DNA of 47,480 nt from contig DXCZ01000079.1 in NCBI GenBank assembly GCA_019115765.1, positions 1-47,480 of the forward strand, in the 5' to 3' direction. Below, piece after piece: positions 1 through 47,480 of this stretch. This DNA is from Candidatus Mediterraneibacter stercoripullorum. Lineage in GTDB: Bacteria > Bacillota > Clostridia > Lachnospirales > Lachnospiraceae. The stretch's first letter is position 1; each line of letters opens with the position of its first letter. The notes beneath the pieces are model-generated. The model ran no database searches, was not told the origin of the DNA, and worked only from the letters and a program-made list of their open reading frames with translations. A program made the position numbers and the translations under genes.

Positions 1-129
1 ACATAATACATCTCCGAATCCCTGCGCAGCCTCGCGGAGCGTATATCAGATGGGGGATTGACACCCGCCACTGATACTGATTTGTCACTCACCGCCTATA
101 GAGGCGGGAGTCATCCCACATCTGATATA
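1..129 (-). repeat. Repeat family A, copy 1 (129 bp structured element)
   Basis: This is the reverse complement of the element at 17186-17314 and, by eye, identical to it. Read on the minus strand it has two arms of about 27 bases that begin TATATCAGATG and form a long imperfect stem, with a nested CCGCC/GGCGG hairpin, followed by a second imperfect palindrome bounded by CTCCG and CGGAG around CTGCGCAG. It starts at the first base of the window and runs into the 3' end of the small membrane protein gene, supplying its last codons and stop. A transcription-stopping or RNA-stabilising role is possible but not shown. Confidence 0.9.
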
Positions 130-369
130 GCAGCTGATCAGATCGATCACACCATATATGACAGCTGCAACACCGAACACGATCAGTGCGGGCACCGCCC
201 TGCGGATATATGTCTTTGTATCTTTGCATCGTTTCTCAGTACATTCTTTTCCCAGAAGAGCCGAGGCAGATATCTCTCCGGTCCGCTTCATACGGGCTGC
301 GGAATAAAGAGCATAAATCCCGCAGCACAGCGCCGCGATCCCGAGGACGCCATAAGAAGCAATATTCAT
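85..369 (-). CDS. Small membrane protein of unknown function
   Basis: 94 residues with two predicted membrane segments (about residues 5-24 and 58-80) joined by a short, basic, Cys-containing loop (CTEKRCK). I do not recognise a characterised family. The ATG follows GGAGGCGGGATCC, and this ribosome binding site overlaps the thrC stop codon, so the gene is probably translationally coupled to thrC and cotranscribed with it. The last residues (about IRCGMTPASIGGE) and the TGA stop come from repeat A, so the original C-terminus was probably different and the repeat truncated or replaced it. Confidence 0.6.
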   Translation of the reverse strand: MNIASYGVLGIAALCCGIYALYSAARMKRTGEISASALLGKECTEKRCKDTKTYIRRAVPALIVFGVAAVIYGVIDLISCYIRCGMTPASIGGE

Positions 370-381
370 GGATCCCGCCTC

Positions 382-1869
382 CTATACTCCAAGAATTTCT
401 TTTACTGTATCCTTCATCCGGTCCGCATCGCATTCCCTGTTATGACGGATCTCTGCGTTGCGGATCTCTTCAATGGCACGGGGGATTTCTGTATTGGAGA
501 TGCTCTTCAGTTCATCGATCAGATCCATCTCATCCCATTCCGCGTATTTCTTATCAATCGCGCTCATCACACTTCTGGCAAACTTATAGGGGCTTGCCGT
601 AGAAGCAATGAGGCATTTCTTTCCATCATCAGAATTCTTCCGGTACTGTGCGCATACATAAGAAGCTACGGCAGTGTGTGTATCCATCACATATCCTGTG
701 TGTGCATATGTTGTGCGGATGGCCTCTGCTGTCTCTTCCTCTGTAGCGAATCCGCCCTCAAAATCATCCAGCTTTTTCTTCATATCCTCTGTGATCTCGT
801 AGGACCCCTTCTCATTGAGCTGTCTCATAAGATCCGCGTTCTTTTCTGCGTCCTGGCCTGCGATCGTGTAGATCAGACGCTCAAGATTGCTGGAGATCAG
901 GATATCCATGGACGGAGAAGATGTGAGTACAAACTCACGGTTCCTGTCATATACGCCGGTACGGAAGAAATCAAACAATACCTTGTTCTCATTGGACGCG
1001 CAGATCAGCTTCGCGATCGGTACACCCATCTGCTTTGCGTAGTATGCCGCCAGGATATTTCCGAAGTTTCCGGTTGGAACCGTTACGTTGATCTGCTCTT
1101 CTGATGTGATTTCCTCATTTTCAAGAAGTTTTGCATAAGCATACACATAATATACAACCTGAGGGACAAGGCGTCCGATATTGATGGAGTTGGCGGAGGA
1201 GAACTGATATCCTTGCGCATCCAGTTCTTTTTCCAGTTCCTTGTCTTCAAAAAGAGCTTTCACTCCGCTCTGGGCATTGTCAAAATTCCCGTGGATGGCA
1301 ACAACTGCAGTATTGTCTCCCTTCTGTGTCACCATCTGCAGCTCCTGTACCCGGCTGACGCCTCCCTTAGGATAGAACACGATGATCTTTGTTCCCGGTA
1401 CGTCTGCAAAGCCTGCAAGAGCTGCTTTCCCAGTGTCTCCGGATGTAGCTGTAAGAATCACGATATCATTTTTCACATGATTCTTCCTTGCAGCTGTTGT
1501 AAGCAGATGCGGAAGGATGGAGAGCGCCATGTCCTTGAAAGCGATAGTTGCTCCATGAAAGAGCTCCAGATGATAGACGTCGCCTACCTTCACCAGCGGC
1601 GCGATCACCTCTGTATCAAACTTGGAGTCGTATGCCTTCGCGATACAGTCCTTCAGCTCCTCTTCTGTAAAGTCAGTCAGGAACTGTTTCATAACTGCAT
1701 ATGCAGTCTCCTGATAGGTCATTCCCTTCAGTTCGTCCATAGTCACATCCAGCTTCGGGATATACTCCGGCACAAACAGTCCTCCGTCCTCTGCCAGTCC
1801 CTTCAGGATGGCTTCGGAAGCTGTTGCTGTTCTGCCCGCGTTTCTTGTACTTTTGTATAACAGATTCAT
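382..1869 (-). CDS. thrC: Threonine synthase
   Basis: Pyridoxal-phosphate enzyme that converts O-phosphohomoserine to threonine, the last step of threonine synthesis, in the cytoplasm. The 495 residues are full length for the bacterial ThrC subfamily. The N-terminus (YKSTRN...A..AI.KGLAEDGGLFVPE) is typical, the PLP-binding lysine is in HGATIAFKDMAL (about K112), and the phosphate-binding TATSGDTGKAAL loop follows. The ATG is preceded by a weak AGAGGTAGAA site. It has its own promoter at 1920-1948 and lies close to asd, which supplies the same aspartate-family pathway; homoserine dehydrogenase and kinase are not in the window. Confidence 0.96.
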   Translation of the reverse strand: MNLLYKSTRNAGRTATASEAILKGLAEDGGLFVPEYIPKLDVTMDELKGMTYQETAYAVMKQFLTDFTEEELKDCIAKAYDSKFDTEVIAPLVKVGDVYHLELFHGATIAFKDMALSILPHLLTTAARKNHVKNDIVILTATSGDTGKAALAGFADVPGTKIIVFYPKGGVSRVQELQMVTQKGDNTAVVAIHGNFDNAQSGVKALFEDKELEKELDAQGYQFSSANSINIGRLVPQVVYYVYAYAKLLENEEITSEEQINVTVPTGNFGNILAAYYAKQMGVPIAKLICASNENKVLFDFFRTGVYDRNREFVLTSSPSMDILISSNLERLIYTIAGQDAEKNADLMRQLNEKGSYEITEDMKKKLDDFEGGFATEEETAEAIRTTYAHTGYVMDTHTAVASYVCAQYRKNSDDGKKCLIASTASPYKFARSVMSAIDKKYAEWDEMDLIDELKSISNTEIPRAIEEIRNAEIRHNRECDADRMKDTVKEILGV

Positions 1870-1919
1870 GTTTCTACCTCTTATCTTTTTTCATTACTGT
1901 GTGTAAATTTCTGTACCGA

Positions 1920-1948
1920 ATTATAGCATATGCGCATTCTTTCCGCAA
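1920..1948 (-). promoter_or_regulatory. Promoter of thrC
   Basis: On the minus strand a -35 TTGCGG (1943-1948) is followed by a 17-bp spacer and a perfect -10 TATAAT (1920-1925), about 50 bp before the thrC start. It begins directly after the stop of the antiporter gene, so thrC can be transcribed separately from the genes upstream. Confidence 0.7.
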
Positions 1949-3232
1949 TCAGTTCTTCTTCAGAGCGATGGCAAAGATGCCGCACACTCCCATTAACACC
2001 GGATACGCCAGATACGGCAGGATATCAAATGTGGCAATGCCTGTCAGAGCTGCCGCCGAAAGAAGCTGAGCGCCGTACGGGATCATTCCCTGACCCACGG
2101 ATGTAAACATATCCAGAAGAGACGCGGAACGTTTCGGCTCCACGCCGTACTCGTCACTGATCTCTTTTGCAATGGGTCCCGCCATTACAATGGCTACTGT
2201 ATTATTGGCGGTACAGAGATCCACTGCCAGAGCCAGGAACGCGATCCCCGCTTCTGCTCCTTTTCTGCCTCTGATCCGTCTCCTGATAAGTTCAAGAATG
2301 AACTGGATTCCGCCGTACCCTCTGACCAGGGACACAATGCAGGCTACAACGATCGAGATGACCGTAATATCATACATCGTCATCACACCATCTCCTACCA
2401 CGGTAAATATTTCAGAAATGGCAATGTTCCCTACAGCTACGCCCACTACCAGTGAGATCACGATCCCGCTTACCAGGACAAGGAACACATTGATGCCGAT
2501 CAGAGCTCCCACCAGAACAACCAGATATGGCAGCACCTCCCAGATATTATAGGAAAGGTCGCTGCCGGGCGTATAGGCTCCGTCCCCTGTGGTCATACAG
2601 AAGAATATCACCGTTATCACTGCCGCCGGGAGCACGATCAGGAAATTCGCCTTGAACTTGTCTCTCATCTCACACCCCTGGGTCTTTACCGCAGCAATCG
2701 TGGTGTCCGATATTACAGAAAGATTATCGCCGAACATGGCTCCGCATACTACCGCCGCGATGCAGATAGCCATAGAAAATCCGGTCTTATCGCTGATTCC
2801 GGCTGCAATTGGCGCCAGCGTAGAGATGGTGCCCATGGATGTCCCCATCGAGACAGAGATGAAGCAGCCGATGATAAACAGCCCCGCTACCGCGAAATTT
2901 GCCGGAATCAGGGACAGTCCCAGATTCACCGTACTGTCTGCTCCTCCTGCCGCGGTCACCGCCCCGGAAAATCCTCCGGCGCAGAGAAAGATCAGGCTCA
3001 TGGTAATAATATTTTCTTCTCCCAGGCCCCCTGCAATAACACGGATCTTGTCATCGAAGCTAAGGCTCCTGTTCTGGAGAAATGCCACAAACAAGGCGAT
3101 CAGAAAGGCAACGATCGCCGGCATGGCTGAAAAGTCTTCAAATACAATGCCCGCTCCCAGAAAGATCACAAGAAAAATCCCTATTGGGAGGAGCGCCACT
3201 GCTCTTCCCCTGTTTTCATTTTTGTTTTCCAT
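1949..3232 (-). CDS. NhaC-family Na+/H+ antiporter
   Basis: Integral membrane protein of 427 residues with about 11-12 hydrophobic segments. It shows the features of the NhaC ion-transporter superfamily, including the GTSMGTISTLAPIA stretch and the internally related CGAMFGDNLSVISDTTIAA and CTANNTVAIVMAGPIA segments. It probably exchanges Na+ for protons, or an organic acid or amino acid (the MleN malate/lactate antiporters are in the same family); the substrate cannot be read from sequence. The start at MENKNENR was chosen because GGGGGA precedes it; the longer in-frame reading has a low-complexity basic N-terminus without a site. It lies between leuD and thrC on the same strand. Confidence 0.88.
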   Translation of the reverse strand: MENKNENRGRAVALLPIGIFLVIFLGAGIVFEDFSAMPAIVAFLIALFVAFLQNRSLSFDDKIRVIAGGLGEENIITMSLIFLCAGGFSGAVTAAGGADSTVNLGLSLIPANFAVAGLFIIGCFISVSMGTSMGTISTLAPIAAGISDKTGFSMAICIAAVVCGAMFGDNLSVISDTTIAAVKTQGCEMRDKFKANFLIVLPAAVITVIFFCMTTGDGAYTPGSDLSYNIWEVLPYLVVLVGALIGINVFLVLVSGIVISLVVGVAVGNIAISEIFTVVGDGVMTMYDITVISIVVACIVSLVRGYGGIQFILELIRRRIRGRKGAEAGIAFLALAVDLCTANNTVAIVMAGPIAKEISDEYGVEPKRSASLLDMFTSVGQGMIPYGAQLLSAAALTGIATFDILPYLAYPVLMGVCGIFAIALKKN

Positions 3233-3249
3233 TTTATTCCCCCTTGACA

Positions 3250-3296
3250 GGTGATAAGGCAAAAGGGGTGCCGCTCTTTTTGCAGCATCCCTTTCA
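3250..3296 (-). terminator. Possible terminator after leuD
   Basis: On the minus strand an imperfect stem pairs AAAGGGATGCTGC with GCGGCACCCCTTTT, followed by GCCTTATC. It lies between the leuD stop and the ribosome binding site of the antiporter. The T tract is partly inside the stem and short, so termination may be partial. Confidence 0.4.
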
Positions 3297-3364
3297 TCTT
3301 CTGTCGTATAGCTGTCTCGCCTCCGCTCTCCGGCACCGGCTGAGAGCATCAGACTTCTGGCTGT

Positions 3365-3859
3365 TTATTTATTTTTCTTGCTGTTGATATAGTTAACAAG
3401 ACCACCCGCAGCAATCAGGTTCTGCATGAATTCCGGAAATGCGTGTCCCTGGAACTCTGTGCCTTTTGTCAGATTATAAATCTTGCCGGTATCAAAGTCT
3501 ACTTCTACCTCATCGCCTGCATCGATCCCCCGTGCTGCCTCCGGACACTCAATAATCGGCAGTCCGATATTGATGGAATTCCGGAAGAATATCCTCGCAA
3601 AAGTCTCTGCGATGATACAGCTTACTCCTACAGTCTTCAGGCAAAGCGGCGCATGTTCTCTGGATGAGCCGCAGCCGAAGTTCTTGTTGGCAACGATAAT
3701 ATCTCCGGGTTTTACTTTATTCACAAAATCAGGATCAATATCGACCATGGCATGGCTTGCAAGCTCCTGAGGGTCGAAAGAGTTCAGGTATCTTGCCGGG
3801 ATGATCACGTCTGTATCTACATTGTCACCGTATTTGAATACATGTCCTTTTGCTTTCAT
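3365..3859 (-). CDS. leuD: 3-isopropylmalate dehydratase, small subunit
   Basis: Swivel-domain subunit of isopropylmalate isomerase, which interconverts 2- and 3-isopropylmalate in leucine synthesis. The 164 residues match the short archaeal/clostridial-type LeuD. The start ([22 protein letters not shown]) and the substrate-loop region [12 protein letters not shown] are diagnostic. Its ATG overlaps the leuC stop as TAATG, so the two subunits are translationally coupled. A 2,3-dimethylmalate or homoaconitase-type activity is possible in this subfamily; leucine synthesis is the default. leuA and leuB are not in the window. Confidence 0.93.
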
Positions 3860-5133
3860 TACTCTTCACCTGCTTTCTCCGGATTTGCGATATACCCTGC
3901 GATGGCGCTGGCAGCAGCCACTTCAGGAGATGCCAGATAGATCAGGGAATCCACATGTCCCATACGTCCTACAAAGTTACGGTTTGTTGTGGAGACACAT
4001 TTCTCTCCTGCTGCAAGAACACCCATATGTCCGCCCATGCATGGTCCGCAGCTGGGCGTATTTACCGCGCATCCCGCGTCTACGAAAATATCAAGAATGC
4101 CTTCCTTGATACACTCTTTGTAGATCTTCTGGGTAGCCGGGATCACCATGACTCTCACATCCGGGTGTACCTTATGGCCTTTCAGGATAGCTGCTGCTCT
4201 GCGCATGTCTTCCATACGTCCGTTTGTACATGAACCGATGACAACCTGGTCGATCTTGATGGGCTCCATGGCCTCAATCTCATCGATGGTCTTCGCATTT
4301 CCCGGAAGATGGGGGAATGCCACGGTAGGACGGACTTCTGAGAGATCGATGGTGATCACATCGTCATATTCTGCATCCTCGTCCGCCTCATAGATCTTAT
4401 AAGATTTCTGAGAATGTTCCTTCATATATTGCTCAGCTTTCTCGTCTACAGCGAAGATTCCGTTCTTTCCGCCTGCCTCAATAGCCATATTCGCCATTGT
4501 AAAGCGGTCGTCCATGGACAGATTTGCAATTCCGTCTCCTACAAATTCCATGGATTTATACAGCGCGCCGTCCACACCGATCTTGCCGATGATATGGATG
4601 ATGATGTCCTTACCACTGACATATTTGCCCGGCTTTCCAGTCAGGATAAACTTGATCGCGCTTGGAACCTTAAACCAGAGCTCTCCTGTAGCCATTCCGG
4701 TAGCGATATCGGTAGTTCCTACACCTGTGGAAAACGCGCCCAGAGCGCCGTATGTACATGTATGGGAATCCGCTCCGATGATACATTCTCCTGCAACAAC
4801 AATACCCGCCTCAGGCAGATACGCGTGCTCCACGCCGCACTTGCCCTGCTCCAGACGCCACTTCAGTCCCTGCTGTTTTGCAAATTCTCTGATTGCTTTT
4901 GAGTTTTCCGCAGATTTGATATCCTTATTGGGAGTAAAATGATCTGGCACAAGGACCACCTTCTCCTTATCAAATACCTCTTCCGCCATCTCCCGGAAGA
5001 TCGGCAGAGCCATCGGTCCCGTAATGTCATTGGCCATTACGACGTCCAACTTCGCCTCGATGAGCTGGCCTGCCTCCACAGATTCCAGTCCTGCGTGCTC
5101 AGCCAGAATTTTCTGCGTCATTGTCATTCCCAT
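3859..5133 (-). CDS. leuC: 3-isopropylmalate dehydratase, large subunit
   Basis: Aconitase-family [4Fe-4S] subunit that pairs with LeuD. 424 residues, the length of the archaeal/clostridial LeuC2 type rather than the 465-residue enterobacterial type. Cluster ligands are visible as GSCTNGR (C302) and SCGPC (C362, C365), together with the [14 protein letters not shown] substrate motif. The ATG ([10 protein letters not shown]) lies 9 bases after AAGGAGG. A strong hairpin separates it from asd upstream on the same strand, so expression may depend on read-through or on an unrecognised promoter in the 99-bp gap. Confidence 0.94.
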
Positions 5134-5172
5134 GATGACATTCCTCCTTCTTTTGATTCTAAATATTGGAAC

Positions 5173-5228
5173 AATTCTGAAAACTCCGGAAAAAAGTACC
5201 TGTCACTTTTTTCCGGCAAATTCAGAAT
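5173..5228 (-). terminator. Hairpin between asd and leuC
   Basis: Perfect 12-bp arms CCGGAAAAAAGT (5186-5197) and ACTTTTTTCCGG (5205-5216) around a 7-base loop, extended after a small internal loop by ATTCTGA/TTCAGAAT pairs. The A and T tracts lie inside the stem, so it could terminate in either direction. Here it would act on asd transcripts before leuC. Confidence 0.55.
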
Positions 5229-5232
5229 ATTC

Positions 5233-6318
5233 TCACTTCTTTGCGATATAACCTTTTGCTGTCAGAGCCTCTGCACAGAGGACAGCTCCGCCTGCCGCAC
5301 CTCTTACTGTATTGTGGGACAGTCCGATAAACTTGTAGTCATACATGCTGTCTTCTCTCAGACGACCGATGGATACGCCCATTCCATTCTCATAGTCTAC
5401 ATCCAGAGTTACCTGGGGACGGTTGTCCTCCTCCAGATACTGGATAAACTGCTTCGGAGCGCTGGGCAGTTCTGCCTCCTGAGGGAAGCCCTTGAAGTTC
5501 ACCAGTTTTTCTATCAGCTGCTCTTTTGTCGGTTTTGTTTCAAAATTAATGAAAACTGCTGCTGTATGTCCATTTAATACAGGAACACGTACGCACTGGC
5601 ATGTGATCTTCGGAAGGTCTGCTTTCACGATCACACCGTTCTCTACTTTTCCAAGGACACGGAGCGGCTCCTGCTCGCTCTTCTCTTCCTCGCCGCCGAT
5701 GAACGGAATAATATTTCCAACCATTTCCGGCCAGTCTTTGAATGTCTTGCCTGCTCCGGAGATTGCCTGGTATGTTGTTACTACCAGTTCCTTCGGTCCG
5801 AACTCTTTCCATGCTGCCAGGCAGGGAGCGTAGCTCTGGATCGAGCAGTTCGGTTTTACCGCAATGAATCCTCTTGTTGTTCCCAGACGCTTTCTCTGAT
5901 CCGGGATCACGTCAAAGTGATCTGCATTGATCTCCGGAACTACCATGGGAACATCCGGTGTCCAGCGGTGTGCGCTGTTGTTGGACACTACAGGAGTCTC
6001 TGTCTTTGCATAAGCTTCCTCGATCGCCTTGATCTCATCCTTGCTCATGTCCACGGCACTGAAAACGAAGTCAACTGTAGAAGCCACATGCTCTACATCA
6101 TTTACATTAAGTACTACCAGTTTCTTTACAGCCTCCGGCATGGGAGTATCCATTTTCCAGCGGTCTCCTACTGCTTCCTCGTATGTCTTTCCTGCAGAGC
6201 GCGGGCTGGCCGCCACCGTTACTACTTCAAACCAGGGGTGGTTCTCCAGCAGAGAGATAAATCTCTGTCCTACCATTCCTGTTGCTCCAAGAATTCCTAC
6301 TCTTAATTTCTGTTCCAT
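5233..6318 (-). CDS. asd: Aspartate-semialdehyde dehydrogenase
   Basis: Reduces aspartyl phosphate to aspartate semialdehyde with NADPH, the branch point to lysine, threonine, methionine and diaminopimelate. 361 residues, of the archaeal/fungal-like subfamily. The nucleotide-binding motif GATGMVGQRF is at 11-20, the catalytic cysteine in KPNCSIQS (C158) and the catalytic histidine in LNGHTAAVF (H251). The ATG follows AAAGGAGAGAAAAG. It lies between argH and leuC; the 110-bp gap upstream shows no recognisable lysine riboswitch or T-box. Confidence 0.95.
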   Translation of the reverse strand: MEQKLRVGILGATGMVGQRFISLLENHPWFEVVTVAASPRSAGKTYEEAVGDRWKMDTPMPEAVKKLVVLNVNDVEHVASTVDFVFSAVDMSKDEIKAIEEAYAKTETPVVSNNSAHRWTPDVPMVVPEINADHFDVIPDQRKRLGTTRGFIAVKPNCSIQSYAPCLAAWKEFGPKELVVTTYQAISGAGKTFKDWPEMVGNIIPFIGGEEEKSEQEPLRVLGKVENGVIVKADLPKITCQCVRVPVLNGHTAAVFINFETKPTKEQLIEKLVNFKGFPQEAELPSAPKQFIQYLEEDNRPQVTLDVDYENGMGVSIGRLREDSMYDYKFIGLSHNTVRGAAGGAVLCAEALTAKGYIAKK

Positions 6319-6428
6319 CTTTTCTCTCCTTTTCTTTTGACATTTTATCTATTAAAAATAAGGTATCTGCGTTTTATCTGAAGATATCTATCAGATTCAA
6401 ATAGAAGATACGAGCTGCCTGAAATCAC

Positions 6429-7817
6429 TCAGATCTGCGGATTTTCTTCCATATATTGTGTCTCCATGACGATCACCTTATCCATAGCAGCTTTTCCCGG
6501 CGCTCCCAAAGTATTTCTGGTTTCCACGCATGTCTTCATGCTGATGGCATCATAGATATCCTCCTCAAATACCGGTGATACCGCCTTGAACTCCTCCATA
6601 GTCATATCATCCAGAGCGATCTTCTTCTCCAGGCAGTACAGCACAAGCTTTCCTACGATCCCGTGTGCGTCACGGAAGGGAACCCCGTGTTTTACAAGAT
6701 AGTCCGCAGCGTCTGTAGCATTGGTAAATCCGTGCTTTGCACTCTCTTCCATCCGGTCACCGTTGAACTTCATAGTCCGAAGCATGCCTGTAAACAGAGC
6801 CAGACAGCCCTTCGTCGTGTCAATGGCATCGAAGACAAGCTCCTTATCCTCCTGCATGTCCTTATTGTATGCAAGAGGAATCCCCTTCATTGTAGTGAGC
6901 AGCGACATGAGAGCCCCGTACACCCTTCCGGTCTTGCCCCGGACAAGCTCCGCGATATCCGGATTCTTCTTCTGGGGCATGATGCTGCTTCCCGTACTGT
7001 AGGCGTCATCAATCTCAACGAACTTGTACTCATTGGAATTCCAGATGATCACTTCCTCTGAGAACCGGCTCAGATGCATCATGATGGTGGACATGGCTGA
7101 CAGCAGCTCGATCAGGTAATCCCTGTCAGATACGGAATCCATACTGTTCAGTGTGGGGCCTGCGAAATCCAGCAGTTCCGCCGTATACTCCCTGTCCAGG
7201 GGATAGGTGGTTCCAGCCAGCGCTCCGGCTCCAAGCGGGCAGTAGTTCATCCTTGTATAAATATCCTTCATACGGGATCTGTCACGTTTGAACATCTCAA
7301 AATAAGCTCCCATATGATGTGCCAGTGTAATGGGCTGTGCCTTCTGCAGATGTGTAAAGCCGGGCATATACGTCTCGGTGTTCTCTCTCATCAGCTTCAG
7401 GAGCACTTCCAGCATCTCCCGCAGGAGTCCGTCCAGCTCACGGATCTCATCTCTTGTATAAAGCTTCATATCAAGAGCCACCTGATCATTCCGGCTCCTT
7501 CCGGTATGAAGCTTCTTCCCGGCGTCTCCGATCCGATCGATCAGATTCGCCTCAACAAAGCTGTGGATATCTTCATATTCTTCCGTGATCTCCAGGATAC
7601 CGTTCTCCACATCCCTGCGGATTCCTTCCAATCCCTCGATGATCTGCGTCTTCTCCTCTTCTGTCAGGATTCCCTGACTGGCCAGCATGGTCACATGCGC
7701 GATGCTGCCCCGGATATCCTGTTCATAGAATCTCTTATCAAAGGTGATGGACGCATTAAAATTATAAACCAGTTTGTCCGTTTCTTTCGTAAAACGGCCG
7801 CCCCATAACTGTGCCAT
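6429..7817 (-). CDS. argH: Argininosuccinate lyase
   Basis: Splits argininosuccinate into arginine and fumarate, the last step of arginine synthesis. 462 residues, a standard length. Superfamily motifs are present: TGRSRNDQ (105-112), THLQKAQPIT (from 155) and the signature GSSIMPQKKNPD (276-287) carrying the catalytic serine at about 278. The start at MAQLWGGRF was chosen because this is the conserved family N-terminus and a GGAGAGG site lies in front; an in-frame ATG 8 codons earlier is less likely. argG is not adjacent, so the gene is separate from the rest of its pathway here. Confidence 0.96.
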   Translation of the reverse strand: MAQLWGGRFTKETDKLVYNFNASITFDKRFYEQDIRGSIAHVTMLASQGILTEEEKTQIIEGLEGIRRDVENGILEITEEYEDIHSFVEANLIDRIGDAGKKLHTGRSRNDQVALDMKLYTRDEIRELDGLLREMLEVLLKLMRENTETYMPGFTHLQKAQPITLAHHMGAYFEMFKRDRSRMKDIYTRMNYCPLGAGALAGTTYPLDREYTAELLDFAGPTLNSMDSVSDRDYLIELLSAMSTIMMHLSRFSEEVIIWNSNEYKFVEIDDAYSTGSSIMPQKKNPDIAELVRGKTGRVYGALMSLLTTMKGIPLAYNKDMQEDKELVFDAIDTTKGCLALFTGMLRTMKFNGDRMEESAKHGFTNATDAADYLVKHGVPFRDAHGIVGKLVLYCLEKKIALDDMTMEEFKAVSPVFEEDIYDAISMKTCVETRNTLGAPGKAAMDKVIVMETQYMEENPQI

Positions 7818-7934
7818 TTCATTCCTCTCCTCTGTAATCACTTGTTAAAATGCCTGTTTCTGCCTGTGCAGTCTGCATTTCCGTCTAGTTTAACACACTA
7901 AAGTGCCGCATGTCTACTGTTAAATAAAAACAGG

Positions 7935-8591
7935 TTAAGAAATGTCTGTCTTCTCCGTCTGCATCCGTCTCCGCTCCGCAAGGGAAAACTCGCATCCGCA
8001 GTAGTCCTGTCTGTAAAGTCCATATTGCTGTGACAGTTCAGTGGATCTTTTATATCCATTCTTTTTCTTGAAGTCTGAAACCAGATATTCTACCCCATAC
8101 TCCGCACCGACACGGACTCCGATCTCATTAAGCTTCTGAGCGTTTTTCATAGGGCTGATACTAAGAGTTGTAGTAAAGAAATCATATCCTCCTGCCGCAG
8201 CATGCTCCGCTGTCTCCCGCAGACGCAGTTCATAGCACTTCATACACCGCTCGCCGCCTTCTCTTACCTGTTCCAGTCCCCTGGCCATCTCATAGAAACA
8301 CTCTCTGTCATAAGCACCCTCCAGATAAGTAACCGGATGAAGGAAATTCATATCACCGATCAGGCGCTGCTGTTCTTCCGTCCTCTTCGTGTACTCCTCT
8401 GCCGGATAGATATTGGGATTGTAATAGAAGACTGTAATCTCAAAATACTGTGACAGGTACTCCAGCACATAACTGCTGCACGGCGCGCAGCAGCTATGGA
8501 GCAGCAGCCTGGGCACCCTGTCTTCCTTCTGGATCCTGTCCAGTATCTTTTCCAGTTCTTTCTGATAATTTACTTTCTGTATGTTCATCAT
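7935..8591 (-). CDS. queH: Epoxyqueuosine reductase QueH
   Basis: Reduces epoxyqueuosine to queuosine in tRNA, the non-orthologous alternative to QueG (former DUF208). 218 residues. Cysteines expected for the Fe-S cluster and metal are present: HSCCAPCSSY (C34, C35, C38), RCMKC (C116, C119) and YCGC (C198, C200). TTTLSISPMKN is also typical. The start at the double ATG was chosen because GAGAGGTAAG sits just before it; the longer reading is not preceded by a site. It is followed closely by argH (about 117 bp) on the same strand. Confidence 0.93.
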   Translation of the reverse strand: MMNIQKVNYQKELEKILDRIQKEDRVPRLLLHSCCAPCSSYVLEYLSQYFEITVFYYNPNIYPAEEYTKRTEEQQRLIGDMNFLHPVTYLEGAYDRECFYEMARGLEQVREGGERCMKCYELRLRETAEHAAAGGYDFFTTTLSISPMKNAQKLNEIGVRVGAEYGVEYLVSDFKKKNGYKRSTELSQQYGLYRQDYCGCEFSLAERRRMQTEKTDIS

Positions 8592-8685
8592 CTTACCTCT
8601 CTTATCGCACAAGAAGCGGCACATATTTCCTGTGCCGCCTCATCAGTCCAGTTACTGTTCAAGCAGATTAAAACTACCATTCAGT

Positions 8686-9303
8686 TCAGCTCTTAAACAT
8701 CATTTCCAGGATATCCACGATCCTTTCCTGTCCCAGAAGACTCACATTAAACAGGATCTGGTGTGAGTTAATGCTTCCCCAGTCCAGTCCTGTGTGAGAC
8801 TCATAATAGAAGGCTCTCTCCCGGTCCGTCTTACGCATCATATAAGCAGCCTTTTTCTCAGTAACTCCATACCTTTCTGAGATCCTTGCAACCCTGTCCT
8901 TTTTCTCTGCGCAGATAAAAACATTGATGCACTCGGGATTCTCCCGTAAAATATAATCCGCACAGCGGCCTACGATAACACAGGATCCCTTTCCCGCTAA
9001 CTCTCTGATAATCTTCGTCTGTTTACGGAACACATCTTCATTCAGCGAATATATATAGGAAGAGCCACTGATGAAATCCGGATATGCCAGCATGTTCGCC
9101 TGATAGCCCGCGAGAAATGTATTCAGGTTCGCTTCGTCCGCTCTCTGCGCTGCCTCTTCCGTGATCTCCAGTTCCTTTGCTGCCATGCTCACCAGCTGAT
9201 TATCATACAGCGGGATCCCCAGTCTGTCCGCCAGTTTCTGTCCGATTTCATGACCTCCGCTTCCGAACTGCCGTCCAATTGTAATAATCCTGTCCTTCGA
9301 CAT
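8686..9303 (-). CDS. Cytidylate-kinase-like protein, copy 1
   Basis: 205 residues of the cytidylate-kinase-like P-loop family that is abundant in Lachnospiraceae. The N-terminal phosphate-binding loop is GRQFGSGGHEIG (about 10-21) instead of a classical Walker A, followed by GxxLADRLGIPLYD. A VIVGRCADYIL motif and the RxSxRYG basic segment of the lid follow. Its real substrate is not established; a nucleotide kinase is likely but CMP specificity should not be assumed. The start at MSKDRIITIGRQ follows AGGGAGGGATATGT. A paralogue lies at 38990-39592. Confidence 0.85.
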   Translation of the reverse strand: MSKDRIITIGRQFGSGGHEIGQKLADRLGIPLYDNQLVSMAAKELEITEEAAQRADEANLNTFLAGYQANMLAYPDFISGSSYIYSLNEDVFRKQTKIIRELAGKGSCVIVGRCADYILRENPECINVFICAEKKDRVARISERYGVTEKKAAYMMRKTDRERAFYYESHTGLDWGSINSHQILFNVSLLGQERIVDILEMMFKS

Positions 9304-9403
9304 ACATATCCCTCCCTTATGCTTTGTTTTTCCGAACATATCCATACTGTAATTATAACTCGGTTCAAAATATGGTACAACCGACTTTTACAAAATCTTT
9401 AGC

Positions 9404-9563
9404 AACAGTTCAGCCATGGGGCTGTACGGGAGAGAAAATCATGCTTGCATGATTTTTCGATCGGGCAGTTCCATGAGCTGAGCGCCCGTATATGAGGAAA
9501 ACAGCGGCGTAGCCGCAATAAGCACGTCAGTGCGGTTTTCCGAATGGCGCGGGCTGAACTGTT
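9404..9563. repeat. 160-bp element with perfect 12-bp terminal inverted repeats
   Basis: The ends are AACAGTTCAGCC (9404-9415) and its exact complement GGCTGAACTGTT (9552-9563). Inside are short hairpins: AATCATGC/GCATGATT, GCGGC-GTA-GCCGC and GCACGTCAGTGC. It has no coding capacity and no second copy in the window. The layout is that of a MITE-like or palindromic intergenic element. The rest of the 9304-9659 gap shows only AT-rich sequence before the ABC ATPase gene. Confidence 0.65.
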
Positions 9564-9659
9564 ACAATCTTTATCTTAACTTCCAGAACTGATCACTGTA
9601 ACCGAAATCCATATTTGTCATACATTGATTATTAGATACCGAAAGACAGGAGCAGACTT

Positions 9660-10427
9660 ATGAAACCGATACTGGAATTAAGAAAAATAAATTTTTCCTA
9701 CCACACTCCTGCCGGGGAAACCAGGGCCCTGTCAGACATCACCCTGGCGCTTGCTCCGGGTGAGTTCGCGTCTGTGGTCGGTCCTTCAGGCTGCGGCAAG
9801 TCCACTCTTCTCTCTCTGATCGCAGGACTGATAAAACCGGAATCGGGCGAAATACTCTTAAACGGAAGTCCTCTTACAGAGAATTCCTCCAACATCGGAT
9901 ACATGCTCCAGCATGATCATCTGTTTGAATGGCGCAGCGTTTACCGCAACGTACTCCTGGGACTGGAGATCCGCGGAAAACTGGACGCCGCATCAAAGAA
10001 GAAAGCCTCTCAGATGCTGGAGCAATACGGTCTGGGTCAGTTTGCCAACGTCAGACCATCTCAGCTCTCCGGAGGGATGCGCCAGCGTGCTGCACTGATC
10101 CGTACTCTGATCCTGGACCCGGAGCTGCTGCTCCTGGATGAACCTTTCTCCGCACTGGACTACCAGACCCGGCTGACAGTCAGCGATGACATCGGTCAGA
10201 TCATACGCCGCTCCGGGAAAACAGCTCTGCTTGTCACGCACGATCTTTCCGAAGCTGTCAGTCTGGCGGATCGGGTGTTCGTACTTTCCAGGCGTCCCGC
10301 CACAGTCTCCCGGATCGTGCAGGTGACATTCCCGCCGAAAAGCAACACTCCTCTACAGCGGAGAAACGCACCGGAATTCAAAAATTATTTCAACGAAATA
10401 TGGAAGGAGCTGAACCGGCATGAATAA
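9660..10427 (+). CDS. NitT/TauT-type ABC transporter ATP-binding protein
   Basis: ATPase of the nitrate/sulfonate/thiamine-precursor (SsuB/TauB-like) importer family, 255 residues. Walker A GPSGCGKST, a Q-loop MLQHDHLFEW, signature LSGGMRQR, Walker B LLLLDEPFSALD and H-loop LVTHDL are all intact, so it should hydrolyse ATP. The ATG follows GACAGGAGCAGACTT. It overlaps the permease gene by 8 bases. The substrate could be a sulfonate, an aromatic compound, or a thiamine precursor; nothing in the sequence decides, because the binding protein is absent. Confidence 0.9.
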   Translation: MKPILELRKINFSYHTPAGETRALSDITLALAPGEFASVVGPSGCGKSTLLSLIAGLIKPESGEILLNGSPLTENSSNIGYMLQHDHLFEWRSVYRNVLLGLEIRGKLDAASKKKASQMLEQYGLGQFANVRPSQLSGGMRQRAALIRTLILDPELLLLDEPFSALDYQTRLTVSDDIGQIIRRSGKTALLVTHDLSEAVSLADRVFVLSRRPATVSRIVQVTFPPKSNTPLQRRNAPEFKNYFNEIWKELNRHE

Positions 10428-11217
10428 AATATCATCAGGACAGGAACAGTATCTGAAAAGAATCCGCATCCGCCGGATCTCCATACTCCTTGCCCGGATC
10501 CTGATCCTGGTCCTTTTCCTGTTTCTCTGGGAATTCTGCGCAGACAGGGAGATCATCGACTCCTTTATCTTCAGCAGTCCTTCCCGGATCACTCTCTGCT
10601 TTCTGGAAATGGTGCAGGACCGGTCCATCTTCCTGCATATCGGCGTCACTCTTTATGAGACCATCGCCAGCTTTCTGCTGGTCACACTGTTCAGCATACT
10701 GGCCGCGGTCCTCCTCTGGTGCAGCCGCCGTCTGTCCGAGATCCTGGAACCCTATCTCGTCGTGCTGAACAGCCTGCCCAAATCCGCCCTTGCCCCGCTC
10801 CTGATCGTCTGGCTGGGAGCCACACCGAAGACGATCATCGTTGCCGGCATGTCAGTGGCCATATTCGGCAGTATCATGAGCCTCTACACCAGCTTTACCA
10901 CTGTGGACAGTGAGAAGATCAAACTGATCTATACCCTCCACGGGAACCGGAGACACGCTCTGACCAAAGTGGTCCTTCCCAGCTCTGTGCCGGCTGTCAT
11001 CAGCAATATGAAGGTCAACATCGGACTGTGTCTGGTAGGCGTTGTGATCGGAGAATTCCTGGCCGCGAGAAACGGACTGGGGTATCTGATCATTTATTCG
11101 AGCCAGGTGTTTAAGATGAACTGGCTGCTCATGTCCATTGTGCTGCTGTGCATTATGGCGATGGGGCTGTATGCAGTGATCGGGGCCATTGAAAAAATCT
11201 GTAAGAAACGGGTGTAA
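10420..11217 (+). CDS. NitT/TauT-type ABC transporter permease
   Basis: 265-residue inner-membrane permease of the SsuC/TauC family. It has about six hydrophobic segments and the EAA-like coupling loop in the middle (TLHGNRRHALTKVVLPSSVPAVISNMK), followed by the typical GVVIGEFLAARNGLGYLI. It works with the ATPase upstream. Downstream there is a strong terminator and no substrate-binding protein gene, which usually completes such operons. The binding protein must be encoded elsewhere, or the system is incomplete. Confidence 0.9.
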   Translation: MNKISSGQEQYLKRIRIRRISILLARILILVLFLFLWEFCADREIIDSFIFSSPSRITLCFLEMVQDRSIFLHIGVTLYETIASFLLVTLFSILAAVLLWCSRRLSEILEPYLVVLNSLPKSALAPLLIVWLGATPKTIIVAGMSVAIFGSIMSLYTSFTTVDSEKIKLIYTLHGNRRHALTKVVLPSSVPAVISNMKVNIGLCLVGVVIGEFLAARNGLGYLIIYSSQVFKMNWLLMSIVLLCIMAMGLYAVIGAIEKICKKRV

Positions 11218-11259
11218 ACGTCTAGAAAGTAACTCTTGCAGCGCTCCCGCATACCAGGA

Positions 11260-11300
11260 AACGGACAGGGGAAATTCCTCCCTGTCCGTTTTCTTTTCCT
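11260..11300 (+). terminator. Terminator of the ABC ATPase-permease operon
   Basis: Perfect 11-bp stem AACGGACAGGG / CCCTGTCCGTT (11260-11270 and 11280-11290) with a 9-base loop, followed by a T-rich run TTCTTTTCCTC. Confidence 0.85.
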
Positions 11301-11338
11301 CAGCTTATCAGTGCCATGCAAAATGTGTACTGTTCTAA

Positions 11339-11605
11339 CTATATATTATAAATTTTTCTCAATTTCTCTGTGCTGTTTTCAAGAGAAGCTTCATGCAGCG
11401 GCGAATATTTTTTATACAAATCTTCCGGTTCGATTTTAGTTACAATGTCTTCAGATTTCAAATTATATTTCCACTGCAGATAAGTGTATATATCAGCCAT
11501 CCACTCCAGAATAAACTCATCATAGTTTTCGCTTATACCGGCATCAGGATTGAGACTGATTCCAAGACTTCCCAGAATCTGCTTTGGCGTCTTATTCTTT
11601 TTCAT
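11339..11605 (-). CDS. Hypothetical protein
   Basis: About 88 residues from MKKNKTPKQ. No family is recognised with confidence. The middle (EFILEWMADIYTYLQWKYNLKSED) looks helical, and the C-terminal part (LYKKYSPLHEASLENSTEKL) looks like a conserved motif rather than random sequence. No good ribosome binding site precedes this ATG, nor the GTG 21 codons upstream (11668), so the start is uncertain and the gene may be 5'-truncated. It is AT-rich compared with its neighbours, which suggests acquisition. It diverges from the AraC gene. Confidence 0.45.
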   Translation of the reverse strand: MKKNKTPKQILGSLGISLNPDAGISENYDEFILEWMADIYTYLQWKYNLKSEDIVTKIEPEDLYKKYSPLHEASLENSTEKLRKIYNI

Positions 11606-11725
11606 TATATCGAATTCACTGAATTTTGTATACCGGATAAGTTTTTTACTTTTTATCGACCTCAGCACAATTAATCAAAATATCTGCTTCATATCCTGCT
11701 ATACTATGTGCAGGAGGTGAGGGAA

Positions 11726-12625
11726 ATGGAATATACCCGGGAAATGAAAGCAGCCCTCGATTACATCGAGCATCACCTGAACGAACATATACAGTCAGCA
11801 GATGCCGCCGATGCAGCAGGATTTTCGAAATATCATTTCCATAGGATCTTTAAGAAAGAGACCGGTCTTGGAATATATGAGTATATCCAGCGGCGGAGGC
11901 TTTCAAAGGCCGCCTCCCTTCTTCTGTACACAGATATGCCTGTTATTGATATTGCTTTATATTTCTGCTTCGACTCGCAGGAAGCATTTACAAGGGCATT
12001 CAAACGAATCTACGGAATGCCGCCCGGGAGGTACCGCAGAGCTCTTTCAAAAGTAATAAACAAAGAAATACTCGGAGGTAACAATATGAATGTGAAAAAC
12101 AATAATCCAGAAATCCCACACTGGTTTGTCACCGGCACAGCACCAGACAAATATCAGGCCGGGATCGATCAGCAGATCTTCCACTCCGGCAGCAGATCCG
12201 CTGTTTTAAGATCCACGTCCGAGGACTATGATACAGGTGAATACGGAACGATCATGCAGCAGTTCAGCGCCAGAGAATATTCAGGAAAACGACTTCGCTT
12301 TTCCGGATTTGTGAAGGCGGAGTCTGTAACCGGATGGGCCGGCCTGTGGATGAGGCTGGACAGCGGACTGGGAGAAACGCTTAAACTCGATAATATGCAG
12401 AACAGACCTATAACAGGGACAGCCGAATGGAATCTGTATTCCTGTGTTCTGGATGTTCCTGCCGAGGCAGCTGTTATAAATTTCGGGATTCTGCTGAGCG
12501 GGAAAGGGACAGTATGGCTGGATAATGTGGCGTTTCAGGAAGTAGATGACAGCGTCCCCACTACGGATTTTGATCCGCGGAATGAATATCCGGATCAGCC
12601 GATGAATCTTTCGTTTGAAGAATAA
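11726..12625 (+). CDS. AraC-family regulator with C-terminal ligand-binding-like domain
   Basis: 299 residues. Residues 1-110 form a complete AraC/XylS double helix-turn-helix (YHFHRIFKKETG... and FDSQEAFTRAFKRIYGMPPGRYR). After a low-complexity linker (GGNNMNVKNNNPEIP) comes a 150-residue part rich in beta strands, including GKRLRFSGFVKAE...GWAGLWMRLD and TVWLDNVAFQEV. This resembles galactose-binding-type or CBM-like beta sandwiches and could sense a ligand; that is inference. The ATG 11726 was chosen because AGGAGGTGAGGGAA precedes it. Its target is unknown; the neighbouring ABC importer is one candidate. Confidence 0.82.
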   Translation: MEYTREMKAALDYIEHHLNEHIQSADAADAAGFSKYHFHRIFKKETGLGIYEYIQRRRLSKAASLLLYTDMPVIDIALYFCFDSQEAFTRAFKRIYGMPPGRYRRALSKVINKEILGGNNMNVKNNNPEIPHWFVTGTAPDKYQAGIDQQIFHSGSRSAVLRSTSEDYDTGEYGTIMQQFSAREYSGKRLRFSGFVKAESVTGWAGLWMRLDSGLGETLKLDNMQNRPITGTAEWNLYSCVLDVPAEAAVINFGILLSGKGTVWLDNVAFQEVDDSVPTTDFDPRNEYPDQPMNLSFEE

Positions 12626-12665
12626 AAATGTAAAACCTTCTTGATTCGATAAGAGCGTAAATACT

Positions 12666-12867
12666 ACGAAAAACAGAGTAAAAGAATTAAGAAAACAGGC
12701 CGGACTCCGCCAGGAAGATCTTGCCAGGGAGTTGGGAGTGACCCGACAGACGATCATAGCCATCGAGAATGACAATTCAAGACTCGCTTGCGACTCTTGA
12801 ACTGGCAATGAAAATATCCCGGTTTCTCGGACTGCATGTAGATGAGATTTTCTTTTTGGAGGAATGA
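12666..12867 (+). pseudogene. Broken small HTH (XRE/Cro) regulator
   Basis: The reading frame KNRVKELRKQAGLRQEDLA continuing through ELGVTRQTIIAIEND matches the common 65-70-residue HTH_3 regulators of Firmicutes. Two defects are visible. The expected ATG is ACG (12666-12668). After IEND the usual KYNP-like codons are replaced by a 26-bp quasi-palindrome (12776-12801), which shifts the frame and gives a TGA at 12798. The remainder (TLELAMKISRF.GLHVDEIFFLEE, stop 12865-12867) continues in the +1 frame. No ribosome binding site is seen. The membrane-protein partner usual for this family is absent. Confidence 0.8.
12776..12801. repeat. 26-bp quasi-palindrome inside the dead HTH gene
   Basis: TTCAAGACTCGC, TT, GCGACTCTTGAA: 12-base arms with one C-C mismatch. 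Its core CAAGACTCGC-NN-GCG(A)xTCTTG is the same as the perfect palindrome at 17342-17363. Confidence 0.75.
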
Positions 12868-12926
12868 TGGACCGGAGGAAGGGATGAATGTGGGGATTGG
12901 CTTTGGACGTGTGGCTCGATTTTGCT

Positions 12927-13203
12927 TCGCTCACGGGCTGCGCCTCGATTACGTCCGGCTCCAGCCATGCAGCTCGATTCCGCTCCGCTCCATCCCCTCT
13001 GTGTACTTTCGCACTAGGCTCGATAATACCTCGCCAAGTGCTCAATGCATCGCTCACGGGCTGCGCCTCGATTACGTCCGGCTCCAGCCATGCAGCTCGA
13101 TTCCGCTCCGCTCCATCTCGCTCACGGGCTGCGCCTCGATTACGTCCGGCTCCAGCCATGCAGCTCGATTCCGCTCCGCTCCATCTCGCTCACGGGCTGC
13201 GCC
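12927..13203. repeat. 68-bp tandem repeats
   Basis: Copies of a 68-bp unit beginning TCGCTCACGGGCTGCGCC and ending CGCTCCGCTCCATC lie at 12927-12994, 13050-13117, 13118-13185, with a partial copy from 13186 to about 13203. The spacing of the last three is exactly 68 bp. Between copies 1 and 2 is a 55-bp insert containing an imperfect palindrome (GCACTTGGC/GCCTAGTGC). Open frames crossing the array are repetitive and without ribosome binding sites, so I regard it as noncoding. Units show little divergence, so amplification was recent. Confidence 0.85.
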
Positions 13204-13207
13204 CTAT

Positions 13208-13272
13208 GCAAGAAGAAAGAGGAGGCATCACATTCGTGCGAGCACGATGTGATGCCTCCTCTTTCTTCTTGC
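13208..13272 (-). terminator. Long hairpin at the end of the NSS symporter gene
   Basis: Arms of 31-32 bases (13208-13239 and 13242-13272) pair with a single bulged T. The outer part of the stem is AAGAAGAAAGAGGAGG on one side and the T-rich complement on the other, so it resembles an A/T-flanked bidirectional terminator. It sits 14 bp beyond the symporter stop and directly next to the 68-bp repeats. Confidence 0.7.
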
Positions 13273-13285
13273 GCATGGCTTGAGC

Positions 13286-14656
13286 CTAGCCTGCAAATTT
13301 GCTCCAATACCCTTGTACGAAAAGGAATATTACGATCAGGGGTACGATGAAGGTTACGTAGAGTCTTACCCATTTGGGGAACTTGGGTCCTTCGCCGGCG
13401 TTGGCTTCAGCGAGGAAATTTTTCCAGCCCCATCCGTAGCGGGTGGTGCAGAAGAGGACGTATACCAGGCTGCCCAGCGGCAGGAGGTTATTGCTTACGA
13501 TGAAGTCCTCAAGATCGAGGATTGCTGTTCCTTCTCCGAAGGGTGCAAATCCGCTCAGTACGTTGTAGCCCAGTACGCATGGCATGGACAGCAACAGGAT
13601 TGCCACGAGATTGATAGCTACTGCTTTTCCTCGGGAGCATCCGGTCAGATCCATTGCGAAAGCGATGATGTTTTCAAATACTGCAATGATCGTGGATGCT
13701 GATGCGAAGAACATACACAGGAAAAAGATAGCTCCCCAAAGCCTTCCTCCTGCCATGGAGTTAAATATATTCGGCAGGGTGATAAAGATCAGGTTCGGTC
13801 CGCTGTCCGGATTCACGCCGAATGCAAAGCATGCCGGGAAGATGATCAGTCCTGAGATCAGCGCAACGCTTGTGTCAAGGATAGTGATCGCGACTGCCTC
13901 TCCCGCGAGTCTTCTCTTTTTGTCAATATAACTTCCGAAGATCGCCATAGCTCCGATTCCAAGGCTCAGTGTGAAGAACGACTGATTCATGGCGGCGGAT
14001 ACTACTTCCATTATTCCAGCGTCTTTCATCTTGCCGAAATCAGGCAGGAGGTAGAACTCCAGTCCTGCGCCTGCCCCCGGCAGCAGGATAGAACGGATTG
14101 CCAGTACGATCAGAAGCAGAAGCAGGAGTACCATCATGATCTTGGTAATTCCTTCTACTCCTTTCTGAAGCCCCAGATTCACGATACCGAAACACAAGAT
14201 CACGACAACAGCCATGAACACTGTCATGAGAACTGGCTGCCCCATCAGCTTGCCGAACTCTCCTTCGATCTGTGACGCGTCCATGCCCTCAAAGCTGCCT
14301 GCTGCCATCTTATACAGATAGATGAGCAGCCAGCCTCCGATGGTCGTATAAAACATCATCAGCAGATAGTTGCCTGCCATTCCAAACCATTTGTACCAGT
14401 GCCATTTTGTCCCCAGTGGTTCCAGCTTGTCGAAAGCCTTTGCAATACTGCATCCTGCTGCCCTTCCGACAGAAAACTCCATCACCATGATCGGAAGTCC
14501 CAGAAGCACCAGGCATACCAGATAGATCAGCACAAATGCCGCTCCGCCATACTGTCCGGTTATGTATGGGAAACGCCACACGTTGCCGAGGCCGATGGCA
14601 CAGCCTGCAGAGATCAGGATAAATCCGATCCTGGAACCGAATTTTTCTCTTTTCAT
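13286..14656 (-). CDS. Neurotransmitter:sodium symporter (NSS) family transporter
   Basis: Na+-coupled amino-acid-type symporter of the LeuT/SNF family, 456 residues with about 11-12 membrane segments. TM1 carries the diagnostic SAGCAIGLGNVWRFPY, whose unwound GLGNVWRFPY part binds substrate and sodium. The downstream ASASTIIAVFENIIA (TM8) also fits. Substrate is likely an amino acid (tryptophan/tyrosine/leucine types exist) but is not decidable. The ATG at 14656 has GAGAGG at 8 bp; a TTG two codons upstream is too close to the site. It has its own promoter at 14722-14750. Confidence 0.93.
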   Translation of the reverse strand: MKREKFGSRIGFILISAGCAIGLGNVWRFPYITGQYGGAAFVLIYLVCLVLLGLPIMVMEFSVGRAAGCSIAKAFDKLEPLGTKWHWYKWFGMAGNYLLMMFYTTIGGWLLIYLYKMAAGSFEGMDASQIEGEFGKLMGQPVLMTVFMAVVVILCFGIVNLGLQKGVEGITKIMMVLLLLLLIVLAIRSILLPGAGAGLEFYLLPDFGKMKDAGIMEVVSAAMNQSFFTLSLGIGAMAIFGSYIDKKRRLAGEAVAITILDTSVALISGLIIFPACFAFGVNPDSGPNLIFITLPNIFNSMAGGRLWGAIFFLCMFFASASTIIAVFENIIAFAMDLTGCSRGKAVAINLVAILLLSMPCVLGYNVLSGFAPFGEGTAILDLEDFIVSNNLLPLGSLVYVLFCTTRYGWGWKNFLAEANAGEGPKFPKWVRLYVTFIVPLIVIFLFVQGYWSKFAG

Positions 14657-14721
14657 TTTCAATTCCTCTCTTCCTTATTGGTCAGGTTCTGCCCGGATGC
14701 CGGGAAAACCTCAGCCAGAAT

Positions 14722-14750
14722 ACTATAATACATTTCACATAATAAATCAA
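14722..14750 (-). promoter_or_regulatory. Promoter of the NSS symporter gene
   Basis: Minus strand: -35 TTGATT (14745-14750), 17-bp spacer, -10 TATAGT (14722-14727). The transcript leader would contain a small hairpin AGGTT..CCCGG-ATG-CCGGG..ACCT (about 14683-14710). Confidence 0.65.
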
Positions 14751-14779
14751 CGCCGCCTTTTCCATCGATGCCCCGATGA

Positions 14780-15340
14780 CTACAGAATCCCCAGATGTTC
14801 CAGCAGAATCTTGCATCCCAGCACAATAAGGATGATACCTCCGGCCAGTTCGGCCTTCGATTTATAGCGGGTGCCGAAAATATTGCCGATCTTCACTCCA
14901 ATAGCGGAGAGGGTGAAAGTTGTGACTCCAATAAATGATACAGCCCACAACAGATGTACGTTCAGAAAAGCAAATGTAATGCCAACGGCAAGGGCATCAA
15001 TGCTGGTTGCTACTGCAAGCAGGAGCATTGTCCTGAAGTCAAGAGAGTCATTTTCCTGTTCGCATTCCCCGGAACAGGCCTCCTTGATCATATTGGCGCC
15101 GATAAGGCCAAGCAGGATGAATGCGATCCAGTGATCAATGGCGGTAATCTTGTCACGGAACTGTACACCGAGCAGATAACCCAGAGCAGGCATCAGAGCC
15201 TGAAATCCGCCAAACCATATGCCTACGATCAGTGTCTTCTTCAAAGTGATCTTCGGCATGGCAAGTCCCTTACAGACAGATACTGCAAATGCATCCATGG
15301 AAAGGCCTACGGCCAGAATAAAAAGTTCAAGTAATCCCAT
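14780..15340 (-). CDS. mntP: Manganese exporter MntP
   Basis: 186-residue Mn2+ efflux pump of the MntP (YebN) family. Six membrane segments are visible, and the two internally repeated acidic motifs are present: [15 protein letters not shown] near the N-terminus and [15 protein letters not shown] in the middle. A short cytoplasmic linker [12 protein letters not shown] contains two cysteines and acidic residues. The assignment is supported by the manganese riboswitch directly upstream. ATG 15340 has AAAGGAGAAATACT in front. It exports excess manganese from the cytoplasm. Confidence 0.95.
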
Positions 15341-15407
15341 AGTATTTCTCCTTTGTTAAGATATATCGAAAATCCTGCCGGAAAAGTCGTTTCCGGGCAC
15401 ACCGCAC

Positions 15408-15438
15408 AAAAAAAGGCGGGTGTTATGCTGCACCCGCC
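15408..15438 (-). terminator. Riboswitch-controlled terminator before mntP
   Basis: Minus strand: GGCGGGTG-CAGCATAA-CACCCGCC (15415-15438) followed by seven T (15408-15414). A second hairpin, CATGTACAG...CTGTACATG, lies just before it at about 15449-15474. They form the expression platform between the aptamer and mntP. Confidence 0.9.
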
Positions 15439-15539
15439 AGATTATAGACATGTACAGCAATAACACTGTACATGAGTCTCATTATTTACACGCATGTCAA
15501 AAAACTGCATGTGTGGGACAGAATATCTGAAAGCAGATC

Positions 15540-15622
15540 AGACACTGTCCAGGTAAGCCAGGCCCCAAAGAGCCAGTATGTTGACTTACCACGTAGGAAT
15601 ACGCCAACTACTCCCTCATGAA
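15540..15622 (-). ncRNA. yybP-ykoY manganese riboswitch aptamer
   Basis: On the minus strand the two conserved parts of the yybP-ykoY aptamer are present. The 5' side is GGGAGTAG (complement of 15608-15615), and the 3' side is CTTTGGGGCCTGGCT followed by TACCTGGAC (complement of about 15547-15570). They are joined by hairpins containing GTATTCCTACG and GTCAACATACTGGC. This RNA binds Mn2+, and in known members binding favours expression of the exporter gene downstream. Here the gene is mntP and the platform ends in an intrinsic terminator, which fits an ON switch acting on transcription. Confidence 0.92.
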
Positions 15623-15630
15623 CTGATAAC

Positions 15631-15659
15631 ATATTATCATTAACATCAGCCTTTTGCAA
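15631..15659 (-). promoter_or_regulatory. Promoter of the riboswitch-mntP transcript
   Basis: Minus strand: -35 TTGCAA (15654-15659), 17-bp spacer, -10 TAATAT (15631-15636). Transcription would start just before the aptamer. Confidence 0.7.
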
Positions 15660-15707
15660 GAAAATGTTGAAAAACTTTCTTACGGGCAAAGCATCACAGA
15701 TTTGCTG

Positions 15708-17063
15708 TTATTTGTGCTTTTTTGCGATGCTGACTACAATCCCGCTGAGCGCCCACAGCGCCAGTGCATTGGGGATTACCATCAGGCCGTTGAAGAAGTC
15801 TGACAATGACCAGACGAAATCAACCTTCTGGACAGAGCCGATGATAACAAACACAATGACCAGCAGTGAATAGATCTTCCCGGCTTTTGTGCCGAAAAGG
15901 TACTCTACATTTACCTGCCCGAAGAAATGCCATCCCAGGATTGTGGAGAAGGCGAAGAAGAACAGGCAAACTGCTACAAAGATGTCTCCGAATCCGCCGA
16001 AACTGGAAGTAAATGCAGCCTGTGTGAGAGCAGTTCCTTCTTTTCCACTGTCCAGTACCCCAGTAGTCAAAATGGAAAAAACGGTCAGATTCAGGATAAT
16101 AAATGTATCGATAAAAACACTGATCATAGCCGCAAGTCCCTGCTGATGCGGATTTTCCACATTTGCTCTTGCATGTGCATGAGGCGTGGATCCCATTCCG
16201 GCTTCGTTAGAGAAAAGTCCCCTTGCTACACCGTAACGAATCGCTTCTCTGACAGCGATTCCGGCTCCGGCACCAAGGACGGCTTCCGGATTAAACGCAC
16301 CTACAATGATCATCCGGAAAGCATTGGGCAGAGCATCAATATGAAGGATGATCAGGGCAAGGCCGCCTACAATATAGATACCAGCCATAAGCGGTACCAG
16401 CTTTTCAACAACAGATGCCAGACGCTTTACACCACCGAGAAAGATAAACGCGGTGATCGCGGCAAGTATCAGACCGAATACAATCTGCGGTACCTGGATT
16501 CCTCTTGCCTGGAACACCTCATAAAATGCACTTCCGATAGAATTGGACTGCACCATATTTCCGGTAAAACCAAGAGCAATGATGATAAGTACAGCAAATA
16601 TTCCGGCAAGGATCTTGCCGAAGCGTCCCTGGAATGCGGCGCGGATATAGTATACCGGTCCCCCGGTAACTTCTCCGTCCTTTGTTGTTTTATATTTCTG
16701 AGCAAGTGTTGCCTCGGCGTAGATAGTGGACATTCCGAAAAATGCGCTGAGCCACATCCAGAATATAGCCCCCGGTCCGCCCCCTACCAGAGCAGTGGCA
16801 GCACCGGCAAGATTTCCTGTGCCGACCTGTGCAGCGATCGCGGTAGCTACTGACTGGAAAGAAGTCATTCCCCCGTTGGCTTCTTTCTTTCCCTTCAGGG
16901 AGAAATTGCCGAACACCTGATGCCAGCCTTCCCTGAACTTGCGGACCTGGATGAATTTCAGGCGGATCGTGTAATAGATCCCTGTTCCGCACAGAATGAT
17001 GATCAGGATGACATTCCACAGGAAGTCACTTGCCTGAGAAACAATGTTTGTTAAAGTATCCAT
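15708..17063 (-). CDS. Alanine/glycine:cation symporter (AGCS family)
   Basis: Na+- or H+-coupled uptake carrier for alanine or glycine, 451 residues with about 10-11 membrane segments. Family motifs are clear: QSVATAIAAQVGTGNLAGAATAL, GGPGAIFWMW, TGGPVYYI and GLFSNEAGMGSTPHAHA. The ATG follows GAGGAGGATTAATTTTT. It is a single gene; repeat A lies about 120 bp upstream, and the leader between contains an imperfect inverted repeat GAACAAAAG/CTTTGTTC. No glycine riboswitch signature was found there. Confidence 0.95.
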   Translation of the reverse strand: MDTLTNIVSQASDFLWNVILIIILCGTGIYYTIRLKFIQVRKFREGWHQVFGNFSLKGKKEANGGMTSFQSVATAIAAQVGTGNLAGAATALVGGGPGAIFWMWLSAFFGMSTIYAEATLAQKYKTTKDGEVTGGPVYYIRAAFQGRFGKILAGIFAVLIIIALGFTGNMVQSNSIGSAFYEVFQARGIQVPQIVFGLILAAITAFIFLGGVKRLASVVEKLVPLMAGIYIVGGLALIILHIDALPNAFRMIIVGAFNPEAVLGAGAGIAVREAIRYGVARGLFSNEAGMGSTPHAHARANVENPHQQGLAAMISVFIDTFIILNLTVFSILTTGVLDSGKEGTALTQAAFTSSFGGFGDIFVAVCLFFFAFSTILGWHFFGQVNVEYLFGTKAGKIYSLLVIVFVIIGSVQKVDFVWSLSDFFNGLMVIPNALALWALSGIVVSIAKKHK

Positions 17064-17185
17064 AAAAATTAATCCTCCTCAATTTTCCTTTTATTTCTGA
17101 TACTTTTTATCTATAGAACAAAGTCGTGAGAGGCTTTTGTTCACATAACTGCACAGGTGAAAATGGAGAGGATCCTGCTGCGGGA

Positions 17186-17314
17186 TATATCAGATGTGGG
17201 ATGACTCCCGCCTCTATAGGCGGTGAGTGACAAATCAGTATCAGTGGCGGGTGTCAATCCCCCATCTGATATACGCTCCGCGAGGCTGCGCAGGGATTCG
17301 GAGATGTATTATGT
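17186..17314 (+). repeat. Repeat family A, internal copy
   Basis: Identical by eye to the window-end copies. The main imperfect stem pairs 17186-17212 with 17246-17273, and inside it CCGCC-TCTATA-GGCGG forms a hairpin. A second palindrome (17276-17303) follows, with CTCCG/CGGAG ends around CTGCGCAG. This copy lies in an intergenic stretch. Confidence 0.9.
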
Positions 17315-17341
17315 CAGCTAAAGCTGACCCGAATCCCGCGC

Positions 17342-17363
17342 CAAGACTCGCAAGCGAGTCTTG
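17342..17363. repeat. 22-bp perfect palindrome
   Basis: CAAGACTCGC-AA-GCGAGTCTTG. The same core occurs as an imperfect version inside the HTH pseudogene at 12776-12801. It lies 27 bp after repeat A. Confidence 0.7.
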
Positions 17364-17456
17364 AACCTGCCGTCGATCAGTTCTGCGCGTTCTCCTTCCG
17401 GGAGAGAATAGATGTCATCTGTTGTATATGAAGTTTTTTGAGGCAGCGGCATCATG

Positions 17457-17478
17457 GTTGGGGGCTTTTGCCCCCAAC
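17457..17478. repeat. Perfect GC-rich hairpin
   Basis: GTTGGGGGC-TTTT-GCCCCCAAC, a 9-bp stem with a T4 loop. No gene end is near and no T tail follows; the role is unknown. Confidence 0.6.
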
Positions 17479-17585
17479 ATCATACTATAGTGACTATAAA
17501 TAGAAAAACTGTTTAGCGCAATAGCGTTTTCTCACTGAACACATCCGGAAAGGCTTATCCAGCCGTCCGCTCCGCTTCCTGTGCT

Positions 17586-17770
17586 GTTCAGGCCTGTTCC
17601 GGTATCCAGCTGTCAAGGCGGTGTGTTGTCACGAAGGCCCGTAGCAGAGCGCCGGCACTTAGGCCGCGTCCTTTGCGGCCTTATGTGTCCGCTGCGCTAT
17701 GCTCCGAGCGAGAGCGTGGCCGCCGGGATAACACACCGCCTTGACAGCGGCCTGTCGGAAACAACTGAAC
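17586..17770 (+). repeat. Repeat family B, copy 1 (185-bp MITE-like element)
   Basis: Bounded by GTTCAG and CTGAAC. The first and last ~45 bases are imperfect inverted repeats (for example CAGCTGTCAAGGCGGTGTG against CACACCGCCTTGACAGC). The interior is also self-complementary around AGGCCGCGTCCTTTGCGGCCT, so the whole element can fold into one long hairpin. It is nearly identical to the reverse complement of 26731-26914. No coding capacity. Confidence 0.88.
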
Positions 17771-17786
17771 AACATTAAAATCTCCG

Positions 17787-17815
17787 TTGAAAAATCAAAA
17801 GCGTAATGATATCAT
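17787..17815 (+). promoter_or_regulatory. Promoter of the FAD oxidoreductase gene
   Basis: -35 TTGAAA (17787-17792), 17-bp spacer, -10 TATCAT (17810-17815); the -10 lies within the palindrome ATGATATCAT. It starts 17 bp after repeat B, about 115 bp before the gene. Confidence 0.6.
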
Positions 17816-17930
17816 CTATATTGTGTGGCTCACGGTCTTCGGCTGTGAGTAGAGAAAGAGACTGCCGTTCCACAGACTTTGGCCGCCTGACGAGGTGGAG
17901 CGGTATCTTTACTTCATTGGAAAGGAAAGA

Positions 17931-19304
17931 ATGCAGATGAGCAGATATGATGTGATCATAATCGGTGCAGGCCCGGGAGGGATCTTTGCCGCATACGAAC
18001 TGATGAAGAAGGCGCCGGAGATGAACGTGGCAGTGTTTGAAGCGGGGAATCCCCTTGAAAAGAGGAAATGCCCCATCGACGGAAAGAAGGTAAAGAGCTG
18101 TATCAACTGCAAAACCTGTGCTATCATGAGCGGTTTCGGCGGGGCAGGAGCCTTTTCTGACGGAAAGTACAATATTACCAATGACTTCGGGGGAACTCTG
18201 TACGAATATATCGGCAAAGAGACTGCCATCGGACTGATGCACTATGTGGACGAGATCAACGTACACTTCGGCGGCGAGGGTACGAAGATGTATTCTACCG
18301 CGGGTACGAAGTTCAAGAAGCTGTGCATGCAGAACAAGCTGAAGCTTCTGGACGCTTCCGTACGTCACCTGGGAACGGACATCAACTACGTGGTACTTGA
18401 GAACCTGTTCCAGGAACTGAAGGATAAAGTAGAGTTCTATTTCAACTGTCACGTGGATAACCTCGAGATCACAGACGGAGGCTACCGCGTGACTGCAGGA
18501 GACCAGACATACGAATGTGAGAAATGTATCGTGTCCGTGGGAAGGAGCGGAAGCAAGTGGATGGAGAAGATCTGTGAGGGACTTCAGATCCCGACCAAGT
18601 CTAATCGTGTGGATATCGGCGTCCGTGTGGAGCTGCCGGCTGAGATATTCTCCCACTTGACGGATGAGCTCTACGAGAGCAAGATCGTGTACCGGACAGA
18701 GAAGTTTGAAGATAAGGTAAGGACATTCTGCATGAATCCTTATGGTATTGTAGTAAATGAGAATACGAATGGTATTGTAACTGTAAACGGCCACAGTTAT
18801 GAGGATCCGGAGAAGCAGACGGAGAACACCAACTTCGCCCTGCTGGTGGAGAAGCATTTCTCAGAGCCGTTCAAGGACAGCAACGGCTATGGCGAGAGCA
18901 TTGCCCGTCTTTCCAATATGCTGGGCGGTGGTGTGCTGGTGCAGCGGTTCGGAGATTTGATCCGCGGGAGAAGGAGCACCCCGAAGAGGATTGAAGAAGG
19001 CTTTGTGCGTCCGACTCTTTCTGCTTCCCCGGGAGATCTGAGCCTGGTCCTCCCGAAGAGGATCCTCGACGGCATCATCGAGATGGTGTACGCATTGGAC
19101 AAGATCGCACCGGGTACGGCAAATGACGATACGCTCCTCTATGGTGTAGAAGTGAAGTTCTACAACATGGAAGTGAAGCTGGACGAGCACCTTGAGACGA
19201 TCCATAAGGGACTGTATGTGATCGGCGATGGAAGCGGTGTGACTCACTCCCTGTCCCATGCGTCCGCAAGCGGCGTTTACGTGGCGCGGGAGATCGCAGG
19301 TTAA
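17931..19304 (+). CDS. FAD-dependent oxidoreductase (COG2509-like)
   Basis: 457 residues. The N-terminus has the FAD-binding DVIIIGAGPGGIFAAYEL fold (GxGxxG at about 12-17). A Cys-rich segment follows: C47 and CINCKTC (C57, C60, C63), then GFGGAGAFSDGK. A C-terminal YVIGDGSGVTHSLSHASASGVYVAREI closes the FAD domain. This matches the uncharacterised 'FAD-dependent dehydrogenase' family related to geranylgeranyl-reductase-type flavoproteins; its substrate is unknown. The start may be ATG 17931 or ATG 17937 (MSRYDV); the AAGGAAAG site fits the second slightly better. It is monocistronic and converges with the kinase remnant. Confidence 0.85.
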   Translation: MQMSRYDVIIIGAGPGGIFAAYELMKKAPEMNVAVFEAGNPLEKRKCPIDGKKVKSCINCKTCAIMSGFGGAGAFSDGKYNITNDFGGTLYEYIGKETAIGLMHYVDEINVHFGGEGTKMYSTAGTKFKKLCMQNKLKLLDASVRHLGTDINYVVLENLFQELKDKVEFYFNCHVDNLEITDGGYRVTAGDQTYECEKCIVSVGRSGSKWMEKICEGLQIPTKSNRVDIGVRVELPAEIFSHLTDELYESKIVYRTEKFEDKVRTFCMNPYGIVVNENTNGIVTVNGHSYEDPEKQTENTNFALLVEKHFSEPFKDSNGYGESIARLSNMLGGGVLVQRFGDLIRGRRSTPKRIEEGFVRPTLSASPGDLSLVLPKRILDGIIEMVYALDKIAPGTANDDTLLYGVEVKFYNMEVKLDEHLETIHKGLYVIGDGSGVTHSLSHASASGVYVAREIAG

Positions 19305-19319
19305 AAATATCATATATGA

Positions 19320-20319
19320 TCATTGTTCAAGAGGCAGCGTCACAGCAAAGACGCTGCCTCTTCCTGCTTCACTTTCTACAGACACCGTTCCACGGTGCAG
19401 TTCAACAATCTTTTTCACAAGAGACAATCCCAGCCCGTTTCCGGCGGTGGCATGGGAAGTATCGCCCTGATAAAATTTATCAAATATTCTTCTCCGGGTT
19501 TCTTCGTCCATCCCGATCCCCTGGTCTGCTATGGTAAATATAAAATGTTCGCTGTCCTTTGTGACGCGGATGGATATGGTACTGTTCTCCGGGGAAAATT
19601 TGACCGCATTATCGATCAGATTGACCCAGACCTGCTTGAGCAGCGGACCGTTCCCTTGGATATGGATTTCCTTGATTTCCAGGTCAAATGAAATTTTCTT
19701 TTCACTCCATTTCCGCTCCAGCATCAGGATGGATTCCCGCACTTGTTCCCCGGCATTAAAGCTGGAAGTATCCGTCAGAAGTGACAGGCTTTCTACCTTT
19801 GAAAGATTCAGCACATTGGCAGACAGCTCGGACAGACATGATAGGAGTGCGGAATTCATGAGAAAAATTATTAATAAAATCAGAGCGCAGCATCTCGATC
19901 CCGGCCAGTTCTTCTGTCATCTGATTGAAAGATTCCGAGAGATCCTGGAATTCTTTCGGATGTTTCAGGTCAATCTTAGTCATGAAGTTTCCTGAGGCTA
20001 CATCATGTATTGCATGAATCAGCTGATTGACGGGACGGAGCGGGAGCCGGGCAAACACCAGACTGAGGACAGTGCCTGTACATATGCTGATGATGCCGGA
20101 CTGGATCAGAAAGGGTGTCATTGGAGAACCTGGGGGCCCGGTAATGATGCCTGTTCTGATCCCGAGCATGATCAGAGCGTTGCTAACTACCATAGTCAGC
20201 AGGAATAGCAGGAAAATCAGGCCTGTACTGATCAGCATGATACGGAATCCGGGGGAGTGCAGCTGCCTGACGTCACGCTTTTTTCTGGGAGTGTCTGAGA
20301 TCTGTGTTTTTACGTTCAT
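19320..20319 (-). pseudogene. Sensor histidine kinase, disrupted by internal deletion
   Basis: The first frame (start 20319) encodes two membrane segments, a HAMP-like linker (PVNQLIHAIHDVASGNF) and the H-box SHEFRTPIMS, then runs into a nonsense tail. The second frame resumes at LSELSANVLNLSKVE and holds the complete ATPase domain (N-box LIDNAVKFSPE, DQGIGMD, GNGLGLSLVKKIVELH) to the stop at 19320. About 35-40 residues of the dimerisation helices between the H-box and the ANVLNL helix are missing and the frame shifts. A CTGTC microhomology flanks the likely junction (ATGTCTGTCCGAGCTGTCTG). The product cannot be a normal kinase. Confidence 0.82.
19330..19361. terminator. Bidirectional terminator-like hairpin between convergent genes
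   Basis: GAGGCAGCGTC (19331-19341) pairs perfectly with GACGCTGCCTC (19350-19360), with an outer A-T pair. It lies within the last codons of the kinase remnant, downstream of the oxidoreductase gene. T tracts are weak on both sides. Confidence 0.55.
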
Positions 20320-21017
20320 GGTCTTGCCTCCACTGCATGAGTTCTCTCCTTTACCTGAGCTTTGTAGCCCAGTCCCCGGATCGTTATGATGTCAAAATCC
20401 GGACATCCGTCAAAACGCTTTCTCAACCGGTTGATATGTACACTGACTGTAGATTCCATGGAGTCCGAATCCGGTCCCCAGATATCCTCCAGCAGCTGGA
20501 TACGGGTGAAGATCTTGTCCGGATAGGAGAGAAGCTTATACAGCAGGTAGAATTCTTTCAGGGGCAGTATCTGGGCGTCGCTGCCCTGCCGGACGGTGAG
20601 CGTATCATAGTCCAGCACAGTGTCCCCTACAGCAAGACTGTGATCAGCTGCGATCCGGGCACGGCGCAGGAGGGCACGGATACGCAGCAGCAGTTCCTCT
20701 TCGTCTGCGGGTTTGGTCATGTAGTCATCAGTCCCGGCGAGAAATCCGTGCTTGATATTATCCGGAAGCTGCCGTGCTGAGAGCATAAGGATGGGAAGGT
20801 CGCAGCGGCAGTCCCGGAGCAGGGAGGTGAATTCATAGCCGTCCATTCCCGGCATCATTACATCAAGGACAACCAGATCTACATGAGTGTCCTGCATCAG
20901 TGACAGCGCCTCTCTGGCAGATGAGGCGGCATGGGGACAGTAGCCGGCAGCTGTGAGAACGGCGCCCGGCCAGCGCCGCGTATGCGTGTCATCATCTACG
21001 ATCAGTATCTGGAACAT
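20316..21017 (-). CDS. OmpR-family response regulator
   Basis: 233 residues: receiver domain (acidic DDD at 8-10, phosphoacceptor D52 in VVLDVMMPG, KP at about 102-103) and a C-terminal winged helix (EFYLLYKLLSYPDKIFTRIQLLEDIWG...VSVHINRLRKRF...ITIRGLGYKA). Transcription factor of a two-component system. ATG 21017 follows AGGAGGTTTCTTAAAT. Its stop overlaps the start of the kinase by 4 bases, so they form one operon. Because the kinase is broken, the regulator is now an orphan unless another kinase phosphorylates it. The pair resembles the multi-sensor systems placed beside ABC transporters, but none is adjacent. Confidence 0.92.
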   Translation of the reverse strand: MFQILIVDDDTHTRRWPGAVLTAAGYCPHAASSAREALSLMQDTHVDLVVLDVMMPGMDGYEFTSLLRDCRCDLPILMLSARQLPDNIKHGFLAGTDDYMTKPADEEELLLRIRALLRRARIAADHSLAVGDTVLDYDTLTVRQGSDAQILPLKEFYLLYKLLSYPDKIFTRIQLLEDIWGPDSDSMESTVSVHINRLRKRFDGCPDFDIITIRGLGYKAQVKERTHAVEARP

Positions 21018-21186
21018 ATTTAAGAAACCTCCTGGAAAAATAAGATGAGATCACGGAGCTGTCTCCGAAATGTCCGGGCTCCATGAATATTTTGAATCGA
21101 GTATAGCAGGAAATCGTGAAAAAAATGTTTTCTGCGGGTGAAGTTCACAGAGATTTCAAGAACAGAAGCTTTCCATAAAATGACTA

Positions 21187-21236
21187 TTGAAAAAGAACGT
21201 ATGTTCTGATAAAATCTACGATAGAACATACGTTCT
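21187..21236 (+). promoter_or_regulatory. SOS promoter with two LexA (DinR) boxes
   Basis: Two boxes match the Gram-positive LexA consensus GAAC-N4-GTTC: AGAACGTATGTTCT (21194-21207) and AGAACATACGTTCT (21223-21236), with centres 29 bp apart. A -35 TTGAAA (21187-21192) and -10 TAAAAT (21210-21215), 17 bp apart, enclose the first box, so bound LexA would block RNA polymerase. The polymerase gene starts 45 bp after the second box. Confidence 0.88.
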
Positions 21237-21280
21237 ATTACGCGCCTGAATGCACGTATTTTTTAAGGAGGCGGTCTGAG

Positions 21281-22669
21281 ATGAAAACACAGCGGATGTA
21301 TATCTGCATCGATCTGAAAAGTTTCTACGCGTCAGTGGAGTGCCGGGAGAGGGGGCTGGATCCCATGACAACCAATCTGGTGGTGGCGGATCCGGAGCGG
21401 ACGGAGAAGACTATCTGTCTGGCGGTGAGTCCGGCTATGAAGGCGTTGGGCGTACCAGGCAGATGCAGGGTGTTCGAGATTCCCGACGGGATTGAATATA
21501 TCATGGCGACGCCCAGGATGCAGCTGTATATCGACTATTCCGCGGCAATCTACGGGATCTATCTGAAGTACATTTCCAAAGAGGACATCCATGTCTACAG
21601 TATTGACGAGGTATTCATGGATGTGACGGACTATCTGTCTCTGTACAGGACGGATGCAAAGGATCTCAGTGTGCGGATCATGCAGGATGTGTTTGATACT
21701 ACCGGGATCACGGCGACAGCCGGTATCGGGACGAATCTGTATCTGGCAAAGGTCGCGCTGGATATCACGGCAAAGCATGTGTCCGACCATATCGGCTGTC
21801 TGGATGAGGAGTCCTATTGCCGGACCCTGTGGGATCACAGGCCAATGACCGATTTCTGGCGGATCGGCAGGGGTACGGTGAACCGGCTGGAACGTGCGGG
21901 GATCCGTACTATGGGTGAAGTGGCTCATGCAGACGAGGATCTGCTGTACCGGATGTTCGGAGTAGATGCGGAGCTTCTGATCGATCATGCCTGGGGACGG
22001 GAGAATACGACCATAGCGGATATCAAGGCCTATAAGCCGAAGGAGAATGCCGTCTCCAGCGGACAGGTACTGCCCCGGGATTATTGTTTTGACGAGGCGA
22101 GGCTTGTGACGAAGGAGATGGCGGATGCCCTCTGTCTGGACCTGACGGGAAAGGGGCTGGCTACAGATTCTGTGACCCTGCATGTAGGCTACAGCTACCG
22201 CCTGGAGAAAAAGTCCGCCCATGGAACAGGCCGCCTGCCGTCGGCCACAAGCTCCGCACGACGGATCATAGCATGTACGGATCACCTGTTTGAGAAGATA
22301 GTGGATAGAAATGCCCCGGTCAGGAGGATCAGCGTGACCTTCAATCATGTGATGGATGAGCTGTACCGCCAGTATGATCTGTTCACCAGTCCGGAAGAGG
22401 CGGAGAAGGAGCAGCGTCTGCAGAAAGCAGTATTTGAGATAAAGGAACGGTTTGGGAAGAATGCGGTCCTTCGGGGAATGGATCTGCAGGAGGGGGCTAC
22501 GGCGAAAGAACGCAATGAGCAGATAGGAGGGCACAGAAGTGGGATCCAGGATAAAGATGAGCAGAGAGATGCGGGCAAAGCAGTTCATGCCGTTCGCGGC
22601 GCTGAAGGGATACTCAGAGGCGCTCAGAAAAAAAGAGAAGATTATTGTGCCGAAAAGAGAATTGTGTGA
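21281..22669 (+). CDS. Y-family DNA polymerase (DinB/UmuC-UvrX type)
   Basis: Translesion polymerase, 462 residues. Catalytic carboxylates are seen in CIDLKSFYASVE (D11) and YSIDEVFMD (D109, E110); TAGIGTNLYLAKVALD and WGIG-like FWRIGRGTVNRL (helix-hairpin-helix) follow. Sequence style is that of the Firmicutes UvrX/ImpB-MucB group, which is regularly paired with YolD. The ATG follows AAGGAGGCGGTCTG. After the usual family end (ATAKERNEQIGGHRSG) the frame stays open for about 40 more residues, overlapping yolD by 131 bp in another frame; this tail is not expected in the family. SOS-controlled by the boxes upstream. Confidence 0.93.
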   Translation: MKTQRMYICIDLKSFYASVECRERGLDPMTTNLVVADPERTEKTICLAVSPAMKALGVPGRCRVFEIPDGIEYIMATPRMQLYIDYSAAIYGIYLKYISKEDIHVYSIDEVFMDVTDYLSLYRTDAKDLSVRIMQDVFDTTGITATAGIGTNLYLAKVALDITAKHVSDHIGCLDEESYCRTLWDHRPMTDFWRIGRGTVNRLERAGIRTMGEVAHADEDLLYRMFGVDAELLIDHAWGRENTTIADIKAYKPKENAVSSGQVLPRDYCFDEARLVTKEMADALCLDLTGKGLATDSVTLHVGYSYRLEKKSAHGTGRLPSATSSARRIIACTDHLFEKIVDRNAPVRRISVTFNHVMDELYRQYDLFTSPEEAEKEQRLQKAVFEIKERFGKNAVLRGMDLQEGATAKERNEQIGGHRSGIQDKDEQRDAGKAVHAVRGAEGILRGAQKKREDYCAEKRIV

Positions 22670-22868
22670 GGAATATGAGGAGGAGCTGGACCGGAAATTG
22701 AGGCAGATCCGCAGGGATGATATGGTCACTGTCGTCTATTTCAGCAGGGGAGAATACCTGAAAGTGACGGGAGTAGTGACCTGTATCGATCCCACGGCCG
22801 GCATCATGAAGGTGGTCAACACGAAGATCCCGCTGGGAGATATCTATGCTATTGAGCGGGAAGAATAA
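22539..22868 (+). CDS. YolD-like protein
   Basis: 109 residues of the YolD-like family, usually encoded directly after a Y-family polymerase and proposed to act with it in damage tolerance. Conserved MSREMRAKQFMPFAALKGYSEAL, then a coiled segment and a small beta domain (DMVTVVYFSRGEYLKVTGVVTCID...IPLGDIYAIE). The GTG start at 22539 has AGGAGGG 7 bases before it; the ATG at 22557 is an alternative. It overlaps the polymerase frame by 131 bp, so its 5' third is read in two frames. Confidence 0.88.
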   Translation: MGSRIKMSREMRAKQFMPFAALKGYSEALRKKEKIIVPKRELCEEYEEELDRKLRQIRRDDMVTVVYFSRGEYLKVTGVVTCIDPTAGIMKVVNTKIPLGDIYAIEREE

Positions 22869-22875
22869 GACTATC

Positions 22876-22914
22876 AGGTACCCTGCGGATGGCTCAGGGG
22901 CGCAGGATACCTGG
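22876..22914. terminator. Hairpin between convergent yolD and tetR
   Basis: CAGGTACCCTGCG (22876-22888) pairs with CGCAGGATACCTG (22902-22914), one mismatch. Neither side has a strong T run, so terminator function is only likely from position between convergent genes. Confidence 0.5.
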
Positions 22915-22929
22915 GGTGTGATACCGATA

Positions 22930-23580
22930 TTAATTTTTCACCGTACTGTTGTTCTCTTTCTCCAGTCTTCCGTATCCTCCGGCTGTGAACTTCAGCAGCA
23001 TGGAGTGGATCATATACCAGGTGTCATCCTTTTTCCAGTTCAGCGCTTTGTTCACATTATACGTGCCGGTGATCACAAACAGTAAGAGCATTTCGGACTC
23101 TTTTTTAGAGAGTCTGAATGTCTGCATGAAGACGGGAACAAGCTTCGGCCGCTGCCACTGAAAGATCTGATTTACTACATAGGCGGAGATTGTCTCGTCA
23201 TGGAAGATCACCTGATATTTGGGAAGATGGGCAACTCTGTGGCAGACTGGAAGCAGGGACTCCTTTTCTTTCAGATGTCCTGTCCCTCCGTCCGCAAGAA
23301 GGGATAGTATCTGAAGAGCATCTTCGTCCGATGTTTTTGCTGTATCTTCCGCTGTTTGAAGAGCGTCTTTCAGCAGCTCATCCAGTACCTCAGTCAGAGA
23401 CTGATAGTGGAGATAATAGGTGGCGCGGGTAATCTCTGCCCGGCGGCAGACATCTGTGACAGTGATCTGTTCAAAGGCTTTCTCCCCCAGCGCTTCCAGA
23501 AGAGCATCTTTGATCACACTTCTGGTGTACAGAGTCCTGCGGTCTGTTTTTCTTGGTTTTGATACGGTGTTCCGGGTCAT
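22930..23580 (-). CDS. TetR-family regulator, divergent from the GH3 gene
   Basis: 216 residues. The N-terminal TetR HTH is clear (SVIKDALLEALGEKAFEQITVTDVCRRAEITRATYYLHYQSLTEVLDELL); the C-terminal part resembles TetR_C domains of Firmicutes but has no recognised ligand. The start at MTRNTV was chosen for the AAAGGAC site 8 bases upstream rather than the ATG 6 codons earlier. It is transcribed away from the GH3 gene with a 295-bp shared control region, so repression of both its own gene and the GH3 gene is the likely role. Confidence 0.88.
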   Translation of the reverse strand: MTRNTVSKPRKTDRRTLYTRSVIKDALLEALGEKAFEQITVTDVCRRAEITRATYYLHYQSLTEVLDELLKDALQTAEDTAKTSDEDALQILSLLADGGTGHLKEKESLLPVCHRVAHLPKYQVIFHDETISAYVVNQIFQWQRPKLVPVFMQTFRLSKKESEMLLLFVITGTYNVNKALNWKKDDTWYMIHSMLLKFTAGGYGRLEKENNSTVKN

Positions 23581-23709
23581 GTTTACACGTCCTTTCATGG
23601 ATTTATTATTTGCAGATATTTCTTTTTCGGGCGTTTCTTTACAGAATTACAAATATGTCAATAAACGTCTGTTTTCTGCGAATCTGTCCGTTGTATTTTT
23701 TCTAAAACA

Positions 23710-23784
23710 ATATTATCCTTTTATTAAACAATATGTCAAGGACTTTTCACTAGTGTATTGAAAAAAGTAAGTTGTACATAACTT
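23710..23784. promoter_or_regulatory. Control region between tetR and the GH3 gene
   Basis: A good minus-strand promoter for tetR: -35 TTGACA (23734-23739) and -10 TAATAT (23710-23715), spacer 18. Between it and the GH3 gene is the imperfect palindrome AAGTTGTACATAACTT (23769-23784), with arms AAGTT/AACTT, a possible operator. AATATGTCAA occurs twice, 80 bp apart (about 23652 and 23732). A plus-strand promoter for the GH3 gene is not obvious. GH3 translation begins at 23876 after AGAGGAGGAAAAATATT. Confidence 0.5.
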
Positions 23785-23875
23785 GCGACAGCGTCAACTT
23801 TCCATGCCGGATCAAGGAAGATGACGGATCAATGAAAAGTCCGGTTTTATCAGAGATAAGAGGAGGAAAAATATT

Positions 23876-26731
23876 ATGATTGCTATTCAGTGGGAAGATG
23901 TGATCGGCGTTCTTCAGACATGCGCACCGTATCTGATCGCGCTTGGGGTGATCTGGGTGATTGCTGTTGTGGTAATGATCGCATGCCGCAAAGCGGCAAA
24001 GAGCAAAAAGAAAATGATCCGTGGCTATTCGCTCATTGCCATGGTGCTGGCGCTGGCGGTTGTTGCCAACATGATATGTCTCGGGCCCATGTCCGCGTTG
24101 ATCAATCTGACGATGGGAAGCGGACAGGTGAGCCAGAAGACAACAGATGAGGCCATCGAGGTGGCGGATCAGATCGCAGAGGAAGGCATGGTCCTTCTTG
24201 AGAATGACGGGATCCTTCCCATCAGTGCTCCATCAAACATCAATCTGTTCGGCTGGTCATCTGTGAATCCGACTTACGGCGGAACTGGATCCGGCGGGCT
24301 GAATGAGCTTTATGAGAAGATCTCACTGATCGACAGTATGGAGGATGCGGGATTCACAGTCAATCAGGATCTGGTTGATTTCTACAATGAATTCTCTACA
24401 GAAAGAGCGGAGATGTCACTGGCAACTCAGAACTGGACACTGACGGAGCCTCCTGTATCCAGTTATTCTGACGAGCTGATACAGGGCGCGAAGGAGTTCT
24501 CTGATACGGCGGTCATCGTCCTTTCCCGTATTGCCGGCGAAGGACACAATGATATGCCGGGAGATGTGACAAAGGCGTCTTATGATAATGAACTGAATGG
24601 TTACAAAGACTTTGAACCGGGCGAACACTATCTGCAGCTTTCTCAGACAGAGGAAGATATGGTGGACATGGTGTGCAGCAACTTTGACAACGTGATCCTG
24701 GTCTACAATGCGGCCAATCCCATGGAACTTGGGTTCATTGACCAGTATGATCAGATCCGGGCAGCAGTATGGTGCCAGGGACCGGGACATACCGGGTTCG
24801 AGGCGCTGGGCAAGATCCTGACCGGGGAAGTGAATCCGTCCGGAAAGACAACGGATACATTTATCTATGACATGACAGCGGCTCCCTGGTGGAACAACTG
24901 GGAGAATACCCACTATTCCAATATGGAAGACATGGCAGTTGAAGGTATGAACTCCGGTATGGCTCAGACATATTATCCTTCCTTTGTAAACTATGTGGAA
25001 GGGATCTATGTGGGATATAAATACTATGAGACTGCGGCCGCGGAAGGAGTCATTGATTATGACGCGACTGTACAGTATCCTTTCGGATATGGACTGTCCT
25101 ATACTACATTTACGCAGAAAATGAGTGAGATCATGGAAAGTGACGGAAACATATCCTTTGATGTGACAGTTACAAATACAGGCAGTGCGGCAGGAAAAGA
25201 TGTGGTGGAGGTCTATTATAATCCTCCTTATACAAACGGCGGTATCGAGAAAGCTGCGGCAAATCTGATCCGGTTTGACAAGACGGAGATGCTGGAGCCG
25301 GGAGAGTCCGAGACGATCAGCATCAGCTTTCCGGCAGAGGAACTTGCTTCCTATGATATGTCAGGAGAAGGATGCTACGTGTTGGAGTCAGGAGATTATA
25401 TTATCTCTATAAACAGTGATTCCCATACTATTCTGGATCAGCAGACATATCATATGGACGAGACGATCCGCTATGAAGGAGACAACAAGAGAGACAGCGA
25501 CCAGGTCACAGCTACAAACCAGTTCCAGGATGCGGCAGGAGATGTGACCTATCTTTCAAGAGCAGATGGATTTGCAAATTATGAGGAGGCTACGGCAGCT
25601 CCGGCATCGGATGTGATGTCTGATGATCTTGTGGCACAGTATCACCTGAACAGCAATTTTGATTATTCAACATACATAAATGAGGATGACGAGATGCCGG
25701 TTACAGGGGCGGATAATGGCCTGACTCTGGCGGACTACAGAGGTGTTGATTATAATGACAAGAGCTGGGATGATCTTCTGGATCAGCTTACCGTAGATGA
25801 TATGAGCAATATGATCGCTCTGTCCGGTTATCAGACGCCGGCTATGGATTCCGTAGGAAAGGTTGCGACTGTAGACGCGGATGGCCCGGCGGCTATCAAC
25901 AACAACTTTACCGGAGCCGGATCTATCGGTTTTCCTGTGGAGGTAATGATCGCGTGTACATGGAATCAGGAACTGGCACAGCAGTACGGTGAGATGATGG
26001 GCAAAATGTGCCGTGAGATGAACATTGCCGGATGGTATGCACCGGGTATGAATACCCATCGTACACCGTTCGGAGCAAGAAATTATGAATATTTCTCCGA
26101 AGACGGCACACTGGCAGGATATATCTCCGCTGCGGCTGTACAGGGAGCGGCAGAGCAGGGTGTGTACGCATATATCAAGCACTTCGCCCTGTACGAAATG
26201 AATGCCAAGATGGTGTGTGTATGGTCCAACGAACAGGCCATCCGTGAGATCTATCTGAAACCATTCGAGATATCCGTGAAAGTCGGAGACGCTCACGCGG
26301 TTATGGTATCCTGGAGCTTTATCGGTATTAAATGGTCCGGTGAAAACAGCAGCCTTCTCAATACAGTCCTCCGGGATGAGTGGGGATTCCAGGGATTTAC
26401 CCTGACAGACTTCTTCCGGAACAACGGCCATGGATTTATGAACGCGGACGCAGGCCTGGCAAATGGCGTGGACGCAATGCTGTCCACCTATGCCGGCGGC
26501 CCCAACGTAGTACAGAATCCGGATGCAGCCTCCTCTGTAAAATATATGAGACAGGCATGTAAGAATGTTATGTATACAGTGGTCAACAGCTGGATGTATG
26601 AGGACGACGGCGTCAGCACTTCCATGCCGGTATGGCAGAAAGCCGTGATCGGCGCAGATGTTGTAGTGGGAGTGATCCTTGTGGCGCTGGGGGTACTGGT
26701 ATGGAGAAAATATAAGAGAAGGGCTGTATAG
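23876..26731 (+). CDS. Membrane-anchored GH3 family enzyme with reversed domain order
   Basis: 951 residues. Two hydrophobic segments (about 17-37 and 49-70) and one near the C-terminus (about 918-943) anchor it. The order is reversed relative to most GH3: first the C-terminal alpha/beta sandwich (AEEGMVLLENDGILPI...), then a fibronectin-III-like part (about 430-510), then the catalytic barrel (about 620-900). The barrel has HRTPFGARNYEYFSED, NEQAIREIYLKPFE and a putative nucleophile D845 in GFTLTDFF. The KHFALNDQE-type motif is changed to KHFALYEMNAKM, losing polar sugar-binding residues. A beta-glucosidase-like activity on the outer surface is the default guess; activity is uncertain. The stop overlaps repeat B. 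Confidence 0.87.
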   Translation: MIAIQWEDVIGVLQTCAPYLIALGVIWVIAVVVMIACRKAAKSKKKMIRGYSLIAMVLALAVVANMICLGPMSALINLTMGSGQVSQKTTDEAIEVADQIAEEGMVLLENDGILPISAPSNINLFGWSSVNPTYGGTGSGGLNELYEKISLIDSMEDAGFTVNQDLVDFYNEFSTERAEMSLATQNWTLTEPPVSSYSDELIQGAKEFSDTAVIVLSRIAGEGHNDMPGDVTKASYDNELNGYKDFEPGEHYLQLSQTEEDMVDMVCSNFDNVILVYNAANPMELGFIDQYDQIRAAVWCQGPGHTGFEALGKILTGEVNPSGKTTDTFIYDMTAAPWWNNWENTHYSNMEDMAVEGMNSGMAQTYYPSFVNYVEGIYVGYKYYETAAAEGVIDYDATVQYPFGYGLSYTTFTQKMSEIMESDGNISFDVTVTNTGSAAGKDVVEVYYNPPYTNGGIEKAAANLIRFDKTEMLEPGESETISISFPAEELASYDMSGEGCYVLESGDYIISINSDSHTILDQQTYHMDETIRYEGDNKRDSDQVTATNQFQDAAGDVTYLSRADGFANYEEATAAPASDVMSDDLVAQYHLNSNFDYSTYINEDDEMPVTGADNGLTLADYRGVDYNDKSWDDLLDQLTVDDMSNMIALSGYQTPAMDSVGKVATVDADGPAAINNNFTGAGSIGFPVEVMIACTWNQELAQQYGEMMGKMCREMNIAGWYAPGMNTHRTPFGARNYEYFSEDGTLAGYISAAAVQGAAEQGVYAYIKHFALYEMNAKMVCVWSNEQAIREIYLKPFEISVKVGDAHAVMVSWSFIGIKWSGENSSLLNTVLRDEWGFQGFTLTDFFRNNGHGFMNADAGLANGVDAMLSTYAGGPNVVQNPDAASSVKYMRQACKNVMYTVVNSWMYEDDGVSTSMPVWQKAVIGADVVVGVILVALGVLVWRKYKRRAV

Positions 26732-26914
26732 TTCAGTTGCTCTCGGGGGTCCGCTGTTAAGGCGCTGTGTTGTCCCGGCGGCCGCGCTCTCGCTCGGAGC
26801 ATAGCGCAGCGGACACGTAAGGCCGCAAAGGACGCGGCCTAAGTGCCGGCGCTCTGCTACGGGCCTTCGTGACAACACACCGCCTTGACAGCTGGCTACC
26901 GGGAACAACTGAAC
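26731..26914 (-). repeat. Repeat family B, copy 2 (184 bp)
   Basis: Reverse-oriented near-identical copy of 17586-17770. Ends GTTCAGTTG and CAACTGAAC are exact complements, and terminal arms of about 44 bases pair imperfectly. The core includes AAGGCCGCAAAGGACGCGGCCT. Its first base is the last base of the GH3 stop codon, so it may form the end of that transcript. Confidence 0.88.
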
Positions 26915-26931
26915 AGGCAGAAACGCAAACT

Positions 26932-26978
26932 GGCGCGGCTTGAAGATCTTACCATTTGTAAGACTTCCAGGCCGCGCC
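26932..26978. repeat. Long hairpin beside repeat B
   Basis: GGCGCGGCTTGAAGATCTTAC pairs with the complement of GTAAGACTTCC-AGGCCGCGCC around a CATTT loop, about 20 bp with few mismatches. Imperfect pairing continues outward. Confidence 0.7.
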
Positions 26979-27023
26979 TTTGGTTTCCGGCCTGTTTGTC
27001 CACTGACTTCCGTCCTGAACAGC

Positions 27024-27290
27024 CCAGAAAACAGAGCCGATCTCGAAAACCTTTCTGCGGGGAGGGAGGATGTGGGCGGGCGACTTCGAAGGGGGATTAG
27101 CAAAACTCAAAGCTCCGGGTATGGACGTTAGAACAGGCGGCGAGATTGTCTGAGCGAAGCGAGTTGCTCGCCGCCTGTTCTTGCAGTTAGTCCGTACCCG
27201 GAACTTTGTAGTTTTCCTTATCCCCCGGAGCGGAGCCCGAACGCATCCTCCCTCCCCGCAGAATACGTTTTAGAGCCCCTCTGTTTTTGG
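27024..27290. repeat. 267-bp giant imperfect palindrome
   Basis: The left half (from CCAGAAAACAGAG) pairs with the right half (to CTGTTTTTGG) over more than 100 bases with small interruptions. Segments include CTGCGGGGAGGGAGGATG with CATCCTCCCTCCCCGCAG, CCGGGTATGGAC with GTCCGTACCCGG, and the innermost exact GAACAGGCGGCGAG with CTCGCCGCCTGTTC (27131-27144, 27167-27180). Open frames across it lack ribosome binding sites. No second copy in the window. MITE-like or a folded RNA; it ends 44 bp before the marR promoter. Confidence 0.85.
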
Positions 27291-27333
27291 ATGTTTAATC
27301 ATCGAAGTTAGTGCGCTAAACAGCCAAATTATC

Positions 27334-27391
27334 TTGACAAACCGTCTTATCTGCGCTATTATTCAGTTGTAAATAATTTAAAAATAAACTA
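27334..27391 (+). promoter_or_regulatory. Promoter and operator of the first marR gene
   Basis: -35 TTGACA (27334-27339), 17-bp spacer, -10 TATTAT (27357-27362). Just downstream is TAATTTA-AAAA-TAAACTA (27374-27391), an imperfect inverted repeat that recurs in front of the next gene (27910-27927). This suggests autoregulation by the MarR encoded here. Confidence 0.72.
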
Positions 27392-27422
27392 ATTTCCGAC
27401 GGAGGGCTTAAAGAGAGGTAAG

Positions 27423-27854
27423 ATGAATTATTCACTGGATACGCTTCTGTACGGGATGCAGTTCAGAAGGCTGATGGAGAAAGAGATGCATCCGATTGAA
27501 GAGAAGTACGGACTGTATAAGATAGATATACAGATCCTGTTGTATCTGAAACATTCTGGAGAACACAATACATCGAAGGATATCATGCAGATGAACATGT
27601 TTACCCGGGGACATATTTCTCAGTCATTAAGCAGGCTGCAGAAGAAGGGATACGTCAGGATGGAGCAGGATCTGGAAGACAGAAGATGTACGCACAACTA
27701 CCTGACGGAAGATGCGGTCAGCGTGATCAGGAAGATTGAGAAGATTTCGAAAAAGATCAAGGCTATTGTCCTGGAAGGGGTGACGGAGGAAGAGCAGAAG
27801 ACGCTGGCCTCTGTTGCGCAGAAGATGACCAATAATATTGAAAAAGTTTTATGA
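27423..27854 (+). CDS. MarR-family regulator (first)
   Basis: 143 residues with the MarR winged helix: QILLYLKHSGEHNTSKDIMQMNMFTRGHISQSLSRLQKKGYVRMEQDLEDRRCTHNYLTEDA, including the DxR wing motif (LEDRR). The N- and C-terminal helices would form the dimer. The ATG lies behind AGAGAGGTAAG. It probably binds the paired sites at 27374 and 27910, controlling itself and the flavodoxin-like gene downstream. The ligand is unknown; this type often senses phenolic compounds or oxidants, and one cysteine (CTH) lies in the wing. Confidence 0.9.
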   Translation: MNYSLDTLLYGMQFRRLMEKEMHPIEEKYGLYKIDIQILLYLKHSGEHNTSKDIMQMNMFTRGHISQSLSRLQKKGYVRMEQDLEDRRCTHNYLTEDAVSVIRKIEKISKKIKAIVLEGVTEEEQKTLASVAQKMTNNIEKVL

Positions 27855-27909
27855 AATGAATTGTACAGGTGTCCGGAAATATAAAAGGACACCTTATGCT
27901 GTACCTGAA

Positions 27910-27927
27910 TAGTTTAAAAATAAAATA
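27910..27927 (+). promoter_or_regulatory. Second MarR operator-like site
   Basis: TAGTTTA-AAAA-TAAAATA, 16 consecutive bases almost identical to the site in front of marR (ATARTTTAAAAATAAA). It lies 30-48 bp before the next gene. No clear -10/-35 pair is visible with it. Confidence 0.55.
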
Positions 27928-27957
27928 TTTATAAACGAATAATCAAGGAAAGGCGGA

Positions 27958-28497
27958 ATGATCAACATGGAGAAATTAATTATTTTTTATGATGACACAA
28001 AGGCAAGCTGCTGCAGATGTGTAAACAGATTTGAACAGCGGGAGAATGTAGAATGCAGAAAAATGTCTGACTATAAGGACAAGTCTCTTATTTTCGCTTC
28101 CGGTGCCAGGCTGGGACTGGTTTTCGAGAGTGAAAACGGGAAAGTGCCTTTCGTGGTTTCTCATATTATCTGGAGAGTGGTAGCAGATAAGAACAGTGAG
28201 CATATGATCCTGGTGACGGGAGGAAGACGGGAATTCAGCACGGTCAGGACTGCAAGAGAAGATATGGAAAAACGTGGGTACCATGTGCGGAATATTTACA
28301 GCAGATATCTGTTGGAGAAGCACAGGATAAAAGAAGAGGATGCAGTTGACTGGATCATGAACGACCTTGAAACTGGTCAGGTGCGTGACAGGATAGAAGA
28401 CAAATATAAAAATATGTCAAGAAGGGAGCTGCGAAAGGAACTACGCGGTGAATTCAGGGCATACAGGAAATATCAAAGGGATCGGCTGAAGGGCTGA
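27958..28497 (+). CDS. Degenerate flavodoxin-like protein
   Basis: 179 residues. The layout KLIIFYDDTKASC...KSLIFASGARLGLVFESENGKVPFVVSHII...HMILVTGGRRE follows the flavodoxin fold as in the EFR1 (flavodoxin plus ferredoxin) proteins. However, the FMN phosphate loop (usually TGNT/S) is replaced by DDTKASCCRC and no ferredoxin cysteines follow. The C-terminal 60 residues are helical and basic. It may not bind FMN; function unknown. Start 27958 or the ATG at 27967; the AAAGG site fits either poorly. It sits under a MarR-type site with the marR gene directly upstream. Confidence 0.6.
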   Translation: MINMEKLIIFYDDTKASCCRCVNRFEQRENVECRKMSDYKDKSLIFASGARLGLVFESENGKVPFVVSHIIWRVVADKNSEHMILVTGGRREFSTVRTAREDMEKRGYHVRNIYSRYLLEKHRIKEEDAVDWIMNDLETGQVRDRIEDKYKNMSRRELRKELRGEFRAYRKYQRDRLKG

Positions 28498-28507
28498 TCC
28501 CCCCTTT
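28475..28507 (+). terminator. Terminator-like hairpin at the end of the flavodoxin-like gene
   Basis: AAAGGGATCGGC and GCTGATCCCCCCTTT form a stem across the stop codon, followed by GATTAATG. T tract weak. Confidence 0.45.
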
Positions 28508-28560
28508 GATTAATGTGATGGATGCCTGTTGTAGAGGACTGCATATTGTATGGGGAATGT

Positions 28561-29052
28561 CTATTTTCGCTGGCGTACCAGCTCGATAGCCTCCTTGCCG
28601 GAAATATGTTCCGGGAGCATCTCCAGCATGCACAATGGCTTCCATTCCCGGTCGATAGCTTTTTCCCGGCTTTCTGGTGTGTCATCAGGCGCGTATTTAA
28701 GAGCCAGTTTTTCAATTGCATTTCTTTTTTCTGACTCATCCTCCATGATATGAATGGTCCCGAAGACAATGACACTCCGAAAATAGGTCGTATATTCTTC
28801 CGGTATGATCTGGTCCTGATCGATCACGCAAAACGAAACCCTGGCGTTCCTCGAGATGGCGTCCAGCTTGTGCCCGTTCCTGGCGCTGTGAAAATAGAGC
28901 TTTTTTCCATCGTACACATAACTGAGCGGGACGGCGTAGGGATAATCGTCGTCTCCCGATACAGCCAGAACTCCTGAAGTTCCCCGATATAAGATATCTT
29001 CTGCATCCTCCATAGAAAGTGCCTGTTTCTTACGGCGCATTTCCCGAAACAT
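28561..29052 (-). CDS. Pyridoxamine 5'-phosphate oxidase family flavoprotein (NimA-like)
   Basis: 163 residues with the split-barrel FMN-binding fold: GVLAVSGDDDYPYAVPLSYVYDGKKLYFHSARNGHKLDAISRNARVSFCVID, then YRSVIVFGTIHIMED. This is the PPOX/NimA-like group of small flavoproteins, some of which reduce nitroimidazoles or other xenobiotics. Real substrate not predictable. ATG 29052 follows AGGAGGAGATTTAT. A promoter with -35 TTGACG (29098-29103) and an AT-rich -10 about 15-17 bp on is plausible. It is divergent from the Cys/His-rich gene. Confidence 0.88.
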   Translation of the reverse strand: MFREMRRKKQALSMEDAEDILYRGTSGVLAVSGDDDYPYAVPLSYVYDGKKLYFHSARNGHKLDAISRNARVSFCVIDQDQIIPEEYTTYFRSVIVFGTIHIMEDESEKRNAIEKLALKYAPDDTPESREKAIDREWKPLCMLEMLPEHISGKEAIELVRQRK

Positions 29053-29237
29053 ATAAATCTCCTCCTGATCGCAGTTTTATTATTTGAAAAAAATAAGCGT
29101 CAACTCTGTATCTTCTCAGGCCTTTCGATACAAAATCCACGCTGAAAGCTTACCCGGCAGCAAGCAAAACAATCTTTGATTCGAAAACAGGATAACATTC
29201 TTTTCGCAAAAAATCAATTATAAAAATATAATTATAT

Positions 29238-29283
29238 GGTACCTTGACAAATCTGAAATGATGCGATATATTATCAAGGTACC
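29238..29283 (+). promoter_or_regulatory. GGTACC dual-operator promoter of the Cys/His-rich gene
   Basis: GGTACC (29238-29243) abuts -35 TTGACA (29244-29249); after a 17-bp spacer comes -10 TATATT (29267-29272); a second GGTACC is at 29278-29283. The arms GGTACCTTGA and TCAAGGTACC are perfect inverted repeats, and each GGTACC is itself the core of an AAGGTACCTT-like palindrome. The two start positions are 40 bp apart, exactly as at 33840-33885. Confidence 0.85.
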
Positions 29284-29314
29284 TAATGAATGACTCGGAA
29301 AAGGAGAAAATATT

Positions 29315-29689
29315 ATGTCAGATATGAATTATTGTAATCAGTGTGAAAACAGATGTCCTGTGACCGATCTGAAATGCGGAAGAGGAAGGAGATACTTTTC
29401 GGAAATGCAGGAAGAGAAGCAAGGCCGCCATGGTCATGAAGGAGAACATGAACACCGAGGCCGGCGGCATGAACATGGCCGTGGGCGGGAAATGTCTCCG
29501 GATATGAGACGGGTTCCCGACGGAGATGATCTGTACGCTTTGCTTCGGGCATGCGGACACCATCTCCATCACAATTTCCAGGGGCAACGTAGCATGGAAG
29601 AAGAAAATGCGTTGTTCAATGTCCTGGATGAATCAGAAAAGGAAAAACTTCAGGAATTACTGAAAAAGCTGGTAAACAGCTGGAAATAA
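29315..29689 (+). CDS. Small Cys4/His-rich protein with MarR-like dimerisation helices
   Basis: 124 residues. The N-terminus is a possible metal site CNQCENRCPVTDLKCGRG (four cysteines), then a His/Arg/Glu-rich linker (HGHEGEHEHRGRRHEHGRG), then two helical segments. The first (DDLYALLRACGHHLHHNF) and last (LFNVLDESEKEKLQELLKKLVNSWK) resemble helix 1 and the C-terminal helices of the MarR at 33915, whose tail reads FSCLTAEEKEELLRLLEKINEDW. The winged helix between them is missing. Together with the shared operator this suggests a partner or antagonist of that MarR. Function is unproven. The ATG follows AAAGGAGAAAATATT. Confidence 0.75.
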   Translation: MSDMNYCNQCENRCPVTDLKCGRGRRYFSEMQEEKQGRHGHEGEHEHRGRRHEHGRGREMSPDMRRVPDGDDLYALLRACGHHLHHNFQGQRSMEEENALFNVLDESEKEKLQELLKKLVNSWK

Positions 29690-29742
29690 TGCGGCGAAAG
29701 AAACATAACAGAAAGCACATAGCAGACAAAGCATAGAAGAAG

Positions 29743-29787
29743 GAACCCCGGCAGCTTCCGTATTGGGTAATTGCCCGGGGTTCTTTT
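29743..29787 (+). terminator. Terminator of the Cys/His-rich gene
   Basis: GAACCCCGG (29743-29751) pairs with CCGGGGTTC (29775-29783), followed by TTTT and further T-rich sequence. It lies between this gene and convergent ogt. Confidence 0.8.
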
Positions 29788-29790
29788 GCC

Positions 29791-30282
29791 TTATTTTTCT
29801 GATTCCAGCTCCAGCAGCATCTTCTTTCTGTCGATTCCTCCGGCGTATCCGGTCAGGCTGCCGTCTGCGCCCAGGATCCGGTGGCAGGGAACGATGATGG
29901 AGATACGGTTATGTCCCACGGCGCTGCCGACTGCCCGCGGGGAGGTTTTATGCCCGTGTTTTTTCGCGAACTGTTCTGCAAGCTCTCCATAAGTTTTTGT
30001 TTCACCGTATGGGATTGAGCACAGGAGTTCCCATACCTTATTTTGAAAATCCGTTCCCGTAAAATGAAGAGGAACAGAGAAATCCGGATTTTTCCCGGAA
30101 AAATAAGTATCCAACCAGTCTTTTGCCTGTTTTAAAACAGACGTTTCCTTTTCTTCGTGTTCTGCCTCCAGTCCGGCGGCGAAATATTTCTGCCCTTCAA
30201 ACCACAGGCCGGTCAGTCCGGTCTGGTCCGCGGCAAGGAGTATGTCTCCGCAGGGAGAATGAAATCGGCTTATATACTGCAT
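29791..30282 (-). CDS. ogt: Methylated-DNA-protein cysteine methyltransferase
   Basis: Suicide repair protein that takes the alkyl group from O6-methylguanine. 163 residues, Ogt-type without an Ada regulatory domain. The active site IIVPCHRILG holds acceptor C133; TDFQNKVWELLCSIPYGETKTYGELA is the DNA-binding helix-turn-helix part, and SPRAVGSAVGHNRIS carries the arginine finger and asparagine hinge. ATG 30282 follows GGGAGGGATCCAT. An 18-bp tandem repeat (30311-30346) lies in its upstream region. Confidence 0.96.
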   Translation of the reverse strand: MQYISRFHSPCGDILLAADQTGLTGLWFEGQKYFAAGLEAEHEEKETSVLKQAKDWLDTYFSGKNPDFSVPLHFTGTDFQNKVWELLCSIPYGETKTYGELAEQFAKKHGHKTSPRAVGSAVGHNRISIIVPCHRILGADGSLTGYAGGIDRKKMLLELESEK

Positions 30283-30310
30283 ATGGATCCCTCCCGAGTA
30301 TTATTTATTA

Positions 30311-30346
30311 TGTGATCATCTTATTGCATGTGGTCATCTTATTGCA
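30311..30346 (-). repeat. 18-bp direct repeat upstream of ogt
   Basis: TGTGATCATCTTATTGCA (30311-30328) is followed at once by TGTGGTCATCTTATTGCA, one mismatch. Its position 30-65 bp before ogt suggests a regulatory role or a local duplication. Confidence 0.6.
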
Positions 30347-30389
30347 TAAGGCGCAAAAGCAAAAGTATATGCTGCCATTGCTATGACTA

Positions 30390-31310
30390 TTACCGTATAG
30401 CATCAGAGGCATCGGAGTTTTCCGGAGCCAGGGAATCTTTCAATACCTCCAGAAACTTCCCGGCAGGTTTTGAAAATACCTGATATTTCTTCCAGATCAT
30501 GCTCATTTTGTTTTCCAGCCCGGGGTTCAGCGGGCGGAAACACAGGCTGCTGTCTCCTGATGTATTTATGATCTTGTCGAGACATACTGCATAGCCCAGC
30601 CCTTCATCCACAAGCAGAGAGGCATTGAAGATCAGGTTATATGTGGCGGCGATGTTCAGCTCGGCAGGCTCCTTTCCGATCCATTGGGTCAGTGTACCGC
30701 CTTCGGATTCCTGCTGGGAGAGGATAAGGGGAACATCGTACAGATCCTGCGGGGAGATACTGCTTTTAGCTGCCAGCGGGGAATCTCTGCGCATCAGGAC
30801 GCCCCAGGTATCCCGGCAGGGCAGTTCAAGGGCATTGTATCTGGTCAGGTCCACATTCCCGAATACGATACCAAAATCAATAAGACCCTTGTCCAGATAC
30901 TCAAAAACAAAAGAAGCATTACCGCTGGAAATGTGGTAATGGATACCGGGATGCTGCTCCTGCAGCAGCCCCGCGGCTCTCGCGATCAGCCGCACGCCGT
31001 CTGTTTCTCCGGTTCCGATATATACATCTCCCACGATGACGTCATCTGTCATCTTTATTTCATTTTCCGCTTTGCGGACCAGATCCATGATCTCCTCCGC
31101 CCGTTTTCTCAGGATCATGCCTTCTTCTGTAAGCGTGACCTTCCGCGATCCCTTTGTGCCGCGGATGAAAAGCTGCTTGCCCAGTTCCTCTTCCAGATTC
31201 TTGATCTGAGTAGAGAGCGTGGGCTGAGAGAGATGAAGAGATTCTGCCGCATGTACGATGCTCTGCTCTCTGGCGATGGCGAGAAAATAGTTAAGAACGC
31301 GTAATTCCAT
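30390..31310 (-). CDS. LysR-family regulator
   Basis: 306 residues: N-terminal LysR winged helix (ELRVLNYFLAIAREQSIVHAAESLHLSQPTLSTQIKNLEEELGKQLFIR) and a periplasmic-binding-protein-like effector domain from about residue 90 (VYIGTGETDGVRLIARAAGLLQEQHPGIHYHI). ATG 31310 follows CCGGAGGAACCTGAT. It lies downstream of the MFS gene on the same strand, about 110 bp apart with an imperfect hairpin (CAGACCGG/CCGGTCTG) between. Control of the MFS gene is possible, although LysR genes are more often divergent from their targets. Confidence 0.92.
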   Translation of the reverse strand: MELRVLNYFLAIAREQSIVHAAESLHLSQPTLSTQIKNLEEELGKQLFIRGTKGSRKVTLTEEGMILRKRAEEIMDLVRKAENEIKMTDDVIVGDVYIGTGETDGVRLIARAAGLLQEQHPGIHYHISSGNASFVFEYLDKGLIDFGIVFGNVDLTRYNALELPCRDTWGVLMRRDSPLAAKSSISPQDLYDVPLILSQQESEGGTLTQWIGKEPAELNIAATYNLIFNASLLVDEGLGYAVCLDKIINTSGDSSLCFRPLNPGLENKMSMIWKKYQVFSKPAGKFLEVLKDSLAPENSDASDAIR

Positions 31311-31422
31311 ATCAGGTTCCTCCGGAGTGAAAATACAGTGTGGATATTAGACCGGCTGTGTTCTTCGGCCTGAAAAGCCTGTCGGGAAACCGGTCTGCCT
31401 GTAAATAACTATAACATGTTTT

Positions 31423-32604
31423 TTACATGACCGGTGGATTTTTTTTCGGCAGGGTTCTCTTTACCTGCCGGGTCATGAGTATCATCAGCACATAGAATAC
31501 GAGCAGATAGAAGGGAAATATCCCGGGACTTATAAACTGTCCGATCAGTCCGAAGACAGCCGGTATGAGCATGATCCCCACATAGGATGCAGCCATCTGG
31601 ATCCCGATCACTGACTGAGAAACATCTGCGCCGAAATTTTCCGGAGTCAGATAATTAAAATTCGGGAACAGCGGGCCGTTCCCCAGACCTACAAGAAACA
31701 GTCCTGCAGCTGAGATATAGGGTGACAGCGGAAGCAGCAGGATGACGACAGCCGCTCCCAGAACCAGCTGTCCGATGCGGATGATCTGCCAGCTGTGGAG
31801 TCTGGAGGCAAGGAGGCCGGAGATAAAGCGGCCCAGAGCCATTCCGATATAGTAAAACATGACCATGCCGGCAGCCTGATCCGCAGCCAGATGCTTGTAC
31901 TCTACAAGAAATGTGCTTCCCCAGTTTCCGCATGTATACTCTATGCCGCAGGAAAGGATGAACAGAGTGCACATCCCTTTTACACCGGGGATGCGGATCA
32001 CTTCAGGAAGAGACAGGGATCTGCTGCGGCGGGAATGAGATCCGGATTCTTTTCCATGTGCTCTGCTCCACAGAGGCAGTGTGAACAGGACGAGCAGTGC
32101 GATCGCCAGCTGTATCATGAACGCGATCCTGTATCCGCCCCGCCATCCCGCAGGTCCGCTGATGACAAGGGATAACACATACGGGCTGAGGGATACGCCG
32201 ACTCCGTAAAAGCAATGGAGGAAGCTCATGTGGACAGCAGAATAATGGAGCGCCACATAGTTATTTAATGCTGTGTCAACAGCGCCTGCGCCAAGCCCCA
32301 GAGGAACCGCACACAGGCACAGGGCGGCCAGACTGCCGGAACAGGAGAAGCCCAGCAGGGCCAATGCAGTCAGCCCGGTGCTGAAGGCAGTTACTTTACC
32401 GGTGCCGAACCGGGAAATGACCCTGGAGCTGAGCAGGCTGGAGATGATCGTACCGCAGGGGATGATCACCGTCACAAAACTGCCGCAGGAGATCGGAAGA
32501 GAAAATTCTGTATAAATGGCAGGCCATGCCGTCCCAAAAAGGGAATCCGGTATGCCGAGACCGATAAACGCAATATAGATAATAACAAGCAGCAGAGACG
32601 CCAT
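31423..32604 (-). CDS. Major facilitator superfamily transporter
   Basis: 393 residues, 12 predicted membrane segments. The pattern (IGLGIPDSLFGTAWPAIYTEFSLP, RFGTGKVTAFSTGLTALALLGFS, GLGAGAVDTALNNYVALHYSAVHMSFLHCFYGVG) is that of the FucP/YbjJ-like MFS branch often annotated as sugar or unknown-substrate transporters. Substrate unknown. The start at MASLLLV was chosen because GGAGG lies 10 bases upstream; the longer frame is hydrophilic. A -10 TATAAT (32637-32642, minus) lies upstream with a poor -35. Confidence 0.88.
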   Translation of the reverse strand: MASLLLVIIYIAFIGLGIPDSLFGTAWPAIYTEFSLPISCGSFVTVIIPCGTIISSLLSSRVISRFGTGKVTAFSTGLTALALLGFSCSGSLAALCLCAVPLGLGAGAVDTALNNYVALHYSAVHMSFLHCFYGVGVSLSPYVLSLVISGPAGWRGGYRIAFMIQLAIALLVLFTLPLWSRAHGKESGSHSRRSRSLSLPEVIRIPGVKGMCTLFILSCGIEYTCGNWGSTFLVEYKHLAADQAAGMVMFYYIGMALGRFISGLLASRLHSWQIIRIGQLVLGAAVVILLLPLSPYISAAGLFLVGLGNGPLFPNFNYLTPENFGADVSQSVIGIQMAASYVGIMLIPAVFGLIGQFISPGIFPFYLLVFYVLMILMTRQVKRTLPKKNPPVM

Positions 32605-32885
32605 ATCTGAATATCCTCCTTTTTCACAGTAGACCAATTATAACAGATATTTGGAATTGAATGAATATATTACAAAAATGATTTAATAAACGTGAGAGGA
32701 AGGAAAATAGAAATTTCTCTGTCCCGATTAAAAAATAAACAAAATAGAAACAATTTTGTGGTATAGTCATCAAGTTAAAGACCGTCCGCAGACAGCGGGA
32801 TATTAAATTTGCAGCGCTTTTTGTAATAGATATGTAATATATCCGGGTAATTTGTCAGTATGAACTACAGAAAGGGGAAACCAAA

Positions 32886-33878
32886 ATGGGGAAAGATCCT
32901 GCCGAGACAGGAAAGCAAAGGAAAAAGAGAAAAAAGGCCGATTCAGAGAACAGGCCGTCTGTCCTGAAGGGACTGATATCAAGGATACTGGGCTGGAACC
33001 GGTGGGCTGTGTATCTGGGAACTGTCGCAGCGGCGGCTCTGTCCATTGTTCATGCGCAGATGGAAATCCTGCCTTATGCCGCCGGGATAGCGGTTTACAT
33101 AGCAGCGGCTCTTTTGCTGACCTTATCCTGTATACGTATCGGACAGGATCTGCGCAGTGGAATCGTTGATGAGATCCTGACAGTTCTGAAAAAGAATCCA
33201 TTCGGACAGAGATTTTTTGATGATTACGGTTTCCGCACCGTTCTGACCACGATGCCGTCTTTTGTGATAAATGTTGCCTATACGGTGTACAATGGAGTCA
33301 TTGGTGTTATGAATCAGTCCGCCTGGTTTATCACCATGGCTGTCTACTACAGTCTGCTTGGAGTCATGCGCTATCGGGCGGTCAGTACGGAGAGGAAGAA
33401 TTCCAGGCTGAAAGACAAGGAACTGATCAGGAGGCGGGAACTGTCGGTGATCCGGATCGACGGTATCCTTCTTATCATACTGAACCTGGCACTCAGCGGC
33501 GTAGTCCTGCTGACCATAGCGAAAGGGACTGCCAGGACATATACGGAGATCTTGGTCATCTCGATAGCGGCTTATACCTTCTATAAGATAATAACTGCAG
33601 TGATCAACATGATAAAAGTCCGCAAAATGCAGTCCCCCATACTGATCACGATCCGGAATATCGGTGTGGCGGATGCGCTTGTATCTGTGCTGACACTTCA
33701 GTCAACTATGCTTGCTTCCTTTCAGGACAGAGGAAATATAGACGCAAACCGGATGAATGCCATTACAGGGCTGGCGGTCTGTGTCCTGATCACAGTGCTG
33801 GGAATTAGCATGATCTGTTACGGCAGAGGAAAATCGAAAGGTACCTTGACAAAAATGTCTCAAAAGAATAAAATGTGA
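32886..33878 (+). CDS. Integral membrane protein of unknown function
   Basis: 330 residues. A basic N-terminal tail (GKQRKKRKKADSENRPS) precedes about eight hydrophobic segments. The segment FDDYGFRTVLTTMPSFVINVAYTVYNGVIG and the ERKNSRLKDKELIRRRELSV cytoplasmic loop look conserved but belong to no characterised family I can name. ATG follows GAAAGGGGAAACCAAA. Its last 13 codons (from KGTLTK) coincide with the promoter and first operator of the next gene, so marR can be expressed independently of it. The 281-bp region upstream is AT-rich with no convincing promoter. Confidence 0.8.
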   Translation: MGKDPAETGKQRKKRKKADSENRPSVLKGLISRILGWNRWAVYLGTVAAAALSIVHAQMEILPYAAGIAVYIAAALLLTLSCIRIGQDLRSGIVDEILTVLKKNPFGQRFFDDYGFRTVLTTMPSFVINVAYTVYNGVIGVMNQSAWFITMAVYYSLLGVMRYRAVSTERKNSRLKDKELIRRRELSVIRIDGILLIILNLALSGVVLLTIAKGTARTYTEILVISIAAYTFYKIITAVINMIKVRKMQSPILITIRNIGVADALVSVLTLQSTMLASFQDRGNIDANRMNAITGLAVCVLITVLGISMICYGRGKSKGTLTKMSQKNKM

Positions 33879-33885
33879 AGGTACC
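33840..33885 (+). promoter_or_regulatory. GGTACC dual-operator promoter of the marR-ABC operon
   Basis: GGTACC (33840-33845), -35 TTGACA (33846-33851), 17-bp spacer, -10 TAAAAT (33869-33874), second GGTACC (33880-33885). Geometry is identical to 29238-29283, with 40 bp between the two sites. Flanks extend the cores to AAGGTACCTT and AAGGTACC. It overlaps the 3' end of the upstream membrane protein gene. Confidence 0.88.
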
Positions 33886-33914
33886 AAAAGAAATTGCAAA
33901 AGGGAGGAGCGTCA

Positions 33915-34475
33915 ATGAGAGATCATAAATCAGATAAAGCAGAACATGAGCATCGAATGCATGATCTGGCTCAGATGGATGAGGATACCAGGATGATCAT
34001 TAATCTGCGGGATATCAGCCATGTTATGCGTGGCTTATATGAGGGGAAAGGAAGCCAGAAAGGAATTCTGATCATGTTAAGAGAGAGCGGTCCGGTTACT
34101 CAGCGTGAACTGACGGAGCGGCTGGGAATCCAGCCCGGTTCTGTCAGCGAAGTGATCGGAAAGCTGGAACATGCCGGCCTGATCCTGCGGACTCCCAGTG
34201 AATCAGACCGCAGGACCATGGATATCAGCCTTACAGAAGAGGGAGCCCGGCAGGCGGAAGAAGCGGCGGAGAACCGGAGACAGAGACATGTGGATATGTT
34301 TTCATGTCTTACGGCTGAGGAGAAGGAAGAGCTGCTGAGACTGCTGGAGAAGATCAATGAAGACTGGAGGCAGCGTTATCCATCAGCGGGAAAACACGGC
34401 CACGGGCGATGCCGGGGTGAGAAAAAGGGAAGGCATGGCGGCGGTCATATGAAACATGTGAAAAGCGGGGAATGA
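33915..34475 (+). CDS. MarR-family regulator (second) with His-rich tail
   Basis: 186 residues. The winged helix is complete (KGILIMLRESGPVTQRELTERLGIQPGSVSEVIGKLEHAGLILRTPSESDRRTMDISLTEEG). Residues before it (HKSDKAEHEHRMHD) and the tail (HGHGRCRGEKKGRHGGGHMKHVKS) are rich in His with one Cys, so metal binding is conceivable. ATG at 33915 follows GGGAGGAGCGTCA. It is the first gene of an operon with the ABC exporter (4-bp gap) and is the best candidate to bind the paired GGTACC sites at its own promoter and at 29238. Confidence 0.92.
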   Translation: MRDHKSDKAEHEHRMHDLAQMDEDTRMIINLRDISHVMRGLYEGKGSQKGILIMLRESGPVTQRELTERLGIQPGSVSEVIGKLEHAGLILRTPSESDRRTMDISLTEEGARQAEEAAENRRQRHVDMFSCLTAEEKEELLRLLEKINEDWRQRYPSAGKHGHGRCRGEKKGRHGGGHMKHVKSGE

Positions 34476-34479
34476 CGGT

Positions 34480-36219
34480 ATGTGGAAATATATCAGAAAG
34501 TATATAGTATTTGCCGTGATCGCCGCGTTATTCATGGTTGGTGAGGTTATGATGGACCTGCTCCAGCCCAGTCTGATGAACCGGATCGTGGATGAAGGCG
34601 TGCTGGGACTTGGCAGCGGCGGCACGGGAAATCTCCGCGTTATCTGGACACTGGGACTGGAGATGATCGCCCTCGTGCTGTTCGGAGGCTTCTGCGGTTC
34701 TATGAACAATGTCTTTGTGCATATGTCATCCCAGAATATCGGAAATGACATGAGAAAGGACTGTTTCCGCAATATCATGACATTTTCCTTTCAGCAGATT
34801 GACCGGTTCAGCACAGGCTCTCTGATAACGAGAGTGACGAATGACATTACCCAGGTCCAGACATTTGTGTCGCTCTTTGTACGCGGGCTGATCCGGACCT
34901 CTCTTCTGACGTTTGGAAGTATATTTTTCATGTTCCGGCTGGACTGGACATTCGGTCTGATCGTGCTGTGTGCATTCCCATTTCTGGTCGGATGTCTTGT
35001 ATTCTGTATTGTAAAGGCGAATCCTCTTTTTACAAAGCTGCAGGCACGGCTGGATGAAGTGAACGGGATTATGCAGGAGGACGTCTCGGGAATCCGGATC
35101 ATCAAGGCATGTGTGCGGGAAGTCTATGAGAAGTTCCGGTTTTCAAAGAAGAATGACGAATTAATTAAAACACAGCTCCGTGTTCTGGTCATATTTGCTT
35201 TTATGAACCCTGCTGTCAATGCAATGATGTACATAGTTGTAGCTGTCATTTTGCTGACCGGATCGTTTGAAGTGGGCGGAGGAGTGACTACGCCGGGAAC
35301 GATCATGGCTGCGATCACATATACAACGCAGCTGCTCAACGGTATCCTGATGCTGACTATGATCTTCCAGAATATATCCAGAGGACTTGTATCCTGGAGA
35401 AGGATAAAGGAAGTACTTGATACGGAGCCTGAACTTAAAGACGGGCCGTTTGACGGAGAGACGGAGCTGCGCGGAGAAATCGAATTCAGAGATGTCTCTT
35501 TTGCATATCCGGGAAGCGACAAGATGATACTGGAACATGTGAGCCTGTCCATACACCGGGGAGAAACGGTCGCGGTTATGGGAGCAACCGGATGTGGAAA
35601 GAGTACGCTGGTAAATCTGATCCCCCGGTTTTACGATGTTACGTCAGGCGCAGTCCTTGTAGATGGAGTGGATGTGAGAGAATACAGGCAGGAAGCACTT
35701 CGCGGGAAGATCGGAACTGCACTGCAGAAAAGCGAGTTGTTCAGTCAGACGATAGCAGAAAATATTTCCTGGGGAAAACCGGATGCCACGGAGACAGAGA
35801 TAAGAGACGCAGCTTCTGCTGCCAAGGCGGATGATTTCATTTCATCGGCGCAGAACGGATACGGGACGGTCGTCGCCGAGCGCGGCATGAGTCTGTCCGG
35901 CGGACAGAAACAGAGGATATCGATCGCGAGGACCATAATAAAAGGCGCAGAGATACTGATCTTTGATGACTCCACCAGTGCTCTTGATCTGAAGACAGAG
36001 GCGGATCTGCACCAGGCTCTGAAAAAAGTAAATCCTGAGAGCACGAAGATCATTATTGCCCAGCGGATCGCTTCCGCGCGGAGAGCGGACCGGATCATCG
36101 TGCTGAACAACGGATATGTTGACGACTGCGGAACCCATGAGGAGCTGTTGGAAAGATGCAGCACCTACCGGGATATTTATGATTCGCAGATGGGAGAGGA
36201 GGGTGAGAAAGTTGGCTGA
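34480..36219 (+). CDS. Heterodimeric ABC exporter, subunit with degenerate ATP site
   Basis: 579 residues: six membrane segments, then an ATPase domain. Walker A GATGCGKST (368-376) and signature LSGGQ (472) are intact. The catalytic glutamate after Walker B is aspartate (IFDDSTSALD, D497), and the H-loop histidine is glutamine (IIIAQRI, Q528). This is the pattern of the non-catalytic-site partner in BmrCD/LmrCD/TM287-288-type exporters. It works with the next gene. Exports drugs, peptides or lipids; substrate unknown. ATG follows AGCGGGGAATGACGGT. Confidence 0.93.
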   Translation: MWKYIRKYIVFAVIAALFMVGEVMMDLLQPSLMNRIVDEGVLGLGSGGTGNLRVIWTLGLEMIALVLFGGFCGSMNNVFVHMSSQNIGNDMRKDCFRNIMTFSFQQIDRFSTGSLITRVTNDITQVQTFVSLFVRGLIRTSLLTFGSIFFMFRLDWTFGLIVLCAFPFLVGCLVFCIVKANPLFTKLQARLDEVNGIMQEDVSGIRIIKACVREVYEKFRFSKKNDELIKTQLRVLVIFAFMNPAVNAMMYIVVAVILLTGSFEVGGGVTTPGTIMAAITYTTQLLNGILMLTMIFQNISRGLVSWRRIKEVLDTEPELKDGPFDGETELRGEIEFRDVSFAYPGSDKMILEHVSLSIHRGETVAVMGATGCGKSTLVNLIPRFYDVTSGAVLVDGVDVREYRQEALRGKIGTALQKSELFSQTIAENISWGKPDATETEIRDAASAAKADDFISSAQNGYGTVVAERGMSLSGGQKQRISIARTIIKGAEILIFDDSTSALDLKTEADLHQALKKVNPESTKIIIAQRIASARRADRIIVLNNGYVDDCGTHEELLERCSTYRDIYDSQMGEEGEKVG

Positions 36220-38020
36220 CGCTAAACTGGAAAACAGAAACATTCCCGGGATGAACAGACGGGAGAGATTTGCGGAAGCAGAGCATGCAGAAAACGCAGG
36301 CGCCGCCTTAAGACGGATCATCCGATACTTTTTTCACGAAAAGCTTCTGGTGCTGAGTATGTTTCTGACTGTCCTGTTCGGGACATTCTGCGGGATCTAT
36401 GCGCCCAGTGTCCAGAGTGACGCGATCGACATCATCGCCGGGAGTGTGCAGGGAAATCTGGGAAGAACCCTGATCATTATGCTGGCTGCATATCTGCTGT
36501 ACAGCGGCAGTCAGCTGCTGCAGGGGCTGTTAAGTGCGAGACTCAGCCAGTCCATTGTAAAAAAGATGCGGGAAGAACTGTTTGCCAAGATCGTTGATGT
36601 GCCGGTACGCTATCTGGATACTCACTCCCACGGGGACGTCATGAGCCGGATGACAAATGATATTGAGAATATATCTACAACGGTGTCCCAGTCGCTGCCC
36701 TCTCTTTTCTCCGGAGTTCTGACGATCATTGGTACTGCGGCAGTTATGATCTGGTATTGCTGGGAGCTTGCACTGCTCAGTCTTGTGACGGTATTTCTGA
36801 CTGTGCTGGCAACGAAGATCCTGTCCAGAAGTATCCGGACCTTTTCGAGGAAAAGGCAGATGCTGCTGGGACAGCTGAACGGAACTGTAGAAGAGATGGT
36901 ATCCGGTTACCGTACAGTATCGGCATACAATCATCAGGAGATCACAACGGCAGAGTTCTGTGAAACGGCAGATTCTCTGACCAGAGCAGGAATCAGAACG
37001 GATATTCTGAGCGGCATCATGGGTCCGATCATGAACTGTATCGGCAATATCGGATTTGTGATCATTGCGGCGTTTGGAGGTTATTTTTCTCTGAGCGGGC
37101 TCATATCAGTGGGAGTTATCTCGGCGTTTATCGTATATGCCAGACAGTTCAGCCGTCCGATCAATGAGATCGCGCAGGTATACGGTCAGCTGCAGACAGC
37201 TGTCGCAGGTGCAGAGCGTGTATTTGCGGTACTGGATGAAGCTGATGAGGATAAGAGCGGGGACGAGCTGGCGGAAGAAAAGTCAGCAGATATTATTTTC
37301 CGAAATGTAGGGTTCTCTTATGTTCCGGATCATCCGGTCATCCGGGACTTCAGCCTGACTGTGCCGTCTGGAAAAAAGGTAGCTCTCGTGGGGGCTACGG
37401 GAAGCGGAAAGACCACAATTGTAAATCTTCTCATGAGATTCTACGATATTGACAGCGGCAGCATCTGCATCAATCAGCAGGATATAAAGGATATCTCGCG
37501 GGACAGCCTGCGGAAGAATGTGGCCATCGTACTGCAGGATACGGTCCTCTTTACAGATACGATACGAAATAATCTGAAATATGGAAATGCAGATGCCACA
37601 GAAGAAGAGATAGAAAAAGCGGTGAAGATGAGCCGGTGCGGGGATATGCTCCGCAGTCTTCCGGAAGGACTTGATACAGTGCTTACCGGATCAGGGGAGA
37701 ATATCAGTCAGGGACAGAGACAGCTGCTGGCGATCGCCCGGGCATTTGTGGCAGATCCGAAGATCCTGATCCTGGATGAGGCTACATCCAATGTGGATAC
37801 GAGGACAGAGAAGGCCATCCAGGACGCCATGCAGATGATCATGAAGAACCGCACCAGTATTGTGATCGCTCACCGTCTGTCTACCATACGGGATTCGGAT
37901 GTGATCGTGGTCATGGATCATGGAAGGATCGTTGAAAGCGGCAGCCACAGTGAGCTGCTGGAACGGAAAGGAAAGTACTATGAACTGTACATGACCCAGT
38001 ACGCGGGATTTGCCACATAA
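36212..38020 (+). CDS. Heterodimeric ABC exporter, catalytic subunit
   Basis: 602 residues: a hydrophilic N-terminal extension of about 40 residues, six membrane segments, and a canonical ATPase domain: Walker A GATGSGKTT (394-402), signature ISQGQRQ, Walker B LILDEATSNVD with catalytic E523, and H554 in IVIAHRLSTI. TTG at 36212 was chosen as start because GGAGAGGAGGG precedes it by 8 bases and it overlaps the partner's stop by 8 bases; an in-frame ATG at 36116 lies deep in the partner gene. Forms a multidrug-type exporter with the previous gene. Confidence 0.92.
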   Translation: MADAKLENRNIPGMNRRERFAEAEHAENAGAALRRIIRYFFHEKLLVLSMFLTVLFGTFCGIYAPSVQSDAIDIIAGSVQGNLGRTLIIMLAAYLLYSGSQLLQGLLSARLSQSIVKKMREELFAKIVDVPVRYLDTHSHGDVMSRMTNDIENISTTVSQSLPSLFSGVLTIIGTAAVMIWYCWELALLSLVTVFLTVLATKILSRSIRTFSRKRQMLLGQLNGTVEEMVSGYRTVSAYNHQEITTAEFCETADSLTRAGIRTDILSGIMGPIMNCIGNIGFVIIAAFGGYFSLSGLISVGVISAFIVYARQFSRPINEIAQVYGQLQTAVAGAERVFAVLDEADEDKSGDELAEEKSADIIFRNVGFSYVPDHPVIRDFSLTVPSGKKVALVGATGSGKTTIVNLLMRFYDIDSGSICINQQDIKDISRDSLRKNVAIVLQDTVLFTDTIRNNLKYGNADATEEEIEKAVKMSRCGDMLRSLPEGLDTVLTGSGENISQGQRQLLAIARAFVADPKILILDEATSNVDTRTEKAIQDAMQMIMKNRTSIVIAHRLSTIRDSDVIVVMDHGRIVESGSHSELLERKGKYYELYMTQYAGFAT

Positions 38021-38061
38021 CAGGACGGCAGATGAACCGGACGGAGTGTGCAGTAAGGATC

Positions 38062-38115
38062 AGGAGCAGGAAAGGCTGACATCATATCAGTTCAATCCGG
38101 CTCCTTGTTTTTTTT
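38062..38115 (+). terminator. Terminator of the marR-ABC operon
   Basis: AGGAGCAGG (38062-38070) pairs with CCGGCTCCT (38097-38105), with an inner CTGA...TCAG, followed by TTGTTTTTTTT. The stem and T run lie across the 3' coding end of the convergent tetR gene. Confidence 0.82.
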
Positions 38116-38685
38116 CATCAGCCCAGTTCCGTCCAGTCCGTGAAGGATCAGGCGGGTGGCAAGTGGAACCATCTCTTCAATGGGAATACGCTGCCCGTTC
38201 ATTTCCCACTGGCGGTAGATCACTCCCAGGCAGACAGAAAAGTACGTGATGATCAGACTGCTCTCGAACTGGTTGTAATCTGGAAGAGATTCATATTTCT
38301 GGAAATAATGCTCCCGGATCAGATCTGATGGAGTAGTCTCGTCGGGATAGTGTCCCTTTGCCGAAAGAATCTTTTTATCAACCGCATCCAGAGAAGCCAT
38401 GATCTGGAAACTGTGCCGGATGATCTCCTCCACGTCATCCGGAAAACTGGTTTCTGCGATCATCTGGAAGGTGGGAGACATGATCTCCAGCTGGAGTGAG
38501 GAAAGCAGATGATCCAGTGAAGAGTAATGCAGATAGAAGGTTTTACGGTTGATCTGCGCCCGCTCGGTCAGTTCTTTGATCGATATTTTAGAATAATCGG
38601 TTTCCGCTATCATTTCCCGGAATGTATCACGGATGATCTTTTCATTTTTTCTGTAACGAAGATCCTGCTTTTGCGACTGGCTCAT
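38092..38685 (-). CDS. TetR-family regulator (second)
   Basis: 197 residues. N-terminal HTH: NEKIIRDTFREMIAETDYSKISIKELTERAQINRKTFYLHYSSLDHLLSSL; the C-terminal part resembles the TetR_C33-like ligand domains of Firmicutes. ATG follows GGAGATTTCAAA. It converges with the ABC exporter operon and is divergent from the cytidylate-kinase-like gene; two inverted repeats in the 304-bp upstream region are candidate operators. Its regulated gene is not certain; the exporter is already under a MarR. Confidence 0.9.
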   Translation of the reverse strand: MSQSQKQDLRYRKNEKIIRDTFREMIAETDYSKISIKELTERAQINRKTFYLHYSSLDHLLSSLQLEIMSPTFQMIAETSFPDDVEEIIRHSFQIMASLDAVDKKILSAKGHYPDETTPSDLIREHYFQKYESLPDYNQFESSLIITYFSVCLGVIYRQWEMNGQRIPIEEMVPLATRLILHGLDGTGLMKKNKEPD

Positions 38686-38708
38686 TTTGAAATCTCCTTA
38701 GACTTACG

Positions 38709-38803
38709 TATCTGTCTGATATCCGCAGACAGTATGGATGAGGTGTTCAGTGGTCAAGTGATAGATAAATTTAATACACATATTCTGAAAAATGTGTATT
38801 AAA
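38709..38803. promoter_or_regulatory. Inverted repeats upstream of the second tetR
   Basis: TTTAATACACAT and ATGTGTATTAAA (38770-38781, 38792-38803) are perfect 12-bp arms around a 10-base spacer. Nearer to tetR, CTGTCTG and CAGACAG (about 38710-38732) form a second inverted repeat. The first has the size of a TetR operator (34 bp overall). The rest of the gap to 38989 is AT-rich, with no clear promoter boxes. Confidence 0.6.
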
Positions 38804-38989
38804 CCACAGAATACCATATATGCCCATTGTGCCCGAAACATATTTTTATTATAATACCTAATCGGAGAACAATCAACGGGTGGATATTAATCCTCTCGTG
38901 TGAAATATCTGATACATATTTTGTTTCTGCGGCATGACCGCAGGAAGGTGGATAAACGTAACAGAGTTTTTTACAGGAGGCGTATCATC

Positions 38990-39592
38990 ATGAAGTTTCG
39001 TTATATTACAATTGAAAGAGAATACGGAAGCGGGGGAACGAAGATTGCCCGCAGGCTGGCGGAGGTTACCGGCAAGCCGTGCTACGGAGAAGAAATCATG
39101 GAGGCAGTGGCAAAAAAGAGAGGAATCCCGGCGGACCGTGTGGACCAGTATGAAGAGAAAGCTACAGGAAGTCTTCTCTATACCATGTTTGTCATGAGCC
39201 GTGTGCAGGCAGGCGAGCCGGAGATGCTGACAGAGGAAGGCAAGATCTTCCTGGATCAGCAGCTGGAGATCAGACGGCTTGCAACAGAGGGGCCGGCAAT
39301 CTTTCTGGGACACTGCGCGTCAGAAGCTCTCAGAGAGCAGAAAGGCGTTATCAAAGTATTCATCCGTTCCAGCAGTGAGGATGATATCAAGAAAAGGATT
39401 AAAGAAGATTACGGGATCGCAGAGGACAATATCGAGACCACACGCAGATATTACAACAAAAAACGTGGAAGCTACTACCGGGCAAATACCGGAAAAGAGT
39501 GGAAAGATCTGAAAAACTACGACCTGGTCCTGGATTCTGCAAGACTGGGCATCGATGGATGCGTGAACGTGCTGAAGGGGCTGTTCGAGTAG
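38990..39592 (+). CDS. Cytidylate-kinase-like protein, copy 2
   Basis: 200 residues, paralogous to 8686-9303. Phosphate-binding loop EREYGSGGTKIA (9-20), then RRLAEVTGKPCYGEE, IFLGHCASEAL (counterpart of IVGRCADYIL) and a basic lid (IKKRIKEDYGIAEDNIE). Family assignment is clear; the phosphoacceptor is not known. ATG 38990 follows ACAGGAGGCGTATCATC; the longer frame upstream has no such site. Followed by a strong terminator, so monocistronic. Confidence 0.85.
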   Translation: MKFRYITIEREYGSGGTKIARRLAEVTGKPCYGEEIMEAVAKKRGIPADRVDQYEEKATGSLLYTMFVMSRVQAGEPEMLTEEGKIFLDQQLEIRRLATEGPAIFLGHCASEALREQKGVIKVFIRSSSEDDIKKRIKEDYGIAEDNIETTRRYYNKKRGSYYRANTGKEWKDLKNYDLVLDSARLGIDGCVNVLKGLFE

Positions 39593-39661
39593 ACCGGGGG
39601 GTACATAGAAGAAATCGATATTTATAAAAGGATTCAGTATATTCTGTACAGAGAGATATAT

Positions 39662-39710
39662 AAAGCTGTCGGATAGGAGATAAGAGATGCTCCATCCGGC
39701 AGCTTTTTAG
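39662..39710 (+). terminator. Terminator of the cytidylate-kinase-like gene
   Basis: AAAGCTGTCGGAT (39662-39674) pairs with ATCCGGCAGCTTT (39694-39706), one G-T pair, followed by TTAG; the outer A/T pairs give a T5 end. Confidence 0.82.
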
Positions 39711-39781
39711 TGTGCCCGCCGGGGCAATACAGCTCCGCTATGGCGGCAGTTTGAGAACGAATGAACAGCCGCCGCTCCCTC

Positions 39782-39810
39782 TTGACGTGCAGAAAAGAAG
39801 AGAGTAAGAT
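39782..39810 (+). promoter_or_regulatory. Promoter of the MATE gene
   Basis: -35 TTGACG (39782-39787), 17-bp spacer, -10 TAAGAT (39805-39810), about 30 bp before the start codon. Confidence 0.65.
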
Positions 39811-39844
39811 ATCCAATGCAAAAATGTATGGGGAGGGACGGACT

Positions 39845-41206
39845 TTGAAAAGAAACAAATATGAAATAGATATGTGCAACGGCTCCATCATGGATAAACT
39901 GATCTCTTTTTCACTTCCGCTGATGCTTTCCAGTATCCTGCAGCTTATGTTCAATGCAGTGGATATCATCGTTGTGGGGCGGTTCAGCGGGAGCCAGGCG
40001 CTGGCAGCGGTGGGATCCACTACAGCACTGATCAATATTTTTACCAACCTGTTTATCGGTATCTCTCTGGGGGCCAATGTCCTGGCAGCTCATTACTATG
40101 CAGCCGGAAGAGACAAAGAGATGTCGGAAGCGGTACATACGGCTATTACGCTGGCGCTGATCAGCGGGATCATCATGGCGTTTGTGGGAGCGGCAGCTTC
40201 CAGGCTGGCGCTGGAACTGATGGATACGCCGGCAAATGTGATCGATTTGTCAGTGACTTATATGAGGATATATTTTATGGGCATGCCTTTCTTCATGCTC
40301 TATAACTATGGAGCGGCGATCCTGAGAGCCGTAGGAGATACGAAGAGACCTCTGATATTCCTTGCTGTGGCGGGAATGGCAAATGTTGTGCTGGATTTGC
40401 TGCTTGTCATTGTGATCCCGCTTGGCGTTGCCGGAGTCGCAATCGGAACAGTGACGTCTCAGTTTGTCTCATGTATCCTTGTTTTATGGTGTCTCCACAG
40501 GACAGAGGGAAGCTATCAGCTCCGCTTTTCCAGACTTACGATAAAGTGGACATATCTGAAACGGATTTTCCAGGTTGGGATACCCGCCGGGATCCAGAGT
40601 ACAGTGATCAACTTTTCCAATGCCATGCTGCAGTCGTCCGTCAATTCCTTCGGTTCTACGGCTATGGCGGGGTATACGGCGGCCAATAATATCCTGGGCT
40701 TTCTGTACGTGGCGGTCAACGCAGTCACGCAGGCATGCATGAGCTTCACCAGTCAGAATTACAGTGTGGGTAAACAGAAGCGTATGGACAGAGTCCTTGC
40801 AGACTGTATGATCCTGTCCGCGGGAGTAGCGGTCGTGCTGGGTGTGGGAGCCTATGTATTCGGATCACGGCTCCTGGGAATCTATACCTCAGAGGCGGAT
40901 GTGATCCAGTGCGGACTGGAGATCCTGTCTATTACTACAGTTCCCTACTTCCTCTGCGGCATCATGGATCTGATCCCGGGTGCACTGAGAGGAATGGGGC
41001 ACTCCGGGGTGCCTATGGTGCTGTCCGTTATCGGAACCGTGGGGACCAGGATCCTGTGGATCTATGTGTTCTTTCCGCAGCACAGATCCCTGTACTTCCT
41101 GTTTATCTCCTATCCGGCTTCCTGGATCGCCACGATACTCATGCAGGCGGTATGCTTCTATTTTGTGAGGAGAAAATGTGTGAGACAGATGAAGGCCGAA
41201 GTATAG
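39845..41206 (+). CDS. MATE-family efflux transporter
   Basis: 453 residues with 12 predicted membrane segments in two similar halves. The NorM/DinF-type features are visible: SLPLMLSSILQLMFNAVDIIVVGRFSGSQALAAVG, GISLGANVLAAHYYAAGRDKE, FMGMPFFMLYNYGAAILRAVGDTKRPL and the second-half GIPAGIQSTVINFSNAMLQSSVNSFGS. It exports cationic compounds or drugs coupled to Na+ or H+. TTG at 39845 was chosen because GGGGAGGGACGGAC precedes it and MKRNKYEIDMCNGS is the usual start in this subfamily; upstream in-frame ATG codons lack a site. Confidence 0.92.
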   Translation: MKRNKYEIDMCNGSIMDKLISFSLPLMLSSILQLMFNAVDIIVVGRFSGSQALAAVGSTTALINIFTNLFIGISLGANVLAAHYYAAGRDKEMSEAVHTAITLALISGIIMAFVGAAASRLALELMDTPANVIDLSVTYMRIYFMGMPFFMLYNYGAAILRAVGDTKRPLIFLAVAGMANVVLDLLLVIVIPLGVAGVAIGTVTSQFVSCILVLWCLHRTEGSYQLRFSRLTIKWTYLKRIFQVGIPAGIQSTVINFSNAMLQSSVNSFGSTAMAGYTAANNILGFLYVAVNAVTQACMSFTSQNYSVGKQKRMDRVLADCMILSAGVAVVLGVGAYVFGSRLLGIYTSEADVIQCGLEILSITTVPYFLCGIMDLIPGALRGMGHSGVPMVLSVIGTVGTRILWIYVFFPQHRSLYFLFISYPASWIATILMQAVCFYFVRRKCVRQMKAEV

Positions 41207-41257
41207 GGAGTAAAAATATCATTACATGGGTCTTCCCTTTTCCGGAAAAATCTGTTA

Positions 41258-41432
41258 GAATATATCTTCGTTCAGGATTAAGGCAGTGCAGAAGCACTGT
41301 GCGGAAAAGAATTTCCATTTCAGATTCAGAAAACAGACAGAGAGATGAAAGAAGAATATATAGGCAGAAGCCTGTTGTATGTATCAGAAGATGCGTACGG
41401 CAGGCTTCTCTTATTGTACGACATGAGGTGAA
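41258..41432 (+). promoter_or_regulatory. Structured leader of the methyltransferase-transporter operon
   Basis: A -10-like TAGAAT (from about 41255) lacks a good -35. The leader then contains CAGTGC-AGAA-GCACTG (about 41285-41300). Later it contains a 20-bp stem, AGAAGCCTGTTGTATGTATC / GATGCGTACGGCAGGCTTCT, perfect when G-U pairs are allowed, with an AGAA loop and a CTTATTGT tail. The late position and tail resemble an attenuator in front of the operon. I could not match it to a riboswitch class I know. Confidence 0.5.
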
Positions 41433-41436
41433 TGAC

Positions 41437-42204
41437 ATGGATACAGCAGTTCAGAGAGATTATTATAGAGAGACAGGAACGGTAAAAAAGAGGATCGAAA
41501 ACTACTGGAACGGAAGATCTGAAAGTTTTATGGAGCAGCGGGAGGAAGAGCTGCACAGCGGACAGCATCAGATCTGGGCGGAGGAGCTTCTTTCCCATCT
41601 TAATGGAAGGACCGGACTTAAGATCCTGGATGTGGGATGCGGATGCGGCTTTTTCTCCATGATACTGGCGGAATCCGGACACGATGTGACAGGCATTGAT
41701 CTGACGGAGGGGATGATCGTAAGAGGAAGGCAGTTGGCGGAGAAGTACGGGATCCGTGCGGAATTTTACCAGATGGATGCTGAGAAACCGGAGTTCCCGG
41801 ATGAGACATTTGACGTGATCGTGAGCAGGAACCTTACCTGGACGCTCCCTCATCCTGCAGAGGCTTATGAGCAGTGGCTGCGGGTACTGAAGCCGGGCGG
41901 TATTCTTTTAAACTATGATGCGGAGCATGCCAGATATCATATGAGCAGCGGCCTGGAAGGAGAGGAGGCCCACAGGATGCTCTCTCAGGGGCAGATGGAT
42001 GAGTGTATGAGAATATATCATCTGCTTCCTGTCAGCAGCTGGAAGAGGCCGGACTGGGACGTCTTTTTCCTGAAGCAGGCGGGATGTGCTGAAGTTACTG
42101 CCGATACCAGGATAGGGAAACGGCTGTTCCCTCATGACGATCAGTTCCGCACTCCTTACCCGGTTTTCCGGATCAAGGCGGTAAAAGGCGGGGAATCAGA
42201 CTGA
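41437..42204 (+). CDS. Class I SAM-dependent methyltransferase
   Basis: 255 residues. SAM motif I ILDVGCGCGFFSMILAESGHDVTGID (63-88) with acidic D at the end of strand 2, motif II FDVIVSRNLTWTLPHP and motif III LRVLKPGGILL. This is the Methyltransf_11/UbiE-like fold; the acceptor is unknown. ATG 41437 follows GAGGTGAATGAC. It is the first gene of an operon with the nickel/peptide-type importer (1-bp gap), so it may modify the transported ligand or a metallophore; this is inference only. Confidence 0.88.
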   Translation: MDTAVQRDYYRETGTVKKRIENYWNGRSESFMEQREEELHSGQHQIWAEELLSHLNGRTGLKILDVGCGCGFFSMILAESGHDVTGIDLTEGMIVRGRQLAEKYGIRAEFYQMDAEKPEFPDETFDVIVSRNLTWTLPHPAEAYEQWLRVLKPGGILLNYDAEHARYHMSSGLEGEEAHRMLSQGQMDECMRIYHLLPVSSWKRPDWDVFFLKQAGCAEVTADTRIGKRLFPHDDQFRTPYPVFRIKAVKGGESD

Positions 42205-42205
42205 T

Positions 42206-43246
42206 ATGAGAAAGAGTGACAGAAGAGATATGGGAAAGGTCGGCAGACAGGGAAAAAGAAGAAAAGCCGGATATTGGAGCAGCGGAAGAAGCAGCCGGAA
42301 CATATGGAGATACATTATAAGACGGCTGCTGCTCCTGATCCCTGTTCTGTTCGGAATCACATTCCTTTCCTTTGCGGTAATACAGCTGGCAGGAAGTGAT
42401 GCCGTACTGCAGAAGGCAGACGCCGCGGGGCTCACCCTCTCTCAGGAGGTGATCGAAGCGCAGAGAGCCGAGCTGGGGCTGGACCGCCCATTCCTGATCC
42501 AGTATCTTAGCTGGCTGGGCGATTTCCTGAGAGGAGATCTTGGAGTAAGTTATGTGACCGGAAACGATGTGTTTTCAACATTTGTCTCCAGACTGCCGGC
42601 CACGCTGCTCCTGACCGGTATGGCTGTGCTCCTGACAGTGGCGGTCTCTGTACCGCTGGGAATCCTTGCCGCGGTCAGGCAGAACCGGTTTACAGATTAT
42701 CTGATCCGCGTATCAAGCTTTATCGGGAACAGCCTGCCGAACTTTCTGGTGGCTATCATTCTGATGTATCTGTTTTCTATCCGTTTTCCCGTATTTCCGG
42801 TTGTCTCCGATGGAGCCGGACTGAAGAGCGCAGTGCTTCCGGCAGTTACCCTTGCAATTGCCATGTCGTCGAAATATGTGCGGCAGGTAAGGGCGGCAGT
42901 GCTGGATGAGCTGGGGCAGGAGTATGTGCTGGGAGAGAAGGCAAGAGGGATCCGCTTTTCCGCTACCTTATGGAAAAGTGTGATGCGTGCCTGTCTTGTG
43001 ACGATCCTGACGCTTCTGGCCCTGTCTGTGGGAAGCCTTCTGGGAGGAACTGCTGTAGTGGAAACGATCTTCATGTGGGACGGGGTAGGCAAACTGGCGG
43101 CAGACGCGATCCAGATGCGGGATTATCCTCTCATCCAGGCATATGTGGTCTGGATGGCGGTTATTTACGTGGGGATCAATCTGGTGACAGACATTCTGTA
43201 TCATATACTGGATCCCAGGATCCGCCTGGGAGGTGAAGAAGTGTGA
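42206..43246 (+). CDS. Nickel/peptide-type ABC importer, permease 1 (NikB/DppB-like)
   Basis: 346 residues, BPD_transp_1 permease. A basic N-terminal extension of about 35 residues precedes the usual YIIRRLLLLIPVLFGITFLSFAVIQLAGSD start; conserved LGLDRPFLIQYLSWLGDFLRGDLGVSY and an EAA-type loop (YVLGEKARGIRFSATLWKSVMRACL). An alternative ATG is 8 codons on. It overlaps the next permease gene (GTGTGA). Nickel versus dipeptide cannot be separated from sequence alone. Confidence 0.92.
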   Translation: MRKSDRRDMGKVGRQGKRRKAGYWSSGRSSRNIWRYIIRRLLLLIPVLFGITFLSFAVIQLAGSDAVLQKADAAGLTLSQEVIEAQRAELGLDRPFLIQYLSWLGDFLRGDLGVSYVTGNDVFSTFVSRLPATLLLTGMAVLLTVAVSVPLGILAAVRQNRFTDYLIRVSSFIGNSLPNFLVAIILMYLFSIRFPVFPVVSDGAGLKSAVLPAVTLAIAMSSKYVRQVRAAVLDELGQEYVLGEKARGIRFSATLWKSVMRACLVTILTLLALSVGSLLGGTAVVETIFMWDGVGKLAADAIQMRDYPLIQAYVVWMAVIYVGINLVTDILYHILDPRIRLGGEEV

Positions 43247-44076
43247 AAGGGATAAGGAACAACCGTATAAAAGCAAAGCTGATCCTGTTTTCTGTGCTGG
43301 TCCTCCTGCTCCTGCTTGCGGCGGCATTTGCCGGACAGATCAGTCCCTATAATCCGAATCAGCAGAATTATGAGATCGCACTGGATCCCCCCTCTGCTTC
43401 CCATCCTTTCGGCACAGACCGGTACGGGAGAGATATGCTTTCGCGTGTGCTGGCCGGCGGGCGGACCAGCATCTTTTCCGCACTGGCCCTTACAGCAGTT
43501 ATCACAGTGACGGGAACCGCTGTGGGAGTGATCTGTGGCTACTGCGGGAAGGTGATCGATGCAGTGCTTATGCGGATCGCCGATATCTGTCTGGCCTTCC
43601 CGGGGCTGGTATCAGCTCTGGCGATCGCCGCCGTACTGAATGGAGGAACGGTAAATGCAGTGATCGCTCTCGCAGTCGTAAGCTGGCCGAAATATGCAAG
43701 GATTGCCAGGAGCCGGACCCTTGCGGTAAAGAGCTCCGATTATATTGCCGCTGCATATCTGGCCGGAGATAAACCGATGCAGATCATTTTCCGGCATATC
43801 CTTCCCAATATTGCGGGGCAGGTCCTTGTGACGGCAGTGTTGGATATCGGAACGATGATGATGGAGATAGCAGCCCTCTCTTTCCTTGGACTTGGAGCGA
43901 AGCCCCCTGCGGCAGAATGGGGAAGTATGATCAGCGAAGGCAGAAGTATGTTTCAGCTCTATCCCTGGCTGGTCCTGGCGCCGGGTCTGGGGATATTTGT
44001 ATCAGTAATGTTATTCAATCTGCTGGGGGACACCGTGCGGGACTACATGGATCCCCACAGCAGACAGAGAGGATAA
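43243..44076 (+). CDS. Nickel/peptide-type ABC importer, permease 2 (NikC/DppC-like)
   Basis: 277 residues: N-terminal membrane helix, HPFGTDRYGRDMLSRVLAGGRTS motif diagnostic of the OppC/NikC family, and EAA loop SSDYIAAAYLAGDKPMQIIFRHILPN. GTG start overlapping the stop of permease 1, with AGGTGAAGAA upstream. Pairs with permease 1 in the membrane. Confidence 0.93.
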   Translation: MKGIRNNRIKAKLILFSVLVLLLLLAAAFAGQISPYNPNQQNYEIALDPPSASHPFGTDRYGRDMLSRVLAGGRTSIFSALALTAVITVTGTAVGVICGYCGKVIDAVLMRIADICLAFPGLVSALAIAAVLNGGTVNAVIALAVVSWPKYARIARSRTLAVKSSDYIAAAYLAGDKPMQIIFRHILPNIAGQVLVTAVLDIGTMMMEIAALSFLGLGAKPPAAEWGSMISEGRSMFQLYPWLVLAPGLGIFVSVMLFNLLGDTVRDYMDPHSRQRG

Positions 44077-44087
44077 GAAAGAAAATA

Positions 44088-45695
44088 ATGAAAACAAAAA
44101 CGATAAGAAGACGAAAGAAACGGATCTTCTCGCTTCTCCTGGTGCTGTTGACTGTCTGTATGACAGGGTGCGGCGGCCAGGCAGGAGATCAGAAGGAGAT
44201 TCAGACAGATACGGGGACAGGGGAAGAAGGAGAATATAAAACTTTTGTCCTGGGTGATACGACTTTTAACGCTGAAAATGGAGAAGAGGATATCAATCCC
44301 CACAATGAAAACGGCGGATGGGCGTGTATCCGATATGGCGTGGGTGAAACGCTTTTCCGGTTCAACGACAATATGGAGATTGAACTATGGCTGGCGAAAA
44401 GCTATGAAAATCTGGATGAGCTGACCTGGAAGATTACGCTTCAGGAGGGGATTCGTTTTACAAGCGGGCGGGAAATGGATGCCGAAGCGGTGAAAGAGTG
44501 CCTGGAGGCTCTGATATCAGAACATGCCCGTGCCGCCGGCGATCTTCATATTGCAGAGATAGCGGCGGAAGGAATGGAGCTGACTATACGGACAGAAATA
44601 CCGGTCCCTGCTCTGATCAATTATCTTGCGGATCCCTATGGCTGTATCTATGATGTTCAGGCGGGAGTTACAGAGGATGGGATCGTTCAGGGAACCGGTC
44701 CGTACAAGGCGGTCTCTCTTACGGCGGATACAGGAGTCGTGCTGGAGAAGAATGTAGAGTACTGGAACGGAGATCCGAAGATCGATCAGATCACCGTAAG
44801 GACAATTTCAGACGGGGATACGCTGGCCATGGCGCTGCAGTCCGGTGAGATCGATGCGGCATACGGACTGCCCTATGCAAGTTATCCCCTATTTGAAAAT
44901 GACAGGTATACATTTACCGGGTGCGCCACCAGCAGAGTATTCTTCGGCGCCATGAACTTTGAGAGCGAGATCACCGGCGACCCGGCTGTGCGGAAGGCCA
45001 TCGCCATGGGCATTGATAAGGAGGGCTTTGTAGAGACACTTCTGGGCGGGAACGGATATCCTGCGGCAGGAGTCTATCCGGACAGCTTTTCCTTTGGCGG
45101 GGACGCCGTCACTGCGGAGACTTATGATCCGGAGGGGGCGAAAGCAGTGCTGGAAGAGGCCGGCTGGACGGATACGGACGGCGACGGCGTCAGGGAGAAG
45201 GACGGCACACCGCTTGTGCTGCGCTGGCTGACATATCCCAGCCGTCAGGAACTTTCCCTGCTGGCAGAGTCGGCCCAGGCCACCCTCGGGGAGATCGGAT
45301 TTCAGGTGGAGATAAACAGTACGGCAAATCATAACAGCATCCGGGCGGACAGAACTGCCTGGGATGTCTACTTTAGCGCTATGGTCACGGCACCCACCGG
45401 CGATCCGGAATATTTCTTCACCTATCACTGTCTGGACAGCTCGGACAGCAATGACGGGCATTATCACAGCGACAAACTGGAGCAGCTGGCACAGGAGATG
45501 TCTCAGACATTTGACACGGACAGGCGCGGAGAACTGGCTGTGGAGATGCAGCAGACCATTCTGGATGACAATGCATACGTGTTCTGCTCTCATCTTCGTA
45601 TGAGCATGGCGGCGAGGGCAGGCGTTACGGGACTTGCAGCGCATCCCTGTGATTATTATGAGATTATGGCGGATCTGGATGTGGAGCAGGAATAG
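44088..45695 (+). CDS. Nickel/peptide-type ABC importer, lipoprotein binding protein
   Basis: 535-residue SBP_bac_5 family protein. A type II signal peptide with basic start (KTIRRRKKR), hydrophobic core and lipobox MTGC gives lipidated C28. The mature part has TWKITLQEGIRFTSGREMDAEAV, GTGPYK and YWNGDPKIDQITVRTISDG typical of NikA/OppA proteins, plus an acidic TDTDGDGVREKDG turn. Captures the ligand outside the cell. ATG 44088; the ribosome binding site is weak. The N-terminal extension open upstream lies inside permease 2 and is not real. Confidence 0.92.
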   Translation: MKTKTIRRRKKRIFSLLLVLLTVCMTGCGGQAGDQKEIQTDTGTGEEGEYKTFVLGDTTFNAENGEEDINPHNENGGWACIRYGVGETLFRFNDNMEIELWLAKSYENLDELTWKITLQEGIRFTSGREMDAEAVKECLEALISEHARAAGDLHIAEIAAEGMELTIRTEIPVPALINYLADPYGCIYDVQAGVTEDGIVQGTGPYKAVSLTADTGVVLEKNVEYWNGDPKIDQITVRTISDGDTLAMALQSGEIDAAYGLPYASYPLFENDRYTFTGCATSRVFFGAMNFESEITGDPAVRKAIAMGIDKEGFVETLLGGNGYPAAGVYPDSFSFGGDAVTAETYDPEGAKAVLEEAGWTDTDGDGVREKDGTPLVLRWLTYPSRQELSLLAESAQATLGEIGFQVEINSTANHNSIRADRTAWDVYFSAMVTAPTGDPEYFFTYHCLDSSDSNDGHYHSDKLEQLAQEMSQTFDTDRRGELAVEMQQTILDDNAYVFCSHLRMSMAARAGVTGLAAHPCDYYEIMADLDVEQE

Positions 45696-45727
45696 TACCT
45701 TCCGGACCGGGAAAAGGAGAGAATGGA

Positions 45728-46522
45728 ATGGACAAACTACTGTCTTATGATAAGGTTGAAATCAGCTATGGCGGAAAAACAGTGGTCAGAGACGTCAGCT
45801 TCTCACTGGAACCGGGTGAGATCCTCGGGATCGTGGGAGAGTCCGGAAGCGGGAAAAGCAGTGTCATCCGGGCCGCCGCAGGCATTCTCGGAACAGCAGG
45901 AAAAGTTTCAAAAGGAGACATCTCGTTTCAGGGCAGCAGTCTGCTGGATCTGCCGGAAAAAGAGCTGAGGAAGATCAGAGGAGCACAGATCGGCATGATC
46001 TTCCAGAATGCTGCAGCGTCGCTGTGTCCTGTCCGCACCATCGGCGATCAGATCTGTGAGTGCATGTCTGCCCACAGGAAGATGACAAAAGGCGAAACAA
46101 GAGAAAGAGCAGGGGAACTCTTTCGCAGACTGGGACTGCCGGATACGGAGCGGATCCTGGACAGCTATCCATTCGAACTGTCCGGTGGCATGAACCAGCG
46201 GGTGGGAATTGCCGCGGCAATGCTGCTGGATCCTGCTCTGATCCTGGCGGATGAGCCCACCAGCGCGCTGGATGTGACGTCGCAGAGAAAGGTACTGGAA
46301 GAGATGTGTACGCTTAGGGAAGTCTACGGTACGGCCATTATACTGGTGACTCACAATATGGGAGTACTCTCCGCCCTGGCGGATACGGTACTGGTCCTCA
46401 GACAAGGCAGGATCGAGGAATACGGCGGCGCTGAGCAGGTGCTGAATCATCCCCGGGCAGAATATACGAAGGAACTGCTGGCAGCAGTGCCAAGACTGAA
46501 GAGAGTGCAGAGGAGGATGTAG
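45728..46522 (+). CDS. Nickel/peptide-type ABC importer, ATPase 1 (NikD/DppD-like)
   Basis: 264 residues with Walker A GESGSGKSS, Q-loop MIFQNAAASLCPVRTIGDQI, signature LSGGMNQR, Walker B LILADEPTSALD and H-loop LVTHNM. ATG follows AAAAGGAGAGAATGGA. It lacks the C-terminal oligopeptide-transporter Fe-S-like extension of longer DppD proteins, which is common in the NikD group. Confidence 0.93.
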   Translation: MDKLLSYDKVEISYGGKTVVRDVSFSLEPGEILGIVGESGSGKSSVIRAAAGILGTAGKVSKGDISFQGSSLLDLPEKELRKIRGAQIGMIFQNAAASLCPVRTIGDQICECMSAHRKMTKGETRERAGELFRRLGLPDTERILDSYPFELSGGMNQRVGIAAAMLLDPALILADEPTSALDVTSQRKVLEEMCTLREVYGTAIILVTHNMGVLSALADTVLVLRQGRIEEYGGAEQVLNHPRAEYTKELLAAVPRLKRVQRRM

Positions 46523-47371
46523 ATGGAACCTTTGCTGGAAGTAAAAGATCTTACAGTAAACTTTACAGGAAGGACCGGCAGGGGCCGACTGAGAAAAAAC
46601 GAAGAAGGAAAAGCCGGAGATATGGAACGCATGGTGTACAGGCAGGGAGAAAAGGCGTTTACGGCAGTAGATTCTGTCAGCTTCCGGCTGTATCCGCATG
46701 AGGTGATCGGTATCGTCGGCGAGTCCGGATCCGGAAAAAGCACGGTGGCAAGGGCTGTTACCCGGCTTCTGGACGTGTCTTCCGGGGAGATATTCCTGAA
46801 CGGCAGAGAAATAACCCAGGCAAAGGGAAGTGCGCGCCGAGAGATTTACCGCAGGATCCAGATGGTGTTTCAGTCTCCTGCAGCTTCCTTTGATCCCAGG
46901 AGGAAGCTGGGCGACAGCATCGGCGAGAGCCTGAAGAACAGCGGTATGCCGGGAAGGGAGATCCGGGAAGAAGTAAACCGGCTGCTGCGGCAGTGCGGTC
47001 TTCCGGAGGAGTATATGGACAGATATCCCCATGAAGTCAGCGGCGGGGAATGTCAGAGAGCGGCGATCGCCAGGGCTCTGGCCATCCGTCCGGAAATCCT
47101 GGTCTGCGATGAGGCCACCAGCGCTCTGGATGTGATCGTACAGAAGCAGATCATGGATCTGCTGGCAGAGCTGAAAGAAGAATACGGCATGTCCTATCTG
47201 TTTATCAGTCATGATCTGGCCCTTGTGCAGGATTTCTGCGACCGGGTGATCGTCATGTATAATGGCAAGGTTGCGGAAGAGGGGAAAACGGATGAGGTGA
47301 TCATGAATCCGCGGAATGCATATACAAGGAGGATGATCGAGGCTGGATTGAATATATCAGATGTGGGATGA
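46523..47371 (+). CDS. Nickel/peptide-type ABC importer, ATPase 2 (NikE/DppF-like)
   Basis: 282 residues. Walker A GESGSGKST, Q-loop MVFQSPAASFDPRRKLGDSI, signature VSGGECQR, Walker B LVCDEATSALD and H-loop FISHDL are intact. A basic insertion of about 25 residues (RTGRGRLRKNEEGKAGD) follows the first strand. ATG follows AGGAGGATGTAG. The last codons (NISDVG) and stop lie within repeat A, so the original C-terminus has been replaced by repeat sequence; the loss is beyond the ATPase core and probably harmless. Confidence 0.92.
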   Translation: MEPLLEVKDLTVNFTGRTGRGRLRKNEEGKAGDMERMVYRQGEKAFTAVDSVSFRLYPHEVIGIVGESGSGKSTVARAVTRLLDVSSGEIFLNGREITQAKGSARREIYRRIQMVFQSPAASFDPRRKLGDSIGESLKNSGMPGREIREEVNRLLRQCGLPEEYMDRYPHEVSGGECQRAAIARALAIRPEILVCDEATSALDVIVQKQIMDLLAELKEEYGMSYLFISHDLALVQDFCDRVIVMYNGKVAEEGKTDEVIMNPRNAYTRRMIEAGLNISDVG

Positions 47372-47480
47372 CTCCCGCCTCTATAGGCGGTGAGTGACAA
47401 ATCAGTATCAGTGGCGGGTGTCAATCCCCCATCTGATATACGCTCCGCGAGGCTGCGCAGGGATTCGGAGATGTATTATG
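47352..47480 (+). repeat. Repeat family A, copy 3
   Basis: Same 129-bp element and orientation as 17185-17313, ending at the last base of the window. It supplies the last codons and the stop of the second importer ATPase gene. Confidence 0.9.

Follow-up and report, generated by a model that had tools for sequence, protein, structure and literature searches.

A MarR homologue without a winged helix and a marR-exporter operon behind paired GGTACC promoter sites: a candidate anti-repressor from the MarR family

Operons that join a MarR regulator to an exporter are textbook local repressor systems. In a fold family other than that of MarR, and with no known Cys4 motif, SinI represents the HTH-less kin of the dimerisation part of the repressor SinR. 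In Bacillus subtilis, this small partner forms a SinI:SinR heterodimer, relieving repression (PMC6123443); that heterodimer is a reported complex, whereas the one considered here, between a MarR and a MarR homologue devoid of the winged helix (headless MarR), is proposed. The satRAB operon of Streptococcus suis encodes the SatR-SatAB system, whose repressor binds the satAB promoter region in EMSA, with two 9-bp pseudopalindromes located there (PMC9241815). In this work, we analyzed a stretch of 47,480 nucleotides from Candidatus Mediterraneibacter stercoripullorum (the window), in which marR and two ABC genes follow each other on one strand (33915-38020) behind a promoter with two pseudopalindromes. 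The likeness to SatRAB lies in the marR-abc-abc gene order and in the presence of two promoter pseudopalindromes; a headless MarR paralogue, as in the window, goes unmentioned in the passages on SatRAB (PMC9241815).

Two promoters of the window display the arrangement GGTACC-TTGACA-N17-(-10)-GGTACC, at 29238-29283 and 33840-33885 (Table 1), and the paired sites described in the original prediction, abutting TTGACA, with a 17-bp spacer and 40 bp from the start of one site to that of the next, were all recovered. The second sites read TATCAAGGTACC and TGTGAAGGTACC, with 1 mismatch to GGTACCTTGACA on the minus strand, and therefore both promoters are bracketed by inverted 12-bp arms. Allowing up to 2 mismatches, GGTACCTTGACA-N28-GGTACC matched the window 4 times, corresponding to two places on both strands, and GGTACC alone was mildly enriched (9 observed vs 4.3 expected). 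The pair had also been claimed to be improbable by chance, and indeed it appeared in none of 100 dinucleotide-preserving shuffles, by which a chance origin was rejected. Furthermore, GGTACCTTGA occurs in 4 copies in the 3.2-Mb draft genome, 3 of them within the two window promoters (reversed control, 15). Local duplication of one promoter was set aside as the origin of the other, since the spacer sequences of the two copies differ.

Table 1. Positions of the promoter elements and genes in the window.
Feature	Positions	Strand	Remarks
Promoter 1, left operator GGTACC	29238..29243	+	arm GGTACCTTGACA at 29238-29249
Promoter 1, -35 TTGACA	29244..29249	+	directly adjoins left operator
Promoter 1, -10 TATATT	29267..29272	+	17-bp spacer; TAnnnT likewise placed in 84/100 relatives
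Promoter 1, right operator GGTACC	29278..29283	+	arm TATCAAGGTACC at 29272-29283; over expected transcription start
Headless MarR homologue, 124 aa	29315..29689	+	Cys4 (C-x2-C-x3-C-x6-C), His-rich linker, alpha1, C-terminal helices; no winged helix
Promoter 2, left operator GGTACC	33840..33845	+	within 3' end of upstream ORF 32886-33878
Promoter 2, -35 TTGACA	33846..33851	+	directly adjoins left operator
Promoter 2, -10 TAAAAT	33869..33874	+	17-bp spacer
Promoter 2, right operator GGTACC	33880..33885	+	second site TGTGAAGGTACC
marR, full-length MarR-family protein	33915..34475	+	PF01047 E=1.7e-14; recognition helix IQPGSVSEVIGKLE; Cys/His-rich C-terminal tail
ABC exporter half 1	34480..36219	+	PF00664, PF00005; Walker B FDDS
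ABC exporter half 2	36212..38020	+	PF00664, PF00005; Walker B LDEA; TTG start assumed

A scan of named genomes for the paired-site element retrieved at least 118 loci; among the matches listed, a MarR-family ORF lies downstream on the correct strand at 100 of 118, these 100 MarR-profile ORFs including two headless forms. One recognition-helix motif, SxSExxxKxE, is common to 94 of the 100 operator-linked ORFs (again among the matches listed), vs none of the 24 other MarR paralogues examined. When a strict pattern was searched in 392 order-level genomes, all 12 sites, including the two of the window, preceded a MarR-profile ORF, and the reversed control gave 1 hit. In a looser scan of 200 genomes of the family, 9/9 TTGACA sites (window included) and one TTGCAA site preceded a MarR homologue, located about 0.8 kb from the site in the case of L016, and the sites with neither hexamer preceded none (5/5). 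Since the reversed control of this looser pattern matched more genomes than the pattern itself (29/200 vs 13/200), its count alone represents no enrichment, and we take enrichment only from the stricter pattern and from the downstream genes. The protein at 33915 carries the MarR winged helix (PF01047, 53.9 bits vs a curated cut-off of 24.6), and the regulon and autoregulation originally ascribed to it gain comparative support: that the GGTACC pairs would be its operators, and that it would regulate its own gene, we consider well supported by comparison, since a MarR ORF follows at 100 of 118 loci and the recognition-helix motif is shared. An ABC homologue was found in 50 of the 81 relatives having at least 1.8 kb of downstream sequence; in the window, Walker B FDDS would, in our reading, make the catalytic site of exporter half 1 degenerate, and Walker B of half 2 appears canonical. 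Further putative regulon members are a lone cation-efflux (CDF) gene driven by the paired operator in L154, an ABC pair without marR, and headless MarRs.

Not all details of the original prediction extend to the relatives. The 40-bp spacing, which both window copies keep and which had been proposed as a rule, ranges from 38 to 46 bp, the right site shifting 3-10 bp past the -10 element where the latter lies 17 bp from the -35 element; because of this variation, two dimers on one helix face or a four-turn loop are unsupported. Similarly, a lack of the paired sites at homologous loci had been named as evidence against the prediction, and this is partly the case: the pairs occur at many loci, but GGTACC is present only once at certain MarR homologues (G454 L188, G303) and is absent from the available sequence around another (G222 L181).

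The product of promoter 1 had been described as a small Cys/His-rich protein, which is correct in composition, but its identity as a MarR homologue without the DNA-binding domain was overlooked. In this protein (29315), no Pfam MarR match was obtained up to E 0.1, and its BLASTP similarity to the MarR of the window is weak. In an alignment, however, the wHTH columns are cleanly gapped, with 53% identity to the full-length Cys4 MarR L008 over the shared columns, and MarR homology was also detected by tblastn and a C-terminal HMM. Therefore, the protein is MarR-derived outside the wHTH, lacks the wHTH of DNA-binding MarR regulators, and corresponds, like SinI, to the dimerisation part of a repressor family without its DNA-binding domain. 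AlphaFold2 models of headless proteins were poor (mean pLDDT 62.3 and 63.7, pTM 0.34 and 0.41), and being monomers they are silent on dimers. When the small protein was used to query named genomes, no relative was confirmed; among 58 genomes of the genus, a full match was found only in its own, and in one other, G222, a 248-aa frame contains a match to residues 3-85.

We assign a probability of about 0.5 to the reading that both paired elements of the window serve as operator and promoter for a single MarR repressor (33915), and that the headless MarR would act as a SinI-like anti-repressor from the repressor's own family. The comparison among genomes supports the link between operator and MarR, and also a headless form that is co-regulated and conserved; that MarR represses at all, that it forms heterodimers with the headless protein, that these counter repression, and what kind of inducer is involved, we infer as follows. 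MarR dimers would sit on TWAGGTACCTWA-type palindromes, one over the -35 element and one over the transcription start, shutting off both promoters until released by an inducer, which from the Cys and His residues we guess to be a metal or thiol-reactive compound. Promoter 2 would drive marR and the heterodimeric ABC exporter, so that the repressor would control itself, and promoter 1 would drive the protein that retains Cys4, alpha1 and the C-terminal helices of MarR and lacks the winged helix. Most likely, the headless MarR would pair with full-length MarR into complexes unable to bind DNA, so that derepression, once begun, would be deepened and held.

Headless MarRs were found in seven genomes, including that of the window, and the architecture is present in open reading frames of several genera. 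GGTACC lies in the promoter region of five of the seven genes: the window, Parablautia muri L150, Oscillospiraceae SUG1357 L136, Ca. Pelethocola L151, and G303 L233, the last with a single GGTACC abutting the -35 element of a divergent marR. The headless gene of P. muri shares a contig with marR-ABC-ABC at a distance of 10.7 kb, that of L136 is divergent from marR with an operator common to both, and that of L233 heads an ABC operon opposite marR-ABC-ABC. Over 44 codons, the five headless genes tested show the pattern of purifying selection (window vs P. muri, pN 0.24 with pS saturated), and they look conserved by it. A close full-length MarR is also present in five of the six headless genomes searched; the match in G454 was flagged with one in-frame TGA, and its 183-aa open frame scores nearly equally.

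In a tree of 56 columns, the headless proteins group with the Cys4-type MarRs L008, L106 and L027, and not with the exporter-linked type, the window branch being weakly supported; from the sequences, the wHTH was probably lost more than once. This grouping, away from the exporter-linked MarRs that would have to be bound, counts against the anti-repressor reading, as do the headless gene of G1066 (97% complete), which has no close full-length MarR, the lack of a nearby GGTACC at the G847 and G1066 genes, and the absence of Cys4 from the headless proteins of P. muri and G303.

A MATE-type leader RNA, resembling a riboswitch terminator, precedes the headless gene in some genomes. Searched with Rfam 15 covariance models, the leaders of L136, L176, L068, L077, L085 and L117 gave no match. 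The guanidine-IV class (mepA) was considered as a possible identity because of its association with MATE; the element described for it has 105 nt (PMC12186494, PMC11611296), vs about 55 nt for the leader. Tentatively, and with more doubt than confidence, headless MarRs, having lost the wHTH more than once, may be built-in anti-repressors of GGTACC-type MarRs, controlled in some genomes by this leader; an RNA sensor would then switch the repressor's exporter operon through a fragment of the repressor.

The main rival, unlikely yet a serious contender, is that the headless MarR buffers or helps to sense a metal or other ligand: the inducer, such as a transition metal or thiol-reactive compound, would be bound by Cys4, the His-rich linker and the CGHxLHH helix, and homodimers would damp the response without touching MarR. 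Consistent with it are Cys4 in five of seven headless proteins, its presence in 24 of the 100 ORFs linked to the operator (among the matches listed), a median of 4.4 His per 100 aa in operator-linked ORFs vs 2.0 in 17 other MarRs, [CS]xHxL[HR]H in 5/6 headless vs 3/92 full-length proteins, and the CDF gene of L154; nevertheless, Cys4 is absent from the proteins of P. muri and G303, and a pure buffer would need no conservation of both dimerisation helices. Rather improbable is an independent homodimeric adaptor, using the MarR bundle as scaffold for another partner and merely sharing the exporter operator: it would accommodate G1066 as well as G400, where Cys4 and a C-terminal module of the headless kind form the tail of a 331-aa protein, but in several genomes the headless gene is repeatedly tied to marR-ABC loci, both by position and by regulation. 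Binding of the GGTACC pairs by a factor other than MarR is very improbable given the MarR-profile ORFs directly downstream at 100 of 118 listed loci and their common helix motif, even though MarR binding is predicted from comparison and the motif is missing from 6 of 100 linked ORFs, two being the headless L035 and L138. Least credible of all is a decaying relic of a MarR gene that suffered a deletion, which would fit the match pattern within the genus but not the same architecture in several genera or the purifying selection on those five genes for which it was tested.

Among the matches listed in CC-licensed PMC text, no title concerned a headless MarR or a paired GGTACC operator. If the anti-repressor reading is true, a conserved, co-regulated MarR paralogue without DNA-binding domain adds an internal anti-repressor to the MarR family, and such exporters could gain a switch-like or memory-like response. 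Furthermore, the paired operator constitutes a DNA signature: for a subfamily of MarR proteins, encountered here chiefly in Clostridia of gut and rumen, it predicts the target, and further regulon members can be discovered from it. Several known systems invite comparison. H-NST, a truncated H-NS, reportedly counters the full-length protein and induces LEE expression; it is a nucleoid protein rather than a local repressor, with no known shared operator. In plants, microProteins such as LITTLE ZIPPER correspond to the dimerisation region of a transcription factor, made on its own as a small protein and controlled by that factor, but, unlike the window protein, these are eukaryotic leucine zippers. 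The ArmR peptide lifts the repression of an efflux pump by the MarR-family MexR and is not itself known to be a MarR homologue, which the small protein of the window is.

Little similarity was found by BLAST between the small protein encoded behind the first promoter and the window's own MarR, and a Pfam search detected no MarR domain in it. By tblastn against relatives, it matched both ends of a full-length Cys4-type MarR (C-x2-C-x3-C-x6-C) in locus L008; in the alignment, the Cys4 motif, the His-rich linker, alpha1 and the C-terminal helices are in register, and the winged helix corresponds to a clean gap. On this comparison, the protein is identified as a MarR homologue devoid of its DNA-binding winged helix (headless MarR). 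Headless relatives are rare, and were found in seven genomes: that of the window, Parablautia muri, those harboring L136 and L151, G847, G1066 and G303. Beyond the window, 391 class-level genomes yielded 5 matches, 2 of them headless, and 397 family-level genomes yielded 16. Full-length MarRs account for seven of the latter and Cys4 fragments for four (one cut by a contig end); the others are a free-standing headless form (G303), a fused form (G400), a protein with a degenerate winged helix, and two further matches (L225, L228). Among the 58 genomes of its own genus, a full match was present in the window genome only, with a partial one in a longer frame of G222. In the fused protein (L234), the Cys4 and headless-MarR-like part forms the C-terminal end, while the N-terminal part is metallophosphoesterase-like by eye, with no Pfam match at 1e-5; the L235 protein, with its apparently degenerate winged helix, lacks the SxSE motif. 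Short Cys4-motif ORFs, some also His-rich, occur in L219, L226 and L229, and an apparently truncated one lies behind a paired operator in L152; no MarR domain was seen in any of these.

Coordinates and properties of the features discussed
Feature	Locus	Position	Strand	Remarks
Promoter 1	window	29238-29283		drives the headless gene
Headless MarR	window	29315-29689	+	124 aa
Promoter 2	window	33840-33885
marR	window	33915-34475	+
ABC exporter halves	window	34480-36219, 36212-38020
ORF upstream of promoter 2	window	32886-33878
Second MarR-family gene	window	27423-27854	+
Small protein	window	27958-28497	+	weak likeness to EFR1 ferredoxins
Headless MarR	Parablautia muri			95 aa, no Cys4
Headless MarR	L136			Oscillospiraceae MAG, 108 aa
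Headless MarR	L151			Ca. Pelethocola, 175 aa, His-rich stretch where wHTH would be
Headless MarR	G303			63 aa, no Cys4
Fused protein	L234	2437-3432	+	331 aa
Short Cys4 ORF	L152	4519-4803	-
Cys4 MarR-like protein	L235	3780-4340	+
Cation-efflux gene	L154	6503-7411	-	CDF, PF01545
Paired operator	L155	4420-4465		Acetatifactor muris
Leader RNA	L136	1528-1580	+
Leader RNA	L176	2595-2649	-
Leader RNA	L233	5462-5516	+
Leader RNA, further loci	L068, L077, L085, L117, L118, L150

On re-examination of the window, both promoter elements matched their original description exactly (GGTACC abutting the -35 TTGACA, a 17-bp spacer, the -10 and a second GGTACC), and a chance origin is indeed improbable: GGTACCTTGACA-N28-GGTACC, with up to 2 mismatches, occurs at only two places, and in none of 100 shuffles. 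Each element is an inverted pair of sites: on the right stands TATCAAGGTACC or TGTGAAGGTACC, which differs at a single position from GGTACCTTGACA read on the opposite strand. Genome-wide (a 3.2-Mb draft, 89% complete), GGTACCTTGA has 4 copies, against 15 of the reversed control; three belong to the two promoters, and the fourth falls within an unrelated ORF. The ORF preceding promoter 2 extends into that promoter at its 3' end. Two further genes lie just upstream of the region, the weakly EFR1-like one and a second MarR-family gene, the latter without a paired GGTACC site.

A strict pattern, GGTACCTTGACA-N24-32-AGGTACC, was found at at least 118 loci in a collection of named genomes (one per species, 84,980 species), for the most part, judged by title, from Clostridia and relatives with a few from other phyla; some genomes carry two (Parablautia muri, L035 and L141; Petralouisia muris, L107 and L124). 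The link of the pair to MarR homologues recurs in relatives: among the matches listed, a MarR-profile ORF match starts within 1 kb downstream on the correct strand in 100 of 118, two being headless (L035, L138). Among the remaining 18 of the matches listed, seven end at the locus edge within ~220 bp, three precede a related gene (cation-efflux, L030; ABC pair, L076; truncated Cys4 fragment, L107), seven are from distant lineages or have other genes (3 inspected, 4 by title), and one is L132, where the site was not refound. With the spacing left free (27-57 bp), 392 order-level genomes, some also represented among the strict loci, gave 12 sites in 11 genomes and one reversed-control match; all 12, including the two of the window, precede a MarR-family ORF. 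MarR homologues with a single site (G454, G303), or with none within the stretch covered (G222), also occur. Where 1.8 kb or more of sequence is available, an ABC exporter homologue follows in 50 of 81 operator-linked loci among the matches listed. In the window's own genus, 2 of 58 genomes carry the paired operator, the second with a site sequence identical to that of L126 (uncultured Mediterraneibacter), which suggests the identity of the genus. A lone cation-efflux gene lies behind a paired operator in Lachnospiraceae bacterium CE91-St56 (L154), and in L155 the operator directly precedes an ABC-ABC pair with no marR between.

By contrast, a loose pattern, GGTACCTTG-N24-36-GGTACC, matched 13 of 200 family genomes and its reversed control 29 by our count, so the count alone indicates no enrichment. 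The downstream genes set the sites apart: all nine TTGACA sites (seven in other genomes, two in the window) and the single TTGCAA site precede a MarR homologue, the window's headless gene included, compared with none of the five having neither hexamer. In L016, a long N-terminus comes first, and the MarR match begins ~0.8 kb downstream of the site.

Comparison of the encoded proteins lends strong support, short of proof, to the predicted assignment of the sites to the MarR at 33915. The motif xxxxSxSExxxKxE, most commonly IQPGSASEILSKLE, is present at the recognition helix in 94 of 100 operator-linked ORFs among the matches listed; among paralogues from seven genomes (30 loci fetched of 48 matches listed), it is found in all six top hits, of which five have paired sites and the sixth a lone one, and in none of the other 24, 7 of which still have GGTACC somewhere in the fetched locus. 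A fixed 40-bp spacing, with a loop or one helix face, was not sustained as a rule. Among the 100 listed loci, the spacing was 38 (n=35), 39 (n=6), 40 (n=36), 41 (n=8), 43 (n=6), 44 (n=2) or 45 bp (n=7) under a pattern permitting 37-45 only, and it reached at most 46 bp at the order-level sites; a range of 38-46 bp misfits either rule. TAnnnT lies exactly 17 bp from TTGACA in 84 of these 100 loci (0-10 at 12 other offsets checked), with the right site 3-10 bp past this -10, and the palindrome TWAGGTACCTWA is also visible at bases left unfixed by the search. Occlusion would be the simplest mechanism, with one MarR dimer over the -35 and another over the start site.

GGTACC is present in the promoter region of five of the seven headless genes (window, P. 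muri, L151, L136 and G303), and none was found near those of G847 and G1066. The sites are paired in L151 and in P. muri, where the gene shares a contig with an operator-marR-ABC-ABC array 10.7 kb apart. In L136, the headless gene and marR are divergently oriented, and GGTACC occurs at 1411, 1451 and 1489; the last of these, part of the 16-bp palindrome GTCAAGGTACCTTGAC, belongs to the promoter of the headless gene (GGTACC-TTGACG-N17-TATACT). In G303, it is first in an ABC-ABC operon opposite another marR-ABC-ABC, and the only GGTACC at the locus adjoins the -35 of marR. Of six headless genomes searched, all but G1066 contain a close full-length MarR, with one in-frame TGA flagged in the G454 match; an operator-marR is present elsewhere in the G847 genome, and G303, outside that search, has a marR in its own locus.

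Across 44 codons aligned from five of the seven headless genes, there are few nonsynonymous differences (pN 0.24 for window versus P. muri, 0.25 for G847 versus G1066), whereas synonymous ones are saturated in 9 of 10 pairs. A tree of 56 columns joins L136, G847 and G1066 (support 0.91) and places L151 next to a full-length MarR from Dielma fastidiosa (0.91); the window and P. muri proteins fall close to full-length Cys4 MarRs, though this placement is weakly supported. The DNA-binding domain was probably lost more than once.

The shared operator, the MarR link, the headless architecture and its conservation are supported by these comparisons. We consider an anti-repressor role, at a probability of about 0.5, in which the headless protein would pair with MarR and pull it off DNA. 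The simplest heterodimer idea is weakened, since the headless forms group with Cys4-type MarRs and not with the exporter-linked type. That the protein instead buffers a metal or ligand is about half as probable, and a function as some other adaptor less probable still.

A leader of ~55 nt with a terminator-like hairpin lies upstream of three headless genes (L136, G847, G303). The other five of eight aligned copies precede MATE-pump genes by eye (that of L117 being short), and all eight share a GUAA(A/G)UCC stretch. A sequence-only model built from these copies also matches P. muri, ahead of a gene with a Pfam MatE match that is oriented divergently to marR, as well as L070, L086 and L103, some loci having two matches. 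The window gave no match, which suggests that the leader is absent from its headless gene.

A Rfam search named no match for this leader; its MATE association and terminator resemble guanidine-IV, a MATE-associated terminator class according to PMC12186494 and PMC11611296, as a candidate likeness only. Regarding the anti-repressor role, SinI-SinR offers a precedent for such logic (PMC6123443). For the marR-ABC operon, the precedent is SatR-SatAB, where the SatAB promoter likewise has two pseudopalindromes, as described in PMC9241815.
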